Positions 1 to 44,667 of a stretch of DNA of 44,667 bases are shown piece after piece (within the stretch, counting starts at the first letter, position 1; every line of letters starts with the position of its first letter). The notes under the pieces are model-generated. The model worked only from the letters and a program-made list of their open reading frames with translations. It did no database searches and had not been told where the DNA came from. The DNA is taken from positions 1 to 44,667 of the forward strand of contig CACYWW010000025.1 in NCBI GenBank assembly GCA_902778145.1. The letters run 5' to 3'. A program made the translations under genes and the position numbers. This stretch comes from an uncultured Ruminococcus sp. GTDB lineage: Bacteria > Bacillota > Clostridia > Oscillospirales > CAG-272.

Positions 1-82
1 CTGCGAGCGACTGCGAGCAATTTAGCTGTTTTCAAAATCATTCTTAATATCAAAGCGGTTAGAACAAGCTGAAAGAGAATAA

Positions 83-124
83 CCCACTATGACACTTTCT
101 CAAATCGAAAGATGTCAAAGTGGG
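83..124 (-). terminator. Imperfect stem-loop after the ABC operon
   Basis: The arms at 83-99 and 107-124 pair with few mismatches around a short loop. The structure lies about 40 bases beyond the stop of the ATPase gene. Read on the minus strand it is followed by a weak T-rich stretch (TTATTCTCTTT), so it could end the operon. The rest of 1-164 shows only a short direct repeat, CTGCGAGC, at 1-18 and no gene. Confidence 0.45.
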
Positions 125-164
125 CTTGTTTCTTCTTTATGTTGCCTCTCTCTTCCGCGTTTTT

Positions 165-722
165 TTATTTTATCTTTATTATCTCACAGCCGAGAGCGGC
201 AAGCTCGTCCGGATCGTGAGAGACGGTCACGGTCAACTTGTTTTCCTCCGTCTTTTTGATCAGCTCTATCACTTTTTCTTTTATTTCGCCGTCAAGCGCC
301 GTGAAGGGCTCGTCGAGCAGGAGTATATCGTGCGGGAAGGCAAGCGCGCGGGCGATGGCGACTCTGCGCGCCATGCCGCCGGACATTTCCGCGGGGTACT
401 TGTCCATGTCACCGCCGAGTCCGACGGAGCGGAGGAGGGACGACGTTTTTTGCCCGTCGCGGCAGACCTCGAAGACGTTTCCGTAAGCCGAAAGCTCCGG
501 CAGCAGCCGGTTTTCCTGGAACACGTAAGATATGACGCCGTCTGCCGTTATACTTCCTTCATATTCCCGGTCGAGACCGGCTATCATCCGCAAAAGTGTC
601 GTTTTGCCGGAGCCGGACGGACCTGTCACGGCGTAAAAGCCTTTGCCGCCGAGCTCAAGCGAAAGCCCGTCGAACACGACGTTTTGGTCAAACCGCTTTT
701 TCAGATCTTTTATTCTTATCAT
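165..722 (-). CDS. ABC transporter ATP-binding protein, SsuB/TauB type
   Basis: This 185-residue protein is the ATPase of an importer and would hydrolyse ATP on the cytoplasmic face. Visible motifs are Walker A GPSGSGKTT at 34-42, the Q-loop glutamine at 69, the ABC signature MSGGM at 113-117, Walker B ILLLDEP at 133-139 and the H-loop histidine at 169. All catalytic elements are present, but the protein is shorter than the roughly 240-260 residues usual for nitrate/sulfonate/taurine ATPases: it ends soon after the H-loop and lacks the usual C-terminal extension. Its start overlaps the end of the permease gene by 35 bases, which suggests translational coupling. It is the last gene of a four-gene operon. 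The substrate cannot be told from the sequence. Confidence 0.93.
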   Translation of the reverse strand: MIRIKDLKKRFDQNVVFDGLSLELGGKGFYAVTGPSGSGKTTLLRMIAGLDREYEGSITADGVISYVFQENRLLPELSAYGNVFEVCRDGQKTSSLLRSVGLGGDMDKYPAEMSGGMARRVAIARALAFPHDILLLDEPFTALDGEIKEKVIELIKKTEENKLTVTVSHDPDELAALGCEIIKIK

Positions 723-1479
723 TTTTTCTTTTCCTCTGCCACAGCGTTATCAAAGAGGTGAGCAGTTTTTCTATTATCATGCTCATGATGATGACGGTGA
801 CCGTCCATGCGAACATATCCGTCGTTTCGAGATATATCTTGGACGAGTAAAGCTTTGATCCGATCGAATTCGAGGCGAAGCAGAGCACCTCCGACGCCAC
901 GCCTGCCTTCCACGCGAGCCCGAGGCACGTTTTCGCGCCGGCAGAAAGGTACGGCGAGACCGCCGGTATATATATCCTTCTGAGTCTCTGACCCTTCGTG
1001 AAACGGAAGACGTAAGCCATCTCGAGCAGCTGAGGATCCGCCGAAAGCACTCCCTCCTTCACGTTGCCGTGTATCACGGGGATGACCATCAGCGCGGATA
1101 TGAACACGGGGATCAGCTCCTTGTTTATCCACACGAGCGCAAGGATTATGAACGACGCGACGGGCGTCGCCTTTATCACGCTCATGAGCGGGGATATCAG
1201 CGCGTCCGCCGCCCGGATCTTTGCAGAGACCGCGCCGGTGACGATACCCGCCGCCACCGCCGCCGCGAATCCCGCGGTTATGCGGAGCACGGACATCAGC
1301 ACCGAGAGGTGGAAATCCGCCGTTTGCACGAGCTCAAAAAGTCTTTTTACGACAGCGGGCGGGGAGGGTATCAGCACCTCCCTGCCCACAATGAGCGATA
1401 TTATCCACCATATGCCGACCCAGAATGCGAGTGCGATCAGGGATCGGACCGGCGCGGGCAGCTTCGCCCGCGTTTTCAT
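688..1479 (-). CDS. ABC transporter permease, SsuC/TauC type
   Basis: This 263-residue integral membrane protein is the translocation channel of the importer. Hydrophobic segments are clear near residues 13-32, 63-85, 105-125, 128-145 and in the C-terminal third. The EAA-like cytoplasmic loop that contacts the ATPase lies near 163-183 (conserved glycine, then an IPA motif). Its ATG overlaps the stop of the binding-protein gene by four bases (ATGA), and its 3' end overlaps the ATPase gene. Length and arrangement match permeases of the nitrate/sulfonate/taurine family. Confidence 0.92.
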   Translation of the reverse strand: MKTRAKLPAPVRSLIALAFWVGIWWIISLIVGREVLIPSPPAVVKRLFELVQTADFHLSVLMSVLRITAGFAAAVAAGIVTGAVSAKIRAADALISPLMSVIKATPVASFIILALVWINKELIPVFISALMVIPVIHGNVKEGVLSADPQLLEMAYVFRFTKGQRLRRIYIPAVSPYLSAGAKTCLGLAWKAGVASEVLCFASNSIGSKLYSSKIYLETTDMFAWTVTVIIMSMIIEKLLTSLITLWQRKRKNDKNKRSEKAV

Positions 1480-2543
1480 TCAGCCGTGTACCAGAAGCCG
1501 TCGTCCGGCAGCTTGCCGCCGACGGATTTGGGATTGGCTTCGAAGAGCACGTTGAGCATGCTGCTCATCGCGGTCTTCATCCCGTCGCCTGTCACGAGAA
1601 CGATATTGCAGTTCGGGAGTGCCGCCTTCGCGATCGCCGCCTTCGGGACTATGCCCGCCGCCTCGATCAGCGCCGCCGCCTCTTCGACGTTCGACGTCAC
1701 GAAATCGACCGACGCCTTGTATTCTTCAAGGAAGCTCTTCAGCGCCTGCGGATGCTCTTCCGCGAATTTCGCGCTGACTATGATGCATCCCATGACCATA
1801 TCCGTGCCGGAAACGGCCTTCCATTCCTTGTTGAGGTCGAGCGCTATATGCGCGTTCTTGTTGTTCAGGAGCACTGCCGTCACGTTGGGCTCGGGGAGCA
1901 TGCCCAGAGTCACGGTGCCGGCGGTCATCTGAGTCGCAAGCTCCGCGTGCTCGGCGAGAAATTCTATCGTAACGTCCTTATCGGGATCTATGCCGTTCTT
2001 CGAGAGTATATAACGGAGCGTGTATTCGGGGTTGGCGCCCTGACCCGTCGCGTATATCTTCTTTCCCTTGAGGTCGGCGACGGATTTTACCGTGTCGCCG
2101 GATTCGAGCATATAGAGCACGCCGAGCGTGTTGACGCCGGCCGCCTTTATCGCGCCCTCCGTCTTATTGTAGAGGACCGCGGCAAGGTTCACGGGAACGG
2201 CGGCGATATCGAAATCGCCCTTTATAACCTGAGCGGACACCTGGTCGGGAGCGGACGCTACCGTGAAGGTGTAGTTCTGCCCGGTCTTGTTTTCCTTGGA
2301 GTCGCTGATCAGCTTGGACATTCCCATGCCGGTCGGACCCATAAGGGTGATGACTCTTATCTCGGACGGTTTGTCCTCGGGCTTTTCGGTGTCGGCGCCG
2401 GTCGTCGACGGCGTCTCAGCCGAAGTGTCGTCAAGTGTCGTCTGAGTGCCGGTCGCCTCGGGCTTACCGTTTCCGCACGACGCGAGCGCGAACGCCGAAA
2501 CGAGCATAAGCGCCGCAAGGATCATTGCTGTTATCTTTTTCAT
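1476..2543 (-). CDS. ABC transporter substrate-binding lipoprotein, TauA/SsuA (NMT1-like) type
   Basis: This 355-residue lipoprotein should capture the substrate outside the membrane and deliver it to the permease. A type II signal peptide runs to the lipobox LASC at 20-23, with Cys23 as the lipidated residue; a Thr/Glu-rich linker follows to about residue 60. The folded part has features of the NMT1/SsuA family, including GPTGMGM near 70 and a VADLKGKKI segment. The start codon shares a base with the regulator stop (TAATG), and its Shine-Dalgarno site GGAGG lies inside the end of the regulator gene. The ligand is unknown: no sulfonate, nitrate or thiamine metabolism gene is next to it. Confidence 0.9.
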   Translation of the reverse strand: MKKITAMILAALMLVSAFALASCGNGKPEATGTQTTLDDTSAETPSTTGADTEKPEDKPSEIRVITLMGPTGMGMSKLISDSKENKTGQNYTFTVASAPDQVSAQVIKGDFDIAAVPVNLAAVLYNKTEGAIKAAGVNTLGVLYMLESGDTVKSVADLKGKKIYATGQGANPEYTLRYILSKNGIDPDKDVTIEFLAEHAELATQMTAGTVTLGMLPEPNVTAVLLNNKNAHIALDLNKEWKAVSGTDMVMGCIIVSAKFAEEHPQALKSFLEEYKASVDFVTSNVEEAAALIEAAGIVPKAAIAKAALPNCNIVLVTGDGMKTAMSSMLNVLFEANPKSVGGKLPDDGFWYTAE

Positions 2544-3197
2544 TATAATTCCTCCTGTTTTTTGCTTGAAAGTATCTTTACGTCGTTACCGTTTTTTTCG
2601 ATGACTCCGCGATCGCACAGAGATGAGAACGAGCGGTAAAGCGTCGGCCGGCTCATGTTCAGCGCGGCGGCGAGCCGCACCATGCTGAGAGGGATCGTAA
2701 CGGCGCCGTCTTTCCCCCTCGGAAGAGAGAGAAGATAATCCTCGAGGGTCCGTTCACCGTCACCCGCCGTGAACGACGCGATACGCCGGTTCAGAAATCT
2801 TATGCGGTCGGAAAGGAAGGCGATGTAGCTGAGAGCGAAGGAGCTGTCGGATCTTATCAGATCCTTTACGGTGTCCTGACTCATCCGAAGACACGTGCTT
2901 CTGCACGACGCCGTGACGCGCGTCAGCCCGGCGCCGCCGCCGAAAAGCTGCGCCGCGCCGTAGACGCTGCCGCGCCCGAGCGTGTTCAGTATGACGTTCT
3001 GCCCGCCTGACTCGCGGCGGACGACGGCCTTGCCCGATATCAGGATATACAGAGCGGGGTCGCCCGTGTACATCTGCTCGCCCTTTGCGAATTTCAGCAC
3101 CTCCGACGCGGAGACCGCGGCGGAAAGCGAAGCGCCGTCAGCGTCACGGAAAAGCTCCGTTGCGCGGAGCGCTTCGATCAAATCGTTCTGATTCATG
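2543..3197 (-). CDS. Crp/Fnr-family transcriptional regulator
   Basis: This protein of about 217 residues has an N-terminal cyclic-nucleotide-binding-like beta barrel (about 10-120), a long dimerisation helix, and a C-terminal winged helix-turn-helix (about 165-205, with NMSRPTLYRS as the likely recognition helix). No cysteine cluster typical of oxygen-sensing Fnr is visible. I chose the ATG at 3197 because GGAG lies six bases upstream; an in-frame ATG at 3229 has only a weak site. It is the first gene of the operon and is translationally coupled to the binding-protein gene, so it probably controls this transporter. The effector is unknown. Confidence 0.88.
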
Positions 3198-3246
3198 TCT
3201 TGCTCCGAAAACTGTAACATATGAAACACTTTGCTTTCGTCTGCGT

Positions 3247-3275
3247 ATTATACATACATTTTGCCCGGTTGTCAA
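3247..3275 (-). promoter_or_regulatory. Promoter of the Crp-ABC operon
   Basis: On the minus strand TTGACA (3270-3275) and TATAAT (3247-3252) are separated by 17 bases and lie about 50 bases before the regulator start. Both hexamers match the sigma-A consensus perfectly. Confidence 0.85.
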
Positions 3276-3376
3276 GCGGATAATGCAAAAGTTTAAAAAG
3301 TTGTATCAAATATTACACATATGGCGCGATTTCTGCCCGATATGCGGCGCGGTGACCCAAAGATCGGCTTTTTTAC

Positions 3377-3405
3377 TTGACAAAGAGGAACATATGTGAT
3401 AAAAT
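3377..3405 (+). promoter_or_regulatory. Promoter of coaW, overlapped by a Crp-like palindrome
   Basis: TTGACA (3377-3382) and TAAAAT (3400-3405) are separated by 17 bases and drive the coaW cluster. The -10 box sits in a perfect palindrome, TGTGA-N5-TCACA, at 3395-3409. This resembles a Crp-family half-site pair, although the Escherichia coli Crp spacing is six bases rather than five. Confidence 0.8.
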
Positions 3406-3435
3406 CACAGTAACAAAAAAAGGAAGGTCTTTGAT

Positions 3436-4284
3436 TTGAGCGTTATAATAGGTATAGATGTAGGCGGGAGCACGACGAAGATCGTCGGCTTCGGACGCGA
3501 TAAAAAGCTGATACAGCCGATGTTCGTCCGCGCCACGGACCCCGTGACGAGCGTTTACGGCGCGTTCGGAAAATTCACGAGCGAGAACGGGCTCGGTATC
3601 GGCGATATCGAAAAGGTGATGATAACGGGCGTCGGATCGACGCAGATAAAGAGCCCGATATACGGTCTCAGATGCGAGCACGTCAAGGAGTTCGAATGCG
3701 TCGGGCTCGGCGGGCTTTATCTGTCGCGCCTCGACCGCGCGGTCATCGTCAGCATGGGCACCGGCACGTCTATAACGTACGGAGACTATACGGACGGGAA
3801 GTATTCGTTTGAATATTTAGGCGGCACCGGAGTCGGCGGCGGCACCGTCATGGGACTGTCCAAAAAGCTGCTTTCCGGCGTCAGCAATATCGACTCGATC
3901 GTCGAGCTCGCGGCTTCGGGCGACGTCGGACGCGTCGATCTGCAGATAAAGGAGATGACGGACAAGGATTTCGGACTGCCCGCAAACCTCACCGCGGCGA
4001 ACTTCGGCAAGGTCGACGACCTTGCGACCCGCGGCGACCTCGCGGCGGGGCTGCTCAACATGGTGTTCGAGACCGCGGCGATGATAGCGCGCTTTGCCGC
4101 GCGTTCCTGCGGCACGAGTGATATCGTGCTGACCGGCAATCTGACGACGATCCCGCAGTGCGCTCCGAAATTCAGACAGCTCTGCGAGATATTCAGCGAG
4201 AATTATATAATACCGGAGAATTCGCAGTATGCCACCGTCATAGGCGCGGCTCTGCTCGCGGGGACCGAAGCGGATGAAGCTTGA
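3436..4284 (+). CDS. coaW: Type II pantothenate kinase
   Basis: This 282-residue kinase should phosphorylate pantothenate, the first step of coenzyme A synthesis. It has the ASKHA fold: a phosphate loop DVGGSTTK at 8-15, a second phosphate motif MGTGTS at 107-112, a glycine-rich GGTGVGGGT at 129-137, and LTAANFG at 185-191, which closely matches Staphylococcus aureus CoaW. Glu85 aligns by eye with the catalytic glutamate of that enzyme. The start is TTG at 3436, preceded by AGGAAGG eight bases upstream. Type II enzymes are not feedback-inhibited in staphylococci; whether that holds here is unknown. It is the first gene of a tight four-gene cluster. Confidence 0.88.
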   Translation: MSVIIGIDVGGSTTKIVGFGRDKKLIQPMFVRATDPVTSVYGAFGKFTSENGLGIGDIEKVMITGVGSTQIKSPIYGLRCEHVKEFECVGLGGLYLSRLDRAVIVSMGTGTSITYGDYTDGKYSFEYLGGTGVGGGTVMGLSKKLLSGVSNIDSIVELAASGDVGRVDLQIKEMTDKDFGLPANLTAANFGKVDDLATRGDLAAGLLNMVFETAAMIARFAARSCGTSDIVLTGNLTTIPQCAPKFRQLCEIFSENYIIPENSQYATVIGAALLAGTEADEA

Positions 4285-5056
4285 CCGTAAACTCTACGTG
4301 TTCGATATGGACGGCACGATATATCTGGGAGACCGCGTTTTCCCGTTCGCCGTCGATTATATAAAAGGATTGAGAGCCTCGGGCAGACGCGTACTGTTCT
4401 TCACGAACAACGCGTCGAAGAACAAGAGCGTTTATTACGACCGCCTCACCCGGATGGGCTTCGAGCCGCGCGAGGGCGAGATAATGACCTCGGGCGACGT
4501 AACGATCCGGTTTTTGAAGGAGCACCGCCCGGGAAAGTCGGTTTTCCTGCTCGGGACGCGGTCGCTGAAGAACAGCTTCCGCGAGGCGGGGATAAAGCTG
4601 TCCCGCAGCGCGGATATAGTTGTGTCGAGCTTCGACACGGAGCTGACGTACAAAGCGCTGGAGAGGGCATGCACCCTCATACGCGGAGGCGCGGAGTATC
4701 TCTGCACCCATCCCGATTTCAACTGTCCGACGGAGACTGGCTTCATACCGGACAGCGGCGCGATAGCCGCCGCGATAACCGCGTCCACGGGGGTCGTGCC
4801 GAGATATTTCGGAAAACCGTATGCCGACACCGCGGAGATGATATTATCGTACACGGAGACGGAAGCGCGCGACGCGTGCATCTTCGGCGACAGGCTTTAC
4901 ACCGACATAGCGCTCGGCAAGAATTCCGGAATGACAGCCGTGCTCGTGCTCACCGGTGAGACGCGCCCGGAGGACCTTGAAAACGTACCGCCGGAAAAAC
5001 TGCCGGATATAGTGATCGGATCAATTGCGGACCTTACGGTCCCGGGAAGGATATAA
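4274..5056 (+). CDS. HAD-superfamily phosphatase, NagD/PNPase-like (class IIA)
   Basis: This 260-residue cytoplasmic phosphatase has the HAD nucleophile motif DMDGT at 11-15 (Asp11 nucleophile, Asp13 general acid/base), motif II FTNN at 43-46, the conserved GKP at 180-182, and the metal-binding GDRLYTD at 205-211. The large cap between motifs II and III is typical of class IIA (NagD, p-nitrophenyl phosphatase and phosphoglycolate phosphatase relatives). It overlaps the end of coaW by 11 bases. The substrate cannot be assigned; small sugar or nucleotide phosphates are usual for the family. Confidence 0.88.
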   Translation: MKLDRKLYVFDMDGTIYLGDRVFPFAVDYIKGLRASGRRVLFFTNNASKNKSVYYDRLTRMGFEPREGEIMTSGDVTIRFLKEHRPGKSVFLLGTRSLKNSFREAGIKLSRSADIVVSSFDTELTYKALERACTLIRGGAEYLCTHPDFNCPTETGFIPDSGAIAAAITASTGVVPRYFGKPYADTAEMILSYTETEARDACIFGDRLYTDIALGKNSGMTAVLVLTGETRPEDLENVPPEKLPDIVIGSIADLTVPGRI

Positions 5057-5058
5057 TT

Positions 5059-5862
5059 ATGAAAGTCTTTGAAGAAAAAATATGTGATAACGGACGCCTC
5101 GTCTGTTACATAAGCGATGAATCTCCCGAAATGGCAGACGTCGTGCGCGACGCGATGCTCGTTCTTCCGGGCGGCGGCTACGTCGGCACCTCCGACAGAG
5201 AGGCGGAGCCGATAGTCAAGAGATACTTAGCCGCCGGTATGAACGTTTTCTGCCTGCGTTATTCATGCGGACCGCTCGCCGCCGGCTTCAAGCCGCTTGT
5301 CGAGGCGTCGTACGCCATGAAATACATACGCGAGAGGGCGAAGGAATTCAATATAAAAAGAGTATTCGCTGTCGGCTTTTCCGCGGGCGGTCACCTCTGC
5401 GCCTCGCTCGGTACGTTCTGGGACGCGCCGTGGCTGCTTGAGAAGCTCGGACCCGATTTTCCGCGCGGCGTCAACCGCCCCGACGGCACGGTCCTCTCGT
5501 ACGCCGTGCTTTCCGCGGTCGAGGGCTCTCACAGACCGAGCTTCCAGAACATAATCGGAAAAGAAGACCCGACGGATGAGGAGCTGAGAAGATATTCCGT
5601 TGAGCTGCACGTGGGAGAGCAGACCGCGCCCGCGTTCATCTGGGCGACGTCCGACGACGGGCTCGTCCCCGTTATAAATTCCGTGCTTTTCGCGGAAAAG
5701 CTCGCAAGGCTCGGCAAAAAATTCGAGCTCCATATCTGGCCGCACGGCCCGCACGGCATCTCGACCGCGGAGCGCGAAACGTGCTCCGGCATACCCGATA
5801 TGATAAACGAAGCGGTGGCTCAGTGGATCCCGCTCTCCGTCAGATGGATGCGTGAACTCTGA
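5059..5862 (+). CDS. Alpha/beta hydrolase, esterase/lipase-like
   Basis: This 267-residue enzyme has the oxyanion-hole motif LPGGGY at 36-41 and the nucleophile elbow GFSAGG at 106-111 (Ser108). An Asp at 199 or 200 (SDDGLVP) and His232 in a PHGIS motif complete a plausible catalytic triad. No signal peptide is present, so it is likely cytoplasmic. The layout matches the esterase/acetyl-esterase group of alpha/beta hydrolases common in plant-polysaccharide degraders. GGAAGG precedes the ATG. Its stop overlaps the next start (TGATG). The substrate is unknown. Confidence 0.85.
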   Translation: MKVFEEKICDNGRLVCYISDESPEMADVVRDAMLVLPGGGYVGTSDREAEPIVKRYLAAGMNVFCLRYSCGPLAAGFKPLVEASYAMKYIRERAKEFNIKRVFAVGFSAGGHLCASLGTFWDAPWLLEKLGPDFPRGVNRPDGTVLSYAVLSAVEGSHRPSFQNIIGKEDPTDEELRRYSVELHVGEQTAPAFIWATSDDGLVPVINSVLFAEKLARLGKKFELHIWPHGPHGISTAERETCSGIPDMINEAVAQWIPLSVRWMREL

Positions 5863-6464
5863 TGATATACGACAGGAAGCTTCACGCCTCGAAGCCCGCG
5901 CTCCCGGAGGGATACGAAAAAGCGTTCACGATCGATCTGCAGAGCGATAAGAAGACTTATCTTATCGTGAATCTGTCCGCGCTTGCGGTCGCGGCGGTCA
6001 TGTTTCTGATCGGCTGTCTTGTCACGCCGTTCAGAGCGCTGTACGCGGACGGCTCGATCTCCGTGCTGCTCCTCCGGGCGGGCGTACTGATCGTCGGCTC
6101 GGTCGCTTATATAATCCTGCACGAGCTCGTGCACGGGATAACGATGAGATACTACGGCTCGAAGACCGTGAAATACGGCTTCACCGGAAGCTACGCGTAC
6201 GCCGGAAGCTCCGATTTCTACGACCGCGCGAGCTATATCGTCATAACCCTCGCCCCGGTCGTCTTCTGGGGCATCGTGCTGCTGATACTGTGCCTTGTCC
6301 TGCCCGCGTCCTGGTTCTGGGTCGCGTATATGATACAGATCTTCAACATCTCCGGCGCCGCGGGCGACGCGTACGTCACCTTCAGACTCATCCGCTCGCC
6401 GCGTGATATACTCATAAGCGATTCCGGAGTAAAAATGGAAGTTTACAGGCGCACGGAAGAATAA
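5862..6464 (+). CDS. DUF3267-type membrane zincin
   Basis: This 200-residue membrane protein has hydrophobic segments near 35-55, 67-88, 125-148 and 150-165. A zincin motif HELVH lies at 87-91 at the end of the second segment, as in the DUF3267 putative membrane metallopeptidases. An Asp-rich segment after the last helices could supply a third ligand. The start overlaps the previous stop by one base. No substrate is known for this family, so the peptidase call rests on the motif alone. Confidence 0.7.
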   Translation: MIYDRKLHASKPALPEGYEKAFTIDLQSDKKTYLIVNLSALAVAAVMFLIGCLVTPFRALYADGSISVLLLRAGVLIVGSVAYIILHELVHGITMRYYGSKTVKYGFTGSYAYAGSSDFYDRASYIVITLAPVVFWGIVLLILCLVLPASWFWVAYMIQIFNISGAAGDAYVTFRLIRSPRDILISDSGVKMEVYRRTEE

Positions 6465-6516
6465 AAAAAGATATTCAGCCGCTTTTGACGCGAGCCTGAA
6501 AAGCGTGAATACCGAA

Positions 6517-6550
6517 CGCCGGCCGTCCCTCGGGACAACCGGCGCTTTTT
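6517..6550 (+). terminator. Intrinsic terminator after the coaW cluster
   Basis: The stem CGCCGG/CCGGCG with an inner GTCCC/GGGAC pairing spans 6517-6544 and is followed by TTTTT. Its T-tract coincides with the last codons of the convergent nspC gene. Confidence 0.85.
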
Positions 6551-7739
6551 ATTGTTTTTTTCCGAGTCTGTACTTGAAATCGCCGTATCCGAAGCGGGTC
6601 AGCCTTTCGACCGACAGGTCGGCTCCGAGCTTATATATATCCGGCAGCGGCATTCCGTTGAACGTGTTGTTCTTGCAGGTCGAATATATCGCCATATCGC
6701 CGAAGAGCAGTGCGTCGCCGACAGCCGGCAGGGCTTTCAGACGGTAGTCTCCGATGATATCGCCGGAAAGACACGTGGGCCCGCCGAGACGGATCGGCAC
6801 GCCGTCCTCACAGGCGCCGTAAAGCGGCGGAGTATACGGCATTTCTATCACGTCCGGCATATGAGCCGCGGCGCTTGCGTCGACTATGACGTTCGTCACG
6901 CCGCCGTTCTCCGTGACGTCGAGCACGCGCGTGAGCAGATATCCCGCGTTTAGCGCGACAGCCTCGCCGGGCTCGATATATATCCCGACGCCGTATTCGT
7001 CCATCGCGCGGCGGACGCAGCGTATGAGCCTTTCAATGTCATATCCCGGGCGGGTTATGTGATGACCTCCGCCGATGTTCAGCCATTTTATCCGTTCGTC
7101 TGACAGAACGTCGCCGAATTTCTCAAAGACAGCCGAAAGCGTAGTCTCGAGCGCATCCGAATCCTGCTCGCAGAGCGTGTGGAAATGGATCCCGTCGAGC
7201 AGAGAGAAGAGACCGTCCGTCATCTTCAGATCGAACTGAGCGCGCGTCACGCCGAGGCGGCTGCCGGGAGCGCACGGATCGTATATCTCGTGCCCCTCCT
7301 GCGTCGAGCATTCGGGATTTATCCTCAGCCCCACGTCAAGTCCCGCTTCCTTCGCCTTCCTGCCGAATCTTTCGAGCTGACCGACGGAGTTGAACACGAC
7401 GTGGTCCGCGTATACGCAGATCTCGTCAAATTCGCTTTCACGGTACGCGGCGCAGAACACGTGCACCTCACCCTTCATCTCCTCGCGCCCGAGACGAGCC
7501 TCGTACAGTCCGGACGCCTCCGTACCGGAGAGATACGGTCCGATCGAGCCGTAGAGATCGTAGTTCGAGAACGCCTTCTGCGCGAGAAGGATCTTCGCGC
7601 CGGTCGCGTCGGATACGCTTTTCAGTATTTCGCAGTTCCGTATGAGCCGCCCCTCGTCTATGATATAGCACGGCGAGGGCAGATCGCGGAAAAGCTCCGC
7701 GGGATCGCCCGGCAGGGCAGAGAAAACATGACCGTACAT
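6549..7739 (-). CDS. nspC: Carboxynorspermidine/carboxyspermidine decarboxylase
   Basis: This 396-residue PLP enzyme removes the carboxyl group from carboxyspermidine to give spermidine (or carboxynorspermidine to norspermidine). It has the fold-type III architecture of alanine racemase-like decarboxylases. Lys55 in LLAQKAFS is the expected PLP-binding lysine, and GGGHH at 223-227 is the conserved phosphate-binding glycine-rich motif of NspC. Its start overlaps the stop of the CASDH gene (TGATG) and has only a poor Shine-Dalgarno site, so translation is probably coupled. It is the last gene of the polyamine operon. Confidence 0.92.
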   Translation of the reverse strand: MYGHVFSALPGDPAELFRDLPSPCYIIDEGRLIRNCEILKSVSDATGAKILLAQKAFSNYDLYGSIGPYLSGTEASGLYEARLGREEMKGEVHVFCAAYRESEFDEICVYADHVVFNSVGQLERFGRKAKEAGLDVGLRINPECSTQEGHEIYDPCAPGSRLGVTRAQFDLKMTDGLFSLLDGIHFHTLCEQDSDALETTLSAVFEKFGDVLSDERIKWLNIGGGHHITRPGYDIERLIRCVRRAMDEYGVGIYIEPGEAVALNAGYLLTRVLDVTENGGVTNVIVDASAAAHMPDVIEMPYTPPLYGACEDGVPIRLGGPTCLSGDIIGDYRLKALPAVGDALLFGDMAIYSTCKNNTFNGMPLPDIYKLGADLSVERLTRFGYGDFKYRLGKKQ

Positions 7740-8998
7740 CAGTCTACGAGTACCGGATCGCGGTTCTCGCGCCTCGGCAGCCCGTATTTGTCGAGCGCGT
7801 CAAGGAAAGGATCGGGATCGAATTCTTCGACCGTATGAACGCCGGGAGTCGTCCATTTTCCGGTGAGCATCATAAGGGCGCCGCACATCGCCGGGACGCC
7901 CGTGGTGTAGCTTATCGCCTGGCTCTGCACCTCGCGGTAGCATTCCTGATGGTCGCAGACGTTGTATATATAATACTTCTTTTCTTTTCCGTCTTTTTTG
8001 CCGGTGAAGATGCAGCCGATGTTCGTTTTGCCGTGCGTGCGCGGGCCGAGGCTCGCGGGATCGGGCAGAAGCGCCTTGAGGAACTTTATCGGCACTATCT
8101 CACGTCCCTCGAACATGACGGGCTCCGTTGAGAGCATACCGACGTCCTCAAGACATTTCATATGCGTCAGATAGCTCTGACCGAACGTCATGAAAAAGCG
8201 GATGCGTTTGATCTCCGGCAGGTTTGCGGCGATGGATTCAATCTCCTCGTGGTGGAGAAGATACATATCCTTCATTCCCACACCGTCGAAATCGTATTCG
8301 CGCTTTATGCTCATCGCGGGGATCTCGACCCATTTGCCGTTCTCAATATAGCTGCCCGGCGCGGATACCTCTCTCAGGTTGACCTCCGGGTTGAAGTTCG
8401 TGGCGAAGGCGTAACCGTGATCTCCTCCGTTGCAGTCGAGTATATCGACAGTGTCGATCTCGTCGAATTCGTGTTTTTTCGCGTACGCGACGTAAGCCTG
8501 CGTCACACCGGGGTCAAATCCGCAGCCGAGCAGAGCGGTGAGGCCCGCCGCCTCGAACTTCTCCCTGTAAGCCCACTGCCAGCTGTAATCGAAATAGGCG
8601 GAAAATCCCTTTTCGCGGCAGCGCTTCTCGTATATTTCACGCCACGCGGGATCCGTCGTATCCTCCGGCTCGTAGTTCGCCGTGTCCATATAATTGACGC
8701 CGCATTCAAGGCACGCGTCCATTATCGTCAGATCCTGATAGGGGAGCGCTATGTTCATGACGAGGTCGGGCTTGTACCCGTTTATCAGCGCGACGAGCTG
8801 ATCCTTGTCGTCCGCGTTGACCTGCGCCGTCGTTATGACGGTCTTCGTCTTGCCTTCAAGCGACTTTGCGAGCGCGTCGCACTTGGATTTCGTTCTGCTC
8901 GCGATGCACAGTTCGGTGAAAACGTCGTCAAGCTGTGCGCATTTTCTGATCGCCACGGACGCAACGCCGCCGCAGCCGATAACAAGGACTCTCTTCAT
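7739..8998 (-). CDS. Carboxynorspermidine/carboxyspermidine dehydrogenase (synthase), saccharopine-dehydrogenase-like
   Basis: This 419-residue NAD(P)H enzyme condenses aspartate semialdehyde with a diamine (putrescine here, by context) and reduces the imine to carboxyspermidine. The N-terminal Rossmann motif GCGGVA is at 8-13, and the saccharopine dehydrogenase family pattern continues through the protein. It forms a functional pair with the downstream nspC gene. GGAGG precedes the ATG. In published Clostridia and Bacteroidetes genomes this pair is the S-adenosylmethionine-independent route to spermidine. Confidence 0.9.
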   Translation of the reverse strand: MKRVLVIGCGGVASVAIRKCAQLDDVFTELCIASRTKSKCDALAKSLEGKTKTVITTAQVNADDKDQLVALINGYKPDLVMNIALPYQDLTIMDACLECGVNYMDTANYEPEDTTDPAWREIYEKRCREKGFSAYFDYSWQWAYREKFEAAGLTALLGCGFDPGVTQAYVAYAKKHEFDEIDTVDILDCNGGDHGYAFATNFNPEVNLREVSAPGSYIENGKWVEIPAMSIKREYDFDGVGMKDMYLLHHEEIESIAANLPEIKRIRFFMTFGQSYLTHMKCLEDVGMLSTEPVMFEGREIVPIKFLKALLPDPASLGPRTHGKTNIGCIFTGKKDGKEKKYYIYNVCDHQECYREVQSQAISYTTGVPAMCGALMMLTGKWTTPGVHTVEEFDPDPFLDALDKYGLPRRENRDPVLVD

Positions 8999-9013
8999 TT
9001 TTCTTTCCTCCGT

Positions 9014-9868
9014 TTATTTGCAAAGTGACAGTAAAAGCTCTCTTACGGTCTTACAGGCGACCGCGGTGGACGCGCCGGATGTGTCGAGCATCGGCGCGAG
9101 CTCGTTGACGTCCGCGGCGACGACCTTCAGACGGCTGACTCCTATTATCGCGGACAAAAGCTCCGTGAAGGAAACGCCGCCCGCCTCGGGCGTGCCGGTC
9201 CCCGGGAATACCGAGGGATCGAGGCAGTCGAGATCTATCGTGAAGTACACGGGCGCGTTTTCGCGCGCGAGGCGCGCGACGGTCTCCGTCAGCCCGTCAA
9301 AGCTGAATTTGTGCATTTCGGTGTGCGCGTCGGCAAATCTGAATTCCGGGCGGTCTCCGCTCCTTATGCAGAACTGGTGTATCCTCCCGTCGCCGACAAG
9401 CTCATGGCAGCGGCGTATCACCGCGGCGTGACTCAGCTTTGCGCCGAGATATTCGTCGCGCAGATCCGCGTGCGCGTCGAAGTGGATGATATGCAGCTCC
9501 GGAAAGCGCTTTACCGCCGCGCGTACCGCGCCGAGCGTGACAAGATGCTCGCCCCCGAGCATGACCGGAAGCTTGCCGTCGTCGAGTATTTCACCCGCAC
9601 GGTCTTCGATATCGGAAAGCGCCGCCTCGGCGGAGCCGAAGCAAAGCTCGAGATCCCCGCTGTCGAAGATCGCGTGATCCGTCAGATCCCTGTCCTGATA
9701 CGGACTGTACGTTTCAAGCCCGAAGCTCTCGTGGCGTATCGCGGAAGAGCCGAAGCGCGCGCCGGGGCGGAAGCTCGTCGTCGAATCGAACGGGGCGCCG
9801 AACAGCACTATACGTGCGTCGTCATACGGCGCGTCGCAGCCTATGAAGGTTTCCACATTGCTTTTCAT
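9014..9868 (-). CDS. speB: Agmatinase
   Basis: This 284-residue ureohydrolase converts agmatine to putrescine and urea using two manganese ions. Metal ligands are visible in GGEH (His108), DAHAD (131-135) and the later IDLDCLDP motif near 210. Family length is normal. It overlaps the upstream speE by four bases (ATGA). Context supports agmatinase over arginase, because arginine decarboxylase is in the same operon. Confidence 0.93.
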   Translation of the reverse strand: MKSNVETFIGCDAPYDDARIVLFGAPFDSTTSFRPGARFGSSAIRHESFGLETYSPYQDRDLTDHAIFDSGDLELCFGSAEAALSDIEDRAGEILDDGKLPVMLGGEHLVTLGAVRAAVKRFPELHIIHFDAHADLRDEYLGAKLSHAAVIRRCHELVGDGRIHQFCIRSGDRPEFRFADAHTEMHKFSFDGLTETVARLARENAPVYFTIDLDCLDPSVFPGTGTPEAGGVSFTELLSAIIGVSRLKVVAADVNELAPMLDTSGASTAVACKTVRELLLSLCK

Positions 9869-10719
9869 TTTTCCACCTCCAGAAGCATCCGCTCAAGGAA
9901 TGCCGGCAGATAGAACGCGCCCTTGTGGAGCTTCGTCGTATAATAATTCGTGTGAAGGTTGAGGGAAAGCCACGCTTCGACGTCGAGATCGTCTATCGGG
10001 TGGTATTTCTTGCTCGCAAAACCGAAAAGCCAGTAGCCCGCGGCGTACGTCGGTATGTGGGCCTGATAAACACGGCTTATCGGGAACGTGCTCGCTATCC
10101 TCATGTGACTGCGCTGCATCGCCTCCGCGTCGTGCTTGTAGAACGGACTGCCCTGCTGATTGACCATTATGCCGTCTTCGCGCAGAGCGTTGTAGCATAT
10201 GCCGTAAAACTCGCGTGTGAAATATCCCTCGCTCGGGCCGAACGGATCCGTCGAGTCGACGATTATCAGGTCGTATTTTGCCGTGCATCTGCGGATGAAA
10301 CGGAGCGCGTTGTCGTAGTATATGTGTACGCGGCTGTCGTCGAGACGGCAGGCGTTTTCCGGCAGGTACGCGCGGCAAGCCTTGACGACCTCGGGGTCCA
10401 TCTCGACCAGATCTATCTGACGGACGCGGTCGTATCTGCAAAGCTCTCTCACGACGCCGCCGTCACCCGCGCCTATGACGAGGATGTCGCACGCGCTTTT
10501 GTGGACGGACATCGGGACGTGGGTTATCATCTCGTCGTATATGAATTCGTCGCGCTCGGTGAGCATCACGTTGCCGTCTAACGTCAGAACTCTGCCGAAC
10601 TCGGGCGTGTCGAAAATATCTATCTGCTGAAAGTCGCTTTTCTGTGAGTACAGATGCCTGTCGACGCGTATGCTGTGCTGAACGTCCGGCGTGTGGAATT
10701 CGCTGAACCAAAGCTCCAC
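9865..10719 (-). CDS. speE: Spermidine synthase (polyamine aminopropyltransferase)
   Basis: This 284-residue enzyme transfers an aminopropyl group from decarboxylated S-adenosylmethionine to putrescine. The nucleotide-binding motif GAGDGG is at 83-88, and the catalytic region VDSTDP at 154-159 carries the two conserved aspartates. The start is GTG at 10719 with AGGAGG eight to ten bases before it. It lies 12 bases after speA. No S-adenosylmethionine decarboxylase (speD) is present in the window, so its co-substrate must be made from elsewhere. Confidence 0.93.
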   Translation of the reverse strand: MELWFSEFHTPDVQHSIRVDRHLYSQKSDFQQIDIFDTPEFGRVLTLDGNVMLTERDEFIYDEMITHVPMSVHKSACDILVIGAGDGGVVRELCRYDRVRQIDLVEMDPEVVKACRAYLPENACRLDDSRVHIYYDNALRFIRRCTAKYDLIIVDSTDPFGPSEGYFTREFYGICYNALREDGIMVNQQGSPFYKHDAEAMQRSHMRIASTFPISRVYQAHIPTYAAGYWLFGFASKKYHPIDDLDVEAWLSLNLHTNYYTTKLHKGAFYLPAFLERMLLEVEK

Positions 10720-10731
10720 CTTTTTACCTCC

Positions 10732-12192
10732 TTATGCGAGTACGTTGATGTTTTCGATGTTCGGATCCTCGGGACCGGTCATCGAGCAGCCCTTGATCTT
10801 CGCGTATTCTATATAGTCGAGGATCTCGTCGGTTATGCGCTCGCCCGGAGCGAGTATCGGTATTCCGGGGGGATAACACATGACGAATTCACTGCAGACG
10901 AGGCCCGCGCTCTCGCGCAGGGGAACGCTGCGCTTGTTCGCGTAGAACGCCTCCTGCGGGCTGGTGATGACCTCGGGGTCGATATATTCCTGACTGAGAA
11001 GACCGTCCGGGTCCTTCTGATATCTGCGCCTGATCTCGGCGAGCGCGGAAACGAGCCTTTCAAGCTCCTGCGGCCTGTCGCCGATCGAAAGATACGCTAA
11101 GATGTTGCCTATATCTCCGAATTCTATCTGTATATCGTATTCGTCGCGCAGGATGTCGTACACCTCTATCCCGGCGAGACCTATGTCGCGCGTGTGGATA
11201 CTGAGCTTCGTCGGGTCGAAGTCGAAGATCGAATCGCCGTTCACGAGCTCCTTGCCGTACGCGTAGTATCCGCCTATCGCGTTTATCTCCTCGCGCGCGT
11301 AATCCGCCATATTTATGACCTTCGCAAAAATCTCACGTCCGCGCAGGGCGAGGTTGCGCCGGCTTATGTCGAGGCTCGACATTAAGAGATAGCTGCCGGA
11401 GGTTGTCTGCGTAAGGTTTATGATCTGCCTTACGTGACCGGCGCTCATGTTCGGACCGATCAGAAGAAAGCTCGACTGCGTGAGGCTTCCGCCGCTCTTG
11501 TGCATGGAGACCGCCGCCATGTCGGCGCCCGCGTCCATCGCCGTCACGGGCATCCCCGCGCCGAAATAGAAATGCGTGCCGTGCGCCTCGTCGGAGAGGC
11601 AATACATGCCGGCGTCGTGCGCCATTTTCACTATTGCCTTCATATCGGAGCAGACGCCGTAATACGTCGGATTGTTGACGAGGACCGCCACGGCGTCCGG
11701 GTTTTTGTCTATCGCCTTCTGCACCTGCTCACGCTTCATGCCGAGCGAGATGCCGAGCTTGCAGTCGACCTCGGGATTGACGTACACGGGCACCGCGCCG
11801 CAGAGGACGAGCGCGTTTATCACGCTCCTGTGGACGTTCCTCGGGAGGATTATCTTGTCTCCGCGCTTGCAGGTCGAGAGGACCATCGTCTGGACGGAGC
11901 TCGTCGTTCCGCCCACCATAAGAAACGCGTGCGCGGCACCGAAAGCGTCCGCGGCGAGCTCCTCCGCCTCCTGTATCACCGATACGGGGTGGCAGAGATT
12001 GTCAAGCGGCTTCATGCTGTTGACGTCGATGCTGACGCACCGCTCGCCCAAAAACTCCGTAAGCTCGGGATTGCCGCGCCCTCGTTTGTGACCCGGCACG
12101 TCGAACGGAACGACGCGCATCTGTCTGAATCTCTGCAGCGCCTCGTAGATCGGCGCCCTCGTCTGATCGAACCGGAATACGTTGTTTGTCAT
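10732..12192 (-). CDS. speA: Arginine decarboxylase, Orn/Lys/Arg decarboxylase family (SpeA, aspartate-aminotransferase fold)
   Basis: This 486-residue PLP enzyme should convert arginine to agmatine, the first step of the operon pathway. DEAHG at 201-205 holds the PLP-pyridine aspartate and histidine, and Lys232 in SMHKSGGS is the Schiff-base lysine. Length matches Bacillus subtilis SpeA (about 490), not the larger inducible decarboxylases. Ornithine or lysine activity cannot be excluded from sequence, but the adjacent agmatinase favours arginine. The Shine-Dalgarno GAGG lies at 12198-12201, directly after an intrinsic terminator in the leader, so expression is probably controlled by attenuation. 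Confidence 0.93.
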   Translation of the reverse strand: MTNNVFRFDQTRAPIYEALQRFRQMRVVPFDVPGHKRGRGNPELTEFLGERCVSIDVNSMKPLDNLCHPVSVIQEAEELAADAFGAAHAFLMVGGTTSSVQTMVLSTCKRGDKIILPRNVHRSVINALVLCGAVPVYVNPEVDCKLGISLGMKREQVQKAIDKNPDAVAVLVNNPTYYGVCSDMKAIVKMAHDAGMYCLSDEAHGTHFYFGAGMPVTAMDAGADMAAVSMHKSGGSLTQSSFLLIGPNMSAGHVRQIINLTQTTSGSYLLMSSLDISRRNLALRGREIFAKVINMADYAREEINAIGGYYAYGKELVNGDSIFDFDPTKLSIHTRDIGLAGIEVYDILRDEYDIQIEFGDIGNILAYLSIGDRPQELERLVSALAEIRRRYQKDPDGLLSQEYIDPEVITSPQEAFYANKRSVPLRESAGLVCSEFVMCYPPGIPILAPGERITDEILDYIEYAKIKGCSMTGPEDPNIENINVLA

Positions 12193-12202
12193 AAAAACCT
12201 CG

Positions 12203-12235
12203 AAAAAAACGCAAGTCGGTCTGCCCCGGCTTGCG
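12203..12235 (-). terminator. Attenuator terminator before speA
   Basis: On the minus strand the stem CGCAAG/CTTGCG, extended inward by CGG/CCG, occupies 12210-12235. It is followed by seven T residues (12209-12203). It ends two bases before the speA Shine-Dalgarno, so it would stop transcription before the operon unless an antiterminator forms. Confidence 0.85.
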
Positions 12236-12404
12236 CTGATCCCGATATAAAACGGTATGAAAATACCGCTAACCGGAAAAAATTTGGTACACAGAGTCTA
12301 TATAGCAACAAAACTTTTACTACTCTTTATTGACCGTTTCACAAGTTGGCGCGACGCGCCGGGTTATAAAGTAACCGACTTATAAAATCTGAGACTCAGC
12401 TCAG

Positions 12405-12500
12405 TCAATAACGGCTGTGTGGATCCGGCTGTCCGTATGGCCTGACTCTCCGTGAGTGATCCGTAATAAAGTTGCGGAAAGACCCTATGTTCAGATTCAT
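12405..12500 (-). CDS. Possible leader peptide in the speA leader
   Basis: A 31-codon reading frame opens with ATG at 12500, within a few bases of the predicted transcription start, and stops at 12405. Five of its 31 codons encode arginine, three of them in a short RRVR run. There is no room for a Shine-Dalgarno site, so translation would have to be leaderless. A frame of this length could occur by chance; the arginine content in front of an arginine decarboxylase is what makes it notable. Confidence 0.2.
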   Translation of the reverse strand: MNLNIGSFRNFITDHSRRVRPYGQPDPHSRY

Positions 12501-12510
12501 TCCGACATAT

Positions 12511-12539
12511 AATATATACAGTTTCCCTTGTTTTGTCAA
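12511..12539 (-). promoter_or_regulatory. Promoter of the speA operon
   Basis: On the minus strand TTGACA (12534-12539) and TATATT (12511-12516) are separated by 17 bases. Transcription should start near 12504. Confidence 0.85.
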
Positions 12540-12577
12540 TATAATACGGAAAACGCTATTGTAAATTTTTTTATCAG

Positions 12578-12600
12578 CCGGCCGCTCGGCCGCTTTTTTT
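12578..12600 (+). terminator. Hairpin with T-tract between speA promoter and tRNA
   Basis: The stem CGGCC/GGCCG with loop GCTC (12579-12592) is followed by CTTTTTTT. No plus-strand gene ends upstream, so it could shield the tRNA promoter from antisense transcription or be a relic. Confidence 0.5.
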
Positions 12601-12620
12601 CTGATTTTTTAAAAAAGGAC

Positions 12621-12649
12621 TTGCAAAATCACAAAAAACGTGATATAAT
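12621..12649 (+). promoter_or_regulatory. Promoter of tRNA-Arg
   Basis: TTGCAA (12621-12626) and TATAAT (12644-12649) are separated by 17 bases and end 14 bases before the tRNA. Confidence 0.8.
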
Positions 12650-12663
12650 AACAAAACCGTCAA

Positions 12664-12740
12664 GTCTCCGTAGCTCAGCAGGATAGAGCGTCCGCCTCCT
12701 AAGCGGAAGGTCAGCGGTTCGAATCCGCTCGGGGACGCCA
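12664..12740 (+). tRNA. tRNA-Arg (anticodon CCU)
   Basis: All arms fold: acceptor GTCTCCG with CGGGGAC (one T-G pair), D-stem GCTC/GAGC, anticodon stem TCCGC/GCGGA with loop CTCCTAA, and T-arm AGCGG/CCGCT around TTCGAAT. The anticodon CCT reads AGG (arginine). The CCA end is encoded. It has its own promoter and terminator, so it is a single-gene unit. Confidence 0.97.
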
Positions 12741-12741
12741 G

Positions 12742-12769
12742 AAAAAACCTCGCGCGAGCGAGGTTTTTT
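12742..12769 (+). terminator. Terminator of tRNA-Arg
   Basis: The stem CCTCGC/GCGAGG with a GCGA tetraloop is flanked by AAAAAA before and TTTTTT after. Confidence 0.9.
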
Positions 12770-12770
12770 C

Positions 12771-12907
12771 AACTAAATCCGTCCTTCGGACGGGATAAAT
12801 CCACGCAAGCGTGGATGAAATCGCTGCGCGATGAAATCCGCACTGACGTGCGGGATACAGAGGACGGATTTGATTTCATCGTGAGCGAAGCGAACGATTT
12901 CATCCGA
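12771..12907 (+). repeat. Multi-hairpin repeat, copy A
   Basis: A run of short stems is separated by a constant GATGAAATC-like spacer: CCGTCC/GGACGG, ATCCAC/GTGGAT (799-816), ATCGC/GCGAT (820-832) and CCGCAC/GTGCGG with loop TGAC (838-853). The set is enclosed by the outer inverted repeat AAATCCGTCC (12775-12784) and GGACGGATTT (12862-12871). GATTTCATC, the reverse complement of the spacer, then occurs twice up to 12904. No gene is seen in 12771-13513. Confidence 0.85.
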
Positions 12908-12996
12908 GATACGAAATTACAGTGAAAAACCCACAAAAAGCAATAAATAACGCGTGGAAAGGCTAAAAAACCTGCTCAAGGGGTCAATTTCGTATC
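12908..12996. repeat. 11-bp inverted repeat pair bounding 67 bases
   Basis: GATACGAAATT at 12908-12918 is mirrored exactly by AATTTCGTATC at 12986-12996. The enclosed 67 bases have no reading frame of note. The segment lies between hairpin-repeat copies A and B. Confidence 0.6.
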
Positions 12997-13016
12997 TAAA
13001 TGGTACGTGATTCACA

Positions 13017-13275
13017 GAAAAAACCTCGCGTAAGCGTGCTTTTTTCAACTAAATCCGTCCTTCGGACGGGTGAAATCCACTTTGTGGATGAAATCGCTGC
13101 GCGATGAAATCCGCACTTACGTGCGGGATAAAGAGGACGGATTTGATTTCATCGTGAGCGCCGGGGTTCCCCGAAGCGAGCTTGCGAGCGTTGGGGGTTC
13201 GCGGATGCGAACGATTTCATCCGGGATCTGCCCGGATTTCACCGCGCCGCAGGCGCGATTTCACTTTTTGTGATT
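13017..13275 (+). repeat. Multi-hairpin repeat, copy B, with a decayed terminator copy at its head
   Basis: Bases 13018-13046 are a degenerate copy of the tRNA terminator. The copy A series then repeats from 13047 with loop changes (TTCG, TTTG, TGC, TTAC) and the same outer AAATCCGTCC/GGACGGATTT pair. Compared with copy A it carries an extra GC-rich block (about 13160-13208). It continues with GCGCC/GGCGC and TCAC/GTGA stems, again spaced by GATTTC. The following stretch to 13373 shows only a repeated TTCGAGCGTTT (13273 and 13361). Confidence 0.8.
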
Positions 13276-13373
13276 TCGAGCGTTTAAGATAATAATGTGC
13301 ATAACAGCATTTTGAATTTGGCAGAAGGCACTTTTTCAATTGTTTTTTCCGTTTTGCATATTCGAGCGTTTTC

Positions 13374-13483
13374 AACTAAATCCGTCCTTACGGACGGGTG
13401 AAATCCACCTTCGGTGGATGAAATCACTTCGTGATGAAATCCGCACTGACGTGCGGGATACAGAGGACGGATTTGATTTCATC
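13374..13483 (+). repeat. Multi-hairpin repeat, copy C
   Basis: The third copy keeps the order of stems with loops TTAC, TTCG, TTC and TGAC, and ends in GATTTCATCAT. It ends about 30 bases before the ASCH gene, and the gene's reading frame stays open back through it. That extension is not coding, because a strong ribosome binding site lies after the repeat. Confidence 0.8.
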
Positions 13484-13513
13484 ATTATCGTAATCAGAGG
13501 GGAGGACCGTAAT

Positions 13514-13936
13514 ATGACACCGGAAGAATTATGGAAAAGATCCGGCCTTGAGGGGACCTATGAAGCGTGGTCTTTCGGAGAAGCTCCGGACAAACTGGCC
13601 GATCTTGTCCTGCGGGGGATCAAAACAGCGACCTGCTCTGCGTATGACTTGTATTTAATCAATAACGAGCCTCTTCCGCAGGCAGGGGATTACAGCGTTA
13701 TACTGGATTCAAACGAAGAAGCCGTCTGTATAATCAAAACGCTTGAAGTTTATGTAACGGCGTTTGACCGGGTACCGGAAGAGCATGCTTTCAAAGAAGG
13801 AGAGGGCGACCGGTCTCTGGAATACTGGCGAAAGGTCCATATAAATTTTCTGACGAATGAGCTTGCGTCCGTAAACAGATCTTTTGATGAGAATACAAAA
13901 GTGGTCTGCGAAGAGTTTGAAGTCGTGTACAAATAA
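13514..13936 (+). CDS. ASCH-domain protein
   Basis: This 140-residue protein shows the ASCH pattern: an N-terminal helical segment (WKRSGLEGTYEAW), LADLVLRGIKTATCSAYD, a beta-rich GDYSVILDSNEEAVCIIKT and the conserved EGEGDRSLEYWRKVH stretch. ASCH domains resemble PUA domains and bind RNA or nucleotides, and some act as amidohydrolases. I take ATG 13514 as the start because AGAGGGGAGGA lies just upstream; the open frame continues to 13340 but only through repeat DNA. The coding sequence is AT-richer than most neighbours. It is a single-gene unit. Confidence 0.85.
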   Translation: MTPEELWKRSGLEGTYEAWSFGEAPDKLADLVLRGIKTATCSAYDLYLINNEPLPQAGDYSVILDSNEEAVCIIKTLEVYVTAFDRVPEEHAFKEGEGDRSLEYWRKVHINFLTNELASVNRSFDENTKVVCEEFEVVYK

Positions 13937-13961
13937 ATCCCCGCTTGCGCCGCTGTGCGGC

Positions 13962-13999
13962 AAAAAGCCGGCTGGAGTCTTACCTCAGCCGGCTTTTTT
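13962..13999 (+). terminator. Terminator after the ASCH gene
   Basis: The stem GCCGGCTG (13967-13974) pairs with CAGCCGGC (13986-13993), preceded by AAAAA and followed by TTTTTT. It may act in both directions, because the BspA-like gene converges on it. Confidence 0.9.
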
Positions 14000-14043
14000 A
14001 TAAACCGTCCCCGCCTTTCAAAGGCGGAGATTTGACCGTGTTT

Positions 14044-14988
14044 TTATCTTGTTTTGTTGAATTCGACCGCCGCGTTTTTCAGTGCGTCGTTCCCGCCGCC
14101 TATCGTGATCGCATTCCATTCACTCTCGCTTCCGGCATAGTAAACCTTTTCAAGAGCCGTGCCGGAAAACGCGTTCGGTGCAACGGACGTAAGCGATTTC
14201 GGCAGATATACCGTTTTCAGAGCCGCACAGTCTTCAAAGCAGAACTGACCGAGCTCGCCGAGCCCTTCGGAAAATTCGACGCGCTCCAGCGCCGCGGCTT
14301 TTGAAAACGCCTCGGAGGATACGGAATACGGCTTGCCGGCAGATCCTTCATATACGACGCATCTGAGCGACGTGCATTCCGAAAAAGCGTATTTATCGAC
14401 GCTCGTACAGCCGGAAAACGTTACTTCTTCAAGAGACAGACAGCCGGCAAAAGCTGATCTTCCGACGCTTTCGACGGTCGAGGGAACCGTGACGCCTTTA
14501 AGCGACTTACAGCCGGAGAAGGCGGATTCGCCGATGCCGAGATTGCCCTCGCTCAGCGTGACGGAGATAAGGTCTCCGCACCCTTCGAACGCGTCCTCGC
14601 TTATCCACAGAACGGTCCACGGAACGGAAAGGCTCGTGATATTCGACTCTTCAAACGCGCTCTCCTCGATCTTCACGACCGGGACGCCGTTCACGTGCGA
14701 CGGTATCACGAGCTCCGTCCCCGTGAATCCGCCGGGCCCCGTTATCATCAGAGCGTTGTCGTCATACTCGGCTGTTTTCAGACCTTCACTGCCTTCGACA
14801 GGCGCGTTTGAAGACGTGCCGGGTGCGGCGTCGCCGCTGTCTGCGGCTGAGTTTGTGTCTGACGCGGCCGCCGTTCCCGTGTGACCGGGCGCCGCGTTTT
14901 CGGTGCCGGATCCGGGCGCGTCGCCGGAGCAGGCGCAAAGCGCCGCCGCGATCAGAACGGAAAGGAATAATGAAACGATTTTTTTCAT
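14044..14988 (-). CDS. BspA-type leucine-rich-repeat lipoprotein
   Basis: This protein of about 314 residues has a lipoprotein signal peptide ending at LCAC, then a Ser/Thr/Ala/Gly-rich linker. The C-terminal two thirds consist of LRR_5 repeats: successive units with SAFSGCKSL, SAFAGCLSL, YAFSECTSL and AFSGTAL signatures about 23 residues apart. Such proteins are surface-exposed and are thought to mediate adhesion or protein contacts in gut and oral bacteria. I place the start at 14988 because GGAGG lies 12 bases upstream; the frame remains open for 25 more codons without a site. It follows the previous gene by four bases and is last in a three-gene operon. Confidence 0.85.
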   Translation of the reverse strand: MKKIVSLFLSVLIAAALCACSGDAPGSGTENAAPGHTGTAAASDTNSAADSGDAAPGTSSNAPVEGSEGLKTAEYDDNALMITGPGGFTGTELVIPSHVNGVPVVKIEESAFEESNITSLSVPWTVLWISEDAFEGCGDLISVTLSEGNLGIGESAFSGCKSLKGVTVPSTVESVGRSAFAGCLSLEEVTFSGCTSVDKYAFSECTSLRCVVYEGSAGKPYSVSSEAFSKAAALERVEFSEGLGELGQFCFEDCAALKTVYLPKSLTSVAPNAFSGTALEKVYYAGSESEWNAITIGGGNDALKNAAVEFNKTR

Positions 14989-14992
14989 TGTT

Positions 14993-15652
14993 TTACTGAT
15001 CCTCCAGGGTGATTGTTTCGGTTTTCGTGTCGTCTTCGTCTTCGCCGGGCTCGTCGTCTTCATCCGGCGCGTCCTCGTATTCGTCGATCTCGACCTCCGG
15101 CTGCAGCGTTTCGTCGTATTCGCCGCCGGGGCGTTTTTCTATCGCGGAGGCGAAGGACAGCGCTTTTTTCGCCGTCTCTTCAAATTCCTCCTCCGTTGAG
15201 GCGGAGAAGACGGCGACCTCGTCCCATTCGTCGTTTTTCACCCTGAACGTATACGTCCCGTCGCAGAACGTGCATTCCGTCACCGCGCCGTTATCGGACG
15301 TGAACGAGAATATAAAGCCGTCCGCGCCCTCGGTCACAAGTGTCGTGTCGCCTCCCGTGAATCCCTTCACGCAGAGGTTCGCGTCACGGTGACAGTGGAC
15401 GTATCTGTAATCGCCCTTCAGGTCCTTCAGAAACGAGATGATGACGAGCAGAAGCGAGCATATCAGTATGAGCGCCGCCGAAACGGGTGAAAACCTCCGC
15501 CCGAAATGACCGCCGATCAGATACGCGGCGGAAACGAGCGTAAGCGGGATCAGAACGGCGCAGCCGATGAACAGAGGGATCCTGATACGCCTGTATTCCT
15601 TCAGCGCGGCGTCTCTGTCACCGTGTTTTTCGTAAAGACGGTCGTACAGCAT
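14993..15652 (-). CDS. Membrane protein with acidic cytoplasmic-type tail, unknown function
   Basis: I do not recognise this 219-residue protein. Two hydrophobic segments (about 26-48 and 57-77) follow a charged N-terminus. The middle (about 85-150) looks like a beta-rich soluble domain with several cysteines. The last 45 residues are extremely acidic (Asp/Glu runs). Its ATG overlaps the stop of the upstream gene, and the lipoprotein gene follows four bases after its stop, so the three are co-transcribed. Confidence 0.75.
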   Translation of the reverse strand: MLYDRLYEKHGDRDAALKEYRRIRIPLFIGCAVLIPLTLVSAAYLIGGHFGRRFSPVSAALILICSLLLVIISFLKDLKGDYRYVHCHRDANLCVKGFTGGDTTLVTEGADGFIFSFTSDNGAVTECTFCDGTYTFRVKNDEWDEVAVFSASTEEEFEETAKKALSFASAIEKRPGGEYDETLQPEVEIDEYEDAPDEDDEPGEDEDDTKTETITLEDQ

Positions 15653-16173
15653 CAGTGTTTGCTCCTTATCCTGAATTTGTATTTTTCCCTGCCGGGATCG
15701 GGCACGCCGTCTGAGGGGCGGTCATCCGTTTCCCCGGTCACTTTTTTTATGAGTTCTCCGTATTTTCTGCGTTTTCCCGGAAGCGGCGTGAGCAGAAACA
15801 GCACGACGAGAATCCCCGCCGATATCAGAAGATACGGTACGGTCTTCACCGCCGAGCGCGAGGCGTATTCGGCGCAGACGCCGAAATATATCGAGCCGAC
15901 GATCAGAGTTATTATATAATCGGCGATCCCTTTTGTGAAGATCCCGGTTATGGAGGAACCCTCTCCGTCCTTTTCTATCCTTCCGCGGAAAACGGTCGCG
16001 TACGGGTCGTATGACGCGCGCGGCTTTTTGACGAGCCTGACGCGGTCTTCCTTTCTTGACGCGTTGTAGACCCAGTCGAGCTCGGCGTTCGCGCCGGCAA
16101 AACGCGCCGGAGACGTGATATCGTCCCAGCGTTTTATCAGTTCTTCCTTGCTGTATTTGCTCTTGTACTTCAT
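15652..16173 (-). CDS. Small membrane protein, unknown function
   Basis: This 173-residue protein has a charged N-terminal region with KYSKEELIKRWDDI, then two hydrophobic segments near 84-103 and 113-130, and a basic C-terminus. I recognise no domain. ATG 16173 is preceded by GAGGGTG seven bases upstream; the frame extends 11 codons further without a better site. It is the first gene of a three-gene minus-strand operon with its own consensus promoter. Confidence 0.72.
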   Translation of the reverse strand: MKYKSKYSKEELIKRWDDITSPARFAGANAELDWVYNASRKEDRVRLVKKPRASYDPYATVFRGRIEKDGEGSSITGIFTKGIADYIITLIVGSIYFGVCAEYASRSAVKTVPYLLISAGILVVLFLLTPLPGKRRKYGELIKKVTGETDDRPSDGVPDPGREKYKFRIRSKH

Positions 16174-16194
16174 ATAACACCCTCGCTTGATCGA

Positions 16195-16223
16195 ATGATA
16201 CCACAAAATATTACGGTTGTCAA
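16195..16223 (-). promoter_or_regulatory. Promoter of the BspA-like operon
   Basis: On the minus strand TTGACA (16218-16223) and TATCAT (16195-16200) are separated by 17 bases, about 20 bases before the start codon. Confidence 0.8.
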
Positions 16224-16265
16224 CAAGAAAAAGGACGGACGCTCCGAAAATTCACCCGCACGGTA

Positions 16266-16295
16266 TTGACAAATACAAAACGGCGGTGGTAGAAT
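16266..16295 (+). promoter_or_regulatory. Promoter of the HerA-like gene
   Basis: TTGACA (16266-16271) and TAGAAT (16290-16295) are separated by 18 bases. It diverges from the promoter at 16195-16223. Confidence 0.75.
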
Positions 16296-16343
16296 GAAAA
16301 AAACGCGGTACTGCGGCAAAAATAAAAGCGAGGGCACGGGACG

Positions 16344-17825
16344 ATGCTTATTGACAACAGGATAGTAATAGGAAAAGGCAAGAACGAGGCGTATATACTG
16401 CCGCAGACGGCAAACCGCCACGGTCTCATATGCGGCGCGACGGGCACCGGCAAGACGGTGACGCTCAAGGTCATGGCGGAGGCTTTTTCGGATCTGGGCG
16501 TACCGGTGTTTCTGGCGGACGTCAAAGGCGATCTCGCGGGCTGTGTGAAGCCCGGAGAAAGAACGGAGTCGATAGACCGCCGCCTGTCTTCGATGGGCTA
16601 CGATCCGGAGAGCTTCGAATACAAGAGCTTCCCGGTCAGCTTCTGGGACGTATACGGCGAGAACGGACATCCGGTAAGGACGACGGTCTCGCAGATGGGA
16701 GCCTCGCTTCTGTCGCGCCTTCTCGGCCTGACGGACGTTCAGAGCGGCGTTCTGTCGATCGCGTTCCGCGTCGCCGACGACAACGGCTGGCTCCTCACCG
16801 ATCTCAAGGATATCAGGAGCATGGTGGCGTATATCACGGATCATTCAGCCGAGCTTCTGAACGAATACGGCAACATATCGAAGCAGTCCGCCGGCGCGAT
16901 ACAGCGCGCGCTCTTGCAGCTTGAGGACGCGGGCGGCTCGCTTTTCTTCGGCGAACCGGACATAAAGCTTTCCGACTGGATGCGCACGGACGAAAACGGG
17001 CGCGGTTTCATAAATATATTCCATTGCTCCAGACTCTACCGTTCGCCGTTGCTCTACTCAACGTTCATGCTTTGGCTGCTCGCCGAGCTTTTCGAGGAGC
17101 TGCCCGAGGTCGGAGACCCCGAAAAGCCGAAGCTCGTCTTTTTCTTCGACGAGGCGCATCTGCTTTTCAACAATTCAAAAAGCGCCGTGACGGAGCAGGT
17201 CGAGCAGGTCGTCAAGCTCATCCGCTCGAAGGGCGTCGGCGTATATTTCATAACTCAGCAGCCGTCGGATATACCGAACCCCGTGCTTGCGCAGCTCGGG
17301 AACCGCGTACAGCACGCGCTGAGAGCCTACACGCCGCTCGAGCAGAAGACGGTCAGAGCCGCGGCGCAGTCGTTCCGCGCAAATCCGGAATTCAGTACCG
17401 AGGAGGCGATAACCGATCTCGGCACAGGCGAGGCGCTGATCAGCTTCCTTGACGCGAAGGGAAGGCCCTCCGTCGTCGAGCGGGCGACGGTACTGCCCCC
17501 GCAGTCCGCCATGGGCGCGATAGACGAAGAGAGACGTTCCGCTGAGATACACGCGGACGAGCTTTACGGAAAGTATGAGGAGTCGGTCGACAACGTCTCC
17601 GCCTACGAAATAATAAATGAAGTGAAGGCGATCGAGGCTGAGGAGGCGGCGAAGAAAGCCGAGGAAGAGCAGAAGGCGAAGGAAAAGGAAAAGGCGGAAA
17701 AGGAGAAAGCGAAGGCGGACGCAAAGAAAAAAGCGGCGACCTCAAAGGCGGTAAATAAGATAGGCAGGCAGATAGGGAGGACCCTGACGCGCGGGCTCCT
17801 CGGAACGCTGAAAAAATGGTTCTGA
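16344..17825 (+). CDS. HerA-like ATPase, YjgR/DUF853 family
   Basis: This 493-residue P-loop ATPase has Walker A GATGTGKT at 31-38, a Walker B-like [10 protein letters not shown] near 265-274 and the downstream ITQQPSDIP sensor region, as in Escherichia coli YjgR. The C-terminal 70 residues form a Lys/Glu/Ala-rich charged helix ending in a basic tail. HerA relatives are hexameric DNA translocases, but the role of the YjgR branch is not established. No NurA nuclease gene is adjacent. It is followed with a 10-base overlap by the AlkD-like gene, which suggests a DNA-repair setting. Confidence 0.88.
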
Positions 17826-18497
17826 CGGAAAAGGTCCGCCGGGCTCTTATCGCGTGCGCGGATCCCGGGTACGCCGCGTTCACGCTGAAGCTGACGCCCG
17901 GGCTCGATCCCGCACGCGTCCTCGGCGTGAGATCGCCCGATCTCCGCCGGATCTGTAAAGAGCTTTCCTTTGATGAGCGGAAAGAGTATCTCAAGCTTTT
18001 GCCGCATGAGTATCATGACGAAAACAATCTCCATTCGATCGTGATATCCGGCATAAAGGACGAGCAGGAGTGTATCGAGGCGATATCCGGGTTCTTACCG
18101 TATATCGACAACTGGGCGACGTGCGATACCGTGTCCCCTGCCGTTTTCAAAAAGCACAAAACAAGGCTTCTGCCGCAGGCGCTCGACTGGCTTGAGTCGG
18201 GCGAGACCTACACCGTCCGGATGGGCGTCGGCATGCTGATGAAATATTTCCTTGACGGCGACTTCGACCCCGCGTACAACAGAGCCGTGGCGGGGATAAT
18301 ATCCGATGAATACTATATAAATATGATGTGCGCGTGGTATTTCGCCACGGCTCTGGCGAAGCGGTATGACGATACGGCGCCGTATCTTTCGGAGGGCAGA
18401 CTTATCCCCCGCGGTACACGGGATGACCGTGAGAAAAGCCCTTGAAAGCTTCAGGATAACGGATGATCAAAAAAAATGGCTCAAAGAATTAAAATAA
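17816..18497 (+). pseudogene. AlkD-like DNA glycosylase gene with a one-base frameshift near its 3' end
   Basis: The open frame (17816-18445) encodes 209 residues of an AlkD/DNA alkylation repair protein. These HEAT-like proteins excise bulky or cationic alkylated bases. Trp100, Asp104, Arg135 and Trp174 match the Trp-x3-Asp, Arg and Trp of the Bacillus cereus AlkD active site. After residue 196 the frame leaves the family pattern. Removing one C from the five-C run at about 18406-18410 restores a family-like C-terminus (VRKALESFRI, then DDQKKWLKELK) that ends at the stop 18495-18497. The gene is therefore either a recent frameshift or a sequencing error. It overlaps the HerA-like gene by 10 bases. 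Confidence 0.75.
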
Positions 18498-18502
18498 CAG
18501 AC

Positions 18503-18535
18503 ACGGGCGCCGGTTGACATAAGACCGGCGCCCGT
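18503..18535. promoter_or_regulatory. Perfect 12-bp palindrome over the glmS -35 region
   Basis: ACGGGCGCCGGT (18503-18514) is mirrored by ACCGGCGCCCGT (18524-18535) around a nine-base centre that contains most of the -35 box. No T-tract follows on either side, so it is a poor terminator and a better operator or roadblock candidate. Confidence 0.55.
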
Positions 18536-18543
18536 GGTATCAT
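18514..18543 (+). promoter_or_regulatory. Promoter of the glmS ribozyme-glmS unit
   Basis: TTGACA (18514-18519) and TATCAT (18538-18543) are separated by 18 bases, about 60 bases before the ribozyme core. Confidence 0.7.
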
Positions 18544-18599
18544 AACAGGACCGGGACCCTGAAGTGAGAAAGGAGGAGACGGAGGGGCGACGGAAAGAT

Positions 18600-18728
18600 C
18601 GGCGCCGGGACCGCAATACCTCAGGCGGTCGACGAGGAGAGGGTCATCGAAAGATTCGGCGGATACCCTCCGTGCCGTGACAGCCCGTAAGACAACGGTC
18701 AAAAACCGCGGGAGACCGCGAAACAAAG
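18600..18728 (+). ncRNA. glmS ribozyme
   Basis: This self-cleaving RNA senses glucosamine-6-phosphate and lowers glmS expression when the product is abundant. The core starts with GCGCC at 18602-18606, just after the expected cleavage position. GACCGC/GCGGTC forms P2, followed by the conserved GACGAGGA and GAGGGT/ACCCTC stem, and the hallmark ATCGAAAGATTCGGCGG (about 18639-18662) whose GGCG pairs back with the 5' CGCC. A CCGT/ACGG stem and CCGCG pairs complete the 3' domain before AACAAAG. It sits 45 bases before the glmS start, as expected. Confidence 0.93.
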
Positions 18729-18772
18729 CTGTTGTCATGTCACGTAAAATTGAATAAAGAGAGGTATAAAAC

Positions 18773-20596
18773 ATGTGTGGTATCGTAGGATACAGCGGTA
18801 AAAGAGAGGCGGTCGGAGTTATACTCAGGGGACTGTCGAAGCTCGAATACCGGGGATACGATTCGGCGGGCGTCGCCGTGAGCGACGGCGAAAGCCTCGG
18901 CGTTTACAAATCGAAGGGCAGGCTCGGGGAGCTTGAGGCTGTCCTTGAAAGGGAGGGGGCGCCTGCCGGGACCGTCGGCATCGGTCACACGAGATGGGCG
19001 ACGCACGGCGCACCGTCCGACGTCAACTCCCATCCGCACACCTTCGGCAGGGTCACTCTCGTCCACAACGGGATAATAGAGAATTACCTGAGTCTGAAGC
19101 GCCGCGCGGAGGAGGACGGAGCCGTTTTCCGGTCGGAGACAGATACGGAGGTCGCGGCGTACGTCATCGACCGCTGCTACGGCGGAGACCCGTTCCGCGC
19201 CTTCGCGGACGCGCTGCCGCTGCTTGCCGGCTCTTACGCCTTCGCCGTGATATTCGACGACAGGAAGGATGAGATCTACGCGGTCAGACGCGACAGTCCG
19301 CTGATCGCCGCGAAGGGGGACGGAGAATGCTTCGTCGCGTCGGACATACCGGCGCTGCTCTCTTACACGCGGACTTACTGCCTGCCGGAGCCCGGCGAGA
19401 TCGTGAGGCTGCGTCGGGGAGAGCTGACGCTGTTTTCGGCTGACGGAAAAGACGTGACCGGACAAAAACGCTTCGTCACCGCGGAGCTTACCGAGGAGGC
19501 GGCGGAAAAGGGCGGATATCCGCATTTCATGCTGAAGGAGATATACGAACAGCCGGATACGCTGAGACGGCTCATATCCGCGCACACGGAAAACGGCGCC
19601 GGCGGGATCTTCGCGGAGGAGCTGAAGGATACGTCCGATATTAAGCGTATCTTCATCGTCGGCTGCGGCTCCGCCATGCACGCCGGGCTGCTCGGAAAAC
19701 ACATTATAGAGCGTCTGTGCCGGATCCCCGTCGAGGTCTCCGTATCGTCGGAGTTCAGATATAACGATCCGATGGTGGGGCCGGGAGACACGGTCTTCGT
19801 GATCTCTCAGTCCGGTGAAACGGCTGACACGCTCGCCGCGCTCAGACTCGCTGAAAGCAAGGGCGCGAAGGTATGCGGAATCGTCAACGTCGCGGGAAGC
19901 TCCATAGCGCGCGAGGCCGACTGGGTGATATATACACGCTGCGGCCCGGAGATAGCCGTCGCCACTACAAAGGCGTTTACCGCCCAGGTGCTCGTGATGT
20001 ATCTGCTCGCGGCGCGTCTCGCCCATGACCGGAAAACCGTGAGCGGGGAGTTTTTGTCGGAGTATCTTACCGATATGAGAAAGCTCCCCGAGGCGGTCTC
20101 ACGTACACTGTCCGACAGCATGTCCGCGCTTTGCCGCAAATACGCGGAGTACAACAGGGACTACGGCGATTATTATATAATCGGCAGAGGTCAGGACTGC
20201 GCGGCGGGCTGCGAGGGCGCCATGAAGATAAAGGAAGTGTCCTATATGCACTGCGAAGCGTACGCCGCGGGCGAGCTGAAACACGGCACGATCTCGCTCA
20301 TAACGGACGGGGTGCCGTGCATGGCGATCGTCACCGATCCCAAAACGGCTGACAAGACCGTCAGCAACATCAAGGAGGTACGTGCGAGAGGCGGACACGT
20401 GCTGCTTGTAACGCAGTGCGTCGCGGAAAGCCCGGACGTCTGCGACTCGTATCTGCCGCTGCCGTCGCTCTGCTTTCATCTTATGCCGATAGTCGCGATC
20501 GTCCCGATACAGCTCTACGCGTATCATACGGCGGTCATTCGCGGCTGCGACGTAGACCGCCCGCGAAATCTCGCGAAGAGCGTAACGGTCGAATAA
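18773..20596 (+). CDS. glmS: Glutamine-fructose-6-phosphate aminotransferase (isomerizing)
   Basis: This 607-residue enzyme makes glucosamine-6-phosphate from fructose-6-phosphate and glutamine, the entry to peptidoglycan amino-sugar synthesis. After removal of Met1, Cys2 of MCGIVGY is the glutaminase nucleophile. The class II amidotransferase domain spans about 1-220, and two SIS isomerase domains follow (about 285-420 and 455-600), with the ISQSGETADT sugar-phosphate site and the C-terminal NLAKSVTVE. Length is normal. It is controlled by the upstream ribozyme. Confidence 0.97.
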   Translation: MCGIVGYSGKREAVGVILRGLSKLEYRGYDSAGVAVSDGESLGVYKSKGRLGELEAVLEREGAPAGTVGIGHTRWATHGAPSDVNSHPHTFGRVTLVHNGIIENYLSLKRRAEEDGAVFRSETDTEVAAYVIDRCYGGDPFRAFADALPLLAGSYAFAVIFDDRKDEIYAVRRDSPLIAAKGDGECFVASDIPALLSYTRTYCLPEPGEIVRLRRGELTLFSADGKDVTGQKRFVTAELTEEAAEKGGYPHFMLKEIYEQPDTLRRLISAHTENGAGGIFAEELKDTSDIKRIFIVGCGSAMHAGLLGKHIIERLCRIPVEVSVSSEFRYNDPMVGPGDTVFVISQSGETADTLAALRLAESKGAKVCGIVNVAGSSIAREADWVIYTRCGPEIAVATTKAFTAQVLVMYLLAARLAHDRKTVSGEFLSEYLTDMRKLPEAVSRTLSDSMSALCRKYAEYNRDYGDYYIIGRGQDCAAGCEGAMKIKEVSYMHCEAYAAGELKHGTISLITDGVPCMAIVTDPKTADKTVSNIKEVRARGGHVLLVTQCVAESPDVCDSYLPLPSLCFHLMPIVAIVPIQLYAYHTAVIRGCDVDRPRNLAKSVTVE

Positions 20597-20601
20597 AAAA
20601 C

Positions 20602-20630
20602 AACAGGTCGATCAAAATCGGCCTGTTTTC
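20602..20630 (+). terminator. Terminator after glmS
   Basis: AACAGGTCGAT (20602-20612) pairs with ATCGGCCTGTT (20617-20627) with one wobble, and is followed by a T-rich stretch. Confidence 0.75.
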
Positions 20631-20641
20631 CTTTGTCATAT

Positions 20642-21946
20642 TCAGTTTTCGGATTCAAGATAAACGACGGTGTTTTCTTTGAGCGTTAACGTGAAGACGT
20701 CTCCTTTATACGACCCGGTCTCTTCAAGATCGTGTTCGCCGTCGAGGCTGAAGACGCGGAATTTCGCCGCGTCCGATCTGACGGTGACCGTGCGCTCCGA
20801 ATCGTTGAAATTACTGACGGCGAGCGCGTAACCGTTATCCGAGGCGGAGGCGAGAGTGAACAGCCCGTCGCCGTCCTCCGTCACGATCGGCTCACCGAAC
20901 TGCTTCACGCGGTCGAAGGCGAGCATGGCGTAAAACGGCTTCTCCGGCTTTGCGGTGTATTCGTTGAACAGTCCGCAGTACGATATGAGCTTGACCTGCG
21001 CGTCGTAGTACATCGCGGCGTCCACCGGCAGCTTCTGCAAACGGATGAGCGTCTCGGCGACGAACGCCGCCGCCTTCATGCTCTTGCGGAATTTGCCGCC
21101 CGTTTCATCCGGGACGTTGTAGTTCCATTCATCGAGTATGCTCTCCGCGGAGGTGAATCCGTGTGAATCGAGCATTCCGCGGCAGTAAACGGCGCAAGCG
21201 GCGACGTCGTCCGGATCTGCCGTGTAGATATGCCAGCTGAAGAAATCGAGCGGGGCGCGCGTCTCCTCCGCGGATATATACGAAAGAAAATCGCGGGCGT
21301 ACGTCACGAAGCTCTTATAAAAGGGATCCTCGACGCCGGCGACGGCGGCGTAGAAGCCGCAGCTTCCGTATCCTCCGACCTTTATGTCGGGGAAGCGGCG
21401 CTTCAGCCTGTTCGCCGTTACGCGGTAAAGCTCGAAGAACTGCTCCTTCGTCCCGGTCCACATCGGCGGGTTTTCCGGCTCGTTCCAGATCTCGAAATAG
21501 CGGAGACCGTACCTGTATCCGTCTGCCCAGCCCTCGTTGTAGTGGGCGACTATGTGCTCGCAGATCCGCGCCCATTTTTCGGGATCCTTCGGCGGATCTA
21601 CATAGCGCTTGAAGCGCGGATTGTTCTCTATACTCTCGCCGAGACGATAAAACGGCTCCGTCCCCGCCTCGATAATGCACTTGATATATTCGTCCGTGCA
21701 TCTGAAGTTGTATGACTTGGGATCGTCCGGATCCGCGTCGAAGTCCGGGAAAACGCAGTGTATGTTCACGAAATCCCCCGCGCCGTAAAGCATCTCGGTG
21801 TCGTGCAGGCGTGAAAAAGGGAAATGCGCCGCGCGGAAATGCTCGCTCGTATCTATCAAAAAATCATATGTGACCGGGCCGTTCTGTACGCCGTTCACCG
21901 GCTTGAACGCCGGCGCTTTGTTTTTTCTTTCAAGGATTATATCCAC
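20642..21946 (-). CDS. Glycoside hydrolase, GH39-like (beta-xylosidase family)
   Basis: This 434-residue protein has no signal peptide and should be cytoplasmic. It shows a clan GH-A TIM barrel: acid/base Glu156 in WNEPE (154-158) and candidate nucleophile Glu273 in LDEWNY (271-276), with a C-terminal beta-sandwich from about 350. The pattern resembles GH39 beta-xylosidases; GH5 or GH30 relatives are less likely. The start is GTG 21946, with AAAGG rather far upstream. It probably acts on imported oligosaccharides such as xylo-oligosaccharides, but the substrate is inferred only from the family. Confidence 0.78.
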   Translation of the reverse strand: MDIILERKNKAPAFKPVNGVQNGPVTYDFLIDTSEHFRAAHFPFSRLHDTEMLYGAGDFVNIHCVFPDFDADPDDPKSYNFRCTDEYIKCIIEAGTEPFYRLGESIENNPRFKRYVDPPKDPEKWARICEHIVAHYNEGWADGYRYGLRYFEIWNEPENPPMWTGTKEQFFELYRVTANRLKRRFPDIKVGGYGSCGFYAAVAGVEDPFYKSFVTYARDFLSYISAEETRAPLDFFSWHIYTADPDDVAACAVYCRGMLDSHGFTSAESILDEWNYNVPDETGGKFRKSMKAAAFVAETLIRLQKLPVDAAMYYDAQVKLISYCGLFNEYTAKPEKPFYAMLAFDRVKQFGEPIVTEDGDGLFTLASASDNGYALAVSNFNDSERTVTVRSDAAKFRVFSLDGEHDLEETGSYKGDVFTLTLKENTVVYLESEN

Positions 21947-21980
21947 GTTTATGACCGTACCTTTCTTTGTATATTTGCCG

Positions 21981-22005
21981 AAAAGGGCTGATGATCAGCC
22001 CTTTT
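21981..22005 (-). terminator. Terminator at the end of nfnB
   Basis: AAAAGGGCTGAT and ATCAGCCCTTTT form a 12-bp stem around one to three bases. The stem covers the last codons and stop of nfnB and has TTTT on the minus strand. Confidence 0.75.
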
Positions 22006-23404
22006 CCGTAAAATATTTGTCTATTGCGGACGCGGCTGTCTTGCCGGCGCCCATCGCCGAGATGACGGTGGCGGCTCCCGTTACCGCGTCGCCTCCGGCG
22101 TAAACGTTCCCGCGCGAGGTCAGACCGTCCTCGTTCACGATTATACCGCCTCTTTTGTTTACCTCAAGTCCCGCGGTCGTGTTTTTTATAAGCGGGTTCG
22201 GTGAGGTCCCTATCGCCATGACGACGGTGTCGACATCAAGCGTGAATTCGCTTTCGGGGATCTCAACGGGTCTTCTCCTGCCGGACGCGTCCGGCTCCCC
22301 GAGCCGCATCTTTATGCATTCCATCCCCGTCACGAACCCGTTTTTCGGATCGCGCGGATCGTTTTCGTTATTGTGACCGAGGATCTTTGTGGGATTGCAG
22401 AGCAGACGGAAGTCCACGCCCTCCTCCTTTGCGTGCTCCACCTCCTCGGCTCTCGCCGGAAGCTCTTCAATCGAGCGGCGGTAGACTATGTAGACCTTTT
22501 CCGCGCCGAGACGCAGAGCCGTCCTCGCGGCGTCCATGGCGACGTTGCCTCCGCCTACGACGGCGACGCGTCCTCCCTTCATTATCGGCGTATCGGAGTC
22601 GCGGTACGCCTTCATCAGGTTGCTTCTCGTCAGATATTCGTTTGCCGAATACACGCCCTTCAGGCTCTCGCCCGGTATGTTCATGAAGTTGGGCAGACCG
22701 GCGCCGGAGCCTATGAATACCGCCTCGTATCCCATGTTGAACAGCTCGTCGACGGTAAGAGTCTTGCCGATGACGACGTTCGTCTCTATATCGACGCCGA
22801 GCGCCTTCAGCGTTTCCACTTCCCGTGCGACTATCGCTTTGGGCAGACGGAATTCCGGTATGCCGTAAACGAGCACGCCGCCCGCGGTGTGGAGCGCCTC
22901 GAACACCGTGACCTTGTATCCCTTTTTGGCAAGATCGCCCGCGCAGGTAAGCCCTGAGGGGCCGGAGCCGACTATCGCGACCCTGTGTCCGTTCTGCTCC
23001 GGCATAACAGGCGCATCCCCGCTGTTTTCGTTGTGGTAATCCGCGACGAAGCGCTCAAGCCTGCCTATACCGACAGGCTCGAACCTGACGCCCATAGTGC
23101 ATTTGCTCTCGCACTGAGTTTCTTGCGGGCAGACTCTGCCGCAAACGGCGGGGAGCGACGACGACTTTGTTATAACGGCGTAGGCGCCTTCAAAATCGCC
23201 CTCTTTTATCTTTGATATAAAATCGGGGATCTGTATGTTTACGGGACAGCCCTCCACGCACGGCTTGTTTTTGCAGTTGAGACATCTGTTCGCCTCGGCG
23301 ATCGCGATCTCCGCGGTGTAGCCGAGCGCCACCTCGTCAAAATTGTGCGCGCGCACCTCCGGCGCCTGAGTCGGCATCTCATGTTTTTTCTGTACTATCG
23401 CCAT
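21995..23404 (-). CDS. nfnB: NfnB: large subunit of NADH-dependent ferredoxin:NADP+ oxidoreductase (GltD-like)
   Basis: This 469-residue flavoprotein binds two [4Fe-4S] clusters through Cys41, 44, 49, 53 and Cys88, 92, 98, 102, then FAD at a GSGPSG motif and NADP(H) at GGGNVAMD. The same fold serves as glutamate synthase small subunit, but no large subunit is nearby and the partner NfnA gene precedes it. That makes electron bifurcation between NADPH, NADH and ferredoxin the likely role. I use ATG 23404 (AGGAGG six bases upstream); the open frame runs 37 codons further into nfnA. The two genes overlap or abut by about 11 bases. Confidence 0.88.
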   Translation of the reverse strand: MAIVQKKHEMPTQAPEVRAHNFDEVALGYTAEIAIAEANRCLNCKNKPCVEGCPVNIQIPDFISKIKEGDFEGAYAVITKSSSLPAVCGRVCPQETQCESKCTMGVRFEPVGIGRLERFVADYHNENSGDAPVMPEQNGHRVAIVGSGPSGLTCAGDLAKKGYKVTVFEALHTAGGVLVYGIPEFRLPKAIVAREVETLKALGVDIETNVVIGKTLTVDELFNMGYEAVFIGSGAGLPNFMNIPGESLKGVYSANEYLTRSNLMKAYRDSDTPIMKGGRVAVVGGGNVAMDAARTALRLGAEKVYIVYRRSIEELPARAEEVEHAKEEGVDFRLLCNPTKILGHNNENDPRDPKNGFVTGMECIKMRLGEPDASGRRRPVEIPESEFTLDVDTVVMAIGTSPNPLIKNTTAGLEVNKRGGIIVNEDGLTSRGNVYAGGDAVTGAATVISAMGAGKTAASAIDKYFTEKG

Positions 23405-23414
23405 ATATGCCTCC

Positions 23415-24263
23415 TTACGCCTTTCTGAACAGATTGCACGTCTGCTCATACGCGTGCCGCTCGAAATCAGAATACATGCGCCCGCGCGACATCGCCCCGT
23501 CGAAATCGACCTCATAGCCGTTGAAATCCGGCCCGTCGACGCACGCGAATTTCGTTATACGCTGCCCGTCCCTGTTGAGCGTCAGGCGGCAGCCGCCGCA
23601 CATACCCGTCCCGTCTATCATTATCGGATTCATCGAGACCGTGACGGGTATACCGTACGGTTTTGCCGTCAGCGTCACGAATTTCATCATTATGAGCGGC
23701 CCTATCGTGATAATCATATCGAATTTTTCACCGGCCTCGAGCATTTCCTTCAGCGGTACTGTCACGTTCCCGTGCCTGCCGTACGAGCCGTCGTCCGTCA
23801 TGACGGTCAGTCTGTCCGAGCAGGCTTTGAACTCGTCTTCAAGTATCAGAAGGTCTTTGCTCCGGAAGCCTATGATGCCCGTCACCTCCGCGCCCAGACG
23901 GTGGAACTCCTCCGCCACGGGAAGAGCGATCGCGCATCCGACGCCGCCGCCCACGATACAGACCTTCTTTATCCCTTCCGTACGCGTCGGCTCGCCGAGA
24001 GGACCGACGAAATCCTGAATGAAACCGCCCTCTTCGAGCGCGTCGAGCTTTTTCGTTGTCGCGCCGACTATCTGGAATATTATCTTTACTGTCCCTGCCG
24101 TGCTGTCGGTTCCCGCCACGGTGAGCGGTATCCTCTCGCCCTCCGCGTCGACGCGCAGGATTATGAACTGCCCCGGTCTTGCTTTTTTCGCGACGAGCGG
24201 CGCCTCGATCAGCATCTGCGTTACCGTTGGGTTCAACGACTTTTTTTGTACTATTTTGTACAT
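23415..24263 (-). CDS. nfnA: NfnA: small subunit of NADH-dependent ferredoxin:NADP+ oxidoreductase
   Basis: This 282-residue protein resembles dihydroorotate dehydrogenase electron-transfer subunits. An N-terminal FAD domain (RPGQFIILR, then RIPLTVAG) is followed by an NAD-binding domain with GGGVGCAIA near 103-111. C-terminal cysteines (CGGCR and FACVDGPDF) bind a [2Fe-2S] cluster. The gene order nfnA-nfnB matches the bifurcating enzyme of Clostridium kluyveri and Thermotoga. The start at 24263 has AGGAG six bases upstream. Free-living anaerobic metabolism is implied. Confidence 0.88.
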   Translation of the reverse strand: MYKIVQKKSLNPTVTQMLIEAPLVAKKARPGQFIILRVDAEGERIPLTVAGTDSTAGTVKIIFQIVGATTKKLDALEEGGFIQDFVGPLGEPTRTEGIKKVCIVGGGVGCAIALPVAEEFHRLGAEVTGIIGFRSKDLLILEDEFKACSDRLTVMTDDGSYGRHGNVTVPLKEMLEAGEKFDMIITIGPLIMMKFVTLTAKPYGIPVTVSMNPIMIDGTGMCGGCRLTLNRDGQRITKFACVDGPDFNGYEVDFDGAMSRGRMYSDFERHAYEQTCNLFRKA

Positions 24264-24281
24264 ATGATGCTCCTTTTGCAT

Positions 24282-24545
24282 TGTAGGGCGGGGGTTTGCT
24301 CCCGCCGAATCAAGAATTCAGAATTGATGTGTCCCTTTGGGACAAATTATGCGCCGTTCCGGCGCTATTGGGGTTCCCCTCCCCCCTATCCACCCCAAAC
24401 CCCGCCATCCCCCCAACACCTTGGGGCTTTTTATAATGGGGCTTTAATACCGTCCTGCGTGCCGCCCCATCTATGATGGAGGGGACAGGGGGGATGGGGG
24501 GGTCTCGGCGAAGCCGGGCTTGAGGGGTGGGGAACTCACTATTCA
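24282..24545. repeat. GC-rich intergenic hairpin repeats between nfnA and a lipoprotein gene
   Basis: No gene is seen in 24264-24567. Short stems follow one another: GGCGGG/CCCGCC (24286-24305), TGTCCC/GGGACA (24330-24344), GCGCCG/CGGCGC (24351-24365), CGGC/GCCG (24508-24518) and GGCT/AGCC. G-rich and C-rich blocks are mutually complementary. A GTAGGG-type unit and AATTCAGAATT recur here and at 27490-27625. Confidence 0.7.
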
Positions 24546-24567
24546 CGTTGGCTTTGCCGGAGCCTGT

Positions 24568-25650
24568 TTATTCCACGATCTCGCCGCCGCCCCATTCGAC
24601 GACGGTAAAGCCGCTCCTGATAGGCGCCGTCAGCGCCTGAGGCGTTATTTCGACCGCCTCGTCAAGCGGCTTGTACGCCATGAATACGCGTATGAGCGTG
24701 TCGGGCTGCGGTTCTACCGTCAGCTTTGCGCTGTCGGTGTAAGCCGAGGTCTGGAACGATATGAGGTTATACGCGTTATCCTGCATCACAGGCAGCCAGT
24801 AGATGATGAATTCGTTTGCTTCCCGCTCGCTCAAGCCGAGCTTCGGGAGCGCCGACTGCAGGAATTTTGCCGTGTCGCCGCCTTTTACGCAAAAGCCGCT
24901 CGACATATCCGGAGTATACGCGCCTTTCCCCTCCCAGTAAAGCGCGTAGTATTCGCGCCCGTCCGGGAAAACAAGCGTGCCGTCCGGCCTTGCGGTAAAG
25001 TCTGACCAGCCGTTTTCCGCATATTGCGGATAAGAGCAGGTGATATCTCCGTACAGATCGAGTCTGACGGAACAGATGGTGTCTTTTTCCGGGTAAAGAT
25101 AAATTATGGGTTTAGCATAGGTGGCTTCACCGTATTCGGGTTCGCCCGAGTCGGGATCGGATCTTCTCACTGTGACGGCGTTGCGCACCGTCTGTTTCGT
25201 CGTATATCCGTCGTTTGCCATACCGGGGCTGGGAAAAGTTTTGTCTTCGACTTTGTAATCGGCGCCGTCAAAAACGATGGCCGCGGTGTCGTATACGTTG
25301 AAAATACTGTTGGCGCCGCTGTACGATACGTATAATCCGTCGCTGAAATCGCCGTATCCGGCAAAACCGTTCGGCGACACGAACAGTACGTAGATGAACG
25401 CGATATATTTTTTGCCCGGGACCGGGTCAAAATCTGCTGTGACCCGCTCCGGCTCGCCGTCTTCCGCCGTTTCCGGCTCCGTGATCGCCGCCGTGTCGGG
25501 TTCGGTGACTGTCTCAGCGTCCGTCTTTGCGGTCGGCACCGTCTGTTCCTCATCCGCCGTTGTACCCGCGGTCGCCGGGTTTTTATCGCACGCGCATAAC
25601 AACGATAACGCAAGCGACAGCAGGATGACGATAATTACAGCTTTCTTCAT
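24568..25650 (-). CDS. Lipoprotein with a conserved domain of unknown function
   Basis: This protein of about 360 residues begins with a signal peptide and lipobox LCAC, then a long Thr/Ala/Glu/Pro linker (to about residue 75). The C-terminal half contains a pattern I have seen in other Firmicutes proteins but cannot name: KPIIYLYPEK, DITCSYPQY, EYYALYWEG, FCVKGGDTAKFL, EANEFIIYWLPVM, YNLISFQ and IRVFMAYKPL. It should be anchored outside the membrane. The start at 25650 has GAGGTGAT seven bases upstream. It lies downstream of the M16 peptidase pair, 73 bases after the small gene. Confidence 0.8.
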   Translation of the reverse strand: MKKAVIIVILLSLALSLLCACDKNPATAGTTADEEQTVPTAKTDAETVTEPDTAAITEPETAEDGEPERVTADFDPVPGKKYIAFIYVLFVSPNGFAGYGDFSDGLYVSYSGANSIFNVYDTAAIVFDGADYKVEDKTFPSPGMANDGYTTKQTVRNAVTVRRSDPDSGEPEYGEATYAKPIIYLYPEKDTICSVRLDLYGDITCSYPQYAENGWSDFTARPDGTLVFPDGREYYALYWEGKGAYTPDMSSGFCVKGGDTAKFLQSALPKLGLSEREANEFIIYWLPVMQDNAYNLISFQTSAYTDSAKLTVEPQPDTLIRVFMAYKPLDEAVEITPQALTAPIRSGFTVVEWGGGEIVE

Positions 25651-25722
25651 TTTAATCACCTCAAGATACTGATGACTTTTTGTTTGTACGTTTTTGAGCA
25701 AAAACCGATCTATTCGGAAGTT

Positions 25723-26151
25723 TTATCGTAAGTAATATACATTCAGCGTCAGGGTCTCTCTGACTGTGCTTGACGAGTTCTGTTTGAACCATTTTTTCAA
25801 ACTTTTATAATATGCGGAATATTTTGATTTGATAGATCTGTCTTCTATTGACGATCCGTTGAGATAGATTCTCCCGTTGTATTCGCGCTTCTGTTTGTTG
25901 TGTTCATAAGAAAACTCAATATATGGATGTGCGGCAAAATCCATACGGAACTGCAAACAATCTTTTTTCTCGGAAGCGGAAAGCCAGTCAAAATCATCGT
26001 TCGTATCACATAGCAGATCCATATAAGCCTCAGATCCGTCGTCACAGATGATCGGCGGAATTCTGGCGATCTTCAAACCGACGCTTTTTATCCCGTCTTC
26101 GATTTTGCTTATATTCTCCTCTTTGCACGAAAAAAGAAACTGCGGACCCAT
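25723..26151 (-). CDS. Hypothetical protein next to the M16 peptidase
   Basis: This 142-residue protein has no signal peptide or membrane segment and matches no family I know. It contains an acidic central region (DLLCDTNDDFDWLSASEKKDC) and a basic, serine-rich C-terminus. GGAGG lies five bases before its ATG. It follows the peptidase gene by 11 bases, so the two should be co-transcribed. Its coding sequence is visibly AT-richer than the rest of the window, like the peptidase gene. Confidence 0.72.
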   Translation of the reverse strand: MGPQFLFSCKEENISKIEDGIKSVGLKIARIPPIICDDGSEAYMDLLCDTNDDFDWLSASEKKDCLQFRMDFAAHPYIEFSYEHNKQKREYNGRIYLNGSSIEDRSIKSKYSAYYKSLKKWFKQNSSSTVRETLTLNVYYLR

Positions 26152-26162
26152 AAATCCTCCAT

Positions 26163-27425
26163 TTATAAATCAAGGACTTTGAAAATCTCTTTTATTTTGT
26201 CCTCGCTTATTTTTCTTTTGTCACCTTTGACGGCGACGGTCAGGTTTTGCGTTTTGAAAATATCCGCAGCGGCAGTCGTTACGTCCTCTTTTTTTATTTT
26301 CTGATATTCTTCGGGCGTTGTAAGATACGATAAGATATGGCCTTTGTACGCCGTATCCCAGTTCAGCATTTCCGTATCGTCGGACGCAGTTTTCGCGCTT
26401 GCGTATTCCTTCATAACGGCGGGCATGGCGTCGTATTCGCCGCGTTTTACCTTTACAAGCGCCTCTGTTATCCTGTTTAAGCAGTCGTACAAACGCTTTC
26501 TTTCCGTCTCAAACGTGAAGAATATACGCCCGGCGTTTTTGTATAATTCCTTTATCGTATCGTAAAAACCGTATATAACCGGGTCATCGCCGGACAGAGC
26601 TTCAAATAAAACCGCGTCGTCGCCGTCAAACAAAAGCGAATGGATAATATCGACGGTTTTGCCGCCGTGCTTTGTCATATCGATATCAAACGATATTCCG
26701 ACGTACGTGTAGGATGATTGCTTTATTGCGATTTTCGTGTTTCTGTTAAGAAAATCGGACGGCACGGGCGCAGCGTTATCGCGTTTTTCGGTCGCTTCGC
26801 CGAAATCCGCCTTTGATACGGTATCAATGAGCTTTTTTATATCCGCACCGCTCACGTTTCCCGTGACGCATACAAACGAATTTTGTTTATTGACGTTATT
26901 CCGTCTGTATTCTTCAAGCTTTTTAAGCGAAATGCGGCTGACCGTCGACCATTTTCCCGATACGGTGTTTGCAAGCGGTGTGCCGTCCCATGCGGCTTTT
27001 GTCAGCAGATATTCAATGCCATTCTTCTCGTCGTCCTCGCGTATCTCCGCTTTTATGCGTCTTCTTTCGCCCTCAAGGTCGGACAAAGACAGACTAAACG
27101 GTGAAAGGATAAGCGAGAGCGTATAAAGCGCAAAGTCAAAGCCGTCGGGCAAGCCCGATACGGTAAAGCGTATGAATTCACGGTAAGTCGACGCGTTGAC
27201 GGAAATCCCGTGCAGCGAAAGCTCACGGTAGATTCTCCCGTCCGTCAGCTTTACGAGGTTGCTGAAAACGGCGTGCTCGTACAGATGCGATATGCCGTTT
27301 TCCCCGTCCTTTTCATACATGCTCCCGGCGAAGATATATAAGCAAAGACAAAACGAATGTAAATTCCCGTTTCTTATCGCGTATATATCAACGCCGTTTG
27401 CGTCATATCTTTCTTCCATAAGCAC
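26163..27425 (-). CDS. M16-family (insulinase/pitrilysin-like) zinc peptidase
   Basis: This 420-residue protein has the inverted zinc motif HLYEH at 47-51 (His47, Glu50, His51) in the M16 N-terminal domain. A Glu-rich helix follows about 75 residues later and can supply the third ligand. The second, inactive-type M16 domain occupies the C-terminal half. Single-length M16 proteins usually work as dimers or pairs; no second subunit is adjacent. I favour GTG 27425 as the start, because GGAG sits eight bases upstream; ATG 27419 is the alternative. The open frame beyond runs into repeat DNA. AT-rich composition sets it apart from its neighbours. Confidence 0.83.
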   Translation of the reverse strand: MLMEERYDANGVDIYAIRNGNLHSFCLCLYIFAGSMYEKDGENGISHLYEHAVFSNLVKLTDGRIYRELSLHGISVNASTYREFIRFTVSGLPDGFDFALYTLSLILSPFSLSLSDLEGERRRIKAEIREDDEKNGIEYLLTKAAWDGTPLANTVSGKWSTVSRISLKKLEEYRRNNVNKQNSFVCVTGNVSGADIKKLIDTVSKADFGEATEKRDNAAPVPSDFLNRNTKIAIKQSSYTYVGISFDIDMTKHGGKTVDIIHSLLFDGDDAVLFEALSGDDPVIYGFYDTIKELYKNAGRIFFTFETERKRLYDCLNRITEALVKVKRGEYDAMPAVMKEYASAKTASDDTEMLNWDTAYKGHILSYLTTPEEYQKIKKEDVTTAAADIFKTQNLTVAVKGDKRKISEDKIKEIFKVLDL

Positions 27426-27477
27426 AATTTTTTCTCCGGTGTGAGTCGACCCGTGCGGGAAAGGCGGATCAAACCGT

Positions 27478-27610
27478 CGTTTGCGTTGCCTCATCGAGCG
27501 GGCGAGCAATGCTCGCTCCTACCGGACAGGCGGGTTTATCCGTCATTTTGCGGTAATTTGTTTGAGCGGGAGGACAGACCCCTCCCCTACGGGAGAAGGT
27601 ATTTTCGCCT
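27478..27610. repeat. Two GTAGG-hairpin repeat units before the M16 gene
   Basis: On the minus strand two similar units occur: GTAGG followed by a GCGAGC/GCTCGC hairpin (about 27495-27522) and GTAGGGG followed by GGAGGG/CCTCCC pairs (about 27565-27592). AATTCTGAATT lies at 27614-27624. The same kinds of unit are found at 24284-24320. The stretch 27426-27622 holds no gene. Confidence 0.65.
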
Positions 27611-27622
27611 CTTAATTCTGAA

Positions 27623-29695
27623 TTATTTTATTATCACCGCTGCATACGCTTTGAGCGTGAAGGCCAACGTGCTGCCTTTTCTTTCGGCAAAGATGTAATC
27701 GTCGTTCAACGGATCGTAAACGTCCGCCGTGTCGGAGCCTGTGTCGACGGATATGTTTTTATCTCTGTTTTCCGCGTTGACGAGCAGGAGATTGCCGTTT
27801 CTGTAAAGCGCGGCGATGCCCTTGTGATCTCCGCCGACGTGAAACGGCTTGCCCTCGGACTGCGCGGCGGCAACGGCGTCCGCTATGCCGATGCATATTA
27901 TCGCGCCGGAATCCTCCGCGGTAAAGCCGAAGTCCTCCGCGAAATAAACGTGCACGCCGTTTCTGCGCATACGGGCAATAACGTCCTTCTCACGGGCGGA
28001 GAGCCTGCACGGCGGTATCAGAAGGCTTTCGAAAAACACGCCGTTATAAAGCGGCATATCTATGAACCCCTCGGACGTATCCGCTTTTTCAAGCAGCTCA
28101 AGGCTTACGAAGTGGTAGACTGCCTGGTTGTCATTGAGCTCCTTTACGGTCTTCATGAGTCCGTCGGCGCAGGCGTTCTTTACCCTGACCATATCGCCGT
28201 CCTTTGAGAGTCCTTCTATATGCGTCGTCGTGTTTTCCGCTATGAAGTCATAGGGATAATACAGGGCGATCGACGTGAAATCCTTTCCCTTCATGTTGTC
28301 GTCCACCGCGCCTATGCAGCGGTTGTATTTATTGTATTTTTCCGGCTCCATGAAGGTCTCGGAGTAATATGACGTGAACGTATCGACGCCGAAAGCGTAC
28401 TGGATGAGCTGCGAGCACAGCATCTGATCGTCGGTGACGTTTCCGCCCTGAGCGTGCGCCGATACCTCGCTCATTACGTGCTCTCTGCCGTAGTTCAGCG
28501 CGACAGACGAAACGAGCTTCGGTGTGAACGCCATGTCGTATACCGTCTCCGGTATCGACTGGAGCATATCTATGCCGGGATAATGCATATGGCGGAGCAG
28601 CGAGAAATAGTTGCCCTCGAACATCGGGTGAAGTCTTATATCGTCCTCAAGCAGTATGTGACCGGAGAACGGCAGACCGACGGAATAACAGTAGTCTGAC
28701 AGCTGCCCGAAATACGCCTGCTCGACAAGACGGCTCATCTCCGTATACCATGCGCCGCGCACCTCACGCGCCGCCCCGGTATCAACGCCGAAAAGATATA
28801 TCATGCAGTCGTATATGTTTATGCCGTAATCCGTAAGCAGTCTGTTGTCTATGTTTTTGCCCCACGTCGTCATCGGGTACTGCGGCAGCGTGTCGTCGTA
28901 TTCGTCGTGGACGCGCGGCGGATAAAGCCCGGCGTTTATGTAAACGCCCATAAGCGACGGCTCGTCGGTGAATACGGCTTCTATGAGCCCGTTTTCACGC
29001 TTCATCCCGGCGAATTCGTCCTTATAGCGCGCCGTGTATTTTTCATACGTGTTCTTTATGAACGCGCGCACGGCGTCGTGATTCGTTATGTCTATGTATC
29101 TTCTGCATTCGCATACGTTATGCTCCGCGTGCGTGCCCTCGTATACGTGTTTTTTCACAAAGTAAGCGGTGAAAAGCAGATCCTTCGTATCGTTTACGAC
29201 GGTCAGATCCGAGGTCTTGCCGTAAACGTCGTAACGTTTGTACGCTCTTTCCGCATCAAGGCGCGAAATATCCTCGCCCTTTACTTTATACGAAGCCGCG
29301 GCGAGCGCGAATTCGTGACCGCGCGGGAATTCAAAGGTGTGACTTTCGCCGGGCTTTATGAAAGCGTGCATCATCACGACGGCACGCGCTTCAAGATCGG
29401 GGTCGCCGTCCACCGTCTGACCGCCCGCGCCGCCGCTCGGATATCCGTCCTCGTCGTAGAGCCAGACGCGAAGATCCTGAGCCTTCGCCTCCGCGAGCAC
29501 GATGTCTAAAACGCGCCAGAGATGATCGTTGTTCAGATAATCGCGGTGCGCCGCGTTCGTGACGATACCGCCGAAGCCCTTCGCCTTAAGAGACGCGAGC
29601 CTGTTTGATACGCTTTTTCTTATCTCTTTCTCCGGCATATCTTCCGGATAATCGAAGCCGTGTACTATTTTGAACGGAAGCTCGTATTTTGTCAT
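27623..29695 (-). CDS. Putative glycoside hydrolase, GH106-like
   Basis: This 690-residue protein has no signal peptide. The N-terminal TIM-barrel region carries LYDEDGYPSGGAGG at 79-92, similar to the signature of GH106 alpha-L-rhamnosidases. VFTDEPS near 250 and SGHILLEDD near 360 could hold the catalytic acids. The C-terminus (about 600-690) looks like a small beta-sandwich (LLVNAENRDKNI, then LKAYAAVIIK). Family assignment rests on these motifs; rhamnose release from plant or bacterial glycans is an inference. It follows the lipoprotein gene by three bases, so the pair is an operon. Confidence 0.68.
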   Translation of the reverse strand: MTKYELPFKIVHGFDYPEDMPEKEIRKSVSNRLASLKAKGFGGIVTNAAHRDYLNNDHLWRVLDIVLAEAKAQDLRVWLYDEDGYPSGGAGGQTVDGDPDLEARAVVMMHAFIKPGESHTFEFPRGHEFALAAASYKVKGEDISRLDAERAYKRYDVYGKTSDLTVVNDTKDLLFTAYFVKKHVYEGTHAEHNVCECRRYIDITNHDAVRAFIKNTYEKYTARYKDEFAGMKRENGLIEAVFTDEPSLMGVYINAGLYPPRVHDEYDDTLPQYPMTTWGKNIDNRLLTDYGINIYDCMIYLFGVDTGAAREVRGAWYTEMSRLVEQAYFGQLSDYCYSVGLPFSGHILLEDDIRLHPMFEGNYFSLLRHMHYPGIDMLQSIPETVYDMAFTPKLVSSVALNYGREHVMSEVSAHAQGGNVTDDQMLCSQLIQYAFGVDTFTSYYSETFMEPEKYNKYNRCIGAVDDNMKGKDFTSIALYYPYDFIAENTTTHIEGLSKDGDMVRVKNACADGLMKTVKELNDNQAVYHFVSLELLEKADTSEGFIDMPLYNGVFFESLLIPPCRLSAREKDVIARMRRNGVHVYFAEDFGFTAEDSGAIICIGIADAVAAAQSEGKPFHVGGDHKGIAALYRNGNLLLVNAENRDKNISVDTGSDTADVYDPLNDDYIFAERKGSTLAFTLKAYAAVIIK

Positions 29696-29698
29696 ATG

Positions 29699-30808
29699 TT
29701 ACTCCTTATCAAGATCGATGTATGATAGATGGATCTTACCGTAGCCGGATTTTTTGTCAAAGCAGAGCTTGTATGACGCGCCGCCCGCGTCAAGGATCTC
29801 AAAGCAGCCGTCGATCTCCGTTTTCGCGCCGCCTGTCACTCCCGCCGAAAACGACCTGAACGACCTGTACGGATCGTCCTGCTTCGTCGTGTCCTGCACG
29901 GACCAGAAGAGCCGGTCTCCGGAAATACGTACCTCCTCGCGGTTGACGTACGCGTTTTCGTCAAGCGTCACGACGTCGGAAATGCTTTCCTCGGACAGCG
30001 TGATCGTCCCTATCCTCTCATCGCCCTGCGCGGAAAGATAGTATAAGGCGTACAGTCCGGTCATCGGGTCGAGGTCGGCGTAATACACGAGCGCCGCGGC
30101 GTACGGAAGCGGCTTTTCGCGGTAGATCTCCGCCGTGTCGAGCGCGTAGGTGATGAGCGTCGTCCTCGAGCCGTCCACCGCGCCGCAGGTGAGATGGCCG
30201 CCGCGTCCCGATATGAACGTGCAGGAGCTGCCGCCGGTCGCCGCGTTGTCCGTGAACGGGAAGGCGGCGAATTCTTCAAGCTTGTTTTCCCGCACGTCGT
30301 ATTTCATTATCCTGCATCTGCCGAGCGACGCGGACTCGGTCAGATAGTAAACTGAGCCGCCGTAAACGTAGAGGAACCGCGTCTGCTTCACCGTATCCGC
30401 GGAAACGGTCTTTTTGAACGGAGAATGCACGGCGCCGTTTTCGGTCTCCACGACCTTCAGCGCGTATCCGGCGCTGCCGTCCGTGAACATCGTCAGCTCG
30501 AAGAAGGCGACGATACCGCCGCCCGCGGCGATCTCGTACGTAAGGGTGCCGTTCGTGTTCTCGTATACGACCGTCATGTCGCCCGCGGGGGAGGGAGCCG
30601 TGGCGATCCGCGCCGCCGTTCCGTCATATCTGCAGAGCAGGGCGGCAACGCGCGTGTCCGTCGGTATTTCCGGATAAAGCGGGACGATGTGCGTCGGGAT
30701 CCCGCCGTCCTCGGTGAATGTTTTTATGATATCCGAGTTGCCGCGGCAGCCGCAGAAAAGCGGAAAAAGCGCCGACAGCAAAACGATGAATAAAACGGTC
30801 TTTTTCAA
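29699..30808 (-). CDS. Lipoprotein, unknown function (beta-propeller-like)
   Basis: This protein of about 369 residues has a signal peptide with lipobox FCGC. The rest is beta-rich with repeated patterns of tyrosine and glycine-flanked strands (YVYGGSVYYL, YYADLDPMTGLYALYYL), suggesting a propeller-like fold, but I recognise no family. I choose TTG 30808 as the start: AGGAGG lies nine bases upstream, whereas ATG 30817 would place that site against the start codon. It is the first gene before the GH106-like gene and could bind or sense the sugar outside the cell. Confidence 0.75.
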   Translation of the reverse strand: MKKTVLFIVLLSALFPLFCGCRGNSDIIKTFTEDGGIPTHIVPLYPEIPTDTRVAALLCRYDGTAARIATAPSPAGDMTVVYENTNGTLTYEIAAGGGIVAFFELTMFTDGSAGYALKVVETENGAVHSPFKKTVSADTVKQTRFLYVYGGSVYYLTESASLGRCRIMKYDVRENKLEEFAAFPFTDNAATGGSSCTFISGRGGHLTCGAVDGSRTTLITYALDTAEIYREKPLPYAAALVYYADLDPMTGLYALYYLSAQGDERIGTITLSEESISDVVTLDENAYVNREEVRISGDRLFWSVQDTTKQDDPYRSFRSFSAGVTGGAKTEIDGCFEILDAGGASYKLCFDKKSGYGKIHLSYIDLDKE

Positions 30809-30832
30809 AGGCGTCATACCTCCTTTTGGCAA

Positions 30833-30861
30833 AGTATATCATATAAAACCGTATAAGTCAA
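30833..30861 (-). promoter_or_regulatory. Promoter of the lipoprotein-GH106-like operon
   Basis: On the minus strand TTGACT (30856-30861) and TATACT (30833-30838) are separated by 17 bases. Confidence 0.78.
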
Positions 30862-30927
30862 CGAATTTGACGTAAAAAGTGCCGTTTTTCCTTCAAAATA
30901 AAATATAATATTTGTACGATTTCGGGG

Positions 30928-30956
30928 TTGAAATCACGGAGAAAAAGTGGTAAAAT
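30928..30956 (+). promoter_or_regulatory. Promoter of the PII-like/antiporter operon
   Basis: TTGAAA (30928-30933) and TAAAAT (30951-30956) are separated by 17 bases, 29 bases before the start codon. Confidence 0.75.
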
Positions 30957-30984
30957 CATAAAAAAGGGAAAAGGAGATAAGATC

Positions 30985-31332
30985 ATGTTCAATCAGGTCC
31001 TGTTTACCGTACTCAATAAAATAGAACTGCTCGACAAGCTGCTCGACGAATTCGAGGCGGCGGGCGTCAGCGGCGCCACCGTCATAAACTCGCGCGGCAT
31101 GGCGCACGCGCTGGCGGAGCATGAGGAAAGCCATTTTATCAGCAGCTTCCGCATGTTCTTCGACCGCAGCCATTCCGAATCAAAGACAATATTCATAGTG
31201 TGCTCCGAGCCCATGGCGGAGAAGGCGAAGGCGGCGGTAAGACGCGTCGTCGGAGACCTGAACGCGCCGGACAGCGCGATTATGTTCTCACTGCCACTGC
31301 TCTATTTCGAGGGCATAACACATAACGAATGA
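30985..31332 (+). CDS. PII-like signalling protein
   Basis: This 116-residue protein has the ferredoxin-like beta-alpha-beta order of PII proteins: VLFTVLNKIELLDKLLDEFEAAGVSGATVI at the start and a second beta-alpha unit around KTIFIVCSEP and AKAAVRRVVGDL. The usual tyrosine-bearing T-loop of GlnB is replaced by a different segment (about 40-60). ATG 30985 is preceded by AAGGAGAT; the frame stays open 19 codons earlier through the promoter. Located 15 bases before the antiporter gene, it may regulate that transporter in response to a nucleotide or other small ligand. That role is inferred. Confidence 0.72.
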   Translation: MFNQVLFTVLNKIELLDKLLDEFEAAGVSGATVINSRGMAHALAEHEESHFISSFRMFFDRSHSESKTIFIVCSEPMAEKAKAAVRRVVGDLNAPDSAIMFSLPLLYFEGITHNE

Positions 31333-31347
31333 AGGGAAGCGATACCG

Positions 31348-32532
31348 TTGCACCTCAATACACTTTTATATCTCGGCATACTGCTCATGTCGGGTCTGCT
31401 GTGCGGCAGGCTCGTCAAGCTCATAAAGCTCCCGAACGTCACGGGATATCTGATAGCCGGACTGATACTCGGCCCCTACGTCACGAATGTCATCCCGCTT
31501 GAGACGGTCAATGACTTCAGCGTCATTTCCGATATGGCGCTGTCGTTCATAGCGTTCACCATTGGCTGCGGCTTCAAGCGTTCGTATCTTAAGAAGGTCG
31601 GTATGACGCCGGTCGTCATCGCGATTTTTGAATCGATCCTCGCCGTGTTCGCCGTGCAGGGCGTACTGCTCGCGGTCGGCACGGATCCTCAGCTGGCGGT
31701 CCTTCTCGGCGCCATCGCCGCCGCCACCGCGCCCGCCGCCACGCTTATGGTCATCAAGCAGTACGGCGCAAAGGGTCCCGTCACCGATACGCTTGTATCC
31801 GTCGTCGCGCTTGACGACGCCGTGGCTCTGATGGCGTTCTCCGTGTGCGTCGCCATCGCCTCCGTCATCGGCGGCGGCAAATTCGAGGCGAAGACCGTAT
31901 ATATGCCGGCGATCGAGATCGTCGGCGCGCTGATCCTCGGCTCAGTCTTCGGATTTCTGTTCAAGCTCCCGCTCAGATTTTTCAAGAAAGCCGGAAACAG
32001 GCAGATAATAACGGTCGGTCTCGTGTTCGGATGCGCGGGTCTCGCCAACCTTCTCGGCTGGTCGTCGCTTCTCGCCTGCATGGCGTGCGGCACCGTCCTC
32101 TGTAACGTATCGTCCGAATCTGACGGCATACTCAACGTCGCGGACGGCGTGACGCCCGCGCTGTTCCTGCTTTTCTTCGCGACGAGCGGAGCCGCGCTGA
32201 ATATAACGATAATACCGCAGATCGGTCTTATCGGCGTCATATACGTGATCGCGAGGGTCGCCGGAAAGATCGGCGGAGCCTGGCTCGGCGCGGTAATAAT
32301 GAAGGCGCCCAAGACCGTACGCCGCTTTCTCGGCCCCGCGCTCGTCCCTCAGGCGGGCGTCGCGATAGGTCTTACGCTCGTGGCGCAGACCGCGGCTCCG
32401 GCGTACGCGGATCAGATCCGCGCCGTCGTCCTCTGCGCTACGCTGATATACGAGCTCGTCGGACCCGTCATAACGAAGCTGACGCTTCAGGGCGCCGGTG
32501 AGATCACGACGGCGAAGGCCGGAAAATCATAA
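31348..32532 (+). CDS. Cation:proton antiporter, CPA2 (Kef/GerN-like) family
   Basis: This 394-residue membrane protein has about 11-13 hydrophobic segments and the Na_H_Exchanger pattern: LPNVTGYLIAGLILGPY near 28-44 and VALDDAVALMAF near 152-163, whose aspartates are the expected ion-binding residues. It lacks the C-terminal TrkA-N domain of KefB/KefC, so it is a short-form exchanger. The start is TTG 31348, with GAAGGGAAG upstream. The preceding PII-like gene may encode a cytoplasmic regulator that replaces the missing nucleotide-binding domain. Confidence 0.88.
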   Translation: MHLNTLLYLGILLMSGLLCGRLVKLIKLPNVTGYLIAGLILGPYVTNVIPLETVNDFSVISDMALSFIAFTIGCGFKRSYLKKVGMTPVVIAIFESILAVFAVQGVLLAVGTDPQLAVLLGAIAAATAPAATLMVIKQYGAKGPVTDTLVSVVALDDAVALMAFSVCVAIASVIGGGKFEAKTVYMPAIEIVGALILGSVFGFLFKLPLRFFKKAGNRQIITVGLVFGCAGLANLLGWSSLLACMACGTVLCNVSSESDGILNVADGVTPALFLLFFATSGAALNITIIPQIGLIGVIYVIARVAGKIGGAWLGAVIMKAPKTVRRFLGPALVPQAGVAIGLTLVAQTAAPAYADQIRAVVLCATLIYELVGPVITKLTLQGAGEITTAKAGKS

Positions 32533-32533
32533 C

Positions 32534-32562
32534 TTGACAAAAGCGGAAAAAACGTGTATAAT
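32534..32562 (+). promoter_or_regulatory. Consensus promoter of the NYN-domain gene
   Basis: TTGACA (32534-32539) and TATAAT (32557-32562) match sigma-A consensus perfectly with a 17-base spacer. The predicted transcript starts about 25 bases before the chosen start codon. Confidence 0.9.
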
Positions 32563-32593
32563 ATACGCGGAGATATGAAAGGAGGTGTGAAAA

Positions 32594-33418
32594 ATAGGAC
32601 TGTTTTCAAGATTTCAGAAAAAAAACTCCAAACCGAAAGCCTACGTATTCGTCGATTTCGAGCACTGGTACGTTTCGATGTATAAAAGATATTCCCTGCG
32701 GCCCCGCGTCAGACAGTGGCGCGACACGATAGCGGAAAAGTTCGATATAAAGGAAATGCTGTTCTTTGCGGACTTTTCAAATCCCGGGATGCGCGCGGAG
32801 ATCCCGCGCATACGCGAGGTCAGCAACCTCATAATCGAAACGCAGAACACGAGCCCGCATTATAAAAAGGACTTCACCGATTTCATAATGCTCGATAACA
32901 TCTATCAGAAGGCTTTCTCCTCGCCGGACGTTGACAATTTCATAATTTTCACGGGTGACGGACATTTTTCATCCGTCGTCAGGTTCCTGACTCAGAACTG
33001 CGGCAAAAAGGTATATATTTATTCTGTCGCGGACGGACTGTCCGGACTGCTCAGGAGCGTGTGTACCAAGGCCTACGAGCTGCCGACGGAGCGGGATATC
33101 GACGTTACGTACTATTCAATGATCGCAAGACAGATCAGACAGACGGATACCACGGGGCTGCGTTTTCCCGATCCGTCGTTTGCCATGGTCGCGGGCGCCG
33201 TTTCGGAGTATTACGGCATAGACCGCGAGACAGTCAAGGACGCGGCAAACAAAATGGCAAAGCACGGTTATCTTACCGTGACTTCAAACAAGCTTTCATC
33301 AAGCAAACGCATAAGCACGGTATCGGTGAACGAATCGAAGCTCGCCTCGGACGGCGTGGAGCTGATTGAGGATCCGGCTTACCTCATGATACCGAAAAAG
33401 AACACGGATCAGAAATGA
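32594..33418 (+). CDS. NYN-domain protein (PIN-like RNase fold), apparent AUA start
   Basis: This protein of about 274 residues starts with a short basic tail (GLFSRFQKKN), then the NYN domain: YVFVDFEHWY (about residues 17-26, with the first catalytic Asp), FFADFSNPGMR and FIIFTGDGHFSSVVRFL, whose acidic residues would hold metal for RNA cleavage. The C-terminal part (about 195-250) is a small winged-helix-like region. The first ATG in frame (32678) would delete the first catalytic Asp. The best ribosome site, GGAGG at 32581-32585, sits eight bases before ATA 32594. CTG 32600 is a poorer alternative. A sequencing error (ATA for ATG) is possible. Confidence 0.8.
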   Translation: MGLFSRFQKKNSKPKAYVFVDFEHWYVSMYKRYSLRPRVRQWRDTIAEKFDIKEMLFFADFSNPGMRAEIPRIREVSNLIIETQNTSPHYKKDFTDFIMLDNIYQKAFSSPDVDNFIIFTGDGHFSSVVRFLTQNCGKKVYIYSVADGLSGLLRSVCTKAYELPTERDIDVTYYSMIARQIRQTDTTGLRFPDPSFAMVAGAVSEYYGIDRETVKDAANKMAKHGYLTVTSNKLSSSKRISTVSVNESKLASDGVELIEDPAYLMIPKKNTDQK

Positions 33419-33424
33419 TCAAAA

Positions 33425-33457
33425 ACGGACGGTCCTTCGGTTTACCGTCCGTTTTTT
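33425..33457 (+). terminator. Bidirectional terminator between the NYN gene and the kinase gene
   Basis: ACGGACGGT (33425-33433) pairs with ACCGTCCGT (33444-33452); TTTTTT follows on the plus strand and a shorter T-run on the minus strand. Confidence 0.9.
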
Positions 33458-33501
33458 CATATATGAGACCCGCCGCGCGGGATCCGCTTTTGCTAAGGAA
33501 G

Positions 33502-34941
33502 TCACAGCTTCAGCTCTATATAGAAGTCTGAGCCTTTCCCCGGCTCGCTCAGCACGCCGTATGAGCCTCCGTGCGCCTCGATTATCTTCTTGACTATGGA
33601 AAGTCCGAGACCGGTGCCGACGCCGGCGCGTTTATGAGCGCGGTTCTCCTTGAAATACCTGTCCCAGATATACGGCAGGTTTTCCGGCAGGATACCGTCG
33701 CCGTCGTCGATCACGTCGAAGCGGAGAGAGGGCTTGCCGTTATGCTGTGTTTCGCTCTGTACCACGCGGACGAGCTTCGACTCTCCCGTGTAGTTTATCG
33801 CGTTGTTGATCAGATTGTAGAACACCTGCATGAGCTTCAGCTCGTCGCCCTTCACGGTGTAGTGACGCTCCGGCTCGAAGCTTATCGTATACCCTTCGGC
33901 GGCGCGCATGCTCGAATAGCGCGAGATCAGCGCACCGAGCTTTTCCGTTATGTCGAATTCCGTTATGTCGAGCCGGTCCATGCCCGCCTCGAGCTTCGAG
34001 ATCGAAAGCATGTCGTTGACAAGTCTGTTGAGATGATCGGCTTCGTCGATTATCACCTGTATGTTTTCGGAATTGTTCTCGCCCGGAATATCTCGCATCA
34101 TCTCGCCGTAGCCGGAGATCATCGTGAGCGGAGTACGCAGATCGTGGCTCACGTTCGCTATCAGCTCGCGGCGGAGATCGTCGACCTTCTGAAGCTGATC
34201 GGACGCCATTGCGAGCGTTTCGTTCAGCTCCGCCGTCTCGCGGCAGCCCATCGCCCCCGTCAGCTTTTCATATGCCGGCGTGCCGATGTCCTTCGCCCGC
34301 GAGTTCAGCTTCTGCAAAGGCGACGAAACCGTCCGCGCCATGAAATATCCGACCGCGACGGCGATCACGATGAACGCGACGGATACCGTGATAAGCAGCC
34401 GCGTGATCGTCTCGCGCGTCGCGTCTACCGGCGTGAGCTGTGCGTTTATCATCACGGCGGCGTATCCGCCGTCAAGCTCGATTATCCTTGACAGGAGCAT
34501 GCTGTTCTCGCCCGCGTGCTGCTTACCGGCGGTCTCCGAGCCGTCGAGCGTATACGTTATCTGTCCGCCCGCCCGGCGCGTGTTATCGATTATGGACGAG
34601 ACGGCGTAGGCGCTGCCGAGTATGCCGCGCGGATTGACGAAGCCGATATTCTCCGTTACGCCGTCCGACTGCCGTCTGACGAGTATGCTCGCGCCGGTGC
34701 GGAGGCAGATGTCCGCGATAACGTCAGACAGACTCTCCGTGTCCGAGCTTATATACGTTTCAAGCGTCCTCGCCGTGCCGGTGAGCTCGCGCCGCTTCGC
34801 CGCTTTGTAGAAGTCGTCGAGGAACACGACGAAAAGCAGCCATATGACCGTGAGTATCAGCGCGGTGAAAAGCGCCGTGATACCGATCAGCTTCGCCCGC
34901 AGACGCACCGCGGGGCGCTTTTTTTCTTTTGCGGCGCTCAT
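33502..34941 (-). CDS. Sensor histidine kinase
   Basis: This 479-residue membrane kinase has helices at about 17-40 and 180-203 bounding an extracellular sensor region, a HAMP linker (about 200-255), the H-box with phosphoacceptor His266 in NVSHDLRTPL, and the catalytic HATPase region (N-box NNAINY, then DDGDGI and GTGLGLSIV) to the end. It overlaps the response-regulator gene by four bases. The signal is unknown; the architecture is that of ResE/PhoR/VanS-type kinases. Confidence 0.93.
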   Translation of the reverse strand: MSAAKEKKRPAVRLRAKLIGITALFTALILTVIWLLFVVFLDDFYKAAKRRELTGTARTLETYISSDTESLSDVIADICLRTGASILVRRQSDGVTENIGFVNPRGILGSAYAVSSIIDNTRRAGGQITYTLDGSETAGKQHAGENSMLLSRIIELDGGYAAVMINAQLTPVDATRETITRLLITVSVAFIVIAVAVGYFMARTVSSPLQKLNSRAKDIGTPAYEKLTGAMGCRETAELNETLAMASDQLQKVDDLRRELIANVSHDLRTPLTMISGYGEMMRDIPGENNSENIQVIIDEADHLNRLVNDMLSISKLEAGMDRLDITEFDITEKLGALISRYSSMRAAEGYTISFEPERHYTVKGDELKLMQVFYNLINNAINYTGESKLVRVVQSETQHNGKPSLRFDVIDDGDGILPENLPYIWDRYFKENRAHKRAGVGTGLGLSIVKKIIEAHGGSYGVLSEPGKGSDFYIELKL

Positions 34942-35627
34942 TTTCCGGGATCTTCCGCGACGCCGTCGAATCTGTAGCCGAGACCGCGCAGCGTGACGAC
35001 GAATTTACTGTAATCGCCGAGACTGCGGCGGAGCAGCTTTATATGTGAGTCAAGCGTGCGGTCGTCTCCGAAGAAATCGTAGCCCCACACCTCGGTTATC
35101 AGCCTCTCGCGCGAAAGCGCGATGCCGCGGTTGCGCACGAGGTAGAACAGCAGATCGTATTCCTTCGGCGTCATTTCCGCCGCCGCGCCGTCGACGTATA
35201 CGCGCCGGCCGGTGAAGTCTATCGTCAGACCCTCGAATTTGAGCACGTCGTGAGCCTCGCCGTTGTAACGGCTCCGCTTCAGCTCCGCGGCAACGCGCAT
35301 CATCAGCTCCTTGGGCGAGAAGGGCTTTACGACGTAATCGTCCGCGCCGACCTCAAAGCCGTGTATGCGGTCGTATTCCTCGCCTCTGGCGGAGAGCATT
35401 ATGACCGGAACGTCCTTCGTTTTTCTGATCTCCTTCACGGCGGAAAACCCGTCGAGCACGGGCATCATAATGTCCATTATGATGACGTCGTAATTGTTCT
35501 TGCGCGCTTTTTCGACGGCTTCCATCCCGTCCGACGCCTCGTCCGTGCGGTATCCCTCGAATTCGGCGTATTTCTTTATCATTTCACGGATCTTCTGCTC
35601 GTCGTCTGCTATCAGTATCTTTTCCAT
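34938..35627 (-). CDS. OmpR-family response regulator
   Basis: This 229-residue regulator has a receiver domain with acidic pair ADDE at 7-10, phosphoacceptor Asp52 in IIMDIMMP, the conserved KPF lysine near 103, and a winged helix (about 130-225) that includes SHIKLLRRSLG and VVTLRGLGYRF. GGAGA precedes its ATG. With the overlapping kinase gene it forms a complete two-component system. No target operon is recognisable from the sequence. Confidence 0.94.
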   Translation of the reverse strand: MEKILIADDEQKIREMIKKYAEFEGYRTDEASDGMEAVEKARKNNYDVIIMDIMMPVLDGFSAVKEIRKTKDVPVIMLSARGEEYDRIHGFEVGADDYVVKPFSPKELMMRVAAELKRSRYNGEAHDVLKFEGLTIDFTGRRVYVDGAAAEMTPKEYDLLFYLVRNRGIALSRERLITEVWGYDFFGDDRTLDSHIKLLRRSLGDYSKFVVTLRGLGYRFDGVAEDPGK

Positions 35628-35700
35628 GGGCAGTCTCCTTGTATTTTCTTTATTTTACGGTAACATGTCAATGTGACGGCTCTGTGAAGGCGGGCTGAAA

Positions 35701-36729
35701 TCATTCGTCATCTTTACCGGGCTTGAAATTTGCGAGCGGGTTCTTATGCACAGCCTCCTCCATGTCGGACGACGCCACGTGCGTGTATATCTGAGTGGTG
35801 TTCAGCTGTTCGTGACCGAGGATGTCCTGCAGCACGCGGACGTCGACTCCGCCCTCACGGTACATGAGCGTTGCCGCCGTGTGGCGGAGCTTGTGAGTGG
35901 AAAGCTGCTTGTACCCGAGTCCCGCGTCCGTCAGATGCTTGTGTACGAGCCACTGCACCGTCTTGCCCGAGATGCGCGTGTTCCTGTTCGACAGAAACAC
36001 CGGATGGCGGCTCCGGCTCTTTTCGTCCGTCACCTTGAGCTGTTCCTCCGTAAGTGAGCCGCGGTACGCGAGGATCGAATCCTTCACCGCGTCGTTTATA
36101 TATACGATCCTTTGCTTGCTCCGCTTGCCTGTGACGGTGAGCGACGTCATATCGCGGTCGAAGTCCTCCATGTTTATCGATACGAGCTCCGACAGACGCA
36201 TCCCGGTGTTGAGGAACGTCAGGATTATAGCGTAATCACGCAGCTTCGTCTTGCCGTCCTTCTCCCCGTTTATCGTGTTGAGGAGCTCCTCGCTCTCGTT
36301 CAGCGTAAGGTACTTCGGCAAAGTCTTCTTCGAGGCGGAGTGGTCTATGTCCCTCGCCGGGTTTTCCCTTATCTTTCCCGTGACGACGGCGAACTTGTAA
36401 AGCGATTTCACCGCCGAAAGCTTCCTTTGCGCCGATCTCGCGCTGATACCGCGGTCCTGCCGCAGATAGCTGAGATAATCGTATATCTCGTCGGCGGTCA
36501 CTGACGACAAAAAATCGTATCCGCAGTCAAAAAGCGGTATGGCGTCGAATTCGTCCCCGCCCGTCGGAAGATCCGATCTTACGGCTTTTATGAATTTGAA
36601 AAAAATCCTCAGATCGAGCAGGTATTCGTTTACCGTGAGCCTGCTCCTGTTCTGTATGCTCAGCTTGTAGTTCGAGAAGTCGCGGAGCGCCGCGCTCGTC
36701 ATCGCTTCTCCTATCGGCGTTGTCTGCAT
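35701..36729 (-). CDS. Tyrosine recombinase, XerC/XerD-like
   Basis: This 342-residue recombinase has an N-terminal SAM-like core-binding domain (about 10-125) and a catalytic domain with the full R-H-R-H-Y set: Arg178 (TGMRLSEL), His279 and Arg282 (HKLRHTA), His306 (LGHEQ) and Tyr315 (IYTHV). Length and pattern fit a housekeeping Xer enzyme for chromosome dimer resolution more than a phage integrase. No att repeats, phage genes or dif site were found nearby. GGAGGG precedes the ATG by four bases. Confidence 0.88.
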   Translation of the reverse strand: MQTTPIGEAMTSAALRDFSNYKLSIQNRSRLTVNEYLLDLRIFFKFIKAVRSDLPTGGDEFDAIPLFDCGYDFLSSVTADEIYDYLSYLRQDRGISARSAQRKLSAVKSLYKFAVVTGKIRENPARDIDHSASKKTLPKYLTLNESEELLNTINGEKDGKTKLRDYAIILTFLNTGMRLSELVSINMEDFDRDMTSLTVTGKRSKQRIVYINDAVKDSILAYRGSLTEEQLKVTDEKSRSRHPVFLSNRNTRISGKTVQWLVHKHLTDAGLGYKQLSTHKLRHTAATLMYREGGVDVRVLQDILGHEQLNTTQIYTHVASSDMEEAVHKNPLANFKPGKDDE

Positions 36730-36872
36730 GATCCCTCCGTTTTTTTATTTATTATACAAAATCCAAAGCTGGAAATTTTGTACTGAATGTAAAAATATAT
36801 GAAAATCATTCGCACACGAGCAAAAGAGAACGAGCCGGACGCGGTTTAAATGTAAATTTTATAAATATGGTC

Positions 36873-36901
36873 TTGAAAAAAAGCGGAGCAGGGGTTAAAA
36901 T
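36873..36901 (+). promoter_or_regulatory. Promoter of the membrane-protein gene
   Basis: TTGAAA (36873-36878) and TAAAAT (36896-36901) are separated by 17 bases. Confidence 0.7.
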
Positions 36902-36929
36902 AGGACAGGTATGAAATGAGGTGAATCAT

Positions 36930-37469
36930 ATGACGATGTTTTCGGACGTTAAATACGAGACCGCGAAGCTTTTCATGTATCAGATAGTTATGGCGGTGTT
37001 CGGGCTCGTCACCGTCATGGCGACGACGAAATCGGTCCCGCTCACGCTGATCTGCGCGGTGCTCGGCATCGGGCTTTACGTGTTCCTTGTGTATAATATG
37101 ATGTGGGATATCGGAGCGAAGGACAGGATAAAGGCTGACGCGGGAAGATATGAGTACAGCGCGATGAAGCCGTTCCTTATGGCGCTCGTGGCGGGAATAC
37201 CGAACCTGCTTTTCGGCGGACTCTGCGTTTTCAGGCTCGCCGGCGGCGCGGTGTTCCAGAAGATCGCCCGGGTCGGGGAGACCGTCGCAAAGCTGATCAA
37301 CGGTCATTTTCTCGGCGCGGTCAAGCTGACGCGCATGCTCGATAATCCTTTCGTATGGGTGCTCGTCGCCATTATCTGCATCATCGTCCCCGTTCTCGGC
37401 TACAACGCCGGATACAGGGGCTTCGCGCTGATCCCGGCGCTTCACAGGGACAAGAAAGAAAAAGAATAA
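36930..37469 (+). CDS. Membrane protein, unknown function
   Basis: This 179-residue protein has about four hydrophobic segments (roughly 12-33, 38-60, 85-110 and 140-160) and a basic C-terminal tail. I recognise no domain. ATG 36930 is preceded by GAGGTG with a six-base gap; an in-frame GTG at 36921 overlaps that site and is less likely. It lies just before the structured leader of the amidase operon and may be transcribed with it. Confidence 0.75.
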   Translation: MTMFSDVKYETAKLFMYQIVMAVFGLVTVMATTKSVPLTLICAVLGIGLYVFLVYNMMWDIGAKDRIKADAGRYEYSAMKPFLMALVAGIPNLLFGGLCVFRLAGGAVFQKIARVGETVAKLINGHFLGAVKLTRMLDNPFVWVLVAIICIIVPVLGYNAGYRGFALIPALHRDKKEKE

Positions 37470-37476
37470 AAACGAA

Positions 37477-37545
37477 AAAGCCTTCATATATTGTTTCCGG
37501 GTACGGTACCCGGGAATAAAAGCGCCTCGGGCGTATGGAGGCTTT
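37477..37545 (+). promoter_or_regulatory. Three-way-junction leader that covers the amidase ribosome binding site
   Basis: AAAGCCTTCATA (37477-37488) pairs with TATGGAGGCTTT (37534-37545), 12 pairs with one G-U. The stem encloses a strong hairpin at about 37494-37516 (TTCCGGGTAC with GTACCCGGGAA) and a smaller CGCC/GGCG hairpin at 37523-37533. The right arm contains GGAGG, the Shine-Dalgarno of the TTG start at 37548. The short T-run after the stem also allows weak terminator function. Confidence 0.6.
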
Positions 37546-37547
37546 GA

Positions 37548-38333
37548 TTGAATATAAGATCTCATAACGGACTGTTTTTTGAGTTCACCGCGCATTTTCT
37601 CGCGCTTGCCGCCGTGTTCGCGGCGCTGACGGTCATCTTTTCCGCGCCGTCGATCGGACAGACGAGAGACAGGACGGCGCGTCTTGCCGACAGTGAGGCC
37701 GGCGCCGTGCGCACGCCCCCGCTCGTGATAGTCGATCCGGGTCACGGAGGAGCTGACGGCGGAGCGGTCGCACCCGACGGAACGTGTGAAAAGGATATAA
37801 ATCTGGCAACAGCGGAAACGCTTTCGGCGCTTTTCACGTCGTACGGGTATGAGTGCGTGATGACACGAGAGGATGATACTATGCCGTCGGACGGCTCCTC
37901 CGCGTCGAAAAAGCTCTCCGATCTGAGGGCGAGAGTGAAGATGACCGACGGGCGGGACTGCGTTTTCATAAGCGTACATCAGAACAAATTCCCGCAGGCG
38001 GAATGCTCGGGAACGCAGGTATATTATTCCGGAAACGACGCCCGCTCCGCGCGGCTCGCGGAGAAGATCAGATCGGTCTGCGCCGGATATCTGCAGCCCG
38101 GCAACGTAAGACAGACGAAACGCGCGGGCTCGGAGATCTACGTGCTCGACCGGTGCCGCTGCCCCGCGGTACTCGTTGAATGCGGATTTCTGTCAAATCC
38201 CGCGGAGCTCGAAAAACTGAAGACAGAGGAATACAGAAAAAAGCTTGCCGCCGTCATATTCGCGTCCTTTACGGAGTATGAGGCGGAAGAAGAGGAAAAA
38301 TATGAAGAACAAAACGGTTTACGTCTGCAGTGA
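37548..38333 (+). CDS. cwlD: N-acetylmuramoyl-L-alanine amidase, CwlD-like
   Basis: This 261-residue amidase cuts the bond between muramic acid and L-alanine. A single N-terminal membrane anchor (about 12-33) places the Amidase_3 domain outside. Zinc ligands are His66 (DPGHGG), Glu81 and His144 (SVHQN); Glu211 in VECGFLSN is catalytic. Length and the VHQNKFPQ segment match CwlD, which makes muramic-delta-lactam in spore cortex, but a vegetative amidase is possible. The start is TTG 37548 with GGAGG six bases upstream. Its 3' end overlaps radA by 32 bases. Confidence 0.8.
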   Translation: MNIRSHNGLFFEFTAHFLALAAVFAALTVIFSAPSIGQTRDRTARLADSEAGAVRTPPLVIVDPGHGGADGGAVAPDGTCEKDINLATAETLSALFTSYGYECVMTREDDTMPSDGSSASKKLSDLRARVKMTDGRDCVFISVHQNKFPQAECSGTQVYYSGNDARSARLAEKIRSVCAGYLQPGNVRQTKRAGSEIYVLDRCRCPAVLVECGFLSNPAELEKLKTEEYRKKLAAVIFASFTEYEAEEEEKYEEQNGLRLQ

Positions 38334-39657
38334 GTGCGGATATCAGACCGCGCGCTGGCTCGGCAAATGCCCCGACTGCGGCAGCTGGAACACTATGGAG
38401 GAGATGACCGCGGAGCCCGAGCCTCAGCCCGGCGCCGCGAGCACCTTCATACCCACGAGCGAGGCGGCGAGGCTTTCCGATATAAAAGAACAGGATCAGC
38501 TCAGGAAAAAGACCGGCTGTGAGGAGCTTGACCGCGTGCTCGGCGGCGGGCTCGTCTCCGGCTCCGCCGTGCTTCTCTGCGGGGAACCGGGGATCGGAAA
38601 ATCCACGCTGCTTTTACAGATCTGCGCCGATCTTTCGTCGGACGGCAGGGTCCTTTACGCCTCGGGCGAGGAATCCGCGGGGCAGCTGCGCATGCGTGCG
38701 GACAGGCTCGGCGTGTCGGATAAGGAGATATACATAGCGGCGGATACGAGCATAACGTCGGTCCTGGCGCACGCGGACAGGCTGTCGCCGTCCGTGCTGA
38801 TAGTCGACTCGATACAGACCATGTGGAAAAACGGCGTAAGCTCGTCCGCCGGCAGTGTTTCCCAGATCAGGGAGTGCGCGTCCATGCTGATCAGGTACGC
38901 GAAGGAAAAGAACACGTCCGTCATCATCGTCGGACACGTCAATAAAGAAGGAAGTATTGCGGGACCGAAGATACTCGAGCACATGGTGGACACCGTGCTT
39001 TATTTTGAAGGCGACAGACGTCAGAGCTTCCGTCTGATCCGGGCGATAAAGAACCGCTTCGGAGCGACGGACGAGGTCGGCGTTTTCGAGATGCGTGAGG
39101 ACGGTCTGCGCGAGGTGAGCAGTCCGTCCGAGCTCCTGCTTTCGGGGAGACCCACGGGAGTGTCCGGAAACTGCGCCGTATGCACGGTGGAGGGCACGCG
39201 CCCGATCATCGCCGAGGTGCAGGCGCTCGTCACGCCGTCATATTATCCCTCGCCGAAACGCGCGGCGCAGGGAATGGATATAAACCGCGTGAATCTGATC
39301 CTCGCGCTGCTCGAAAAGCGGCTCGGACTCAGGTTCTCCACGCACGACTGCTACGTAAACGTCGTCGGCGGTATGACGCTGGACGAGCCGTCCGCGGATC
39401 TCGGGCTCGCGCTCGCGCTCATTTCGTCTTTGCGCGACATCCCGCTGCCGGACGACGCCGTCGCCGTGGGCGAGCTCGGACTTTCGGGAGAGATACGCGC
39501 CGCGGCGGATCTTGAAAGGCGTCTGCGGGAGATCGGCCGGCTCGGCTTCCGCCGAGCGCTCGTCCCGCGCCGCAACTACGGCAAAAACGCCTCCGCGCCG
39601 GAGGGCGCCGTACTGCTCGGCAGCATATTTGACGCCGTGAGGATCTTCGGAAAATGA
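38302..39657 (+). CDS. radA: DNA repair protein RadA (Sms)
   Basis: This 451-residue RecA-like ATPase promotes branch migration in recombinational repair. It has an N-terminal C4 zinc finger (Cys9, 12, 23, 26), Walker A GEPGIGKST at 94-102, a KNRFG motif in the ATPase domain and a C-terminal Lon-protease-like domain. I use ATG 38302, preceded by GAGGAAAAAT; the frame extends 19 codons upstream inside the amidase gene. It overlaps the amidase by 32 bases and the next gene by four. Confidence 0.96.
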   Translation: MKNKTVYVCSECGYQTARWLGKCPDCGSWNTMEEMTAEPEPQPGAASTFIPTSEAARLSDIKEQDQLRKKTGCEELDRVLGGGLVSGSAVLLCGEPGIGKSTLLLQICADLSSDGRVLYASGEESAGQLRMRADRLGVSDKEIYIAADTSITSVLAHADRLSPSVLIVDSIQTMWKNGVSSSAGSVSQIRECASMLIRYAKEKNTSVIIVGHVNKEGSIAGPKILEHMVDTVLYFEGDRRQSFRLIRAIKNRFGATDEVGVFEMREDGLREVSSPSELLLSGRPTGVSGNCAVCTVEGTRPIIAEVQALVTPSYYPSPKRAAQGMDINRVNLILALLEKRLGLRFSTHDCYVNVVGGMTLDEPSADLGLALALISSLRDIPLPDDAVAVGELGLSGEIRAAADLERRLREIGRLGFRRALVPRRNYGKNASAPEGAVLLGSIFDAVRIFGK

Positions 39658-40412
39658 AAAAGGAAGATATAAGATACGGCGAAAGCTGTGTTTTCGAGGG
39701 GATGACGTCCATATCCGCGGTGCTTACGTCGGACTCGACGGACAGACGGATAATCCGCGTCCTCTATGACGCGGAACGTGCGCGGAAGCTCGCGCGGCCG
39801 CTTTCCTTCCTCAGAAGAAAAGCGGAGGAGAGGGGATTTGAAATAGTCGAAAGCGACGCGGAAACGGTGTCGTCGCTCTCCGTAGGGAACAGCCACGGCG
39901 GTATCATCGCTGAATGCACCGGGCGTACCGTCCCGGAGCTTACGAAGGATCTGATCGCCGACGGCGGATTTTACGTGTATATCGACGGCGTCGAGGATCC
40001 GTATAATTTCGGATACGCGCTCCGCTCGCTTTACGCCGCCGGCGCCGACGCGGTCATCCTTCCCGAACGAAACTGGATGACGGCGGCGGGCGTCGTATGC
40101 CGTTCGTCCGCCGGAGCGTCCGAGCTTATGCCGCTTTACACGGCGCCTTCGGAAATGTGCGGACTTTTCAGGGAAAGGGGATATAAGATCCTCTGCGCCG
40201 ATAAGGAGAGATCCGTCTCCGTGTACGATACGGACTGTAAAAAACCGCTTCTTCTCGTCGTCGGAGGAGAGAAGCGCGGGATAACGAGAGACCTGCTCGA
40301 CGAAGCTGACGCGGTCGTTCACATCGATTACGGCAGACCCTTCAAGGCATCGCTTTCGGCGGCGTCCGCCGCGGCGGTGCTTGGATTTGAGATAATGAGG
40401 CAGAACAGATGA
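39654..40412 (+). CDS. TrmH/SpoU-family RNA 2'-O-methyltransferase
   Basis: This 252-residue protein has an N-terminal L30-like substrate-binding region (about 1-90) and the SPOUT methyltransferase knot: motif 1 DPYNFGYALRSLYAAGAD near 115-132, motif 2 VVGGEKRGI near 202-210 and motif 3 near 230-240. Motif 3 carries ASLSAASAAAV where family members usually have an Asn (SLNVSVA), so a catalytic or cofactor-contact residue differs. It probably methylates rRNA or tRNA. The target is unknown. Confidence 0.88.
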   Translation: MKKEDIRYGESCVFEGMTSISAVLTSDSTDRRIIRVLYDAERARKLARPLSFLRRKAEERGFEIVESDAETVSSLSVGNSHGGIIAECTGRTVPELTKDLIADGGFYVYIDGVEDPYNFGYALRSLYAAGADAVILPERNWMTAAGVVCRSSAGASELMPLYTAPSEMCGLFRERGYKILCADKERSVSVYDTDCKKPLLLVVGGEKRGITRDLLDEADAVVHIDYGRPFKASLSAASAAAVLGFEIMRQNR

Positions 40413-41437
40413 GATATCTTGTCGCGATGAGCGGCGGCGTCGACAGCTCGGCGGCGGCGCTGATACTGAAGTCACGCGGGCACGAGGTCGAAGGCGGGAT
40501 AATGAGGCTCGCGCCGGGAGGCGACGGCTCCGATATCGAGTCGGCGAGGGCGGTATGCCGCACGCTCGGCATCAGACTTCACGTGTTCGATCTGAGAGAC
40601 CTTTTCGAGCGGACGGTCATTACGCCGTTCTGCGAGAACTATCTTGAATGCCGGACCCCGAATCCGTGCGTTTTCTGCAACAGACATCTGAAATTCGGTG
40701 CGTTCGCGGCGATCTCAGCGGATCTCGGCTTTGACGGAATGGCGACCGGCCATTACGCCGGCATCGTCTCAAAGGACGGGAGATACGCGGTCAGCTCCGG
40801 CGCGTGTCCCGAAAAGGATCAGTCGTATTTTCTGTGGGACGTGCCGCAGGAGGCGCTTTCGAGGGTGGTGTTCCCGCTGAAGGACATGAGATCGAAGGAC
40901 GAGGTCAGGGCGCTCGCCGCGTCCGCCGGGCTTCCGTCGGCGAGCCGGAGCGACTCTCAGGACATCTGCTTCGTGCGGGACGGGGACTACGCCTCCTTCA
41001 TACTCGGACACACGGGAAGAAAACAGCCCGAGGGCGATTTCACCGACAGCGAGGGGAGGATCCTCGGACGCCACAGGGGACTTCTGAATTATACCGTCGG
41101 TCAGCGCAGATATCTGAACGTCGCGGCGGGACACAGGATATACGTCACCGGCTTCGATCCCGGAAAAAATACCGTGATACTCGGGGAGGATAAGGAGCTG
41201 TATAAGACGCGTATCCGCGCTTCGGGCGTGAGGATGCAGCTTTATCCGCGGGTTGACGGGATGAGCCTCGACGTGAAGATCCGCTTCGGAAAGAACACCG
41301 CGCGGGCGGCCGTCACGGCGGAGGACGGCGGCGGCGCCGATATAATCTTCGATCAGCCGCAGAAAGCGCCGACGCCGGGTCAGTCGGTAGTGTTTTACGA
41401 CGGAAATACGGTAGTGGGCGGCGGCTTTATTTGTTAA
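40409..41437 (+). CDS. mnmA: tRNA-specific 2-thiouridylase
   Basis: This 342-residue enzyme adds sulfur to U34 of Lys, Glu and Gln tRNAs. The PP-loop SGGVDSS lies at 8-14, the catalytic nucleophile Cys87 in NPCVFCN, and the persulfide Cys187 in QDICFV. The C-terminal beta-barrel domain is complete. Length is slightly below the usual 355-370. It overlaps the SpoU gene by four bases and ends the operon. Confidence 0.95.
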   Translation: MRYLVAMSGGVDSSAAALILKSRGHEVEGGIMRLAPGGDGSDIESARAVCRTLGIRLHVFDLRDLFERTVITPFCENYLECRTPNPCVFCNRHLKFGAFAAISADLGFDGMATGHYAGIVSKDGRYAVSSGACPEKDQSYFLWDVPQEALSRVVFPLKDMRSKDEVRALAASAGLPSASRSDSQDICFVRDGDYASFILGHTGRKQPEGDFTDSEGRILGRHRGLLNYTVGQRRYLNVAAGHRIYVTGFDPGKNTVILGEDKELYKTRIRASGVRMQLYPRVDGMSLDVKIRFGKNTARAAVTAEDGGGADIIFDQPQKAPTPGQSVVFYDGNTVVGGGFIC

Positions 41438-41453
41438 GAATGTATAGAATATC

Positions 41454-41501
41454 AAAATTGCAATTTTCTCACTTGACAAATTGCAATTTTTGTTATATAA
41501 T
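41454..41501 (+). promoter_or_regulatory. serC-serA promoter with two copies of one palindrome
   Basis: TTGACA (41473-41478) and TATAAT (41496-41501) are separated by 17 bases. A perfect palindrome, AAAATTGCAATTTT, lies at 41454-41467, and the same core AAATTGCAATTT recurs at 41478-41489 between the -35 and -10 boxes. Their centres are 23 bases apart, about two helical turns. This is the arrangement expected for a repressor with paired operators. Confidence 0.75.
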
Positions 41502-41532
41502 ACATGAAAATACCGCAGATTTGAAAGGAAAT

Positions 41533-42621
41533 ATGAAAGTGAGAGTGTATAATTTTTCCGCGGGGCCTTCCATGCTTCCGCTCCCGGTGCTTGAAAAAGC
41601 AGCGTCCGAGCTTGTTGAATACGGCGATTCCGGAATGTCGGTCATGGAGATGAGCCACAGATCGAAGCCGTATGATAAGATAATAACCGGCGCGGAGGCG
41701 TCCCTCCGTTCCGTAATGAAGATACCCGACAACTATAAGGTCCTGTTCCTTCAGGGCGGCGCTTCGCTTCAGTTCTGCTCGGTGCCGCTGAACCTGATGG
41801 TCAACAAAAAAGCGGATTACGTCCTCTCCGGCCAGTTCTCCACAAAAGCCTTCAAGGAGGCGCAGAAGTACGGAGACGCCGCAGCGATAGCCTCGTCAAA
41901 GGATAAGAACTTCACGTACATACCGCAGATCAGCCGCTCGGATATAAGAGAGGGCGCGGATTATCTGCACGTGTGCTTCAATAACACTATATACGGTACG
42001 AAATTCAACTACATCCCGGACACGGGAGACGTTCCGCTCGTCGCCGATATGTCGTCCTGCATCCTGTCGGAGCCGGTCGACGTTTCGAAATTCGGTCTTA
42101 TCTACGCGGGAGCGCAGAAGAACGTCGCGCCCGCCGGTCTCACTATTGTCATAGTGCGCGAGGATCTGATCGGTCACGCGCGTGAGGACATCCCCGCCGT
42201 CATGGATTATAAGATACAGGCGGATAACGGATCCATGTACAACACGCCTCCCTGCTGGCCGATATATATCGCCGGTATGGTCTTCGACTGGGTCGCGGAG
42301 ATGGGCGGACTCGAGGCGATGAAGGCGTATAACGAAAAGAAAGCCGCGGTGCTGTACGACTATCTCGACAGCCAGAGCTATTATATCGCGCCGGTGGAGA
42401 AGGAATACCGCTCGATGATGAACGTAACGTTCGTCACGGGAGACGCCGAGCTTGACGCGAAATTCGCGTCTGAGGCGGCGGCAGCCGGACTTAAAAATGT
42501 TAAGGGACACCGTTCCGTCGGTGGCATGAGAGCCTCGATCTACAACGCCATGCCGATCGAAGGCGTCAAAACGCTCGTCGCGTTCATGGAAAAATTCGCA
42601 AAGGAAAATCCGAAGGGGTAA
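41533..42621 (+). CDS. serC: Phosphoserine aminotransferase
   Basis: This 362-residue PLP enzyme converts 3-phosphohydroxypyruvate and glutamate to phosphoserine. The N-terminal NFSAGPSMLP signature is at 7-16, and Lys196 in AGAQKNVAPAG is the PLP lysine. The C-terminus holds the family KGHRSVGGMRAS motif. I use ATG 41533 (AAAGGAAAT upstream); GTG 41539 is possible. The open frame extends back to 41431 through the promoter. serA follows two bases after the stop. Confidence 0.94.
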   Translation: MKVRVYNFSAGPSMLPLPVLEKAASELVEYGDSGMSVMEMSHRSKPYDKIITGAEASLRSVMKIPDNYKVLFLQGGASLQFCSVPLNLMVNKKADYVLSGQFSTKAFKEAQKYGDAAAIASSKDKNFTYIPQISRSDIREGADYLHVCFNNTIYGTKFNYIPDTGDVPLVADMSSCILSEPVDVSKFGLIYAGAQKNVAPAGLTIVIVREDLIGHAREDIPAVMDYKIQADNGSMYNTPPCWPIYIAGMVFDWVAEMGGLEAMKAYNEKKAAVLYDYLDSQSYYIAPVEKEYRSMMNVTFVTGDAELDAKFASEAAAAGLKNVKGHRSVGGMRASIYNAMPIEGVKTLVAFMEKFAKENPKG

Positions 42622-42624
42622 GCG

Positions 42625-43809
42625 ATGTATAATATAAAGCTGCTTAACAAGATCTCCAAAAACGGCACCGACGTTTTTGATGAAAAATACGTATACGGCG
42701 AGAACGTGGAGGATCCGGACGCCATACTCGTCCGCTCCGCCGCGATGCACGACATGCGGTTCGGCGAAAAGCTGCTCGCCATAGCGCGCGCCGGCGCCGG
42801 AGTCAACAACATACCGACAGCCCGCTGCGCCGACGAAGGCATAGTCGTTTTCAACACTCCGGGCGCCAACGCGAACGCCGTCAAGGAGCTTGTCATAGCC
42901 GGCATGCTGCTCGCCGCGAGAGACGTCGTCGGCGGTATCGAATGGGTGCGTGAGAACGCCGCCGATCCCGATATCGCAAAGTCGGTGGAGAAGAACAAAT
43001 CGAAATTCGCAGGCTCGGAGCTGCGCGGAAAGAAGCTCGGCGTCATAGGCCTGGGCGCGATAGGCGGCCCGCTTTCCAACACCGCCCGTCACTTCGGCAT
43101 GGAGGTCTACGGCTGCGACCCGTATATAACGATCGACGCGGCGTGGAATATCTCCCGCGACGTGAAGAGAGTGAAAACGAACGAGGAGATATTCAGAACG
43201 TGCGACTACATAACGCTGCACGTGCCGCTCGTAAAGAACGCGGATCCCTCCAAATCCACCGAGAAAATGATCGGAGCCGAGGCTTTCTCGATGATGAAGG
43301 ACGGGGTCATACTCCTCAACTTCGCGCGTGACGCCCTCGTCGATGACGACGCGCTCGCCGCGGCGATAGAGTCCGGCAAGGTCGCGAGATACGTCACCGA
43401 CTTCCCGAACGCGAAGACCGCGGGGATGAAGAACGTCATCGCCATCCCGCATCTCGGCGCCTCCACCGAGGAATCCGAGGACAACTGCGCGGTCATGGCG
43501 GCGCACGAGCTCAAGGATTACATAGAGAACGGAAATATAAAGAACAGCGTCAACTTCCCGGACGCGTCGCTTCCGCAGAGCGGCGACTACCGCCTCTGTG
43601 TGCTTCATAAGAACGAGCCCGGTATCGTCGCAAAGCTCGCGACCGTCGTCGCGGACGAAAAGCTGAACATAGCGAACATGATAAACAAGAGCAAGGGAGA
43701 ATACGCCTATACGATCATCGAGATCAACGGCTCGCTCCCGAAGACCTCGGTCGAAAAGGTCGCGTCACTCGAAAATATCATAAGGACGAGAGTCATAGAA
43801 AAAGCGTAA
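42625..43809 (+). CDS. serA: D-3-phosphoglycerate dehydrogenase with ACT domain
   Basis: This 394-residue NAD enzyme starts serine synthesis. The Rossmann motif GVIGLGAIGG is near 139-148, and the catalytic His lies in PHLGASTEES near 275. A C-terminal ACT domain (about 318-394) suggests feedback control by serine. Although annotated by order after serC, it acts before it in the pathway. A terminator follows at once. Confidence 0.92.
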   Translation: MYNIKLLNKISKNGTDVFDEKYVYGENVEDPDAILVRSAAMHDMRFGEKLLAIARAGAGVNNIPTARCADEGIVVFNTPGANANAVKELVIAGMLLAARDVVGGIEWVRENAADPDIAKSVEKNKSKFAGSELRGKKLGVIGLGAIGGPLSNTARHFGMEVYGCDPYITIDAAWNISRDVKRVKTNEEIFRTCDYITLHVPLVKNADPSKSTEKMIGAEAFSMMKDGVILLNFARDALVDDDALAAAIESGKVARYVTDFPNAKTAGMKNVIAIPHLGASTEESEDNCAVMAAHELKDYIENGNIKNSVNFPDASLPQSGDYRLCVLHKNEPGIVAKLATVVADEKLNIANMINKSKGEYAYTIIEINGSLPKTSVEKVASLENIIRTRVIEKA

Positions 43810-43815
43810 ACAAAA

Positions 43816-43836
43816 GCCCCGGAGACCGGGGCTTTT
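43816..43836 (+). terminator. Terminator after serA
   Basis: GCCCCGG (43816-43822) pairs with CCGGGGC (43826-43832) around an AGA loop, followed by TTTT. Confidence 0.9.
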
Positions 43837-43865
43837 CAAATCTTTCGGAAAGGGAGCCGGCTGAT

Positions 43866-44075
43866 ATGCAGGAAAAGACGATCAAAAAATTCGGCGGAAG
43901 GATCATCGGATATATAATGACCGACGCCGCGGGCAATAAAACGGTGACGGATTTCAACAGACGCATACTCGGCTATTACGACGCCCGGCGCGACGAGACG
44001 ATGGATTTTTACAAGCGCGTGATCGCGTACGGCGATATCAGCGGAGTTTTTTTCAAGGATGAGATAAAGTTGTAA
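43866..44075 (+). CDS. Small protein with repeated RIxGYxD motif, unknown function
   Basis: This 69-residue protein is built from three similar units of about 17 residues: GRIIGYIMTD, RRILGYYDAR and KRVIAYGDIS, each followed by a charged turn and DF. GGGAG precedes the ATG by nine bases. No signal peptide is visible. I have seen comparable short proteins in Firmicutes but know no function. It follows the serA terminator, so it needs its own promoter, or reads through. Confidence 0.75.
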   Translation: MQEKTIKKFGGRIIGYIMTDAAGNKTVTDFNRRILGYYDARRDETMDFYKRVIAYGDISGVFFKDEIKL

Positions 44076-44082
44076 TGTCGCA

Positions 44083-44492
44083 GGAAAATGATGAGTTCCG
44101 CTGACGCGGAACATGATGAGCGCTTACGCGCATGATGATCGGCTCCGCCGGATGATGAGTGCCTCCGGCACATTCTGCGGAGCTCATCTCATCATTTTGC
44201 GGTAAAGCCGCAAATCATCATTGCGACCAAAGGGAGCATCATCATTTGTCCAAATCATCATTGCGACCAAAGGGAGCATCATCATTTGTCCGAAGGACAA
44301 TCATCATTCAATGATGGACTCCGCTTGCGCGGAACATGATAAGCGCTCACGCGCATGATGATCGGCTCCGCCGAATGATGAGTTCCGCTTGCGCGGAACA
44401 TGATGAGCGCTCACGCGCATGATGATCGGCTCCGCCGGATGATGAGTTCCGCTGACGCGGAACATGATGAGCGCTTACGCGCATGATGATCG
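44083..44492 (+). repeat. Hairpin array with ATGATGA spacers
   Basis: Short stems alternate with ATGATGA/ATGATGATC: GTTCCGC-TGAC-GCGGAAC (44095-44112), GCGC-TTAC-GCGC (44120-44131), GGC-TCC-GCC (44141-44149) and GTGCC-TCC-GGCAC. The three-stem set recurs at 44313, 44377 and 44441 with an exact 64-base period. In the middle (about 44181-44306) the spacer is inverted (TCATCAT) and new stems appear (TTGCGG/CCGCAA and TTTGTCC/GGACAA). No gene lies in 44076-44652. Confidence 0.88.
44211..44290 (+). repeat. Exact 40-base tandem duplication inside the hairpin array
   Basis: Bases 44211-44250 are repeated without change at 44251-44290. The unit contains the inverted spacer TCATCAT twice around GCGACCAAAGGGAGC and ends in TTTGTC; only the second copy is followed by the matching GGACAA arm. 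Confidence 0.9.
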
Positions 44493-44511
44493 GGATCCGC
44501 GGTACAAATCT

Positions 44512-44538
44512 CCCGCTTGCGCCGATATGCGGCAAAAA
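44512..44538 (+). repeat. Short repeat shared with the ASCH-gene terminator region
   Basis: CCCGCTTGCGCCG, two variable bases, then TGCGGCAAAAA matches 13940-13966 almost exactly. There the element leads into the ASCH terminator; here it is followed by a degenerate continuation. Confidence 0.6.
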
Positions 44539-44594
44539 CCGACTGAAATAAGGATAAACTTTCCTTATCTGAACAGAACCGTTAAAAACGGACA

Positions 44595-44623
44595 TTGAAA
44601 AAAAGAACCTCCTATGGTATAAT
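44595..44623 (+). promoter_or_regulatory. Promoter of the gene cut by the window end, within a dyad
   Basis: TTGAAA (44595-44600) and TATAAT (44618-44623) are separated by 17 bases. AACCTCCTATGGTAT (44606-44620) is the near-perfect reverse complement of ATACCGTAGGAGGTT (44633-44647), linking the -10 region to the Shine-Dalgarno site. Confidence 0.75.
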
Positions 44624-44652
44624 GAAGAAAAAATACCGTAGGAGGTTTTGAT

Positions 44653-44667
44653 ATGGCCAGAAGTTAT
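44653..44667 (+). CDS. 5' end of a gene truncated by the window edge
   Basis: ATG 44653 with AGGAGG (44640-44645) seven bases upstream opens a frame encoding MARSY before the sequence ends. Five codons do not allow a family call. Confidence 0.6.

Follow-up and report, generated by a model that had tools for sequence, protein, structure and literature searches.

The question raised by this locus is what a long, structured RNA standing between a promoter and the first gene of a polyamine operon does there, and to which class of RNA it belongs. The analysis was carried out on a window of 44,667 nucleotides (the whole stretch of DNA presented above), in which promoter, leader, terminator and speA all lie on the minus strand.

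Layout of the leader and its operon

The promoter (12511-12539) consists of TTGACA (12539-12534), a 17-nt spacer and TATATT (12516-12511), agrees with the consensus at 11 of 12 positions, and would set the transcription start near 12504. Between it and the ATG (12192-12190) of a speA-like decarboxylase runs a leader of ~310 nt. Folding of 12505-12193 gave -103 kcal/mol, compared with a mean of -79.6 kcal/mol for 100 dinucleotide shuffles (z = -4.67), none of which was as stable as the leader. An intrinsic terminator (12203-12235), recognized from sequence and fold, comprises a stem at 12235-12210 (CGCAAG...CTTGCG) and a T7 tract at 12209-12203, and is separated by a single C (12202) from GAGG (12198-12201), the speA Shine-Dalgarno by sequence. 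Promoter, leader and terminator were thus all found as described in the original prediction, and its placing of the end of the T-tract two bases before the Shine-Dalgarno is true counting AGG, the distance being one base if GAGG is counted. A pattern scan for terminators did not pick up the 12235-12210 stem, probably because the scan permits loops of 3-8 nt only; the stem is visible in the predicted fold. The position of the terminator, directly before GAGG and ATG, suits control of the operon. A further hairpin, CGGTATTTTCATACCG followed by TTTTATAT (12253-12268, minus strand), was noted in the sequence between the conserved RNA described below and the terminator, and may be a second pause or termination site.

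The operon, also on the minus strand, begins with an Orn/Lys/Arg decarboxylase gene (10732-12192; Pfam PF01276, E 1e-70), which is called speA-like because it is named by its neighbours, no NCBIfam model reaching its cut-off. It is followed by speE, for polyamine aminopropyltransferase (9865-10719; NF002010 and TIGR00417 over cut-off), speB, for agmatinase (9014-9868; TIGR01230 over cut-off), a lys1-like gene for carboxy(nor)spermidine synthase/dehydrogenase (CASDH, 7739-8998; NF043000, E 1.9e-122, with PF16653 and PF03435) and an nspC-like gene for carboxy(nor)spermidine decarboxylase (6549-7739; TIGR01047 nspC, with Pfam PF00278). The last two match their NCBIfam families at E <1e-117 with scores under the curated cut-offs (CASDH 409 bits, cut-off 800; nspC-like 393.7 bits, just under the cut-off of 409).

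The conserved RNA and its covariation

Of all Rfam families, only RF02440 (SpF59_sRNA, ldcC RNA) was over threshold in the leader, at 38.0 bits against a gathering threshold of 37.2 (a margin of 0.8), the match (12411-12462, minus strand) covering the 5' domain of the conserved RNA. A search of the leader up to E = 5 returned three families (RF02440, Atu_C4 and Ref55); T-box, SAM, lysine, guanidine and other riboswitch families gave no leader match up to that limit, for which the T-box, SAM, lysine and guanidine classes were rejected, and the T-box covariance model had no match over threshold in the window. The expectation that the leader would match no known class stood as regards riboswitch and T-box families and gave way at one point, the marginal over-threshold match to RF02440, an unassigned 54-nt sRNA family corresponding to the 5' domain.

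The match to RF02440 rests on the 18-mer block GGCCATACGGACAGCCGG. An exact scan of the genome collection for this block gave at least 118 stretches, and the conserved RNA was shown by 116/118 among the matches listed; set side by side, the stretches share the same long sequence, which runs on for ~200 nt. L064, L068 and the viral match L001, which have neither the flanking pattern nor a polyamine gene, were rejected as chance matches. Omitting these and L002 (a duplicate of the window), a core set of 117 leaders including the window was assembled from the matches listed; it overlaps the set later obtained by model. From the core set, a sequence-only alignment (A1) of 73 non-redundant leaders was made, 93 having met the length and end rules and 75 the redundancy filter, with L075 and L085 dropped by hand. 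A covariance model (R1, 207 positions) was built from A1. The window is itself a row of A1, and its R1 match (12291-12469, minus strand; cmsearch 144.9 bits, E 6.8e-33), the sole one in its genome up to E = 1, is therefore partly by construction; this stretch is the conserved structured leader RNA and candidate aptamer.

Matches to R1 were found in at least 18 of 299 Bacillota genomes, at least 25 of 398 in a larger sample largely repeating those, at least 9 of 149 in a further sample of mostly repeated Bacillota genomes, and at least 68 of 245 genomes of the window's order, as well as in at least 6 of 198 Spirochaetota and at least 10 of 100 Synergistota genomes. These counts include own/centre genomes and are lower bounds, 6-24 candidates having been scored per genome under strict filters; the phylum names Bacillota, Spirochaetota and Synergistota were inferred from the centre loci L071, L049 and L079.

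The conserved RNA is usually 165-245 nt long, with up to 11 helices, of which the window has 10, lacking P4 (a hairpin that most homologues have ahead of P5). P1 (12421-12462) pairs GGATC 12462-12458 with GATCC 12425-12421 and encloses P2 and P3; read at A1 columns 11-69, the window has GGAUC/GAUCC for GGACC/GGUCC, a compensatory substitution of U-A for the C-G pair of the other 72 A1 rows. P2 (12445-12457; ACTC 12457-12454 with GAGT 12448-12445) covaries strongly in homologues. The core AGGCCATACGGACAGCCG (12426-12443) holds P3 (GGC 12442-12440 with GCC 12429-12427), which was preferred to the CGG/CCG core hairpin proposed by RNAalifold on account of a G-C to A-U change at P3 in two divergent rows (of the 89 in A2, an alignment of chosen sources including divergent members that was fitted to the model, so that its counts lean towards the model). 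A tentative pseudoknot would join the loop CGG (12435-12433) to CCG (12414-12412), in columns that are almost invariant. The long-range helix P5 (12327-12411) joins TTATTGACT (12411-12403) to GGTCAATAA (12335-12327), with A-U to G-C in 9 A2 rows. Then come the P6 hairpin (CTGAG..CTCAG, 12389-12404), P7 (12341-12383; ATAAGT 12383-12378 with ACTTGT 12346-12341; G-C to C-G in 2 A2 rows), whose 3' strand doubles as the proposed antiterminator strand, the P8 hairpin GGTTACTTTATAACC (12362-12376) and the variable P9 hairpin GGCGCGTCGCGCC (12348-12360). The highly conserved P10 (12294-12325; GAGT 12325-12322 with ACTC 12297-12294; U-A to C-G in 12 A2 rows) encloses P11 (AGTAA/TTGCT). All lie on the minus strand.

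On A1, RNAalifold run unsupervised gave two-sided changes in 18 of 44 pairs. With the structure drawn by hand, 95.1% of cells were paired and 205 double-change cells were counted, against 65 ± 8 after shuffling (0/500 shuffles reached the observed count), and sliding the partners by 1-3 columns lowered pairing to 27-46%. A phylogeny-aware test, home-made from a FastTree tree and a substitution-reshuffling null and cruder than R-scape, returned three pairs on A1, all within the structure (E 0.0125, 0.075 and 0.125). It was then applied to a structure-free alignment of 121 sequences, from which rows >245 nt and 10 divergent or partial ones had been omitted; of the 20,301 column pairs, the best three (E 0.0125, 0.2 and 0.225) all fell within the structure and no other reached E 0.5. 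Under this null, the first pair was clearly significant and the next two were marginal. Counted as branch events, 107 coordinated pair-keeping changes were seen, compared with 16-57 for partners slid 2-5 positions, and 413 pair-breaking changes, compared with 548-791 for slid partners. The coordinated changes fell mostly in P2 (46), P4 (19), P9 (11) and P6 (10); P3 and the proposed pseudoknot had 0 and are weakly tested because they hardly vary. Most helices of the conserved RNA covary, and the check proposed at the outset, conservation of the hairpins upstream of related genes, found them kept. A chance origin of the leader structure was rejected on the fold z-score, the counts of two-sided changes and the branch-level changes.

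Downstream genes and the candidate ligand

Genes were assigned by tblastn with four window proteins (plus nspC in the operon survey) and two homologues (speD of L031 and potA of L005) first named by eye. NCBIfam cut-offs were reached by speD (L031, L049), potA (L005, L035, L065, L103) and nspC (L071). In the core set, among the matches listed, a polyamine gene lay ≤700 nt from the core in 111 of 111 readable leaders, 6 contigs being too short, and the first polyamine gene of the 117 leaders was speD in 39, speA in 35, lys1/CASDH in 21 and potA in 16. Among the loci found by model search (71, with the window's copy and loci fetched twice omitted, and with loci for 32 of the 68 order-level matches), one of speD, speA, CASDH or potA lay ≤260 nt from the RNA end in 71/71, the weakest matches included. 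The original prediction, which had dealt with a speA leader, understated the reach of the RNA, which is found also before speD, potA and the carboxyspermidine dehydrogenase gene. What was found is a conserved, structured and covarying RNA upstream of a functionally coherent gene set, as looked for in a riboswitch, and that it is a real, widespread, cis-acting RNA of polyamine operons is in our judgement almost certain.

Operon composition was surveyed, up to 5 kb downstream, in the 44 leaders followed by 4.9 kb of sequence or more, where lys1-nspC was found in 13, speA-speE-speB-lys1-nspC in 10, speD-speA-speE-speB-lys1 in 8, speA-speE-speB-lys1 in 5, potA in 3 and speD-speA-speE-speB in 3, plus two single variants. 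The 13 leaders with lys1-nspC had no speA, speD or speE match within 5 kb. The lys1-nspC pair carries out the putrescine-to-spermidine step only, via carboxyspermidine, in a route that uses no decarboxylated SAM, whereas speD and speE make spermidine via decarboxylated SAM; potABCD imports spermidine. The three genes that follow potA in L005 match the PotB, PotC and PotD models best or near best, below cut-offs. Spermidine is the shared product or cargo of these operons, and was therefore taken as the ligand guess.

That the leader RNA senses a small molecule directly is very likely. A metabolite riboswitch reading a different ligand (putrescine, agmatine, arginine, decarboxylated SAM or a longer polyamine) would agree with the many operons led by speA or speD, in which an early intermediate could be read, and with the window's own first gene, which makes agmatine or putrescine; we hold it to be unlikely, given the 13/44 leaders with lys1-nspC only, on a route without decarboxylated SAM, and the potABCD-like operon of L005, which matches spermidine/putrescine import models, spermidine being the one shared product. 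The original suggestion of an RNA sensing polyamine, arginine or agmatine, which would be new or rare, was accordingly narrowed, in that the RNA is not rare and its gene set points to spermidine and not to arginine or agmatine.

Shortened members were also observed. L134 (1501-1716) and L135 (1501-1681) have no P1-P4, and inspection by eye showed a promoter-like sequence immediately before their 3' core; speD is downstream, with a terminator-like hairpin between. L132, L136, L138, L209 and L210 likewise lack the canonical 5' domain, and no Rfam match was found in L134, L135, L136 or L138. The 3' part is common to all short forms and thus may hold the sensing core, which the short sequences suggest to be the 3' domain (P7/P10/P11); L134 and L135 could represent a minimal sensor.

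Such 3'-only forms would also suit a protein-binding core, and large conserved leaders can be protein sites, so that the leader might be read by a polyamine-sensing RNA-binding or antiterminator protein. The RNA, however, spans Bacillota, Spirochaetota and Synergistota, and its long invariant joints between helices are, as general knowledge, usual in metabolite aptamers; a protein reader is considered improbable.

Among the 16 leaders before potA, 13 (L005, L018, L029, L036, L037, L040, L057, L059, L067, L070, L076, L084 and L106) showed by eye an extra hairpin between UGCCG and P4, which was lacking in L035, L065 and L103 and was present in two speD leaders (L100 and L118); the extra-hairpin leaders before potA are a possible sub-type. 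L065, one of the 111 readable leaders, has a gene for a P-II-like nitrogen regulator (1557-1952, minus strand; 71.6 bits, under the cut-off of its family) interposed between the RNA and potA, which hints that polyamine uptake and nitrogen control may be connected.

Termination and comparison with known RNAs

A terminator of -14 kcal/mol or lower was found before the gene in 94 of the 98 leaders whose 3' end was clear, among the matches listed, compared with 18 of 294 dinucleotide shuffles. A second rule gave a terminator in 105 of 111 leaders among the matches listed, a few of the picks not being the main terminator by eye, and none in the other 6. Conditional termination, originally predicted for the polyamine operon of the window from the position of its terminator, is supported by the same RNA and a terminator before polyamine genes in ~100 leaders, with covarying helices.

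A terminator preceding the gene would also be expected under ribosome-mediated attenuation via a leader peptide, and a Shine-Dalgarno-preceded ORF of at least 8 codons is present in 25 of 109 leaders, among the matches listed. Against this, no position carries such an ORF start in more than 2 of the 109 leaders examined, and the frame is shifted by hairpin indels; with no conserved stalling peptide seen among these leaders, a leader peptide was rejected as extremely improbable.

Complementarity exists between the terminator 5' arm (CGCAAG, CACAGG and similar, in many cases preceded by GAUC) and the 3' strands of P7 and P5, which read CUUGUG..GGUC. In the window, the proposed antiterminator partner (12230-12241, minus strand) comprises GATC 12241-12238, which would pair with the P5 GGTC, and CGCAAG 12235-12230, which would pair with the P7 CTTGTG, the duplex amounting to -10.3 kcal/mol. 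Duplex energies were calculated for 102 of the 105 terminator-bearing leaders, among the matches listed, and averaged -9.60 kcal/mol with own partners, -9.03 ± 0.145 kcal/mol with partners swapped among the 102, which retains relatedness (0/2000 swaps reached -9.60), and -6.43 ± 0.21 kcal/mol with shuffled arms. The base beside the terminator arm was readable in 72/102, the rest being without one motif; G stood with C or U in 44 of 65 and A with U in 3 of 7, which is not clean. The antiterminator pairing is thus supported but not proven, since swapping keeps relatedness and the covariation check is not clean. For the window alone (277 nt, no pseudoknot), the predicted fold is ambiguous, at -76.6 kcal/mol for the terminator state, -67.8 for the antiterminator state and -83.8 unconstrained, and the minimum-energy fold does not form P1-P3 as in the consensus.

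On the proposed mechanism, abundant polyamine (most likely spermidine) would be bound by the RNA and hold it folded, P5 and P7 would stay paired, the terminator at 12235-12203 would form, and speA-speE-speB-CASDH-nspC would be left untranscribed. Under spermidine shortage, CUUGUG...GGUC (from P7 and P5, 3' side) would instead pair with GAUC..CGCAAG, including the terminator 5' arm, so that the terminator would be blocked and the operon read. If the antiterminator is right, holding P5 and P7 together lets the terminator form and makes this an OFF switch, a direction that would suit feedback on synthesis and uptake alike. We consider it likely that the leader is a transcription-terminating polyamine OFF riboswitch for spermidine or a close polyamine, serving polyamine homeostasis, with ligand binding, the identity of the ligand and the OFF direction being the inferred parts.

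A riboswitch for spermidine has been described as a rare four-stem variant of SAM-I (Salvail et al. 2023; in the accessible part of PMC10853860), and no other was found in the literature searched. Like the present RNA, that variant leads ldcC, speE and speB, works through a terminator and antiterminator, and is OFF with spermidine (same part of PMC10853860); the present leader differs in sequence, has more helices and matches no SAM family up to E = 5. RNA motifs near polyamine genes have likewise been reported by Brewer et al. 2021 (accessible part of PMC8632094) and are set apart by description, the potE motif, whose covariation is weak, being confined to environmental samples and Veillonella, and the odc1 motif being a uORF-linked pseudoknot. 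The ABC-leader, shown in Haemophilus and Pasteurella, is likewise an attenuator, before the potABCD spermidine/putrescine import operon, and is also set apart by description (Naville and Gautheret 2010; accessible part of PMC2965389). The accessible parts of PMC8632094, PMC10043782, PMC7266159 and PMC2965389 describe no element like the leader RNA; those of PMC6429828 and PMC11109978 contain no mention of polyamine genes that we found, and that of PMC6296669 none of SP_0916 or polyamine. No report of the leader RNA as a riboswitch was found in the literature searched, a search partly of top results whose scope excluded preprints and most subscription papers.

The Rfam 15 model of SpF59_sRNA has a 54-nt consensus equal to the P1-P2-P3 part of the leader RNA; it ends after UGCCGA, is filed as an sRNA without a ligand, and omits the highly conserved 3' domain, the leader RNA being ~4x longer. 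In the 398-genome sample, 18/18 RF02440 matches over cut-off coincided in contig and position with R1 leaders. In the 299-genome Bacillota sample, RF02440 matched 11 of 18 R1 genomes, with no match in G270 and the other 6 not among the matches; G236 had an RF02440 match below cut-off that was not an R1 match. The Lactococcus lactis control genome gave an RF02440 match. Because Rfam types the family as sRNA, and because a prematurely terminated leader would appear as a short RNA, a stand-alone trans-acting sRNA with an incidental position at speA was considered. SP0916 of S. pneumoniae is presumably a decarboxylase gene. F59 of S. pneumoniae lies between SP0915 and SP0916 on the SP0916 strand (accessible part of PMC3395615), which speaks for a cis leader. 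So do the length of the RNA, ~4x the Rfam model, and its place before polyamine genes that run in its own direction, seen in every case that could be read, and a cis leader is argued from position and terminator; the trans-acting sRNA is accordingly highly improbable.

With moderate confidence, we regard the leader as representing a riboswitch class of new structure and very large aptamer that responds to polyamine, probably spermidine, is found in three phyla and controls both synthesis routes as well as uptake; the SpF59 'sRNA' would be a fragment of it, and the 3' domain is the suggested sensing core. Further polyamine riboswitch classes are held to await discovery (section 13 in the accessible part of PMC10853860). 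If the reading is true, a class of ~200 nt before speA, speD, CASDH and potA makes wide polyamine-riboswitch use directly testable, shows by what means spermidine levels are set in many bacteria of gut and soil, explains as a cis switch a pneumococcal RNA filed as sRNA, and offers a large new RNA fold for structural work.

Other RNA features were noted in the window. A divergent tRNA-Arg gene (anticodon CCT; 12664-12740, plus strand) lies just upstream of the speA promoter, and the intergenic stretch 12739-13490 contains direct repeats (3 copies of 77 nt, 92-97% like the reference, and 2 of 66 nt) that overlap two Rfam Gut-1 RNA matches. A glmS ribozyme (18590-18746, plus strand; 78.6 bits) lies directly upstream of an ORF (18773-20596) that resembles glmS by eye.
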